From Candidatus Nealsonbacteria bacterium CG23_combo_of_CG06-09_8_20_14_all_40_13 (GTDB lineage: Bacteria; Patescibacteriota; UBA1384; UBA12157_A; GCA-002773005): a DNA stretch of 32,182 nucleotides. The notes below the pieces were generated by a model, which was not told where the DNA came from, made no database searches, and saw only the letters and a list, made by a program, of their open reading frames with translations. Positions 1 through 32,182 of this stretch are shown piece after piece; the first letter of the stretch is position 1; each line of letters opens with the position of its first letter. A program made the position numbers and the translations under genes. The stretch spans positions 15,713-47,894 of the forward strand of contig PCRM01000044.1 of NCBI GenBank assembly GCA_002771215.1. The letters are read 5' to 3'.

Positions 1-691
1 TGTTAATGATGTCCGCATTATCAATGGCTTCTGCCATAACGTTGACGGCGTCACGTTTTTTCAGAAATTTCCTTAATTTTTTGGTCTCTTTCCTTTTGAG
101 TCCAAATTGTCTTAATTCATTAAGTTTAATAAACGGTTGGTGATTAAGATTATGAATGGTTAAGACGCTGGCTATTTTATTATAAAAATTATCGCTTTTA
201 ATGCTAGTTTTGAGCCATTTAGGGATTAGACCCATCATCCCATCTTGGCAATGAATAACATCCGGCTGCCAATCAAATGATTTGATTAAATCCAAAGCGA
301 TTTTTGAAAGAATAAAAAATGGATAAGTCTGATTTCTGCCTTGTAAATTGTGATTGTAAACATCGTCTCCTAAAAAAACTTTCGGGGCATCAATTAAATA
401 TATCGGCACAATGGTTTCGGGTATGAATGTTTTCCAAACAGACGCTGTGTGCCATTTTTTATTTGGCAATTCAAATTTTGTGTCTTTAATAATAAGCTCG
501 GACGGATATTTTGCTGTGTCGATGCACTTATACTTCGGCATCACTATCCGAATTTCTATATGGAATTCGCGCGCTAGCTCTTTCGGCAGTTGACCGACAA
601 CATCACCCAATCCGCCCGCTTTAGCAATAGGGGTCAACTCTGAAGTGACAAAGAGCACTTTCAACCTATTTTTATACCTGACTTTTGCCAT
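1..691 (-). CDS. glgA: Glycogen/starch synthase-like glycosyltransferase, N-terminal part (runs off the window start)
   Basis: Own reverse-complement translation from ATG at 691: MAKVRYKNRLKVLFVTSELTPIAKAGGLGDVVGQLPKELAREF...GRNQTYPFFILSKIALDLIKSFDWQPDVIHCQDGMMGL; KxGGLGDV motif and HCxDW-like region. Overlaps the end of the upstream CDS. Confidence 0.8.
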   Translation of the reverse strand, partial: MAKVRYKNRLKVLFVTSELTPIAKAGGLGDVVGQLPKELAREFHIEIRIVMPKYKCIDTAKYPSELIIKDTKFELPNKKWHTASVWKTFIPETIVPIYLIDAPKVFLGDDVYNHNLQGRNQTYPFFILSKIALDLIKSFDWQPDVIHCQDGMMGLIPKWLKTSIKSDNFYNKIASVLTIHNLNHQPFIKLNELRQFGLKRKETKKLRKFLKKRDAVNVMAEAIDNADIIN

Positions 692-1781
692 GCTTTCCCC
701 TCCAATCTTCAATTACCCTTTGATAGACCTTTTCATATCCATCAACCATTTTTTCAATGGGAAAGTTTTCCTCGACGTGTTTTCGGCAAGCCCTTCGCAT
801 TGCTTGATACTGCTCTTCTGGCATTTCGTAGATTCTTTGTACGGCTCCAACCATCCCCTTAATATCATCTGGTTTTACTAAAAATCCATTAACCCCATCT
901 CTGATTAGTTCTGGCATCGCGCCTTTAGCGAAAGCTACCACTGGCGTTCCACAAGCATTTGATTCTGGAACGACCAAACCAAATGGTTCATCCCATAAAA
1001 TAGGATTGATAAAGACCTTAGCTTGACCTAAAATTTTATTTTTTCTTTGGAGATTGATGGGTCCGATAAATTGTGCATAGTTACTTCGTTTCAAGGCCGG
1101 CTGAATAATCTCAGTATAATATTGATTTTCTCTAACAGGCGCGGCGATAGTAATCGGAACTTTTAATTGATCAGCCATCCTTATAGCTAAATCTGCTCCT
1201 TTTACAGGTTTAAATCGTCCAATCCAAACCAACTGATTCTTTTGCCCGCTGGCGACAAAATCAAAATCTTCTAACCTTATTCCATTGTATATACAAGCAG
1301 AAAATTTAATAGGCAGTTCTTTTTGGAAAGCATAACTGACAGAAACATTAAAACTTTTTGTTTCCTCTTTCAATAAATCAGCTATATTAGGATAGTGATT
1401 ATGAAAGGTAACGACAGCGGGACTCCTTGTGGATAATTGAGCTATAAAATAAGGCAAAAGGTCATAACTGACATGCCAATGAATAAGGTCAAATTTATAT
1501 TCTTTCATCAAAGGATCTAAAATGGTTTTATAATATCTCATCCGTTTGCTCAAATCAGCAAGATTATCCACCCCCAAGCCAGCTGCTTTATCAATATTGG
1601 AGATTAATGTAGCTTGGGTGAGAGAATCACCAGAGGCAAATAAAGTAACATCATATCCTCGTTTAAAAAGATTTTCCGTCAAATGACTAATAATAAACTC
1701 TGCTCCTCCATAATCAACAGGAGGCACCCTTACCCAAGTGGGAGCAACTTGAGCAATTTTATATTTTTGAATTCTTTTCAT
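672..1781 (-). CDS. GT4-like glycosyltransferase
   Basis: ORF 672-1880; likely start is M34 (MKRIQKYKIAQVAPTWVRVPPVDYGGAE). C-terminal EPFGLVVPESNACGTPVVAFAKGAMPELI motif. Confidence 0.85.
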   Translation of the reverse strand: MKRIQKYKIAQVAPTWVRVPPVDYGGAEFIISHLTENLFKRGYDVTLFASGDSLTQATLISNIDKAAGLGVDNLADLSKRMRYYKTILDPLMKEYKFDLIHWHVSYDLLPYFIAQLSTRSPAVVTFHNHYPNIADLLKEETKSFNVSVSYAFQKELPIKFSACIYNGIRLEDFDFVASGQKNQLVWIGRFKPVKGADLAIRMADQLKVPITIAAPVRENQYYTEIIQPALKRSNYAQFIGPINLQRKNKILGQAKVFINPILWDEPFGLVVPESNACGTPVVAFAKGAMPELIRDGVNGFLVKPDDIKGMVGAVQRIYEMPEEQYQAMRRACRKHVEENFPIEKMVDGYEKVYQRVIEDWRGKHGKSQV

Positions 1782-2847
1782 TTTTCTCCATAAATAATTT
1801 GAGATAATTGTCAACCATCTTTTCGTCTGAAAATCTCTCCTCCGCCGCTTTACGACAAACTGCTCGGTCAATTTGATCAATTTTTAAAACAGCTTCAATC
1901 ATAGCCTCTAAATCACCCTTTGGGCAGATATAACCTGTAAGACTATCTGTAATAATCTCAGCTGGTGAGCCACAATCATAGGCAATGACTGGCGTCCCGC
2001 AAGCCATCGCCTCAATCATTACCAAGCCAAAGGCTTCCTCCCATTCTACTGGGAAAAGAAGAGCTTGACTTTTTCGAAGCAGTTTTTTCTTTTGAGAATG
2101 ATTTACCTCTCCGACATAAATAATCTTTTTACCATCAATATGAGGTTTAATCTCTTTTGCAAAATATTCTTTGCCCCCCCGGCGGGCAATATCAATCGGG
2201 CCAGCGATAATTAGTTTATAACCAGTTTGCTTAGCAACTCGAATAGCAGTATGGACACCTTTAATCTTAGCCAAGCGTCCTAAAAATAAAAGAGTTTTTT
2301 CCAATGGTTGAGAATTGAAATTAAAATCATTAATCCGAATCCCATGGTAAATGACTTCTGTACAATTCACTTTTGGTGGTAAAGTTTTAGCTTGGGCATT
2401 TGAGATAGGGACATAATAACCATTTTGAGCATATTGCTTGAAAATTCGCCGGTAGTGCTTGTTAGTGTAAGTACCGTGTAATGTGTGAAACACTTTAGAT
2501 TTTAATACCTGAACAACTGGTAATAATGTAAAACCAGCGTGGTTGTGAATAATATCAAAATCAGAGGAACGACGAATAAGTTCACCGATGGCCAGCGAAC
2601 GATAAATTCGTTCTATATCAGGTTGAATCTCGGGATTATCATTGAGGCCCTCATTAATCCCTTTGGGTGAAATCTTTATTATTTCACCAGGTAGTTGACT
2701 ATCCGCCGTGGCAAAGGTTGAAACTTTGTGCCCTCTTTTGTGAAAACCTCTAGCCAACAACTCAATAATTAGTTGTTTAGGTCCATAACCACTGGCTGGA
2801 ATTTTATAATCTGGATATTGAAAAAGAGCAATTTTTAGCTTTTTCAT
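1759..2847 (-). CDS. GT4-like glycosyltransferase
   Basis: ORF 1759-2877; start MKKLKIALFQYPDYKIPASGYGPKQ at 2847 with GGGAGG SD and ATGA overlap with the previous gene; EEAFGLVMIEAMACGTPVIAYDCGSPAEII. Confidence 0.85.
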   Translation of the reverse strand: MKKLKIALFQYPDYKIPASGYGPKQLIIELLARGFHKRGHKVSTFATADSQLPGEIIKISPKGINEGLNDNPEIQPDIERIYRSLAIGELIRRSSDFDIIHNHAGFTLLPVVQVLKSKVFHTLHGTYTNKHYRRIFKQYAQNGYYVPISNAQAKTLPPKVNCTEVIYHGIRINDFNFNSQPLEKTLLFLGRLAKIKGVHTAIRVAKQTGYKLIIAGPIDIARRGGKEYFAKEIKPHIDGKKIIYVGEVNHSQKKKLLRKSQALLFPVEWEEAFGLVMIEAMACGTPVIAYDCGSPAEIITDSLTGYICPKGDLEAMIEAVLKIDQIDRAVCRKAAEERFSDEKMVDNYLKLFMEKNEKNSKI

Positions 2848-3701
2848 TTTTCCTCCCATCCTTCTCTCGAAGCCCATTCTGCTGGCGGCATCTCGCGAGG
2901 TAAAGATTCAATTTTATTTTGTAAATCATCTGGTGAAAGTTCTTCCCAATTATTTAAGCCGTTTTCTGCTAACCAATCTTGCACACCAGGCAGGGCCTTA
3001 ATAATTTGCCTAAATCGCTCGGGAGAAGTAGCGCTTGCTTGAGGCATCCAATAGGCAGGGATTTTTTCTAGTCCCCCCATCCAACGATTTTCTTCCAAGA
3101 GAGTTTTTTGATAATGCTCGTTTTGATTAGGATTAGTGGTCTTTTCAACCCACCTTTGATGATGGGGCGAGCGCATTTTTAAAAGTTCATCAGATGAAAA
3201 TTTAAGACCTGTAGTTAAAAATTTATCTGCGAGCATCTCTACTCGTGCTAAATGAAAACCAGCAGACAAAAAAGCCAAATTTCGATAGGTTTCTGGTTTT
3301 TGATCAATCATTTTTAATACATTAGCAAAATTCTCGATAGTGTTGGTAGATTTATCTTCTAAAATTAAACTTTCTTCTGGCACTTTCATTTTTTTCACTA
3401 AATAATCCCTCATTAGCTCCGCTTCTGACGGATAATCTTCGCCACCAGTTTTACCGCCTGTTAAAACTACTTCTCTAATTTGACCCTTATGAAAAAGTTC
3501 TGCCGCCGCAATACACCTGGCTTTAGCGCCTGTCGGCAATCCCCAGCACTGTTCTTTTTGAACAGGACCCTGGCCAAAAACAATTAAAACATCAAAAGGG
3601 GGCGCTTGCGGGTCTTTTTCAGGCGTTTTGAAAGACTCCTGGCTACTCAAGCCATTTTCTTCTGACTGTTCTTCAGGATAATAATTTGGCACTTCGCCCA
3701 T
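2844..3701 (-). CDS. DUF218 (YdcF/ElyC/SanA-like) protein
   Basis: FDVLIVFGQG...GAKARCIAAAELFHKGQIREVVLTGGKTGGEDYPSEAELMRDYLV...STNTIENFANV is the typical DUF218 pattern. Confidence 0.8.
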   Translation of the reverse strand: MGEVPNYYPEEQSEENGLSSQESFKTPEKDPQAPPFDVLIVFGQGPVQKEQCWGLPTGAKARCIAAAELFHKGQIREVVLTGGKTGGEDYPSEAELMRDYLVKKMKVPEESLILEDKSTNTIENFANVLKMIDQKPETYRNLAFLSAGFHLARVEMLADKFLTTGLKFSSDELLKMRSPHHQRWVEKTTNPNQNEHYQKTLLEENRWMGGLEKIPAYWMPQASATSPERFRQIIKALPGVQDWLAENGLNNWEELSPDDLQNKIESLPREMPPAEWASREGWEEK

Positions 3702-3719
3702 ATTTATTTCCTATAAATT

Positions 3720-4940
3720 TCATTCTACCCAGCCAAAATTAGCGTCAAAAGGAATAATATCGCGTACTCTGTCTTTATATTTCAATGCCTTTTGAAAAAT
3801 GTTAAGTATAGCGTCAGCCGCTTTTTCCCATGTATATTTCTCCTCAATTAATTTACGGCTTCTCTCGCCCATCGTTTGTCTCAATTTTTCATTGGCTAAA
3901 AGCAGATTAACTTTTTCGGCAATTTCTTTAGAAGAGCGCGGCTTAACTAAAAAACCTGTTTTGCCATCTTTAATAACCGAAGGGATGCCGCCTATATTTG
4001 ATGCTACTACCGGAGTGCTACAAGCCATTGCTTCTAGAATTACCAAACCAAGAGCTTCTTTGACTGTTGATGGGACAACTACTACATCTGCTCTCTGATA
4101 GAATTCGCGTAATTCCCTTAAATAGGATTTGTTTAAATATCCCATAAAATGAACATTTTTTAACTTTAACTCTTTCGTTAATTTTTCAAGATCGGTTTTA
4201 TAATCGCCTCCGCCTAAAATATAGACCTCCGCCTTAATTTCTTTGGCTGCGCGGACTAAATATTCGATGCCTTTTTCCTTATCGAGCCTGCCGGCATAAA
4301 TTACCAGTTTTTTGTCGGCAAGATGATATTTTTTATTAACAATGCTAATTTTTTTATCTTTCGGAAATAATTTTAAATCAACACCGGGAAATATGGTGCG
4401 AATTTTGCGCCTTAAGACTTTGCCAAAAATTGATAGTAATCTATTTTTAGTGTCAAAGCTATTTGGCAAAATCTTGCTCGCTCTGATTAATGAATGTCTT
4501 GTTAAAATTTTGATCCTTTTGTCAATGATAGCCGTATTTAAATCCGGCCCGTGCACGCTGACTACAAAAGGTATTTTATAAACTGATTTAATATAATCTG
4601 CAATCCACACCAAGAATGAGGCATGCTGGACGTGGATAATGTCGGGCTTAAATTGATCCACGGCTTGAAGTGTGGTCATCAAATACGGCAAAACATATTG
4701 GGAGAGTTCCTTATTGGTCATATCGGAATATTTTTTCGCTTTGGGATAATCGGGGTGGTTGTGAAAAACGCCGGGGAAAGGTGTCTTTACCTCGTAGATT
4801 TTTATCTTCGGCAGTTTTTTATCCTCGGGGCAAACAATCACCACTTCATTGTGCAACGAAAATTCTTCAGCGATTTTGCGCACATATGTTCCGCTGCCCG
4901 AACCCCACAATGGCGCGCGATGTAAAATTAAAATCTTCAT
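3720..4940 (-). CDS. GT4-like glycosyltransferase
   Basis: MKILILHRAPLWGSGSGTYVRKIAEE...VIYAGRLDKEKGIEYLVRAAKEI...KEALGLVILEAMACSTPVVASNIGGIPSVI. Confidence 0.85.
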   Translation of the reverse strand: MKILILHRAPLWGSGSGTYVRKIAEEFSLHNEVVIVCPEDKKLPKIKIYEVKTPFPGVFHNHPDYPKAKKYSDMTNKELSQYVLPYLMTTLQAVDQFKPDIIHVQHASFLVWIADYIKSVYKIPFVVSVHGPDLNTAIIDKRIKILTRHSLIRASKILPNSFDTKNRLLSIFGKVLRRKIRTIFPGVDLKLFPKDKKISIVNKKYHLADKKLVIYAGRLDKEKGIEYLVRAAKEIKAEVYILGGGDYKTDLEKLTKELKLKNVHFMGYLNKSYLRELREFYQRADVVVVPSTVKEALGLVILEAMACSTPVVASNIGGIPSVIKDGKTGFLVKPRSSKEIAEKVNLLLANEKLRQTMGERSRKLIEEKYTWEKAADAILNIFQKALKYKDRVRDIIPFDANFGWVE

Positions 4941-4996
4941 ATTAATCCTCTGCTAGCCTCTCCTTACAGAATCAGTATGATATTCATTAGCTTATT

Positions 4997-5917
4997 TCAT
5001 GCCTTTTTCAACTCATCTTGATAATACTTGACAGTTTTCTTCAGGCCTACTTCCAAAGTTGTCTGGGGTTCCCAATTTAATTGCCTTGCGGCTTTTTTAT
5101 ACGCTGAAACCAAACAACTTGGATCACCTTTACGCTCTCCTAAATCATTAATGTTGGCCTTTTTGCCTATTACATTAGAAATTAACTTTAAAAGGTCAAT
5201 AATTTTTGTTCCTTTGCCGCTTCCCAAATTGTAGGCCTTTAAGCCCTTAAAATCAAGGGCTAAGATGTGGGCTTTTACTAAATCGTCTATATAAATAAAA
5301 TCTCTTATTTGCTGGCCTTGCCAATACAGCGAAACCGGTTTCTCCTGAATAATTGACTTGATAAAATTTGGTATTACAAGTGTTGTATTTTTGTTTTTTG
5401 CGCCTGGGCCATAAACATTAAAATATCTTAAAGATATGCTTTCGATGTTATAGGAATGATAATACGCGGAAAGCAGATCTTCAAAAATCAATTTAGTTGC
5501 GCCATATGGATTGACCGGGCCTTTGGGACTGTTTTCCGTCACCGGTTTAGATTGCGGTTCATAAATTGCCGCCGAGGAGGAAAAAACAATTTTATTGATT
5601 TTTAATTTTCTGGCGGCTTCTAAAAGATTAATGCCACCCATAATATTTACTTGATAAAAGTTTTCCGGGTTGTTTACAGATTCGCCAGCTTCTGTTTTAG
5701 CGGCAAAATGCATAATTAAATCATGTCCCATCATACTTTTGACAAGCAAATCTCTGTCTCTGATATCCCCTAAAATAAATTTCGCTTTAGGTTCAATTGA
5801 ATCTCTATAGCCAGTTGACAGATTATCGTAGACAGTAACCTGATGCCCTTTTTGTATCAGAGAATTAACTGTTGCAGAACCTATAAATCCCGCCCCGCCA
5901 GTAACAAAAATTTTCAT
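4997..5917 (-). CDS. galE: UDP-glucose 4-epimerase / NAD-dependent epimerase
   Basis: MKIFVTGGAGFIGSATVNSLI N-terminus, YGATK catalytic motif, RYFNVYGPG. Confidence 0.88.
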   Translation of the reverse strand: MKIFVTGGAGFIGSATVNSLIQKGHQVTVYDNLSTGYRDSIEPKAKFILGDIRDRDLLVKSMMGHDLIMHFAAKTEAGESVNNPENFYQVNIMGGINLLEAARKLKINKIVFSSSAAIYEPQSKPVTENSPKGPVNPYGATKLIFEDLLSAYYHSYNIESISLRYFNVYGPGAKNKNTTLVIPNFIKSIIQEKPVSLYWQGQQIRDFIYIDDLVKAHILALDFKGLKAYNLGSGKGTKIIDLLKLISNVIGKKANINDLGERKGDPSCLVSAYKKAARQLNWEPQTTLEVGLKKTVKYYQDELKKA

Positions 5918-5925
5918 AATTAATT

Positions 5926-6906
5926 TTATTCCTTTTTCAAAAACTCTGCGGCTTTTTCAGGAGCAACAATATCAATAACGTTGCCTGAACCAAGTTCGTA
6001 ACCGCCATAATTGGAAAGCCGAGGAGTTATTTCAATATGCCAATGATAAAAGGAGCAGCTTTTCATTGTATTAGGCAGATTATGAATAAAAAAGTTAAAA
6101 GGCGGATCGTTTAGGGTTTTATCCAACATAACAAATACCTTGTTTAAAATTATGGCAAGGTTTTTCAAGACATCTTTGCCCACCTTCTCAAATTGACTCT
6201 CATGCTGTTTAGGTAAAACCCACATTTCAAAAGGAAATCTGGCGGCAAAAAAAGTAAACAAGATAAAATCATCATTTTCTGCCAAAACACGCACTCTTTC
6301 ATGATGCTCGTGCTTAACCATATCGCAAAAAACACAACTTCCATTGGTGTTATAGTAATTTTCAGAGCCATGCAATTCTCTTAAGATATAATTGGGCACA
6401 ATTGAAGAAACAAATAATTGAGCATGGGGGTGATCCAATGTTGCCCCTGATTCTGGACCATGATTATATATCGCCATAGCGTATTCATTAATTTTATCTT
6501 TTTTATAGAAAAGATAACGGTTTTGGAAAACTTCAAATAATTCTTGAGTCAGGCTGGTTGAAAACTGGAAAGGTTCCAAATCGTGATTTTTAATATTAAT
6601 CACCTCATGGCCACCCAAGGCATGTTTAACAAAATAAAAACTATCCTCAACCCGATAACTTTTGGAATCATTGCCATTTATTGATGTTACGAAGGCCGGA
6701 TATTTATTCGGTACAACATAGATATTTTCAGTTTCAGCGTCTTTAATACTATTTTTAAATGCTTCACCGCCGGGACAAAAAGGGCATTTTGATTTGTCTG
6801 ACCGCTTCATTCTTCCACTTCTGATATAATCATCAGGGCGCTGCGCTCTTTCTGGAGCTAATATTAACCATTCTCCTGTAATAATATTTTTTCGAAGTTG
6901 AGGCAT
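5926..6906 (-). CDS. galT: Galactose-1-phosphate uridylyltransferase
   Basis: RKNIITGEWLILAPERAQRP, CPFCPGGE, NHGPESGATLDHPHAQ, FYHWHIEITPR. Confidence 0.9.
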   Translation of the reverse strand: MPQLRKNIITGEWLILAPERAQRPDDYIRSGRMKRSDKSKCPFCPGGEAFKNSIKDAETENIYVVPNKYPAFVTSINGNDSKSYRVEDSFYFVKHALGGHEVINIKNHDLEPFQFSTSLTQELFEVFQNRYLFYKKDKINEYAMAIYNHGPESGATLDHPHAQLFVSSIVPNYILRELHGSENYYNTNGSCVFCDMVKHEHHERVRVLAENDDFILFTFFAARFPFEMWVLPKQHESQFEKVGKDVLKNLAIILNKVFVMLDKTLNDPPFNFFIHNLPNTMKSCSFYHWHIEITPRLSNYGGYELGSGNVIDIVAPEKAAEFLKKE

Positions 6907-6939
6907 TTGTCACTCCTTGCTTGATTTTTTACTATTTTT

Positions 6940-7035
6940 TTTATTATTGAACCATAATACCCCTACGGGGATGAATGGTTCGATAAGAACTTGCCCGAAG
7001 GGATACTTCGCAGCTTGCTGCGAAGTAGTTCATTT
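6940..7035 (-). repeat. REP-like element copy A (two palindromes)
   Basis: TTTATTATTGAACCATAATACCCCTACGGGGATGAATGGTTCGATAAGAACTTGCCCGAAGGGATACTTCGCAGCTTGCTGCGAAGTAGTTCATT; near-identical to 31610-31715. Confidence 0.9.
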
Positions 7036-7559
7036 TTTTTAATTATTTTTGATTTTTTTGAAACATTTATAATTCCCATTATATTTTTCGCGTAACAGAT
7101 AGCGCCTGCCAAAGCATCAGCCGCGTCGTCAGGTTTAGGCACCTCTTTTAATTTTAGTATATTTTTGACACTATTTTGCAATTCTTTTTTATCGGCGCGG
7201 CCGTTTTGGCAAATTGAGCTTTTTACTTGCAAGGGAGCTTGCTCAATAATGTCTAAATTGCATCTTTGGGCTGCCAGCATAACCACCCCCCTGGATTGAG
7301 AAACGCTCATAACCGTTCTTTGGTTCTTAAAGAAAAAAAGCGATTCCAAAGCCATCTTATGTGGTTTATAGCGGTTTATCAAGTACTTTATCTCCTTATA
7401 TATTTTTTCCAGACGCTTTGGCATATAGGAATTGGCTTCTGTTTTAATCACATTATAAGCAATTAATTTAAACTCTGGATTTTTTAATTTAGCATTGTCT
7501 ATTTCGATAATCCCCCAGCCCGTCGATGCCGTGCCCGGATCTATACCTAAAATTCTCAT
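6963..7559 (-). CDS. ruvC: Holliday junction resolvase RuvC (C-terminal tail encoded by a REP-like element)
   Basis: MRILGIDPGTASTGWGIIE...ALESLFFFKNQRTVMSVSQSRGVVMLAA...KPDDAADALAGAICYAK. Confidence 0.92.
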   Translation of the reverse strand: MRILGIDPGTASTGWGIIEIDNAKLKNPEFKLIAYNVIKTEANSYMPKRLEKIYKEIKYLINRYKPHKMALESLFFFKNQRTVMSVSQSRGVVMLAAQRCNLDIIEQAPLQVKSSICQNGRADKKELQNSVKNILKLKEVPKPDDAADALAGAICYAKNIMGIINVSKKSKIIKKNELLRSKLRSIPSGKFLSNHSSP

Positions 7560-8317
7560 TTATATTGTCCCTCTAAAATTTTGTCTTCAATATCAAAATT
7601 GGAGTAAATACTATTTACTTCTTCAATTTCATCTAAAATATCCATAAAATTCAAGATTTGAGTTGCCTTTTGCGCATCGCTTATCTCTATCATATTTTTT
7701 GGTTCCCAAGATAATTTGATTTCTTGAATAATTATATTGGATTGCTCTAAATTTTTTTTGACCTGCTCTAACTCTTTAGGTGGGGTATAAACAGTCAGAT
7801 TACTGTTGTCCTCCACAAAGTCCAAAGCCCCTGCATCAATAATTTTCAAAATCAATTCATCTTTATTGATTTGCTGGTTCGACTCTAAATTAATTATTAA
7901 GACGCCTTTTTGCTCAAATAAATATTTGGCAGCGCCGTTTTCTGCTAATCTTCCCCCAAATTTATTAAGCGTGCTTCTGATTAATGCTGTTGTGCGGTTA
8001 CGATTATCCGTTATAACATTAATTATTATGGCTATACCGGCTGGACCATAGGCCTCATATAAAACCTCCTCAATATTAGCTCCAGTAAGTTTACCCTCAC
8101 CTCTCTGGATTGCGCGTGAAACATTTTCCTTGGGCATATTTAAATGTCTGGCCTGGTCTAATAAAAGACGCAACCTGATGTTTGCACTCATATCAGAGCC
8201 ACCCACCTTGACTGCAGCCGCAATAGCCCCAGCAATTTTAGAAAAAACTTTACCTCGGCGTAAATCAGCCGTCGCCTTTTGATATTTAATTTGGCTCCAC
8301 TTGTTATGACCGGACAT
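7556..8317 (-). CDS. yebC: YebC/PmpR family protein
   Basis: MSGHNKWSQIKYQKATADLRRGKVFSKIAGAIAAAVKVGG...YEAYGPAGIAIIINVITDNRNRT. Confidence 0.92.
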   Translation of the reverse strand: MSGHNKWSQIKYQKATADLRRGKVFSKIAGAIAAAVKVGGSDMSANIRLRLLLDQARHLNMPKENVSRAIQRGEGKLTGANIEEVLYEAYGPAGIAIIINVITDNRNRTTALIRSTLNKFGGRLAENGAAKYLFEQKGVLIINLESNQQINKDELILKIIDAGALDFVEDNSNLTVYTPPKELEQVKKNLEQSNIIIQEIKLSWEPKNMIEISDAQKATQILNFMDILDEIEEVNSIYSNFDIEDKILEGQYK

Positions 8318-8341
8318 TTTCAACCTCGTTTTAATATTATC

Positions 8342-9214
8342 CTACTTTTGTGTTTTTAGCCAGAAATTTTGTCCATTGGTTTCCAGCTCAATATCGCCCT
8401 TTTCATCAGTCCTTAAAACTTTAATATTTTCAAAAAACTTTAAAAGTTGAGGCGAAGGATGGCCAAACTGATTATTTTTGCCAACTGAAATAATTACTAA
8501 CTCCGGTGAAACCTTATTAAAAAAACTGCTGCTTAAACCATTTTTACTCCCATGATGAGGAACTTTCAAGACATTTGAAGCAAGATTATTGCCGTATTTT
8601 TGCGCCAGCTGGTCTAAGATGCTCTTTTCAGCATCACCGGGAAAAATTACTGTAAATTTATCATATTTAAGCTGACTGACTATCGAAGTGTTATTTAAAT
8701 TATCTACTTGAGCTACTGGTTTATCGGGATATAAAATATCAAGTTCAACATTATTTTCCAAGCTTATCTTCTCGCCTGTTTTAGCCATTGAAGTAGGAAT
8801 GTTTTTATCTTTTATCTGCTTTAAAAACTCAAGATACTCTAAAGTCGTGTGAACCGCATCGGTCATTAGAATGCTCTTAACATGGTAGCTTTTAATAACA
8901 TCAATTAAACCAGAAAGATGGTCCGAATGAGGGTGGGTTAAGAGCATATACTCAATGTCTTTATCATAAAAAGGCATTGCCCGACCCAGTTTTGACAGAA
9001 TTTTATTATCCGGTCCGCCGTCAATCAAAATTTGTGTGCTTTTTTGTTGAACCAAAATCGCATCGCCTTGACCAACATCAAAGAAAAATATATGCAGATT
9101 TGAATTCGGCTTCTGAAAAAAAACAGTCCACACAAAAATTACTGTTACTAAAAGAACTAAAATTGTTAGACGACCAAACTTATCCGATTTAATAGCTTTT
9201 CTAATTTTGTTCAT
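8342..9214 (-). CDS. MBL-fold hydrolase, ComEC C-terminal-domain-like
   Basis: IFFFDVGQGDAILVQQKSTQILIDGGPD...LLTHPHSDHLSGL...LKVPHHGSKNGLSSSFF; overlaps comEC by 14 nt. Confidence 0.88.
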   Translation of the reverse strand: MNKIRKAIKSDKFGRLTILVLLVTVIFVWTVFFQKPNSNLHIFFFDVGQGDAILVQQKSTQILIDGGPDNKILSKLGRAMPFYDKDIEYMLLTHPHSDHLSGLIDVIKSYHVKSILMTDAVHTTLEYLEFLKQIKDKNIPTSMAKTGEKISLENNVELDILYPDKPVAQVDNLNNTSIVSQLKYDKFTVIFPGDAEKSILDQLAQKYGNNLASNVLKVPHHGSKNGLSSSFFNKVSPELVIISVGKNNQFGHPSPQLLKFFENIKVLRTDEKGDIELETNGQNFWLKTQK

Positions 9215-10697
9215 ACATTTTTATACTCCTAGATTTTAAATAATACCAAAGCAAAAGGCCAACTAAAATGAAATAATATAAAAACATCCAAATCAAGTTT
9301 CCTTTGGCGACAGTTAGGGCGCCATATGGCAGCTTTGACAGCTTTTCTATAACCCAGATAATATAATGCAAGGGCAGCCAGGCAAAGTAGCCCAATAGCC
9401 GTCCCAAACCTAACCAAAACATCCCCGAAAATGCCGCAATAAAGCCGATTCCCATAGTCAGAGGAACTAAAGGTAAAACCAGGATATTTGCCAATGGGGC
9501 TACCAAGGAAAGAGTCCCAAAATTTGATATTAAAATAGGTAAAGTAAAAATTTGAGCAGCTAAAGTAGCTGTTAAGGCCTCACTGACAAGAGATGGGACG
9601 CGATTGGAAAAATGCCAGCGTTTTATTAACTTATGGAAAATCGGCTGAAGATAAATTAAGCCCATAACTGCTGCAAATGAGAGCTGGAAACCGACGTCTG
9701 CTTGCAATAAGAGAGGATTGTGCAAAACCATCAATACTGCAGCCAATAATACGGCGATAATGGAATATTCTTTACGTCCCAATTTCCCAGCCAATAAAAA
9801 GATGCTACCCATAATCGCCGCCCTGACAACCGAGGCTGATGCTCCAGTTAAAACAACGAAAAATAAAATAAAAATTAAAGTCAGCCAAAAGCTGATATTA
9901 AATGAGTATTTTTTTAGCCAATCATAAAATATTTTAATTAATATTGAGATATTATATCCGGAAATAGCAATAATATGGGTAGTGCCGGTTGCAGATAAAG
10001 CGTTCATCAGGTCGGGAGGAATTTGACGCCTTGAGCCGATAAGAAGCCCGGCCAGAAAAGAAGCCAGAGGTTCGGGTAAAATAGCGTTCATAGCAAATTC
10101 CATCTTATCCTTTAAAAGGTAAATGTATTTGATTATCAAATTGCCGTCGCTTTTGATAAATTTGATATTCTCAGGCGATTCAATAATGCCGTAAATTTGC
10201 TGCTTGCGAAGGTAACTGACATAATCGAAGTCATTAAAATTTGTTGGTTGTCCTAAAACGCCGGAAAATGATATTGAATCCCCATATTTATATGCAGGAT
10301 AGCGAGGAAATATCGCTAATATATTTAAATTTTTATCATTGGTTTTAACTTTAAAAACTATCCTTTGCTGTTTGGAGCTAACAACTGGCTCATAAATTAT
10401 ATTTCCAACTAGCTCCAATTTTTTTCCAAATGGCATATTTTCGGGTGTTTTATACTTTGAAAACCAATAATTGTATTGAATTGCGATGAATAATACCATA
10501 ATAACTAATGCTAAAAATTTCACGATTTTATCTTGCTTATATACAAAATAAATTAAAACCAAAGCTAAGCACAAAATTGGAAGAAAATAAAAAATATTTT
10601 TGGGTAATTTTTCCAATACATTAATCGGAGATATAACTACACCAATTAAAAAAGTGGCTAAAACTGATATTGTAATCTTTGAACGCGGTAATGACAT
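9201..10697 (-). CDS. comEC: ComEC/Rec2 competence membrane channel
   Basis: ALSATGTTHIIAISGYNISIL motif, LTGASASVVRAAIMGSIFLLA, multiple TM segments. Confidence 0.88.
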   Translation of the reverse strand: MSLPRSKITISVLATFLIGVVISPINVLEKLPKNIFYFLPILCLALVLIYFVYKQDKIVKFLALVIMVLFIAIQYNYWFSKYKTPENMPFGKKLELVGNIIYEPVVSSKQQRIVFKVKTNDKNLNILAIFPRYPAYKYGDSISFSGVLGQPTNFNDFDYVSYLRKQQIYGIIESPENIKFIKSDGNLIIKYIYLLKDKMEFAMNAILPEPLASFLAGLLIGSRRQIPPDLMNALSATGTTHIIAISGYNISILIKIFYDWLKKYSFNISFWLTLIFILFFVVLTGASASVVRAAIMGSIFLLAGKLGRKEYSIIAVLLAAVLMVLHNPLLLQADVGFQLSFAAVMGLIYLQPIFHKLIKRWHFSNRVPSLVSEALTATLAAQIFTLPILISNFGTLSLVAPLANILVLPLVPLTMGIGFIAAFSGMFWLGLGRLLGYFAWLPLHYIIWVIEKLSKLPYGALTVAKGNLIWMFLYYFILVGLLLWYYLKSRSIKMYEQN

Positions 10698-10746
10698 TGA
10701 CTTTTCCTTTTTTTTATCCTATCATATTTATATGCAGGGAGTGTCA

Positions 10747-11205
10747 ATGCGTAAATCATCCAGTTTCAAAGGTAAAAAAATTAAAGAATTAGAAAACGAT
10801 TTGAAGAGATTGGCCGCAGATTTTGCAAATTACCGCAAACGCCAGGATGAACTATCTCAAAAGTCAATAAGATCTGCAAATACGGATTTAATTTTAAAAA
10901 TAATTCCAATTCTGGATAGTTTCCGCCGTGCCTTTGCTCACATTCCAGATAAACTTACTAATAATAAATGGGTTGAGGGTGTTAAAAACATTGATAAGCA
11001 ATTGGAAAATATTCTTAATCAAGAAGGCGTCAAAAGAATCGACGTTAGCCATTCTAAATTTGACCCTCATTTCCATGAGGCAATTTTATACCAAGAAAAT
11101 AAAAAAATACCCGAGGGATATATAGTTTGCATGTTTGAAAACGGCTACACCCTTTATAATCAAGTAATTAAACCGGCGAAAGTTATTGTTTCTAAAGGTA
11201 AATAA
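10747..11205 (+). CDS. grpE: Nucleotide exchange factor GrpE
   Basis: LKRLAADFANYRKRQDE...LKIIPILDSFRRAF...FDPHFHEAILYQ...GYTLYNQVIKPAKVIVSKG; start at MRKSSSF preceded by AGGGAG. Confidence 0.9.
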   Translation: MRKSSSFKGKKIKELENDLKRLAADFANYRKRQDELSQKSIRSANTDLILKIIPILDSFRRAFAHIPDKLTNNKWVEGVKNIDKQLENILNQEGVKRIDVSHSKFDPHFHEAILYQENKKIPEGYIVCMFENGYTLYNQVIKPAKVIVSKGK

Positions 11206-11213
11206 CATAGGTC

Positions 11214-11242
11214 TTGACAAATTGTAAAGTTGACTTTACAAT
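11214..11242 (+). promoter_or_regulatory. Sigma70-type promoter for dnaK: TTGACA-N17-TACAAT
   Basis: TTGACA 11214-11219, 17-nt spacer, TACAAT 11237-11242, followed by AGGAGG and ATG at 11262. Confidence 0.75.
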
Positions 11243-11244
11243 TT
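11219..11244. promoter_or_regulatory. 26-bp perfect palindrome (2-nt centre) covering the dnaK spacer and -10, probable operator
   Basis: AAATTGTAAAGT-TG-ACTTTACAATTT. Confidence 0.7.
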
Positions 11245-11261
11245 TTATTAGGAGGTAATTT

Positions 11262-13130
11262 ATGTCTAGAATAATCGGCATAGACCTAGGCACAACTAAT
11301 TCAGTTGCTGCCGTCATGGAAGGCGGCAGCCCCAAAGTCATCCCAACAGCTGAAGGACCAGCAATTTGTCCTTCAATCGTGGCAATTACAAAAAACGGTG
11401 AGCGATTAGCGGGGTTATTGGCCAAGCGTCAAGCTATTACCAATCCCGAAAACACGGTTTATTCTATAAAACGTTTAATTGGCCGCAGATTTAATGACGC
11501 AGAAATTGAACAAGCCAAAAAAACTCTCCCCTATAAAATTGTGCAGGCAGGCCAAGGTGTCAAAGTTGTTATGGGTGATAAAGAATATTCACCACAGGAA
11601 ATTTCAGCTTTTATCCTACAAAAGCTGAAAAATGATGCCGAAGCTTATTTAGGAGAAAAGATTACTGAAGCTGTCATAACTGTACCAGCATATTTCAATG
11701 ATTCACAAAGGCAAGCCACTAAAGATGCCGGAAAAATCGCAGGATTAGATGTAAAACGAATAATCAACGAACCGACAGCTTCCGCTTTAGCCTACGGACT
11801 AGAAAAGAAAAAAGGAGGAAAAATTGCTGTATACGATCTGGGAGGCGGTACTTTTGATATAACTGTATTAGATATTGGCGGTGGCGTCTTTGAAGTCCTT
11901 TCAACCTCAGGAGATACTTGTCTTGGCGGCGACGATTTTGACCAAAAAGTTATGGATTATATTCTGGAAGAATTTAAGAAAAAAGAAGGTCTGGACCTTA
12001 AAAATGATCCAATGGCTCTGCAGAGAGTTAAAGAGGCCGCAGAAAAGGCAAAAATTGAGCTTTCCAGCGCCCAAGAAACTGAAATTAACTTACCTTTTAT
12101 AACAGCTGATGCCTCCGGTCCCAAACATTTAATCTTGAAACTTTCACGCGCAAAACTTGAACAGTTGGTAGATGATTTAATTGAAAAAACAAAAGGACCA
12201 GTCACGCAAGCTTTGAAAGATGCCAAGCTTAAACCTGAAGAAATCAGCGATGTCATTTTAGTCGGCGGACAAATAAGAATGCCTAAAGTTCAAAAATTCG
12301 TCGCAGATATCTTTGGTAAAGAACCTGAAAAAGGAGTTAATCCCGATGAGGTAGTGGCATTGGGGGCTGCAATTCAAGGTAGTGTTTTGTCGGGAGAGAT
12401 TAAAGATATTCTTCTACTTGACGTTACACCCTTAACTTTAGGACTGGAAACTTTGGGCGGCGTTATGACTCCTCTAATAGAACGCAACACCACAATTCCT
12501 ACCTCAAAAACGCAGGTTTTTTCAACTGCAGCTGATAACCAAACATCCGTTGAAGTTCATATCTTGCAGGGAGAAAGATCAATGGCCGCAGATAACCGCA
12601 CATTAGGAAGATTTATGCTTGATGGTATACCCCCTGCTCCTCGTGGCATCCCACAAATAGAAGTAACATTTGATATTGACGCCAATGGGATTTTAAATGT
12701 CAAAGCCAAAGATAAAGCCACCAGTAAAGAGCAAAAAATTACCATCACGGCCACTTCAGGTCTCTCTGAAGATGAGATTAAAAAAATGCAAAAAGAAGCT
12801 GAAAGTCATCTGGAAGATGACAAAAAGAAAAAGGAGCTTGTTGAAGCCAAAAATGAAGCGTCTAATCTGATTTATACTTGTGAGAAGACATTACGCGAGG
12901 GATCTGATAAAATAAAAGTGGAAGATAAAAGAGAGATTGAAGACAAAATTCTGGCGCTCAAAAACACTCTCTCATCTGATAATTTAGAAAATATTAAAAA
13001 AGAAAATGAGCAACTATCAGCTTTGATTTCGAAAATTGGCGCCCAAATGTATGAGAATCAAGACCAGAGCCAATCCTCCCAGCAGACCTCCCCAGACAAA
13101 CCTGCAAATCAGGAAAAATCCCAATCTTAA
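11262..13130 (+). CDS. dnaK: Chaperone DnaK (Hsp70)
   Basis: [50 protein letters not shown]. Confidence 0.97.
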
Positions 13131-13133
13131 AAA

Positions 13134-13832
13134 ATGTTTAAATACGCGGCGGTCACTTTAATTATCGTTATGGGACTATCTTTAAGTGGGCTAAGTTGCA
13201 GCCTATTTTCACAATCCCCATCAAACACTAACAATACGCAACCTACAAGCTCTTCTGTGGGGAACTCAACTGCTTCAGGTAATCTTTTAACAACCATTAG
13301 TCCAGACCAGATAAATAGCCAAGCTGCCTCAAATTATGCCAAATCTAACCAAGAAGCTACATCCTGGCAACCAGATGCAGTATTATATGCTTTAAATATA
13401 AAACTGTCCTCTTCTCTTAAAGTCAATCAAGCGACAGAAATTTACATTTATGGTTCATCAGCAGATCCAAAAGTCTGGTATACAGTGTCTGTTAACCAAC
13501 AAACAGGCAAAGTTACGAGGGCTTGGGTCATGAAACAGGATTATATGCCGGAAATTCAAAACCAAGTTAAGATACAATACTGGAAAACAAACTATGTTGA
13601 AGCGCTACAGCAGGCTGAAAAAAATGGTGGTAAAGTTTTTAGAGATAAAAATCCCAACGCTAACATTTCCTTGACTTTATCTATCACACAACCTAAAAAT
13701 TGGCTTTGGTGGACTGTGGAATATCAAGCTTCTTTCTCTGGAGAAACCCTTAAAATTAAAGTGGATACCAACACGGGTAAAATCTACTCCGAATCAGGCG
13801 AACCGACAGACAAGGCAAGCACTAATCAATAA
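13134..13832 (+). CDS. Putative lipoprotein with PepSY-like C-terminal region
   Basis: Signal peptide with LSGLSC lipobox; two WYTVSVNQQTGKV / WWTVEYQ...KVDTNTGKIYSESG half-repeats; starts 3 nt after the dnaK stop. Confidence 0.6.
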   Translation: MFKYAAVTLIIVMGLSLSGLSCSLFSQSPSNTNNTQPTSSSVGNSTASGNLLTTISPDQINSQAASNYAKSNQEATSWQPDAVLYALNIKLSSSLKVNQATEIYIYGSSADPKVWYTVSVNQQTGKVTRAWVMKQDYMPEIQNQVKIQYWKTNYVEALQQAEKNGGKVFRDKNPNANISLTLSITQPKNWLWWTVEYQASFSGETLKIKVDTNTGKIYSESGEPTDKASTNQ

Positions 13833-13936
13833 ACTACTTCGCAGCAAGCTGCGGAGTATCCCCAAAGGGGCGAGTTTGTTTTTAAATAGGCTTCATCCTC
13901 GCAGCAAGCTACGAGGTATTCAGCCTCTTAAAAATA
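13831..13936 (+). repeat. REP-like element copy C
   Basis: AAACTACTTCGCAGCAAGCTGCGGAGTATCCCCAAAGGGGCGAGTTTG...TTCATCCTCGCAGCAAGCTACGAGGTATTCAGCCTC aligns to the reverse complement of copies A and B. Confidence 0.85.
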
Positions 13937-13951
13937 AAAAGAAAGATATAA

Positions 13952-14572
13952 ATGGATAATGAAGACTACTACCAAATTTTAGGTGTGAGTAAAAGCGCTT
14001 CAACTGATGAGATTAAGCGCGCCTATCGCAAATTAGCGCATCAATATCACCCTGATAAAAACTACGATCAATCGGATGGTGAGAAATTTAAAAAAATTAA
14101 TGAGGCCTATAAAGTTTTATCTGACCCTCATAAAAGACAGTCCTACGACCAATTCGGTAAAGCTGGTGTCGGCGGACAAGCTGCCGGGGGAAACTATGGA
14201 TACTATGGTAACGGGGCCGCCGGTTTTAGTGGTTTTGAAGATATTTTCAGAAACTTTGGTGGCTTCGGTGGCTTTGGTGATATTTTTGATATTTTTTCTG
14301 AAAGCTTCTCGCAAGTTCAGGTTGAAGTTCCTGTCACCATCTCGCAAGCTGTTTTGGGCGCCGAGATAGAATTTAATGCTGCCGGCCAAAAAATAACCTT
14401 AAAAATACCAGCAGATACCGCCGATAATCAAGTTTTTAGGCTTAAGGGCATGGGATTGGAGCACCGCCGCGGCCGCGGCGATATGTTGGCTATAGTTCGT
14501 ATTCAAATGCCAAAGCACTTATCTCGAGAACAAAGAGAGCTTTTTGAACAGCTGAGAGCAAAAGGACTTTAG
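13952..14572 (+). CDS. dnaJ: Short DnaJ-like co-chaperone (J domain, G/F region, single C-terminal domain, no zinc finger)
   Basis: [33 protein letters not shown]...; no CxxCxGxG repeats; [19 protein letters not shown]...[20 protein letters not shown]. Confidence 0.88.
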
Positions 14573-14650
14573 ACAAATTTTGCTTGACACAATTTTTTAT
14601 TCATTGGATAATATATTTAAGAGATATTAACGAGCCGAAAGGAGGGGTTC

Positions 14651-15184
14651 TTGGTAAATCTTCCGTCTTGGGATTTGTTTATCACACTTTTTTTTATTAT
14701 CGGTATTGCTTATGGATTTATTCTTCAAAAAGAAAAAATCATTGCTACGTTAGTATCTGCGTATATTGCTTTAGTGATTGTTTCTGTTTGGTCTGAAACA
14801 CTGCACAAGTTTTTCCTTGGAGAAAAAGCTGTTTTAAATCAATTATTTGTTCGCTCCAATGCCTCTCCATTTACCATCCAGGTAATTATGTTTGCGGTAA
14901 TTATTTTATTGTTATCCAGTAAAAGCGGCATTTCCGGCTCTAAAGCAAGCAAGAGCATTTTATCCCCTTTAGAATCAATAATTTATAGCTTTTTAACAAC
15001 GGCATTAATTTTGTCTTCCATCTTTTATTTCCTCCCAGCAGAGGCAAGAACGGCTTTTGCGGCACAATCTAAACTTGCCAAATTAATTATTGATTATCAT
15101 AACTGGTGGATAATGCTCCCTGTGCTATTCTTGCTTTTTACCGGATTTCGAAATGGTGGCAGCAGTAGTAGAAGCAGCGAATAA
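14651..15184 (+). CDS. CvpA-family-like membrane protein
   Basis: TTG start after AAGGAGG; MVNLPSWDLFITLFFIIGIAYGFILQKEKIIATLVSAYIAL and four hydrophobic segments. Confidence 0.6.
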   Translation: MVNLPSWDLFITLFFIIGIAYGFILQKEKIIATLVSAYIALVIVSVWSETLHKFFLGEKAVLNQLFVRSNASPFTIQVIMFAVIILLLSSKSGISGSKASKSILSPLESIIYSFLTTALILSSIFYFLPAEARTAFAAQSKLAKLIIDYHNWWIMLPVLFLLFTGFRNGGSSSRSSE

Positions 15185-15193
15185 GCGGGAGTA

Positions 15194-15245
15194 AACTACT
15201 CTGCGGCAAGCCACAGAGTATTCGGCCTCTTGAAAATAAAGAATA
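15194..15245 (+). repeat. REP-like element copy D (single palindrome)
   Basis: TAAACTACTCTGCGGCAAGCCACAGAGTATTCGGCCTCTTGAAAATAAA. Confidence 0.75.
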
Positions 15246-15432
15246 AAAGGCGTGATAAAGGAATGATAAGGTGGTGATATGGTCGTGACGCATTGTCAGA
15301 CAAAATGTCCTGTCCTACAATATATCACTACTTATCACAACGTGTCACCCTATGTCACGGTTTTTTTACTGGAAACTATTAACTGCTGACTGTAGACTGC
15401 TCATTGTTGACTATCCACCTTCGGTGGATCCC

Positions 15433-15507
15433 GGGCCCGTAGCTCAGTGGTAGAGCGACAGCCTTTTAAGCTGTGCGTCGCGGGTTCGATCCCCGCCGGG
15501 CCCTCCA
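15433..15507 (+). tRNA. tRNA-Lys (anticodon TTT), CCA encoded
   Basis: Acceptor GGGCCCG/CGGGCCC, D arm GCTCAGTGGTAGAGC, anticodon arm ACAGC-CTTTTAA-GCTGT, T arm GCGGG-TTCGATC-CCCGC, T+CCA. Confidence 0.95.
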
Positions 15508-15510
15508 CAA

Positions 15511-15620
15511 TTGGTCGTTAGTCATTGGTTGTTTGTCGTTGGTCGTTAGTCATTGGTCGTTTGTCGTTGGTCGTTTGTCGTTGGTCGTTAGTCATTGGTC
15601 GTTTGTCGTTGGTGGTTTTT
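15511..15620 (+). repeat. 14-bp minisatellite, about 7 full units plus a partial unit
   Basis: Units TTGGTCGTTAGTCA (A) and TTGGTCGTTTGTCG (B) in order A B' A B B A B, then TTGGTGG. Confidence 0.92.
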
Positions 15621-15649
15621 CAGTATCATTGAAGAAAAAAGGAAATGGA

Positions 15650-16009
15650 ATGAGCGAAAATTTACAAGAAGGTCAAAAACACAGTCCAGAAGAAGAAAAA
15701 GACCACTTTGCGGAGCAACAGCAACAAGAGCTGGCGCGTCGTCGCGAAGCTGGCGAATTAGCGCCTTATGACTATGAGGTAATTTACATTCAGTATCTTC
15801 AGCAAGACGGTGAGCCTGTCACCCTTAAAGATGTTGAAAATCATGCCATTGTTATTAACCCCGATGAATTTGAAACCCTTGGCTTCATTGAATTTGTGAA
15901 GGCCAATGGCGAAATAATTAACATTGATTTTACGGATGAAGGTTTTGACAGAAGCCATCCGTTAATCATTTTTCTTGAAGAACTCGGGGACAAAAAATCA
16001 TCTGAGTAA
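15650..16009 (+). CDS. Hypothetical acidic protein, 119 aa
   Basis: Probable start MSENLQEGQKHSPEEEKD; the upstream in-frame part of ORF 15473-16009 is tRNA plus minisatellite. Glu/Asp-rich, no recognised family. Confidence 0.65.
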   Translation: MSENLQEGQKHSPEEEKDHFAEQQQQELARRREAGELAPYDYEVIYIQYLQQDGEPVTLKDVENHAIVINPDEFETLGFIEFVKANGEIINIDFTDEGFDRSHPLIIFLEELGDKKSSE

Positions 16010-16035
16010 ATTTGCCGCCAGCGATGGCCCTCCAT

Positions 16036-16060
16036 AAAAACGCCTTTAAGGCGTTTTTAT
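16036..16060. terminator. Bidirectional intrinsic terminator
   Basis: AAAAACGCCTT-T-AAGGCGTTTTT palindrome with A and T flanks, between convergent genes. Confidence 0.8.
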
Positions 16061-16197
16061 CTTTTGAGAAAAAACCAGATTAAAAATACAATCAGAACAA
16101 ATAAAAAACCAAAAAGTACCAGCATCGTTTGACAGGTGCAGGCGCCGCCTTTTTCTTTCTTTTTATCAATTTCGTCATAAAAATTATCTTTGGCCAT
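16057..16197 (-). CDS. Single-TM miniprotein, 46 aa (absent from ORF track)
   Basis: Own translation: MAKDNFYDEIDKKKEKGGACTCQTMLVLFGFLFVLIVFLIWFFLKR*; start overlaps the murJ 3' end. Confidence 0.6.
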   Translation of the reverse strand: MAKDNFYDEIDKKKEKGGACTCQTMLVLFGFLFVLIVFLIWFFLKR

Positions 16198-17740
16198 TGG
16201 CTCTGACTTCCTTCAGTTTAAATATCCAAGCTAGAACAAAATAAACTAAAATACCCACAGTTGCGGCTCCAAAAGTTTGTACAAAAATGCCCCAAAAACG
16301 GTGCATATCAACTACTGGTGCCAAAATATACTTGGACAGCTGAATTGCTACAGCCATCAGCAAAGACATAAGAATTACTTTGGCTACGAATATAAAAATT
16401 ACTGACGCTTGTATCGTTTTATTGTCTTTTTGAAATAATATATAAAGCAACAAGGCGTTCAGAAAGCTTCCTAAAGAAAAAGCCAAAGCTAAACCGGCTA
16501 CACCGAGTGTTTTTGCGAAGATATATCCAAAAATTATCGAAAGCAAACCTGAAATTATGCTTATGGTCATCGGTGTTTTCGTGTTTTGCCGGGCGTAAAA
16601 AGCTCGTGCTAAAAGTGGAATACTGCCTTGCGCGACCAATGAAATGGCGAAAAACCCTAATGTCTGTGAGGTTAAAATCGTTTGCTCCCAGCCAAAATGT
16701 CCTGAGCCTAAAATTAATCGGACAATCTGGGTGCGTAATAATATCATCCCAACAGACAATGGGATCAAGAAAAATAAAACTGTCCTTAAAATTCTGTTAA
16801 AATAGTAGGAAAATTTTTCATCATCTTTAAGAGAAACTGTTTCGGAAAGCAAAGGGAAAACTGCCGTAGCAAAAGCGGTGCCAAAAACAACTGTCGGCAT
16901 TGTTTGGATATTATCAGCAAGATTGAAAATTGCCACCGCCCCACCTCCCAAAGCTGAACCGATAGCCGTATAAACAAGCAAAAGAAGCTGCTGCGAGGCC
17001 AAACCGATGGTGCGCGGTACCATTAATTTTAAAATACGCCTGGCACCCTGGCAAAGCGGATCCCAAACTAAACGCCACCTAAATCCTAAAGAATAAGCGG
17101 CGGGCAATTGGACGACCATATGTAAAAAGGCTCCAGCCACAACGCCGAAGGCAACACCATAAACTGAATATCTACCTGACAAGAACAAGGTGGCAACAAT
17201 AATTGACAGGTTATAAAACAATGGTGCGACTGAATAAGCTAAAAATCTCTTGTAAGAGTTTAAAATCCCCCCAAAAATATACGAGAAACCAAAGAAAACC
17301 GGCGAAAGAAGCATTAAACGTGAAAGCTTAAGCGTAATCTCCTGTTTCTCTAAATCAAACTTTGGCACTAAAACAGGCACTAAATAGGGCATAATTATAA
17401 ATAAAATTATGCAAGCAAGAATTACTGCAATTAGGGCCATATTCAAAAAAACATTGGCAACATACCACCCATCTTTGGTCCTGTTTTGCCATATATAAGA
17501 AGTAAAAACCGGAATGAAAGCGGAAGTGATGGCGCCTAAAATCATCAAGTTGAAAATTAGGTCGGGTAGCCGAAAGGCGGCATAATAGGTGTCCAAAAGT
17601 GAAGTAGGAATTTTTTGCGCTAAATAGTGATCACGAACGACACCCAGAATATTGCTTAAAAAGAGTGTTATTATCAGAATCAATGAGGCGCCTTTAAGAC
17701 TATTTTGGCCGCCAATATAATTTTTAAAAAATTTCATCAT
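16184..17740 (-). CDS. murJ: Lipid II flippase MurJ/MviN
   Basis: SNILGVVRDHYLAQKIPTSLLDTYYAAFRLPDLIFNLMILGAITSAFIPVF; about 14 TM segments. Confidence 0.93.
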   Translation of the reverse strand: MMKFFKNYIGGQNSLKGASLILIITLFLSNILGVVRDHYLAQKIPTSLLDTYYAAFRLPDLIFNLMILGAITSAFIPVFTSYIWQNRTKDGWYVANVFLNMALIAVILACIILFIIMPYLVPVLVPKFDLEKQEITLKLSRLMLLSPVFFGFSYIFGGILNSYKRFLAYSVAPLFYNLSIIVATLFLSGRYSVYGVAFGVVAGAFLHMVVQLPAAYSLGFRWRLVWDPLCQGARRILKLMVPRTIGLASQQLLLLVYTAIGSALGGGAVAIFNLADNIQTMPTVVFGTAFATAVFPLLSETVSLKDDEKFSYYFNRILRTVLFFLIPLSVGMILLRTQIVRLILGSGHFGWEQTILTSQTLGFFAISLVAQGSIPLLARAFYARQNTKTPMTISIISGLLSIIFGYIFAKTLGVAGLALAFSLGSFLNALLLYILFQKDNKTIQASVIFIFVAKVILMSLLMAVAIQLSKYILAPVVDMHRFWGIFVQTFGAATVGILVYFVLAWIFKLKEVRANGQR

Positions 17741-17746
17741 AGATTA

Positions 17747-17752
17747 ATTATA
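17747..17752 (-). promoter_or_regulatory. Extended -10 promoter element (TGA-TATAAT) of murJ
   Basis: Minus strand CTGATATAATTAATCT-ATG; hexamer ends 6 nt before the start codon. Confidence 0.55.
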
Positions 17753-17798
17753 TCAGATAAAACCGTTAAAATGCTATGTTTAATTTTTAAAATTGACC

Positions 17799-17819
17799 TG
17801 TGGATAAGTTTTATCCACA
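17799..17819. promoter_or_regulatory. Inverted pair of perfect DnaA boxes
   Basis: TGTGGATAA-GTT-TTATCCACA, both 9/9 to the consensus TTATCCACA. Confidence 0.65.
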
Positions 17820-17881
17820 AGGTATTAAACAATGATTATGAACCTGTTATAAGCAAGAAAATACTTAATCATCTTGGGAGG

Positions 17882-17910
17882 TTGACAAAGAGCACTTTTA
17901 GTGCTATTAT
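17882..17910 (+). promoter_or_regulatory. Consensus sigma70 promoter TTGACA-N17-TATTAT
   Basis: TTGACA 17882-17887, exactly 17 nt, TATTAT 17905-17910. Confidence 0.8.
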
Positions 17911-17916
17911 ATATTT

Positions 17917-18211
17917 ATCTAAGTAAAAATTTGCATACGGTCAGGGAGGGGTATTTATTATCTTTGAACTCTAGGGATAATAGATATGCTTGCCTTACCG
18001 TAAAAACAAAAATCCTCCTTGGTGGAACTCGAAAACAAAAATCACCTCTTTAACAAACGGTAAGGTACAAAAAGGCTTAAAACTGCTTCTTACGAGGGAC
18101 CACAGCGTTCTTGGTAGGATGTTGTAATTTGAGCCAATTAGAAAAAAAGGCGCGACGAGCGGTCAATAATTTAAAGTTAGATTAGGCCGGTTCTCGACTC
18201 GCGCCTTTTTC
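17917..18211 (+). ncRNA. Candidate structured non-coding RNA, family unidentified
   Basis: Consensus promoter immediately upstream, no good ORF, several self-complementary helices, and a GC-rich terminator stem followed by TTTTT. Confidence 0.65.
18149..18211. terminator. Bidirectional terminator shared by the ncRNA (+) and dnaB (-)
   Basis: GGCGCGA.CGAG.CGG ... CCGG..CTCG..TCGCGCC; T-run on the plus strand and AAAAAAA (T-run on minus) on the other side. Confidence 0.75.
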
Positions 18212-18222
18212 ATTGACTAAAT

Positions 18223-20844
18223 TTATGAGGGCTTACCTGCTCTCTTCTTATCTATACTTCTAAAGCACAATTGTTCTGGCACAAAAAAGAGTTCAATATC
18301 ACCGCAAGGACCATTGCGGTGTTTCCTAATTAAGATATCGGCAATATTTTTTCTTTCTGTATCTTTGTCATAATAACCCTCCCGGTAGATAAACATAACG
18401 ACATCAGCATCTTGTTCGATCGAGTTGTGCACAATGATATCATTAGCTACGAAATTGTGGCTGCCCACAACTGTGGCATCATACACTTCTTCAACTGCTA
18501 AAGGTTTAATTTCCAATATCTCGTCCCAGAAGATATCAGATTGGGCAAGATTGACTAATTTTTGATCCGGTATTGCAGTAGTAATGTGCAGCATTCTTTG
18601 GCGCGAAATGCCATTATGATATCTTTGCGTTCCCGAATAAGCCCAACCCAACTGTTGATGAAATTGGCGTGCAGTGAGAGTCCAATAAGACCGCAGCCGA
18701 TTAATTGTCTGCCAGATTTGTTTCGGAATCACGTCCAAATTGGGATTGAATTTAACTTTTTCTAAAAACCCAAGCGCTTTTTTAACCAACTTTTCTTTCT
18801 TCCCAAAAATACCAATTTGGCTTAGGAACTTCCATTGATCCTCTTTGCCGGAAATATCTACATGGTACCCTGGTTGATAGCCTTTTTTGTAACTTCTCCT
18901 TAGGCGTGCCGTGATACCAAAACGAATAAGTAAATGCGCCAATTGGCGAGCCAGCTTTTCACTTTTAGTAGCGTAATAAATGGTCCAGCCGGATTGGCTG
19001 ATATTGCAGCTGTAAGAAATCGTCCCATCGGTGGCCCAAAGATGCTTAATAAATAAGGCGAGTTTCTCTTTCGGTAGCTGAAAAATAATCTGGGGGATCA
19101 CTTTTTCACCAGATCTTTGATTGAAAATTTCTAAATCCGAGAGCCATTTCACAACCGGGTTGTGGCGGCCCCTCGCCAAGGGGTAAGGAGACGTCGTAAA
19201 AAGATGCCACCAATTCTTTTGTTTCACTAACCTGGTTTTGACTCCAAAAGCTTTTTGGGCCGCTATTTTAACTTCTTGCAGGCATAATGGATCGGCGTTG
19301 GTATATTGCAAAGAATGATTTTTAAGATAGCAACCATCGCCAATCAGGTGCGCTAAAACAATAATCTTTTCATCTTCTAAATTTTCTCGCCCTTGATAGG
19401 ATAGTTCTCGCGGTACCGCCAAATGTTCACCTATCTTTAATTGATCAAGTCTCTTCCAGCCCAAAATGGTGTAAAAAGGATGATTAGCCGAAGCGTTGAT
19501 TTCTTTGCCCGAGGCTAAGCGTAGTTTGTAGACCTTTTTTCGGCCCGATGGAAAAGCTTTGACCATCATCTGCCGCTCAAGCTTCAATCCCTCCCTTAAG
19601 CTGAGAACGGGAATTGCTATTTTTTTCTTGGCCAACTCTTTAATCGTGAAAAGCTTACCGGTATGAGCATGCATAATTTGAGTATTGCCGGTTAAACAAC
19701 CACTTTCCCTCAAGTCCGCCAGTTGGGGTCTTTTGCCCGGACGCATTTCAACTGCCCGTGAAAGTTGTGAAAGGGCTAATACGGGAACATTCAGTTCTCT
19801 GGCCAACGCCTTCAGCGCCCGCGATATCTCAGAAACTTCCGCAACTCGATTGTCGCTAGATTTTTGGCTACCAGCCATCAACTGAAGATAATCTATGACT
19901 ATCAAGCCAATTTTACTCTCAAGTTGCAATCGGCGCGCCTTGGTACGAATTTCCGTAACATTCAATAGTGGTGAGTCGTCAATAAAAATTGGCGCTTCAG
20001 ATAAAACACCCATGGCATAGCCAATTTTAGGAAAATCTTCGTCAGTTAAATTACCGGTACGCAACTTCCAAGAATCAAGGCCTGATTGAGAACAGATTAA
20101 TCTGTCCACTAGCTGCTCTTTGCTCATCTCCAGAGAAAATATTCCAACTGGCACTTTTTCTTTGACTGAGGCGTTTAGGGCAATATTCAACGCCAAGGAG
20201 GATTTACCCATCGAAGGTCGAGACGCTAAAATGATTAAATCGGATTGCTGTAGTCCCGCCAACAGGTTATCTAGGTCAGCAAAACCCGTAGGGACACCGC
20301 GCAACATGCTTTTATTTTTAGAAAGCTTATCTATTCTCTCAAATGACTCGGTTAGAACATCTTTAATCGGGATGAAATTCTCTTGCAAAAAGGACTGTGA
20401 AACCGAAAATAACTCCGATTCGGCTTTGTCTAAAACTTTTTCCACATCTTCTGCCTCTTGAAAACCAAATTCTGCTATCTTAGAGGCAGCAGAAATAAGT
20501 CGGCGCAAAACCGATTTTTGCTGAATTATTTGGGCATAATGAGCCACGTGAGCGGCGGTGGGCACAGAATTTACCAAAGAAGTCAAATAGCTTGCCCCGC
20601 CGACATCTTTTAATTTCTTTTCTCTTTCTAATTCATCGGTCAAAGTTACCAGGTCAATTGGAGAACGCTTCTGGTAGAGCTTGAGCATCGCTTGATAAAT
20701 TTGGGCGTGGTCGTTGCGATAAAAGTCAGCGGGAATAATAATATCCGCTACCTTCACAATAGCGTTTTTATCAAGCAAAATAGCGCCCAAAACTGACTGT
20801 TCGGCTTCAACATTTTGTGGTGGAAGTTTGACGCCGTCACTCAT
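18223..20844 (-). CDS. dnaB: Replicative DNA helicase DnaB with in-frame intein
   Basis: MSDGVKLPPQNVEAEQSVLGAILLD; ASRPSMGKSSLALNIA; IDYLQLM; DLRESG|intein|SIEQDADVVMFIYRE. Start ATG 20844 overlaps dnaX stop (ATGAGTGA). Confidence 0.95.
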   Translation of the reverse strand: MSDGVKLPPQNVEAEQSVLGAILLDKNAIVKVADIIIPADFYRNDHAQIYQAMLKLYQKRSPIDLVTLTDELEREKKLKDVGGASYLTSLVNSVPTAAHVAHYAQIIQQKSVLRRLISAASKIAEFGFQEAEDVEKVLDKAESELFSVSQSFLQENFIPIKDVLTESFERIDKLSKNKSMLRGVPTGFADLDNLLAGLQQSDLIILASRPSMGKSSLALNIALNASVKEKVPVGIFSLEMSKEQLVDRLICSQSGLDSWKLRTGNLTDEDFPKIGYAMGVLSEAPIFIDDSPLLNVTEIRTKARRLQLESKIGLIVIDYLQLMAGSQKSSDNRVAEVSEISRALKALARELNVPVLALSQLSRAVEMRPGKRPQLADLRESGCLTGNTQIMHAHTGKLFTIKELAKKKIAIPVLSLREGLKLERQMMVKAFPSGRKKVYKLRLASGKEINASANHPFYTILGWKRLDQLKIGEHLAVPRELSYQGRENLEDEKIIVLAHLIGDGCYLKNHSLQYTNADPLCLQEVKIAAQKAFGVKTRLVKQKNWWHLFTTSPYPLARGRHNPVVKWLSDLEIFNQRSGEKVIPQIIFQLPKEKLALFIKHLWATDGTISYSCNISQSGWTIYYATKSEKLARQLAHLLIRFGITARLRRSYKKGYQPGYHVDISGKEDQWKFLSQIGIFGKKEKLVKKALGFLEKVKFNPNLDVIPKQIWQTINRLRSYWTLTARQFHQQLGWAYSGTQRYHNGISRQRMLHITTAIPDQKLVNLAQSDIFWDEILEIKPLAVEEVYDATVVGSHNFVANDIIVHNSIEQDADVVMFIYREGYYDKDTERKNIADILIRKHRNGPCGDIELFFVPEQLCFRSIDKKRAGKPS
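18424..19698 (-). mobile_element. DnaB intein, 425 aa, LAGLIDADG-type homing endonuclease domain
   Basis: Starts CLTGNTQIMHAHTGKLFTIKEL, ends VGSHNFVANDIIVHN followed by S; endonuclease-like blocks LAHLIGDGCYL and FIKHLWATDGTIS. Confidence 0.93.
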
Positions 20845-22339
20845 CCTGCTCCTCAACTCCAAAAAGGTCTTTGGCAGAAAGAAGCATATCTTCTTCCTCC
20901 TGTTTTATCTTTTCTTTATCCAATAAGATACAATCAATTAATAGGTCTCTCCCCAGAACTTGGCTTAAAGTTTGCTCTATTATAACACGGTTTTGGTGTT
21001 GCAAAATTTTCTCTTTATGAAACTTAAATTGCGCGGCCAAAACCAATTTATTCTCTTCAATAATAACCGGCTTGGCATCTTTGAGTAAAGCAAAAAGCGA
21101 ATGATTATGAGGTTTGATACCATTTAAAATCTTCTCCCATAAAACAGGGTTGATATTTTGCTCTGTTGCTTTTTGATAAGGAGTCTTCCTGTCTGCAGCC
21201 GCATCTGAAATATTTGAAGTTTCTTTATTGGCAGTAACCTTTAAAATATCCTGACCTAATAGTAATTGAGATTTGGCAATGGCCAGTTCTAAAGGCAGTT
21301 GAAGAATAAAACTTGTCTTAATCTGCGATTGACTTTCCAAAAATAGATTGGCCAAAGCTAAAATTTTATCAGGCGCAATAGCTTGGGCTTTTTTGACAAT
21401 CTCTGTTAAATTTTCATCTTCTTGCTCAAAATTGGTCTGCGCGCCCATCTTTAACAAAAGTATTCGGCGCAACGCTGAAACAACCATCTGGTTGAAATTT
21501 AAAAAATCTATACCTTGAACAAATAATTCTTCAATTAAATCAAAAGATTTGTCTTGCTTGCTCTGAAAAATATAACCGATTAACTGGTAGACAGATTCCC
21601 ATTTGCCCAATCCCAAAGCGGCACGAATCTCTTTAACACTAATTTCTTTGTTTTGAGTCAGATTTAAAGATTTTATCTGGTCTAAAATGGAAATGGCATC
21701 ACGAAAAGCGCCGTCTGAAAGGCTAGCAATTAAATTTAGGCCTTCGGAAGAAATTTTAAAATCTTCTTCTTTGGCAATTTTGGACAAAAGCTGGACAATT
21801 TCTTTAATTTTGGCCCTTTTGAAATCAAACTGCTGGCAACGGGAGAGAATAGTCGCCGGCACTTTGTGCGCTTCAGTAGTTGCCAAAATAAAAATTACGT
21901 GGGCGGGTGGCTCTTCCAAAGTTTTCAACAGCGCATTAAATGCTTCGCGGGTAAGCATATGGCATTCATCAATAATAATTACCTTATATTTACCTAAACT
22001 GGGGGCAAATTTTACTTTTTCGCGCAATTCCCTCACCTCATCAATTCCGCGGTTAGACGCGGCGTCAATTTCAATTAAATCCAAACTCTTGCCGGAAATT
22101 ATCTCCACGCAACTTTGACATTTATTGCATGGTTCGGCTTTGCCTTTCTGACAATTGAAAGCTTTAGCCAAAATTCTGGCGACGGTTGTTTTACCCGTAC
22201 CTTTAGGCCCGGCAAATAAATACGCGTGCGAAATTCGACCACTCTCCAAAGCCGACACCAGCACTTTCTTGATGTGGTCCTGAGAGTGAACATCTTTAAA
22301 TTTTTGGGGTCTGTATTTACGATATAAAGAGAGTGACAT
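20837..22339 (-). CDS. dnaX: DNA polymerase III subunit gamma/tau
   Basis: MSLSLYRKYRPQKFKDVHSQDHIKKVL, FAGPKGTGKTTVARILAKAFNC, CxxCxxC-like zinc module, DECHMLTREAFNALLKTLEEPP. Confidence 0.95.
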   Translation of the reverse strand: MSLSLYRKYRPQKFKDVHSQDHIKKVLVSALESGRISHAYLFAGPKGTGKTTVARILAKAFNCQKGKAEPCNKCQSCVEIISGKSLDLIEIDAASNRGIDEVRELREKVKFAPSLGKYKVIIIDECHMLTREAFNALLKTLEEPPAHVIFILATTEAHKVPATILSRCQQFDFKRAKIKEIVQLLSKIAKEEDFKISSEGLNLIASLSDGAFRDAISILDQIKSLNLTQNKEISVKEIRAALGLGKWESVYQLIGYIFQSKQDKSFDLIEELFVQGIDFLNFNQMVVSALRRILLLKMGAQTNFEQEDENLTEIVKKAQAIAPDKILALANLFLESQSQIKTSFILQLPLELAIAKSQLLLGQDILKVTANKETSNISDAAADRKTPYQKATEQNINPVLWEKILNGIKPHNHSLFALLKDAKPVIIEENKLVLAAQFKFHKEKILQHQNRVIIEQTLSQVLGRDLLIDCILLDKEKIKQEEEDMLLSAKDLFGVEEQDE

Positions 22340-22447
22340 TAATTTGCCTTTGCGTTTTTATCATAAACGTATATCTTTTTTTAAGCAATGGTGGTAAAAT
22401 GAAGAGCAAAAGGTTACCGGTTAATAGTTAATTGATTAGACAAATTC

Positions 22448-22466
22448 GTCGTCCCGTCGGGACGAC
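22448..22466 (+). promoter_or_regulatory. Perfect 8-bp hairpin just upstream of the pilB SD
   Basis: GTCGTCCC-GTC-GGGACGAC, ending 4 nt before AAGGAGG. Confidence 0.6.
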
Positions 22467-22482
22467 AAGTAAGGAGGGGTTT

Positions 22483-24336
22483 TTGACTTTTCAACAGTTT
22501 ATCAAAGAATTTGCCATCAAAAAACAGCAGTCCTTTCTCAAAGCTACCAAAGACGTCAAAGCACTAGTAAACCTTCTCTCCGAGAAGATTGTCTCAAAGG
22601 AAAAAATACAAATCCCCGGCTTTGGCACTTTTGTAGTATTACAATATCCTTCCCGTACCGTAAAAAACCCCCGTGACCCTGGTAAAAAAATGGTGATATT
22701 AGCCCAGAATGTAGTGAAATTTCATTCAAGCTCTAATTTAAAATCGCAACTTTCAAATATTAAATGGGAGAGCCCTATGCAAAATATCACCAAGAAAATT
22801 TTTATCCCCTACGCTGATTTGTCAAAAATCACTGTCCAGAAAGAAATTTTGTCGCAAATCCCAGAGCATATCGCCCGTCATTACCAAGTCGTACCAATTG
22901 AAGAAAAAGTCAACACATTAGTTGTGGCGATGATTGATCCTGAAGATGAAGAAGTAATTGAGATGCTCAAGAAAAAAACCGGCAAAAAAATTGAGCGCAG
23001 AATTACCACTATGGACGACTTAAGCCATGTATTAGACCAGTATTCCAACATTGGCGCCGAGGTAGAAAAAATAGTTGAAGAAGCAGTTTTAGCAAAAACC
23101 AAACCTAAAGAAGAAATAAAAGGAAAGCCAGAAGAAATTCCTCAAAACGCCCCAGCGGCTAAGATCGTTTCTTCACTTTTGAAACGCGCCGTCCATGATA
23201 AGGCCTCTGATATCCATATTGAACCAGAGGAAAAAGATGTTGCCGTGCGTCTTCGAATTGATGGCGTTTTGAGAAAAATCATCAATTTGCCCAAAGATAT
23301 CCACTCAGCTCTAATTTCAAGATTTAAAATACTTTGCAACCTAAAAATTGATGAAACGCGCCTGCCTCAAGACGGCCGCTTCAGAGCCACAGTTGACCGC
23401 GCTGAAATTGACCTTCGGGTTTCTACTTTGCCGACTGTTTTTGGTGAAAAAGTGGTCGCCAGAATTTTGGACAAATCTGCCGGCGTGCTCACATTAGATC
23501 AGCTGGGCTTACGCGGCCGCTCTTTTGAAATTTTAAGGGATAATATCAAAAAATCACATGGTATGATTTTAGTCACCGGTCCCACTGGCTCGGGTAAAAC
23601 CACCACCTTGTACGCTATTATTGACCAAATCCAAAATGAGGGTATTAATATCATAACTTTGGAAGATCCGGTAGAGTATCAAATGCCAGGCATTAACCAG
23701 AGCCAAGTCAATGCGGAAATTAAATACACTTTTGCTACCGGTTTGCGCTCCATTGTGCGCCAGGACCCGGATATCATTATGATTGGAGAAATTCGCGACT
23801 ATGAAACAGCCAATATGGCTGTGCACGCTGCTTTGACAGGACATGTTGTCTTATCCACCTTGCACACCAACGATGCCTCGGGCGCCATTCCTCGCCTGAT
23901 TGATATGAAAATAGAGCCCTTTCTAATCACTTCAACCTTAAATGTGGTCATTGCCCAACGTCTTTGCCGAAAAATCTGTGAAGACTGCAAAAAGGAAATC
24001 CCTCTTTTAGAAGATCAACGTGTTCTGATTGAACAAGAAATTAGAAATTTGCCTAAAGAAGAGAGAAAAGAAACTGAAGGCAAAAAATACACCCTATTTC
24101 ATGGTGAGGGTTGTAATTTATGCTCTCAAACCGGCTACAAAGGTCGCATTGGTATTTTTGAAATCTTACCTCTCCAGGAATCACTTAAAATGCTCATCAA
24201 TCAACGCGTTTCCTCTGACCAAATCGCCAAAGAAGCTTTAAAATTAGGTATGCTGACTTTAAAGCAAGACGGCATTTTAAAGGTGATTGCCGGCATTACC
24301 ACCCTAGACGAAGTTTACAGAGTAACAAAAGACTAA
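22483..24336 (+). CDS. pilB: HU/IHF-like domain fused to PilB/GspE-type pilus assembly ATPase
   Basis: TTG start after AAGGAGG. N-term IPGFGTFVVLQYPSRTVKNPRDPGKKMVILAQNVVKFHSSSNLKSQL is HU-like; then MshEN-like domain and VTGPTGSGKTTTLYAII, IMIGEIRDYETANMAVHAALTGHVVLSTLHTND, CxxC pairs. Confidence 0.88.
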   Translation: MTFQQFIKEFAIKKQQSFLKATKDVKALVNLLSEKIVSKEKIQIPGFGTFVVLQYPSRTVKNPRDPGKKMVILAQNVVKFHSSSNLKSQLSNIKWESPMQNITKKIFIPYADLSKITVQKEILSQIPEHIARHYQVVPIEEKVNTLVVAMIDPEDEEVIEMLKKKTGKKIERRITTMDDLSHVLDQYSNIGAEVEKIVEEAVLAKTKPKEEIKGKPEEIPQNAPAAKIVSSLLKRAVHDKASDIHIEPEEKDVAVRLRIDGVLRKIINLPKDIHSALISRFKILCNLKIDETRLPQDGRFRATVDRAEIDLRVSTLPTVFGEKVVARILDKSAGVLTLDQLGLRGRSFEILRDNIKKSHGMILVTGPTGSGKTTTLYAIIDQIQNEGINIITLEDPVEYQMPGINQSQVNAEIKYTFATGLRSIVRQDPDIIMIGEIRDYETANMAVHAALTGHVVLSTLHTNDASGAIPRLIDMKIEPFLITSTLNVVIAQRLCRKICEDCKKEIPLLEDQRVLIEQEIRNLPKEERKETEGKKYTLFHGEGCNLCSQTGYKGRIGIFEILPLQESLKMLINQRVSSDQIAKEALKLGMLTLKQDGILKVIAGITTLDEVYRVTKD

Positions 24337-24337
24337 A

Positions 24338-25534
24338 ATGACTTTCAAATACGAAGTTTGCAACAAAAGCGGGCAAAGTTTTAAAGGTGAAATTGAGGCT
24401 GACAATCAACCAGCCGCAATTAAGTCATTGCGAGAACAGGGTTTTTACATTTTGGAAATTAAAAACAAAACCACCTTTAGTGGTTTTAATATTCTTAAAA
24501 ACCGCATACCGCTTAGAGAAAAAATTATCTTTACCCAACAGCTGGGAATTATGATTAAAGCTGGTCTGCCGCTAATTGAAGCGCTGGCCACCCTGCAAGA
24601 TCAAACTTCAAACAAAGCTTTAGCCAAAATCATCTCCAGTATTATTGCCGATGTCAAAGGCGGCGAAGCATTATCAAAAGCGCTGGCCAAACACCCCTCT
24701 GTCTTTCCGCGACTTTACTCCAACGTTGTCAGCTCTGGCGAAAAAACCGGTAAATTAGAAGAAGTGATGCAGCGGCTTTCAGAACAAATGATCCGTGATT
24801 ATGACTTGGTTTCCAAAGTCCGCACGGCGATGTATTATCCTGCCTTTATCCTTACGGCGCTGGTAGGAGTGATTATAATGATCTTAATCTATGTCATCCC
24901 GCAACTGCAAAAAATATTTGAAGAAGTAGAGGTGCCCTTGCCCATTACCACCCGCGCTCTGCTTTTTACAAGCAATGCGGTCAAATATTATTGGTGGCTG
25001 CTGCTGATTTTCATTGTTGCTGTATATCTTTTGATTAAGAGATTAGCCAAAAATGAGCAGGTCGCTTTATATCTTGACAAGATAAAATTGAAAATGCCAA
25101 TCTTTGGCCCGCTGTTTATAAAGGTTTATATGGCTCGGTTTTCCCGAACGATGGCCACTTTGATAGCCGCCGGCCTTCCTATGCTTGATGTTTTTGACAC
25201 CGTTGCCGATGTTCTCAATAACAAGGTTTTGCAGCAATCCTTAAAAAATGCCTCCAAACAAGTGGAAGCCGGCATGACGCTTTCCTCCATTTTGATGAAA
25301 GACCCCAATTTCCCGCCGATGGTTTCTCGATTAATCTCAGTTGGCGAAAAATCCGGCAATATTGACTTTGTTTTGGCCGGTACCGCTGATTTTTATGATA
25401 AAGAGGTAGACAATGCCACCAAATCGCTTTCATCACTTATAGAGCCCATTTTAATGATTATTATGGGAATTGGCGTCTTCCTTGTACTTACGGCCGTCAT
25501 TATGCCCATTTATAGCTTAGTCAATGTTATATAA
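24338..25534 (+). CDS. pilC: Type IV pilus inner membrane platform protein PilC/GspF
   Basis: FTQQLGIMIKAGLPLIEAL, FPRLYSNVVSSGEKTGKLEEVM, FSRTMATLIAAGLPMLD, SVGEKSGNIDFVL. Confidence 0.93.
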   Translation: MTFKYEVCNKSGQSFKGEIEADNQPAAIKSLREQGFYILEIKNKTTFSGFNILKNRIPLREKIIFTQQLGIMIKAGLPLIEALATLQDQTSNKALAKIISSIIADVKGGEALSKALAKHPSVFPRLYSNVVSSGEKTGKLEEVMQRLSEQMIRDYDLVSKVRTAMYYPAFILTALVGVIIMILIYVIPQLQKIFEEVEVPLPITTRALLFTSNAVKYYWWLLLIFIVAVYLLIKRLAKNEQVALYLDKIKLKMPIFGPLFIKVYMARFSRTMATLIAAGLPMLDVFDTVADVLNNKVLQQSLKNASKQVEAGMTLSSILMKDPNFPPMVSRLISVGEKSGNIDFVLAGTADFYDKEVDNATKSLSSLIEPILMIIMGIGVFLVLTAVIMPIYSLVNVI

Positions 25535-25559
25535 ATAAATTCCAAGCACCATAAATTCA

Positions 25560-25760
25560 ATAAAATTTTCAATTAACAATTTACAATCTCCAATCAATTA
25601 ACAATGAATAAAATCCAAAATCCTAAGCATGAAATCCTAAACAAATTCAAATGTTTCAAATCCAAAATTCAAAACTGTTTTGAATATTTGTATTTTGAAA
25701 TTTGAGCTTGTTTAGAGTTTAGAAATCAGAATTTAGGATTTAGAAGTTATAACTTATAAT
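25560..25760. repeat. AT-rich imperfect inverted repeat between pilC and pseudopilins
   Basis: Left arm AAATCCTAAACAAATTCAAATG...AAAATTCAAAAC (25632-25675) versus right arm GTTTTGAATATTTG...AGAATTTAGGATTT (25677-25741). Confidence 0.7.
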
Positions 25761-25778
25761 TTCTCCCTTGGAGGTTCA

Positions 25779-26192
25779 ATGAACCGATTACCAAAAAAAT
25801 ATAATCGCGGTTACAGTTTAGTTGAGTTGATCGTCGTGATCGCCATTGCCGGTAGTGTTTTGGTGACAATTTATTTAAGTTTGCTTTATGCCTTAAAAAT
25901 TAATCTGCGCGCCCGACATTCAACCTTTGCCTATCAGTCTGCCGAGCAAGAAATGGAAATTATCCGCAATACCCCTTTTGCCAATCTGACCAACCAGACG
26001 AGCGGTTCTTTTTTGGGCACAGTTAGCACGTTGCAACAGCTGCCGTCCGGCACTGGCACTTTAACCATTCAAGATTATCAGAGCAACAATAAAATTAAAG
26101 AAATAGTTGTTATTATCAGTTGGCAGGAAAAAACCCAAAGCAAGCAAGTCACCCAGTCAACATTGCGCGCTGAAGGAGGAATCGGCCAATGA
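25779..26192 (+). CDS. Type IV pilin-like/minor pseudopilin
   Basis: Prepilin motif NRG|YSLVELIVVIAIAGSVLVTIYLSLLYAL. Confidence 0.85.
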   Translation: MNRLPKKYNRGYSLVELIVVIAIAGSVLVTIYLSLLYALKINLRARHSTFAYQSAEQEMEIIRNTPFANLTNQTSGSFLGTVSTLQQLPSGTGTLTIQDYQSNNKIKEIVVIISWQEKTQSKQVTQSTLRAEGGIGQ

Positions 26193-27322
26193 AAAAAGCA
26201 TGCCCAAAGCGCAGTCGAAGGGTTTACCCCGAGTGCAGTCGAAGGGGCGTAACTTTAATTGAGATGATTGTTGTCATCGCAATTTTGGGCGTCGCGTCTA
26301 GCATTGTCTATACCATCTTTACCCAGTCGCAAAAAACCTACAATATTGAGCAAAATCAAACGGCATTGCAGATGGATATTCGCGCCTCTGTTGATGAAAT
26401 TACCAGGCGGGTTAAACAAGCCTCATCCTCTGCTTCTATTTTTGCTAATCCCGCCCCGGCCACTACTGGTTATGTTGACCTTAGCGGCGATAATGCCCTA
26501 TCTTGGCAAACAGCAGTTCCTTCGGGCGCACATTATACAACGTTAGATGATGGCACAAGACAACCCGCCGTACCAAACACAACAGATTATATTACGGATA
26601 TGGGCCCACCATCAAGAAATGATGATTTTAACGTTGATATGAGCACCTTGGCGGCTGATTCGGTAAATTCAGTAAAACTTTGGGCTTATGCCAAAAATGA
26701 GGCGCCCGTTCCTTTGAATGTTAATATCTATATTGCTGGTGCTTGGCAAACAGCTGATACGAGCAATACTCTAACTGGTAGTTATGCTTGGTATTCTGCC
26801 ACTTGGACTGGGACTTGGACACAAGCTGACTTGGACGCCTTGAGGATTAGGGTAATGAAAACAGGTGGGGGGACGATAACCGAAACTGTTGCCGCCATAT
26901 ATGCAGAGGTTACTTATACATCAAACATTGCCGGTTATGGCCAGACACCGTTTAATTACACTGCCGTCACAGGCACGGCTTCTGATGTTTTAATCATCAA
27001 AATTATGTCGGAAGACACCTCTGGCAATATTATTCCGAATTCCTACGATTATTATATTTACAAACGCAGCGGCACCAGCCCTTCAGTTTTACAGGAAATA
27101 TTGATTGCCAACTCCGCCAGCGCCCGAAAGTCAAAAACAAAAACCCTGATGCAAAAAGTTTCTGCGTTTAGTGTGACTTACTTCAATTCGCAAGGCAACC
27201 CGATTACCTCTTCTTTTGAGAACGCCTCGATGGTCAAAGTTAAGCTGGACGGACAAGATATAACGGCCGGCAAAACCACAAACTCCAGTTTCACTTCAGC
27301 TAGCCGGCTGCGTAATTTTTAG
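26189..27322 (+). CDS. Minor pseudopilin (PilW/PulJ-like) with inserted beta-sandwich-like domain
   Basis: Prepilin motif RRG|VTLIEMIVVIAILGVASSIVYTIF; insert TTGYVDLSGDN...YAEVTYTS in the middle. Confidence 0.8.
   Translation: MKKACPKRSRRVYPECSRRGVTLIEMIVVIAILGVASSIVYTIFTQSQKTYNIEQNQTALQMDIRASVDEITRRVKQASSSASIFANPAPATTGYVDLSGDNALSWQTAVPSGAHYTTLDDGTRQPAVPNTTDYITDMGPPSRNDDFNVDMSTLAADSVNSVKLWAYAKNEAPVPLNVNIYIAGAWQTADTSNTLTGSYAWYSATWTGTWTQADLDALRIRVMKTGGGTITETVAAIYAEVTYTSNIAGYGQTPFNYTAVTGTASDVLIIKIMSEDTSGNIIPNSYDYYIYKRSGTSPSVLQEILIANSASARKSKTKTLMQKVSAFSVTYFNSQGNPITSSFENASMVKVKLDGQDITAGKTTNSSFTSASRLRNF
26203..26247 (+). repeat. Two direct copies of the short palindromic-type repeat ...GCAGTCGAAGGG inside the prepilin leader
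   Basis: CCCAAAGCGCAGTCGAAGGG and CCCCGAGTGCAGTCGAAGGGG, in frame. Confidence 0.8.
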
Positions 27323-27330
27323 GAGTTGCG

Positions 27331-28641
27331 ATGAAACAACAAAAGGGTCAGATGTTAGTGGCGGCGCTTATCATCGCTACCGTAGTTATGCTTTTAGTCA
27401 CCGCGCTATTGTCTTATGCGACTTTCGGCAACTTTTCTGCCAATCGCTCTTTAAAACGCTCGCAGGCAATGGCTATCGCCGAAGCAGGGGTTGATAAGAC
27501 AATCATGTCATTGAATGGAGATGCCAACTACTCCGGAGAAACTGATACTGTTTTCGGCGGAGGTACTTTTTCTGTAATCCTCTCCGGCTTAGGAGATTCA
27601 AGAATCATCAAATCAAAAGGCAAAGTCGGGAATATCGAAAAAGTTATCCGGGCCCAAGCTGTGGTTGCTACTGATAAAGTTGAATTTCATTATGGTGCGC
27701 AGGTTGGAAGTTTAGGCCTAATTATGAGCAATCAAAGTAAAATATCAGGCACAGGAGGAGCAGCTGGGAATGTCTATTCAAATGGGAGCATCATCCCCTA
27801 CTCTCCTGGACATCGAGGAACAATTACCGGCGATGTTTATGTGGCTAAAAATGGAAATAGAATCGAAAATATAGATATCGGACATGATGCCCATGCCCAC
27901 ATCTTAAAAAATTGTACTGTGGCTAATGATATTTATTATGTCTCAGGAGGAAGCGTCCAAAATTGTACCTACGGTGGGACGGTTAAAGTAGAAATAGGAG
28001 CAATCCCCGAAAAGCCCCTGCCTATTGCACCAGAATCTATTTCTAAATGGGAGTCAGAAGCAGCAGCTGGCGGGGAAAGGGGACCTTATACTTTATCTGG
28101 CAAAGATGCGACTGTTTCTTTGGGTCCAATTAAGATAAATGGTGATATGTTGATTGATAACAACGCGATTTTGACTGTCACTGGAACAATTTGGGTAACC
28201 GGGAATATCACCATCAGAAATGGGGTAATTGTCAAATTATCTTCGGGCTATGGTGCAAGGAGCGGCATTATTATCGGCGATGGTCCTTCCACCCCGGCGG
28301 AGGCAGGTAAAATCTGGGTAGGAAATGATGTCACGGTGGGCGGTTCAGGCTCCACCGGCAGTTATATTATGCTTCTTTCAACCAACACCAAATCAAATCC
28401 CGATGATCCAGCGATTAATGCTGGCAATAACAGCACTTCGGTTATTTTCTATGCCTCAAGGGGGATGATTACGATTGAAAATAATGCCTCTTTAAAAGAG
28501 GTCACAGGCTATGGTCTTTATTTAAAAAACGGCGCCCAAATTACTTACGAAAGTGGTTTAGCTTCAACAACTAACTTTGCCTCTGGTCCGGGAGGTAGCT
28601 GGAAGTTTAAAAAAGACAGCTGGCAGGAAATTAAGGAATGA
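27331..28641 (+). CDS. PilX-like pilus assembly protein with long beta-rich C-terminal region
   Basis: MKQQKGQMLVAALIIATVVMLLVTALLSY...RSQAMAIAEAGVDKTIMSL; GNVYSNGSI, GDVYV, INGDMLIDNNAILTVTGTIWVTGNITIRNG. Confidence 0.7.
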   Translation: MKQQKGQMLVAALIIATVVMLLVTALLSYATFGNFSANRSLKRSQAMAIAEAGVDKTIMSLNGDANYSGETDTVFGGGTFSVILSGLGDSRIIKSKGKVGNIEKVIRAQAVVATDKVEFHYGAQVGSLGLIMSNQSKISGTGGAAGNVYSNGSIIPYSPGHRGTITGDVYVAKNGNRIENIDIGHDAHAHILKNCTVANDIYYVSGGSVQNCTYGGTVKVEIGAIPEKPLPIAPESISKWESEAAAGGERGPYTLSGKDATVSLGPIKINGDMLIDNNAILTVTGTIWVTGNITIRNGVIVKLSSGYGARSGIIIGDGPSTPAEAGKIWVGNDVTVGGSGSTGSYIMLLSTNTKSNPDDPAINAGNNSTSVIFYASRGMITIENNASLKEVTGYGLYLKNGAQITYESGLASTTNFASGPGGSWKFKKDSWQEIKE

Positions 28642-28644
28642 GTA

Positions 28645-28795
28645 TAAAATCCCAAGTACCAAATAACAAACAATATCCAAATTCAAATGACCAAAATCCA
28701 AAACAATCCATTTAAAACATTGGAACATTAAATATTTGAATTTGTTTGGAATTTGTAATTTGTAATTTGGAATTTCAATTTTATGTATTATAATA
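28645..28795. repeat. Second AT-rich imperfect inverted repeat, between PilX-like gene and pilM
   Basis: CCAAGTACCAAATAACAAACAATATCCAAATTCAAATGACCAAAATCC ... GTTTGGAATTTGTAATTTGTAATTTGGAATTT. Confidence 0.65.
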
Positions 28796-28813
28796 TCATT
28801 GAGGAGGGGTATT

Positions 28814-29854
28814 TTGTTCCAACTTGGCAAATCAACAGTATTTGGTTTAGATATAGGTTTTGGCTCGGTTAAGGTTGTTCAACTAAAAAAATCGGGCAAA
28901 GATATTTCTATAGTGGGCTTCGCGAGAGAACCAATTGCTGAAAAATCTCTGCAAAAAACCAAAATTTTAGAAAAAAATAAGATTCAAGAAGCCCTCAAAA
29001 AAGCAGTTAAATCTGCTAAACCTCACGCTATCACCACTAAGGCTGTCTGCGCGGCACTGCCGGAACACTTGGTTTTCACCAAAGTGATTGAATTGCCTAA
29101 AATTAAAGAAAATGCTCTTGCTAAAACTATCCCCTATGAAGCGGGCGAATTTATGCCCATCTCTCTTGAAGAAACCTATCTTGATTGGCAAATTTTAGGC
29201 GACAACCCGGACAAAAGCAAAATTGAAGTTTTGGTTGTGGCTGCGCCCAAAACTTTAGTTGACGATTATATTGACCTGGTCAAACAAGCTGATTTGCAAC
29301 TTTTTGCCTTGGAAACTAAACCTATCTCCGCTGTCAGAGCCATTGCCAAAAACGAAAAAGAAGGTTTGGCAATCTTGGATATCGGCGCTGAAGCTTCCGG
29401 TATCGCCATTGTAGATCAAGGCATTATCCGTTTAACCGGTACGGTGACAGTCGGCGCCAATATGGTAGATAAAGCACTGCAAACAAACCTAAATTTAAAG
29501 CCTGAAGACGCCAGCAAAATTAAATATGAAAGCGGTCTCTCCTTCAAGACCGAGACAAAAACCAAAGAAATTATCCAGCAGGCGCTGGCGCCCATCACCG
29601 ATGAGTTGGCGCATACTATCAAATATTACCAGAGCCGTATCAAAGCCGAAGGCAAAATTGCCAAAATCAAGCTTTGCGGCGGCGGCGCGGCAATACAGGG
29701 CATCGCTGATTATTTCTCCAGACAAACCGGCATTCACACTGAAATTGGCAATCCGCTTGTGCACCTGTCTAAATCATCAGAGAAAATCTTATCCAAAACA
29801 GATGCCCTGCCTTACACCACGGCTATCGGGCTGGCTTTAAGGGAGTTGGGATGA
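28814..29854 (+). CDS. pilM: Type IV pilus assembly protein PilM
   Basis: TTG start after GAGGAGGGG; FGLDIGFGSVKVVQLKK, LAILDIGAEASGIAIVDQG, IKLCGGGAAIQGIADYFS. Confidence 0.9.
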   Translation: MFQLGKSTVFGLDIGFGSVKVVQLKKSGKDISIVGFAREPIAEKSLQKTKILEKNKIQEALKKAVKSAKPHAITTKAVCAALPEHLVFTKVIELPKIKENALAKTIPYEAGEFMPISLEETYLDWQILGDNPDKSKIEVLVVAAPKTLVDDYIDLVKQADLQLFALETKPISAVRAIAKNEKEGLAILDIGAEASGIAIVDQGIIRLTGTVTVGANMVDKALQTNLNLKPEDASKIKYESGLSFKTETKTKEIIQQALAPITDELAHTIKYYQSRIKAEGKIAKIKLCGGGAAIQGIADYFSRQTGIHTEIGNPLVHLSKSSEKILSKTDALPYTTAIGLALRELG

Positions 29855-30417
29855 TAAATTTTTCCATCAATTTGCTGCCTGCCAACCTTAAAGCAAACAG
29901 AAAAATAAGTTTGCAAAATACCACACTGCTGTCACTTTGCATCACAGCCGTCATTATTTATGTTATTTTGCTCGCCATTATTTTTTCCCTTAAAACAACC
30001 TTAGCGCTGTCGGAAAAGGTTGACGAGCGGCAAATTGACAATCTGCAGGTTGAAATTGCCAGCTTCAAAGACATTCAAGCCCAGATAAATTTTATCAATG
30101 ACAGAGGTGCAGAGCTTAAAAATAAAGATGCCGACAAAAATAAACTGATGTCTAATATTATCGCCGAAATAGCCCAGTCCACTCCTTCTGATGTGCAGAT
30201 CCAGCAGCTTTCCGCCAACGTTAAAACAAAGCCCAATTTTAAAATAACTGGTGCAACCACTTCCATTGCAGAAGCGGTAAAATTTAAAGAGAAGTTAGAA
30301 GAAAGCCAATTTTTTGGCGAGACTAATCTGCAATCCGCTGCCACCGATTCAACCACGCATCAGGTAATATTTAACATTGATTTCAATTTGCAGACATCTG
30401 GAGAAAGCCAAAAATGA
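29851..30417 (+). CDS. pilN: PilN-like protein
   Basis: MINFSINLLPANLK start, one TM, position after pilM (ATGA overlap). Confidence 0.82.
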   Translation: MINFSINLLPANLKANRKISLQNTTLLSLCITAVIIYVILLAIIFSLKTTLALSEKVDERQIDNLQVEIASFKDIQAQINFINDRGAELKNKDADKNKLMSNIIAEIAQSTPSDVQIQQLSANVKTKPNFKITGATTSIAEAVKFKEKLEESQFFGETNLQSAATDSTTHQVIFNIDFNLQTSGESQK

Positions 30418-31154
30418 TTATCTTCAACAAAACATTTTGGGCTATACTACTTTCAACTTTAATTTTTGTGCTGGCTTCCGCTTGGTTTATTGGCAAGCCC
30501 TTGGTTGAAAGCGCCTGGCAGGCCTACGGCAAAAAAGCCGATAATAAACAGCAAATTACCTCGCTGGAAGAGAAACTTGCCTCTCTGCAGAGCTTGAAGA
30601 AAAACCAGACAAAAGTTAGCGATATTTATCAAAAAGCTGAAAATTTTCTTCCCAAAGAGAAAAATGAAGGTCGATTTGCCGTCCAGATTGAAGATCAGTC
30701 GGGCAAAGTAGGGTTGATTTTAAGTAATTTAACCTTCACCGCTACTAAAGAGCAAGTAAATCAAACACAAACATCAGAAGAAACGACCCAAGCCCAAGGC
30801 GCCAGCCAAGAAACTACCCCAACTTCTGCCCCCAAAGAAAAGTATCCGTCTGTCGGCTTCAGCACCGACTTGACCAGCGGCTGGAGCCAGCTTTTAAGCT
30901 TGCTGCAGCTGATTGAAAATGGCGCCCGCTCTAATAATCTTTACACTTTAAGCATAAATAAAGGCGAGGGCGACAATTTGGCAGTCAGAATTGAGGGAGT
31001 TATTTACTATAAGCCATCAGTTGTAGAAAACGACCAAACCAATACAAATATTTCGCCCGAATTAGAGCGAAAATTTGAAACTTTAGGCCAAAGCGTACCG
31101 GCTTTAGACCTCACCCATGGCTTTGGCAGAGAAAACCCGTTTGCCTCTTATTAA
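30414..31154 (+). CDS. pilO: PilO-like protein
   Basis: N-terminal TM, coiled coil, position after pilN (ATGA overlap). Confidence 0.75.
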   Translation: MIIFNKTFWAILLSTLIFVLASAWFIGKPLVESAWQAYGKKADNKQQITSLEEKLASLQSLKKNQTKVSDIYQKAENFLPKEKNEGRFAVQIEDQSGKVGLILSNLTFTATKEQVNQTQTSEETTQAQGASQETTPTSAPKEKYPSVGFSTDLTSGWSQLLSLLQLIENGARSNNLYTLSINKGEGDNLAVRIEGVIYYKPSVVENDQTNTNISPELERKFETLGQSVPALDLTHGFGRENPFASY

Positions 31155-31555
31155 CTGGCGATATTTTTGATATTTTTTTCAATAACTGACTTGATTTTTT
31201 CAATCACCTCTTTTGGCATGGTCTCTGATTTAACGATATAATCAGCCGCTCCCGATTTGAGACCTCTTTGCTTGTTGGTGTCTTGAATCAAGGCAGTTAA
31301 GATAATAATGGGGATATTTTTGGTTTCCGGAGTGGTTTTCAAAATATCCAGCACATCAAACCCGTTAACTTTCGGCATCATCAGATCCAGCAAAATCAGC
31401 TGGGGCAAAATATCCACCGCGCGCGCCAGGCCTTCCTCGCCGTTTGAGGCCGTGGTCACCTCATAACCTTCGGCTGCCAGCCGCTCTTTGTACATTTCCA
31501 GCAATGTCACATCATCATCAACAATAAGTACTCTTGTTTTAGGATTGTCTTCCAT
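31151..31555 (-). CDS. CheY-like response regulator receiver domain
   Basis: RVLIVDDDVTLLEMYKERLAAEGYEV...LILLDLMMPKVNGFDVLDIL...IIILTALIQ...ADYIVKSE. Confidence 0.93.
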   Translation of the reverse strand: MEDNPKTRVLIVDDDVTLLEMYKERLAAEGYEVTTASNGEEGLARAVDILPQLILLDLMMPKVNGFDVLDILKTTPETKNIPIIILTALIQDTNKQRGLKSGAADYIVKSETMPKEVIEKIKSVIEKNIKNIAS

Positions 31556-31609
31556 TTTTCTCCTCCGATATAATTTTACTTTAATCTTCTATTGCTAAAA
31601 ATTCAACCC

Positions 31610-31715
31610 TTTATTATTGAACCAGAATACCACGTCAGCTTGCTGCGGGGATGAATGATTCGATAAGAACTTGCCCGCAGGGATACTTCGCAGCTTGCTG
31701 CGAAGTAGTTCATTT
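31610..31715 (-). repeat. REP-like element copy B (two palindromes)
   Basis: TTTATTATTGAACCAGAATACCACGTCAGCTTGCTGCGGGGATGAATGATTCGATAAGAACTTGCCCGCAGGGATACTTCGCAGCTTGCTGCGAAGTAGTTCATT. Confidence 0.9.
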
Positions 31716-31964
31716 CTTGCTGAAAATTTTCTCCAACTTTTCCACCCGTTGTTCAAGCGCTAAAAACTCCGACCTTCTGACCATTTCTGTCATATGAAAT
31801 TTTATTTCCGTAACATCTTTTTCAAGACCGCTCAATCTTTTATTCACAGAGTGAAACCCATCGATCATTTTTTTATTCATCTCAACAAAATTTTTCCCCA
31901 TCTCCAAAAACCCTTGTTGAGTCATTCTTGCCAAATCTTCAAGTTCAATTTTTTTCTTTGCCAT
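31710..31964 (-). CDS. Small coiled-coil protein, 84 aa
   Basis: MAKKKIELEDLARMTQQGFLEMGKNFVEMNKKMIDGFHSVNKRLSGLEKDVTEIKFHM...LEQRVEKLEKIFSKK heptad pattern. Confidence 0.65.
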   Translation of the reverse strand: MAKKKIELEDLARMTQQGFLEMGKNFVEMNKKMIDGFHSVNKRLSGLEKDVTEIKFHMTEMVRRSEFLALEQRVEKLEKIFSKK

Positions 31965-32043
31965 TTATCCTCTTAATTAAGAGCTTATCATTTGCAAGTT
32001 ATAATTTCCATGTGGATAATTTCTTACCGATAATCCTATCTTC

Positions 32044-32182
32044 TCAATTCTCCTGCGATGAGGAATCTTCAAAAATTTTGGAAAAATTTTTTGGTTCTAA
32101 AATTTCGGTTTGGCGATATTTCTTTAGAGGCAGTAAATGCTTGCGGTCAAACGTAACCAAATAATCAGCTTGAACCTTATAA
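32044..32182 (-). CDS. PIN-domain-like protein, C-terminal fragment (runs off the window end)
   Basis: Own translation: YKVQADYLVTFDRKHLLPLKKYRQTEILEPKNFSKIFEDSSSQEN*; ADYLVTxDxKHLL is typical of PIN C-termini. Confidence 0.65.
   Translation of the reverse strand, partial: YKVQADYLVTFDRKHLLPLKKYRQTEILEPKNFSKIFEDSSSQEN

Follow-up and report, generated by a model that had tools for sequence, protein, structure and literature searches.

The window, the 32,182-nucleotide stretch of DNA analysed here, carries a candidate gene for a structured non-coding RNA (ncRNA) between murJ and dnaB. The locus contains the following features:

16184-17740, minus strand: murJ, the other neighbour of the RNA gene
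17799-17819, no strand assigned: inverted pair of exact DnaA boxes (TGTGGATAA at 17799-17807, TTATCCACA at 17811-17819), about 100-120 bp ahead of the RNA start
17882-17910, plus strand: sigma70-type promoter, TTGACA-17-TATTAT, 11/12 consensus, with TG ahead of the -10 element
17917-18211, plus strand: predicted ncRNA transcript of about 295 nt (fold z -7.3, no ORF, homologues)
17936-18002, plus strand: 5' hairpin H1 (TACGGT...ACCGTA), from separate folds, bearing a Shine-Dalgarno (SD)-like GGAGGG at 17945-17950
17993-18065, plus strand: alternative long-range helix CCTTACCG (17993-18000)/CGGTAAGG (18058-18065), read by eye, which excludes pairing of the H1 base
18003-18073, plus strand: A-rich insert, largely unpaired, with anti-SD-like ATCCTCCTT (18012-18020) and ATCACCTCTTT (18041-18051)
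18074-18135, plus strand: middle hairpin M, with outer helix GGCTTAAA/TTTGAGCC, an asymmetric internal loop and an inner TCTTAC (18088-18093)/GTAGGA (18114-18119)
18144-18210, plus strand: 3' hairpin T and terminator, with P1 GGCGCGA/TCGCGCC and flanking A/T, P2 CGAG/CTCG, a 3' bulge GTT, P3 CGGTC/GGCCG and an apical loop containing TTTAAAGT
18223-20862, minus strand: dnaB (with intein), convergent neighbour and conserved syntenic anchor

TTGACA occupies 17882-17887 and TATTAT 17905-17910, and this promoter, predicted from the sequence as a consensus match, ranks first among nine promoter-like sites within 2 kb. No credible ORF follows it, all six frames of 17911-18211 being interrupted by stops. 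The plus-strand RNA folded with an energy of -99.8 kcal/mol versus -64.6 ± 4.8 kcal/mol for 200 dinucleotide shuffles, none of which was as stable, while the minus strand of the same region gave a z of only -1.8; without the terminator hairpin, the body still reached a z of -4.5. The minimum-energy fold contains an 11-bp helix with one U.G pair (TATTTATTATC, 17952-17962, with GATAATAGATA, 17976-17986), the outer helix of M (18074-18081 with 18128-18135) and its extension CTTCTTAC (18086-18093)/GTAGGATG (18114-18121). The first-pass annotation had described the promoter, the lack of a credible ORF, the 11-bp hairpin and the extended distal helix, and each of these was confirmed.

The terminator stem (18149-18155 with 18199-18205), flanked by runs of A and T, is palindromic enough that it could serve both directions, ending the RNA as well as the convergent dnaB (stop at 18223). 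Further upstream, CCUUACCG (17993-18000) was read by eye to have two partners, either the base of H1 (17936-17941) or CGGUAAGG (18058-18065), and a similarly placed CCUGCCG/CGGCAGG pair (CCTGCCG/CGGCAGG in DNA) was seen by eye in the copy G036a. It is possible that the two pairings define mutually exclusive folds, and hence a candidate switch.

Homologues and covariation

The window genome (G000; assembly of 654 kb) is the sole member of its order in the comparison set, which consists entirely of MAGs and for which covariance-model E-values are rough. A blastn search with the whole RNA recovered the 3' hairpin only, with two copies in G030 and one in G036, all 80-84% identical to the window hairpin. 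The four sequences (G000, G030 twice, G036) served to build the covariance model R1, which identified, at E below 1e-4, new copies in G008 (two), G025, G013, G021 (two) and G048, as well as a second copy in G036. When run over 384 genomes of the phylum, R1 matched almost exclusively members of one class, with a single copy in G070 as the exception. The class carrying the RNA is Berkelbacteria (Patescibacteria). A second model (R2), built from 13 sequences, showed the same class restriction and found additional copies outside its training set in G038 (3e-8), G051 (1.4e-4) and G054 (1e-3). The 3' hairpin model (18144-18210) has copies in 12-13 genomes of the class. The G070 copy, in a genome of another class (L056, 1501-1567, minus strand; E about 2e-6), has a 12/12 promoter upstream, and dnaB is not near in the stretch seen.

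About ten more dnaB loci (G001, G002, G003, G005, G006, G009, G012, G016, G019, G024, G049) showed a strong promoter and, after it, a similarly built hairpin with a weak or no model score; judged by eye, these are probable members of the family. The 27 RNAs collected comprise about 13 recognised in this way (promoter and hairpin at dnaB) and 14-16 recognised by covariance model, and about half of the class genomes are without a recognised copy. Nearly all copies are preceded by promoters with 10-12 of the 12 consensus positions, and RNA length ranges from about 140 to 660 nt.

The versions in G054, G049, G009 and G037 (L115, L139, L131 and L121) are about 590-660 nt long, with A-rich spacers, several hairpins repeating a UUAAAU-type loop and a common GAGAUGGGG...CCCAGCUC hairpin; such long versions are possibly arrays of protein-binding modules. 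In G008, the two copies (L029 and L049) have near-identical 3' hairpin interiors and unrelated 5' parts, as if the hairpin had been shared or converted within the genome.

Among 13 aligned copies of the 3' hairpin, 95.8% of the cells were paired and 11 of the 15 pairs (20 cells) had changed on both sides. Shuffles gave 3.4 such pairs, with none of 500 equalling the observed count, and slid controls gave no more than 3. The alignment had been fitted to the model, and the shuffles ignore relatedness, so that kinship inflates the counts, but the margin is large. Covariation in P1 may be partly driven by termination, as terminator stems are kept for that alone. Beyond the outer stem, the hairpin continues into an inner stem, and its A/U-rich apical loop carries a near-constant UUUAAA/UUAAAA. 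A short second stem, bulged on the 3' side, was recognised by eye as CGAG/CUCG in the window, CGAC/GUCG in G054 and GCAG/CUGC in G049.

The formal covariation count covers the 3' hairpin, and M rests on separate folds and k-mers. In the separate folds of all members examined, the outer helix of the middle hairpin varied freely in sequence and was joined through an asymmetric internal loop to an inner helix of UCUUAC with GUAGGA. The 5' hairpin bears GGAGGG in several families, and an H1-like ACGGT..ACCGT hairpin is also present in G008a. Without their terminators, the bodies of all 27 RNAs were more stably folded than their shuffles, with z between -1.7 and -9.8. K-mers counted in the 27 RNAs without prior choice brought out AGGAGGG (9 RNAs versus 0.7 expected), TCTTAC (9 versus 1.5), GCACCT (7 versus 0.7) and TGGTAGG (6 versus 0.3), and GGAGGG was enriched, being present in 14 of the 27; plain GGA was no more frequent in the window RNA than expected, the enrichment being limited to the longer AGGAGGG. 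Common to the bodies are AGGAGGG, GCACCU and the pairing of UCUUAC with GGUAGGA in a hairpin, the anti-SD-like stretches being a feature of the window RNA and not family-wide. No conserved start codon follows AGGAGGG, which is therefore not simply the ribosome entry site of a small ORF.

Association with dnaB and DnaA boxes

A DnaB match was obtained in 53 of the 56 class genomes. A copy of the RNA lies downstream of dnaB in each of the 11 genomes in which the models support a hairpin and DnaB was matched (G000, G036, G030, G008, G025, G013, G048, G047, G032, G038 and G054); a twelfth genome, G021, has RNA copies and no DnaB match. There is no circularity in this synteny test, since R1 was built on the hairpins of G000, G030 (two) and G036 only: four of its eight new copies (G008a, G025, G013 and G048) lie downstream of dnaB, a locus that makes up well under 1% of a genome, and the R2 copies of G038 and G054 also sit there. 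In G008, a sigma-factor-like gene separates dnaB from the RNA. The dnaB-RNA-murJ order of the window is kept in G048, G047, G032 and G038, and the second copies of G030, G036, G008 and G021 sit away from dnaB.

The RNA is on the same strand as dnaB in G030a, G036a, G008a, G013, G025, G038 and G054, and on the opposite one in G000, G048, G047 and G032; G038 belongs to the same family as G048 and G032, yet its orientation to dnaB differs from theirs. Since the RNA occurs in either orientation between the same neighbours, it is a stand-alone gene, neither a leader nor a 3'UTR.

The intein of the window DnaB lies between ADLRESG / CLTGNTQI and VVGSHNFVANDIIVHN / SIEQDADV, and the G030 DnaB has an intein at the same place. 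Split or very long DnaB frames in G025, G038 and G048 suggest inteins there too, and a uvrD-like helicase beside the RNA locus of G030 (L022, 2-2287) also appears to carry one (QCLSGKTKVL...EGVVVHNS). Elsewhere in the window, an ORF beside the tRNA-Lys gene (15473-16009, plus strand) starts with a repeated LVVSHWSFVVG-type stretch, which is probably a DNA repeat and not protein.

The two inverted DnaA boxes of the window are about 106-118 bp away from the predicted RNA start, and boxes in the same position class occur in G025, G013, G002, G001, G006 and G016. The regions from -250 to +60 around the 27 RNA starts (8.4 kb) contained 14 exact boxes, at 9 RNAs, versus about 0.2 expected from the 8 exact boxes in a 400-kb sample of G008. 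Twelve of the 14 were 74-175 bp upstream of the RNA start, and the dnaB-independent copies G030b and G008b each had one at about +15. In a promoter control drawn from a single background genome, G008, only one of 56 other strong promoters had a box, and this was the second G008 copy of the RNA itself. Of the 13 exact boxes found in 139 kb downstream of dnaB (50 genomes), 12 precede the promoters of these RNAs. Eighteen of the 27 copies have no DnaA box within 250 bp. DnaA is an established transcription factor at such boxes in other bacteria. The positions of the boxes make a DnaA-linked transcription of the RNA somewhat probable.

Known families and alternative explanations

A scan against Rfam 15 gave no family at or above its gathering threshold, only sub-threshold chance matches. 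One of these, STnc40 (RF02057), resembled the terminator stem GGCGC...GCGCCTTTTT with 21.1 bits against a gathering score of 45, but the match covers the generic terminator part only and both strands match equally. For tmRNA, there was no Rfam match, and ARAGORN found only tRNA-Lys in the window. No description of this RNA family, or of any ncRNA in Berkelbacteria, was found in the literature. An own promoter, a covarying T hairpin with a UUUAAA-type loop and the location at dnaB mark a new, dnaB-associated family of Berkelbacteria. We are thus dealing with an undescribed RNA family of an already known kind, the stand-alone structured bacterial ncRNA.

Several proposals of the first-pass annotation could be followed up in this way. 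The cmscan comparison with Rfam left the novelty of the RNA standing; the collection of loci from relatives yielded homologues in several families of the class; and the covariation check on them, run as the pair count above, came out in favour of a conserved structure in the 3' hairpin. Its statement that the RNA lacks tmRNA and 6S signatures agreed with the negative ARAGORN, Rfam and 6S searches. Its reading as a structured ncRNA that has a promoter of its own and shares a terminator with dnaB gained support from the lack of an Rfam match, the homologues, the covariation, the dnaB synteny and the conserved promoters. The DnaA boxes, the common motifs AGGAGGG and UCUUAC/GGUAGGA and the two-way pairing of CCUUACCG are additions to that annotation. 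We consider it very probable, from these sequence comparisons, that 17882-18211 is a real, conserved gene for a folded RNA that does not code for protein.

We considered whether the RNA might be a functional analogue of 6S, which is abundant, binds the RNA polymerase holoenzyme and tunes global transcription. This role is vacant in the class, RF00013 finding no 6S RNA over its cut-off in the 56 genomes (one sub-threshold match; none in the window genome), and the copies are like 6S in being stand-alone, in their strong promoters and in their similar size; furthermore, in G030a, G036a and G008a the M hairpin forms a rod interrupted by an internal loop. Yet, cmscan of 17500-18600 gave no 6S match even at E values of 0.5-10, the family spans lengths of about 140 to 660 nt, and the RNA folds into at least three separate hairpins, its 5' and 3' ends not closing the single long rod with a large central bubble that is typical of 6S. 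Known 6S RNA is rejected for the window genome, and a 6S analogue is unlikely. Still less probable is a conserved two-way terminator of dnaB next to a chance promoter, with no functional RNA. Compensatory changes are indeed kept in terminators, and the palindromic hairpin also serves dnaB, but the sequence of the apical loop and P3 are conserved although unneeded for termination, the upstream bodies are strongly folded and have common motifs, the orientation to dnaB flips, and second copies away from dnaB (G030b, G008b, G021a/b) have their own promoters.

We give about as little credence to a leader acting in cis, be it a riboswitch or an attenuator, and to an mRNA for a very small protein. 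The series of promoter, structure and terminator and the SD-like AGGAGGG, which in a few members has an ATG just after it, would fit, but orientation and downstream gene vary between relatives, no coding gene lies downstream in a fixed orientation (the window dnaB is convergent), and the starts after AGGAGGG are not conserved and lead into no open frame. The DnaA boxes and the adjoining dnaB could also indicate that the locus is a replication origin, at which the RNA would prime or regulate initiation in cis. This is highly improbable: in G008, a single contig, the sign change of the GC skew, near 400 kb, falls at dnaA (404 kb), around which DnaA boxes also cluster, the RNA-dnaB locus being at 230 kb and the second RNA copy at 475 kb, and each RNA locus has only 0-3 boxes. 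The GC skew and the position of dnaA in G008 led us to reject a chromosome origin at the RNA locus. A phage or plasmid origin was also discarded, the hairpin pattern matching none of 2.9 million viral contigs. Finally, several members have GGA-containing loops, and the purine-rich GGA motifs within hairpins recall sponges of the CsrB/RsmZ type, which bind the translational regulator CsrA; the window genome, however, has no CsrA (PF02599), and neither do 51 of the 56 class genomes, including most carriers of the RNA. A CsrA sponge, which can practically be dismissed, is refuted for the window genome by the absence of csrA from an assembly that misses a few percent.

A possible link between replication and translation

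The RNA is likely to be the product of a stand-alone, sigma70-transcribed gene of about 295 nt, a member of an undescribed Berkelbacteria family of structured ncRNAs, DnaA-linked and acting in trans. As to target and mechanism, which we infer, a DnaA-linked, trans-acting structured RNA is the best reading. According to this scheme, DnaA would bind the upstream boxes and tie transcription of the RNA to the replication state. The RNA would then act in trans. Its likely contacts with mRNA leaders or the 30S subunit are the SD-like GGAGGG and, for the window RNA, the anti-SD-like CCUCC/CACCUC; AGGAGGG might base-pair with the 16S rRNA anti-SD. The translation of some genes would thereby track the replication state. 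For the T and M hairpins, a role in stability or protein binding is proposed. An action on translation through SD/anti-SD pairing is the likeliest single mechanism, though we propose it tentatively, on the motifs found. More speculative still is the idea of a DnaA-controlled, lineage-specific global riboregulator, which would couple the replication state to global translation (or transcription) through exposed SD- and anti-SD-like segments and fill the place of the missing 6S RNA in an ultra-small, symbiont-like cell.

Few ncRNAs have been described for Patescibacteria (CPR), and RNA-based regulation tied to chromosome replication may operate here. A conserved RNA family with promoters of its own at the gene for the replicative helicase DnaB, and with DnaA boxes ahead of those promoters, would offer a lead into the growth regulation of tiny, mostly uncultured cells that are without many of the usual regulators. 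The covariance model and the list of copies are ready for use in annotation.

The nearest parallel, in concept only, is CcnA of Caulobacter crescentus (PMC8959179); we claim no relationship in sequence or structure. CcnA is 182 nt long and is encoded inside the origin, with CtrA as its presumed driver, whereas the present RNA is found at dnaB, off the origin. Both are stand-alone ncRNA genes with DnaA boxes and a link to replication, a proposed one for the present RNA, and CcnA acts on the translation of cell-cycle regulators.

Follow-up and report, generated by a model that had tools for sequence, protein, structure and literature searches.

HU folds are obligate dimers, and sequence specificity is usually absent from HU. 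HU modules inside larger proteins are already known, as in the Pfam families HU-HIG and HU-CCDC81; an HU domain on a pilus motor was not found described in the openly available journal papers searched. Pilus motors work at the membrane, where contact with the chromosome is not expected, and PilB is cytoplasmic.

In the CPR, the pilT-less type IV pilus T4P-2 of the saccharibacterium Nanosynbacter lyticus TM7x is dispensable for competence (PMC12206443). In Southlakia epibionticum, transformation needs ComEC, and that T4P are essential seems to have nothing to do with competence (PMC10633639). Here we describe a locus in which an HU domain forms the N-terminus of a PilB-type ATPase. The locus lies in the window, by which we mean the whole stretch of 32,182 nucleotides that was analysed.

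The fusion gene and its neighbours

The gene occupies a single open frame, 22432-24336 (+), without stop or frame break (634 aa counted from the first TTG). The likely start is the TTG at 22483, which AGGAGG precedes at a distance of 5 nt, so that the HU domain starts at residue 1; a GGAGG-type ribosome site lies at the equivalent position, directly 5' of the HU start, in most relatives. The domain matches PF00216 over residues 1-90 (model positions 1-89 of 90, E 1.6e-14) with 54.3 bits against a cut-off of 22.4, and is thus a full-length HU domain; a PDB sequence search returned Bacillus HU first (2.4e-8). The AlphaFold2 model of the domain, built on an alignment of 27 HU sequences from viral contigs, reached a pLDDT of 93.2, as against 36.5 for a single-sequence prediction of residues 1-129. 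The top Foldseek matches of the model are HU/IHF-type proteins with a TM-score of about 0.8 and up to 0.85, among them 3rhi (2.6e-7). This HU copy carries a net charge of +11 (pI 10.3) and keeps the Asn62-Pro63 arm tip, and the same genome also encodes a separate, ordinary free HU.

An earlier note, made from the letters of the window, had read an HU domain fused in frame to PilB with no stop or frame break at the join, and this reading stands: the frame is open throughout, and the same frame recurs in relatives. The two circumstances that the note had set against itself were separate HU and PilB ORFs in relatives together with an indel in the reads, and an N-terminus unlike HU; the relatives were found to have the fusion and not separate ORFs, and both profile and predicted fold are those of HU.

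In the PilB part, Walker A and B, the His box and the zinc tetracysteine are all intact. The protein scores 551 bits with the equivalog model TIGR02538, below its cut-off of 675.65, and is therefore called PilB-type from its domains and gene neighbourhood, and not as that equivalog. The linker between the two parts, about 17 aa here, is about 20 to 290 aa long in relatives. Within it, an internal ATG makes a second, PilB-only product of 519 aa possible in this genome, against 617 aa for the whole protein; most relatives have no good start at the PilB border, internal candidates occurring only in the window and, weakly, in one relative (L144). The palindrome upstream of the gene, whose 15-base core occurs once in the genome, is a possible leader hairpin or operator. 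Comparable palindromes precede few of the relatives' fusion genes and are not conserved in most, and the idea of a conserved operator was rejected on this ground.

Table 1. Features of the HU-pilB gene and the surrounding pilus locus (window coordinates)
Feature	Position	Strand	Evidence and remarks
dnaX	20837..22339	-	Divergent neighbour; identified from sequence, position and synteny
Palindrome GTCGTCCC-GTC-GGGACGAC	22448..22466	+	Perfect, 8 bp; just 5' of the Shine-Dalgarno
Shine-Dalgarno AGGAGG of the fusion gene (within AAGGAGGGG)	22472..22477	+	Read directly in the sequence
HU/IHF domain	22483..22752	+	About 90 aa, N-terminus of the fusion protein; PF00216, AlphaFold2, Foldseek
Short HU-PilB linker	22753..22803	+	From Pfam domain borders
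Internal ATG	22777..22779	+	GGAG 6 nt upstream; candidate second start
MshEN (N1) domain of PilB	22804..23046	+	PF05157, 5e-18
PilB N2 domain and ATPase core (T2SSE)	23146..24321	+	PF00437, 7.6e-130
Walker A GPTGSGKTTTLY	about 23578-23613
Walker B region	about 23761-23799
pilC, platform protein	24338..25534	+	PF00482, 1.6e-64
Three pilin-like genes	25779..28641	+	First two with N-methylation motif, PF07963
pilM, pilN, pilO	28799..31154	+	PF11104, 4.2e-47; PF05137, 2.4e-8; pilO by position and size only
Response regulator	31151..31555	-	PF00072, 8e-24; end of the pilus locus

The dnaB and dnaX genes are oriented away from the operon, which runs HU-pilB, pilC, pilin-like genes, pilM, pilN, pilO and response regulator. 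This order recurs in the class, and the response regulator gene is a conserved neighbour of the pilus locus in relatives, as judged by synteny. The third pilin-like gene is PilX-like by resemblance only. The leader MKKACPKRSRRVYPECSRRGVTLIE of a pilin-like gene (26189-26245) holds two copies of the near-repeated stretch GCAGTCGAAGGG, which may be a dispersed repeat that was inserted ahead of the methylation motif. No pilT is present in the fusion operon. A second T4P locus in the same genome has its own pilB2, pilT and pilC, and pilB2 shows, by eye, two MshEN-like regions. The second-system PilB proteins of two loci (L167, G000:C43; L169, G022:C25) are 757-815 aa long and have an N-terminus that looks like two tandem MshEN-type regions; pilT and pilC adjoin their genes.

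Two further genes of the window deserve mention in their own right. The DnaB helicase (18223-20862, -) holds an intein with a LAGLIDADG endonuclease (PF14890, 2e-23; PF14528, 1.6e-22), and a DnaB of similar length, 875 aa, in a relative (L156, G030) may carry an intein too. ComEC (8342-10697, -) appears split, its membrane part (PF03772) being overlapped by a separate gene of metallo-beta-lactamase-like type.

Spread of the fusion and separate fates of its halves

A search of CPR genomes for HU-PilB, which the earlier note had proposed, found HU and PilB in one frame in 25 relatives of the same class (61 related genomes searched). With the window, 26 genomes thus have an HU start with no stop before PilB, one of them (L125) being frame-broken further on within PilB. 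In the relatives the fusion usually adjoins dnaX, an adjacency that marks the locus across the class, and it is common to most of the families examined. When the fusion profile was run against 332 genomes of the phylum, those of the matches listed that start in the HU part all belonged to the window's class; in about 300 genomes of other classes there was no such fusion among the matches listed, a list of about 150 that weak fusions outside the class may have escaped.

It could be argued that a missed stop or a chance read-through has produced the fusion in assembly or annotation, the window being known from a single metagenome assembly. Nothing was found in favour of this. Against it stand the same frame in 25 other genomes, the Shine-Dalgarno at the HU start in most of them, and purifying selection to either side of the HU-PilB join: in the closest and cleanest motor-intact pair, HU has a dN/dS of 0.044 and the remainder of the protein one of 0.021. 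As the fusion recurs and the start-site pattern is consistent, an artefact was rejected, its probability being close to nil.

The dnaX-linked PilBs of the class form one clade in the PilB tree (SH-aLRT 98), within which only family f13 lacks HU; in f12 and in a single member of f14 the domain is decayed. The PilB tree fits a fusion that was apparently gained once and later decayed or was lost. The HU-domain tree, little resolved with its 95 columns, does not reject a single origin of all fused copies and remnants (p-AU 0.487).

The mean net charge of fused HU is +5.2 and more scattered, as against +10.9 for free HU, and Asn62-Pro63 is retained in only three of the 26 fused copies. In f7 the fused HU is acidic (-5 to -10), Asn-Pro is lost and the arm is shortened in most members, with the motor intact; f13, which lost HU, is the sister of f7 (SH-aLRT 98). 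The f7 members L127, L133, L141 and L144 have a charge-reversed HU fold. Judged by its charge and its mostly shortened arm, the acidic f7 fold is unlikely to bind DNA, so that DNA binding cannot be universal among fused HU domains.

In other families the motor was lost and HU was kept. Walker B and the His box are gone from all three f10 members, and Walker A from two of them; in these pseudo-ATPase PilBs (L115, L116, L120) the nucleotide motifs are lost and the zinc cysteines retained. Next to the f10 fusion gene, pilC, pilM, pilN and pilO were not found, and the same four genes are missing from the locus of f18, f20 and f25, where the gene adjoining dnaX encodes HU and about 150 residues or more, the ATPase being gone. 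In f18 and f20 the C-terminus matches PilB in the N2 domain only, at the expected place (E 6.8e-6 and 1.7e-4); that of f25 (L124) alone gave no significant PilB match, and this gene is counted as a remnant because of its position beside dnaX and its HU. The f10 and f18 remnants adjoin a PilX-like pilin, and those of f20 and f25 a membrane protein with a dockerin-like stretch, both neighbours being named by eye. Elsewhere in the genomes with remnants there is a further PilB and, in most cases, a further PilC, so that these genomes are not pilus-free.

Eight loci (L161, L162, L163, L164, L166, L122, L138 and L139) encode HU and a PilB N2 remnant without ATPase. Most of those that were read out adjoin dnaX, and each has a small neighbour of pilin-like or TM/dockerin-like type wherever this was read; their products are possibly a new family of DNA-binding proteins.

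The remnant HU domains remain basic, with a mean net charge of +10. In f10 and f18, whose motor is dead or gone, HU is the more strongly conserved half, with identities for HU and the rest of 65 vs 48% (f10) and 70 vs 59% (f18); in motor-active pairs the order is the opposite (94 vs 97% and 64 vs 75%). The reversal comes from one pair in each of two families, and identities are the safer guide here, because synonymous sites are saturated in most pairs.

Possible roles of the HU domain

What function(s) could HU perform on a pilus motor? On the one hand, HU is kept where the motor has gone; on the other hand, the motor persists where HU first loses its charge and then vanishes. From this pattern of sequences it follows that the HU part has a function separable from driving the pilus. 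The remnants still adjoin pilin-like or membrane protein genes, so that this function may not be independent of pili. The basic HU copies, the window's included, look able to bind DNA. For this reason we favour, at about even probability, non-specific contact with chromosomal DNA, the HU domain acting as a nucleoid tether or as a regulator of one of the two pili. The lower and scattered charge of fused HU and the rarity of Asn62-Pro63 speak against this reading.

The main rival, which we consider less likely, takes HU as purely structural: its dimerisation fold would aid the assembly of PilB1 or its pairing with another protein, and DNA binding would be a leftover. The obligate dimerisation of HU folds is in keeping with such a role, as are the loss of the intercalating Asn-Pro from most fused copies and the f7 domain, with its recognisable yet acidic fold on an intact motor. 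That PilB elsewhere functions without HU has also been counted in its favour. However, the ATPase-less remnants retain a strongly basic HU, and the acidic f7 domain is sister to the HU-less f13, as if the domain were worth little without DNA contact. It is less probable still that HU-PilB moonlights as a regulator of its own operon; either the HU part or a product arising by cleavage or from a separate start would then bind DNA near the intergenic region between dnaX and pilB. The locus remains beside dnaX, and the window's gene has both an internal start and, 5' of it, a palindrome with a genome-unique core, but few of the relatives' genes are preceded by palindromes, good internal starts are missing in the other genomes, and HU is usually without sequence specificity.

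The earlier note had suggested a link with DNA uptake. On such a reading, HU would act with ComEC and take over incoming DNA at the base of the pilus during transformation. A comEC gene is indeed present in the same window (PF03772, 2.8e-52), and Patescibacteria are naturally transformable via ComEC (PMC10633639). Nevertheless, ComEC occurs in 48 of 55 genomes of the class with or without fused HU, and this near-universality leaves no contrast in co-occurrence with the fusion. The fusion locus is without pilT, which the second T4P locus has, and other CPR classes with com genes have no fusion among the matches listed. Moreover, a cytoplasmic PilB would not bring its HU domain into contact with outside DNA. 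Given the absent contrast and the contrary data on the likewise pilT-less T4P-2 of TM7x (PMC12206443), the uptake reading was rejected as very improbable.

The sequences show that the fusion exists, how widely it is spread and where its translation starts; they also show a pattern compatible with a single origin and, in some lineages, an HU domain that outlived the motor. Contact with the chromosome could have come about as follows. A class-level CPR lineage would have gained HU at the N-terminus of its dnaX-linked T4P extension ATPase (PilB1). If fused HU domains pair like free HU, each PilB hexamer would bear three HU dimers, flexibly linked to it on the cytoplasmic side of the membrane. In the basic form, as in the window, HU would bind chromosomal DNA without sequence specificity and, once bound, anchor, position or gate the base of the pilus at the nucleoid. 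Motor-free HU would persist as a small protein that binds DNA, its gene lying next to one for a pilin-like or membrane protein. The whole course, a chromosome-tethered pilus motor whose DNA-binding half was freed in at least two lineages after the motor died, turning a pilus ATPase into a DNA-binding protein, is offered tentatively, and we place it somewhat short of an even chance.

If true, a conserved DNA-binding domain on the motor would connect the assembly of pili with the nucleoid, pilus base and nucleoid being neighbours in such small cells. It would also offer a specific way to test how CPR cells position or regulate their two pili. Within a single class, HU has been recruited, neutralised, lost or set free again, and this amounts to a natural experiment on the purpose of the domain.

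Comparison with described systems

Like the Saccharibacteria T4P-2 of TM7x, the fusion locus belongs to one of two pili in a CPR cell, is without pilT and has a DNA-metabolism operon nearby, recAX there and dnaX here; T4P-2 belongs to another class, no fusion is mentioned in the accessible part of the source, and the two are likened by features, not by homology (PMC12206443). With PilB/GspE (PF05157 and PF00437) the protein shares MshEN, N2 and the ATPase motifs, followed by pilC, pilins and pilM/N/O; it differs in its extra N-terminal HU, in scoring below the cut-off of TIGR02533 as well as that of TIGR02538, and in the absence of pilT from its locus. The HU-HIG and HU-CCDC81 fusions (PF18291, PF18175 and related models) likewise use HU as a module in a larger protein. 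Matches to PF18291 in some fused relatives are weak and mostly under the cut-off, and the partners named in its description are wHTH, Ig or glycine-rich parts, a pilus motor not being among them. With the window domain, the specific models of HU-alpha/beta and IHF give scores under their cut-offs. With the HU/IHF family (PF00216) it shares the whole domain, the fold, the GFGTF motif, the basic charge and, in the window copy, the Asn-Pro arm tip; it differs by an additional residue in the turn of the arm (NPRDPGKK) and in being covalently joined to a pilus ATPase.
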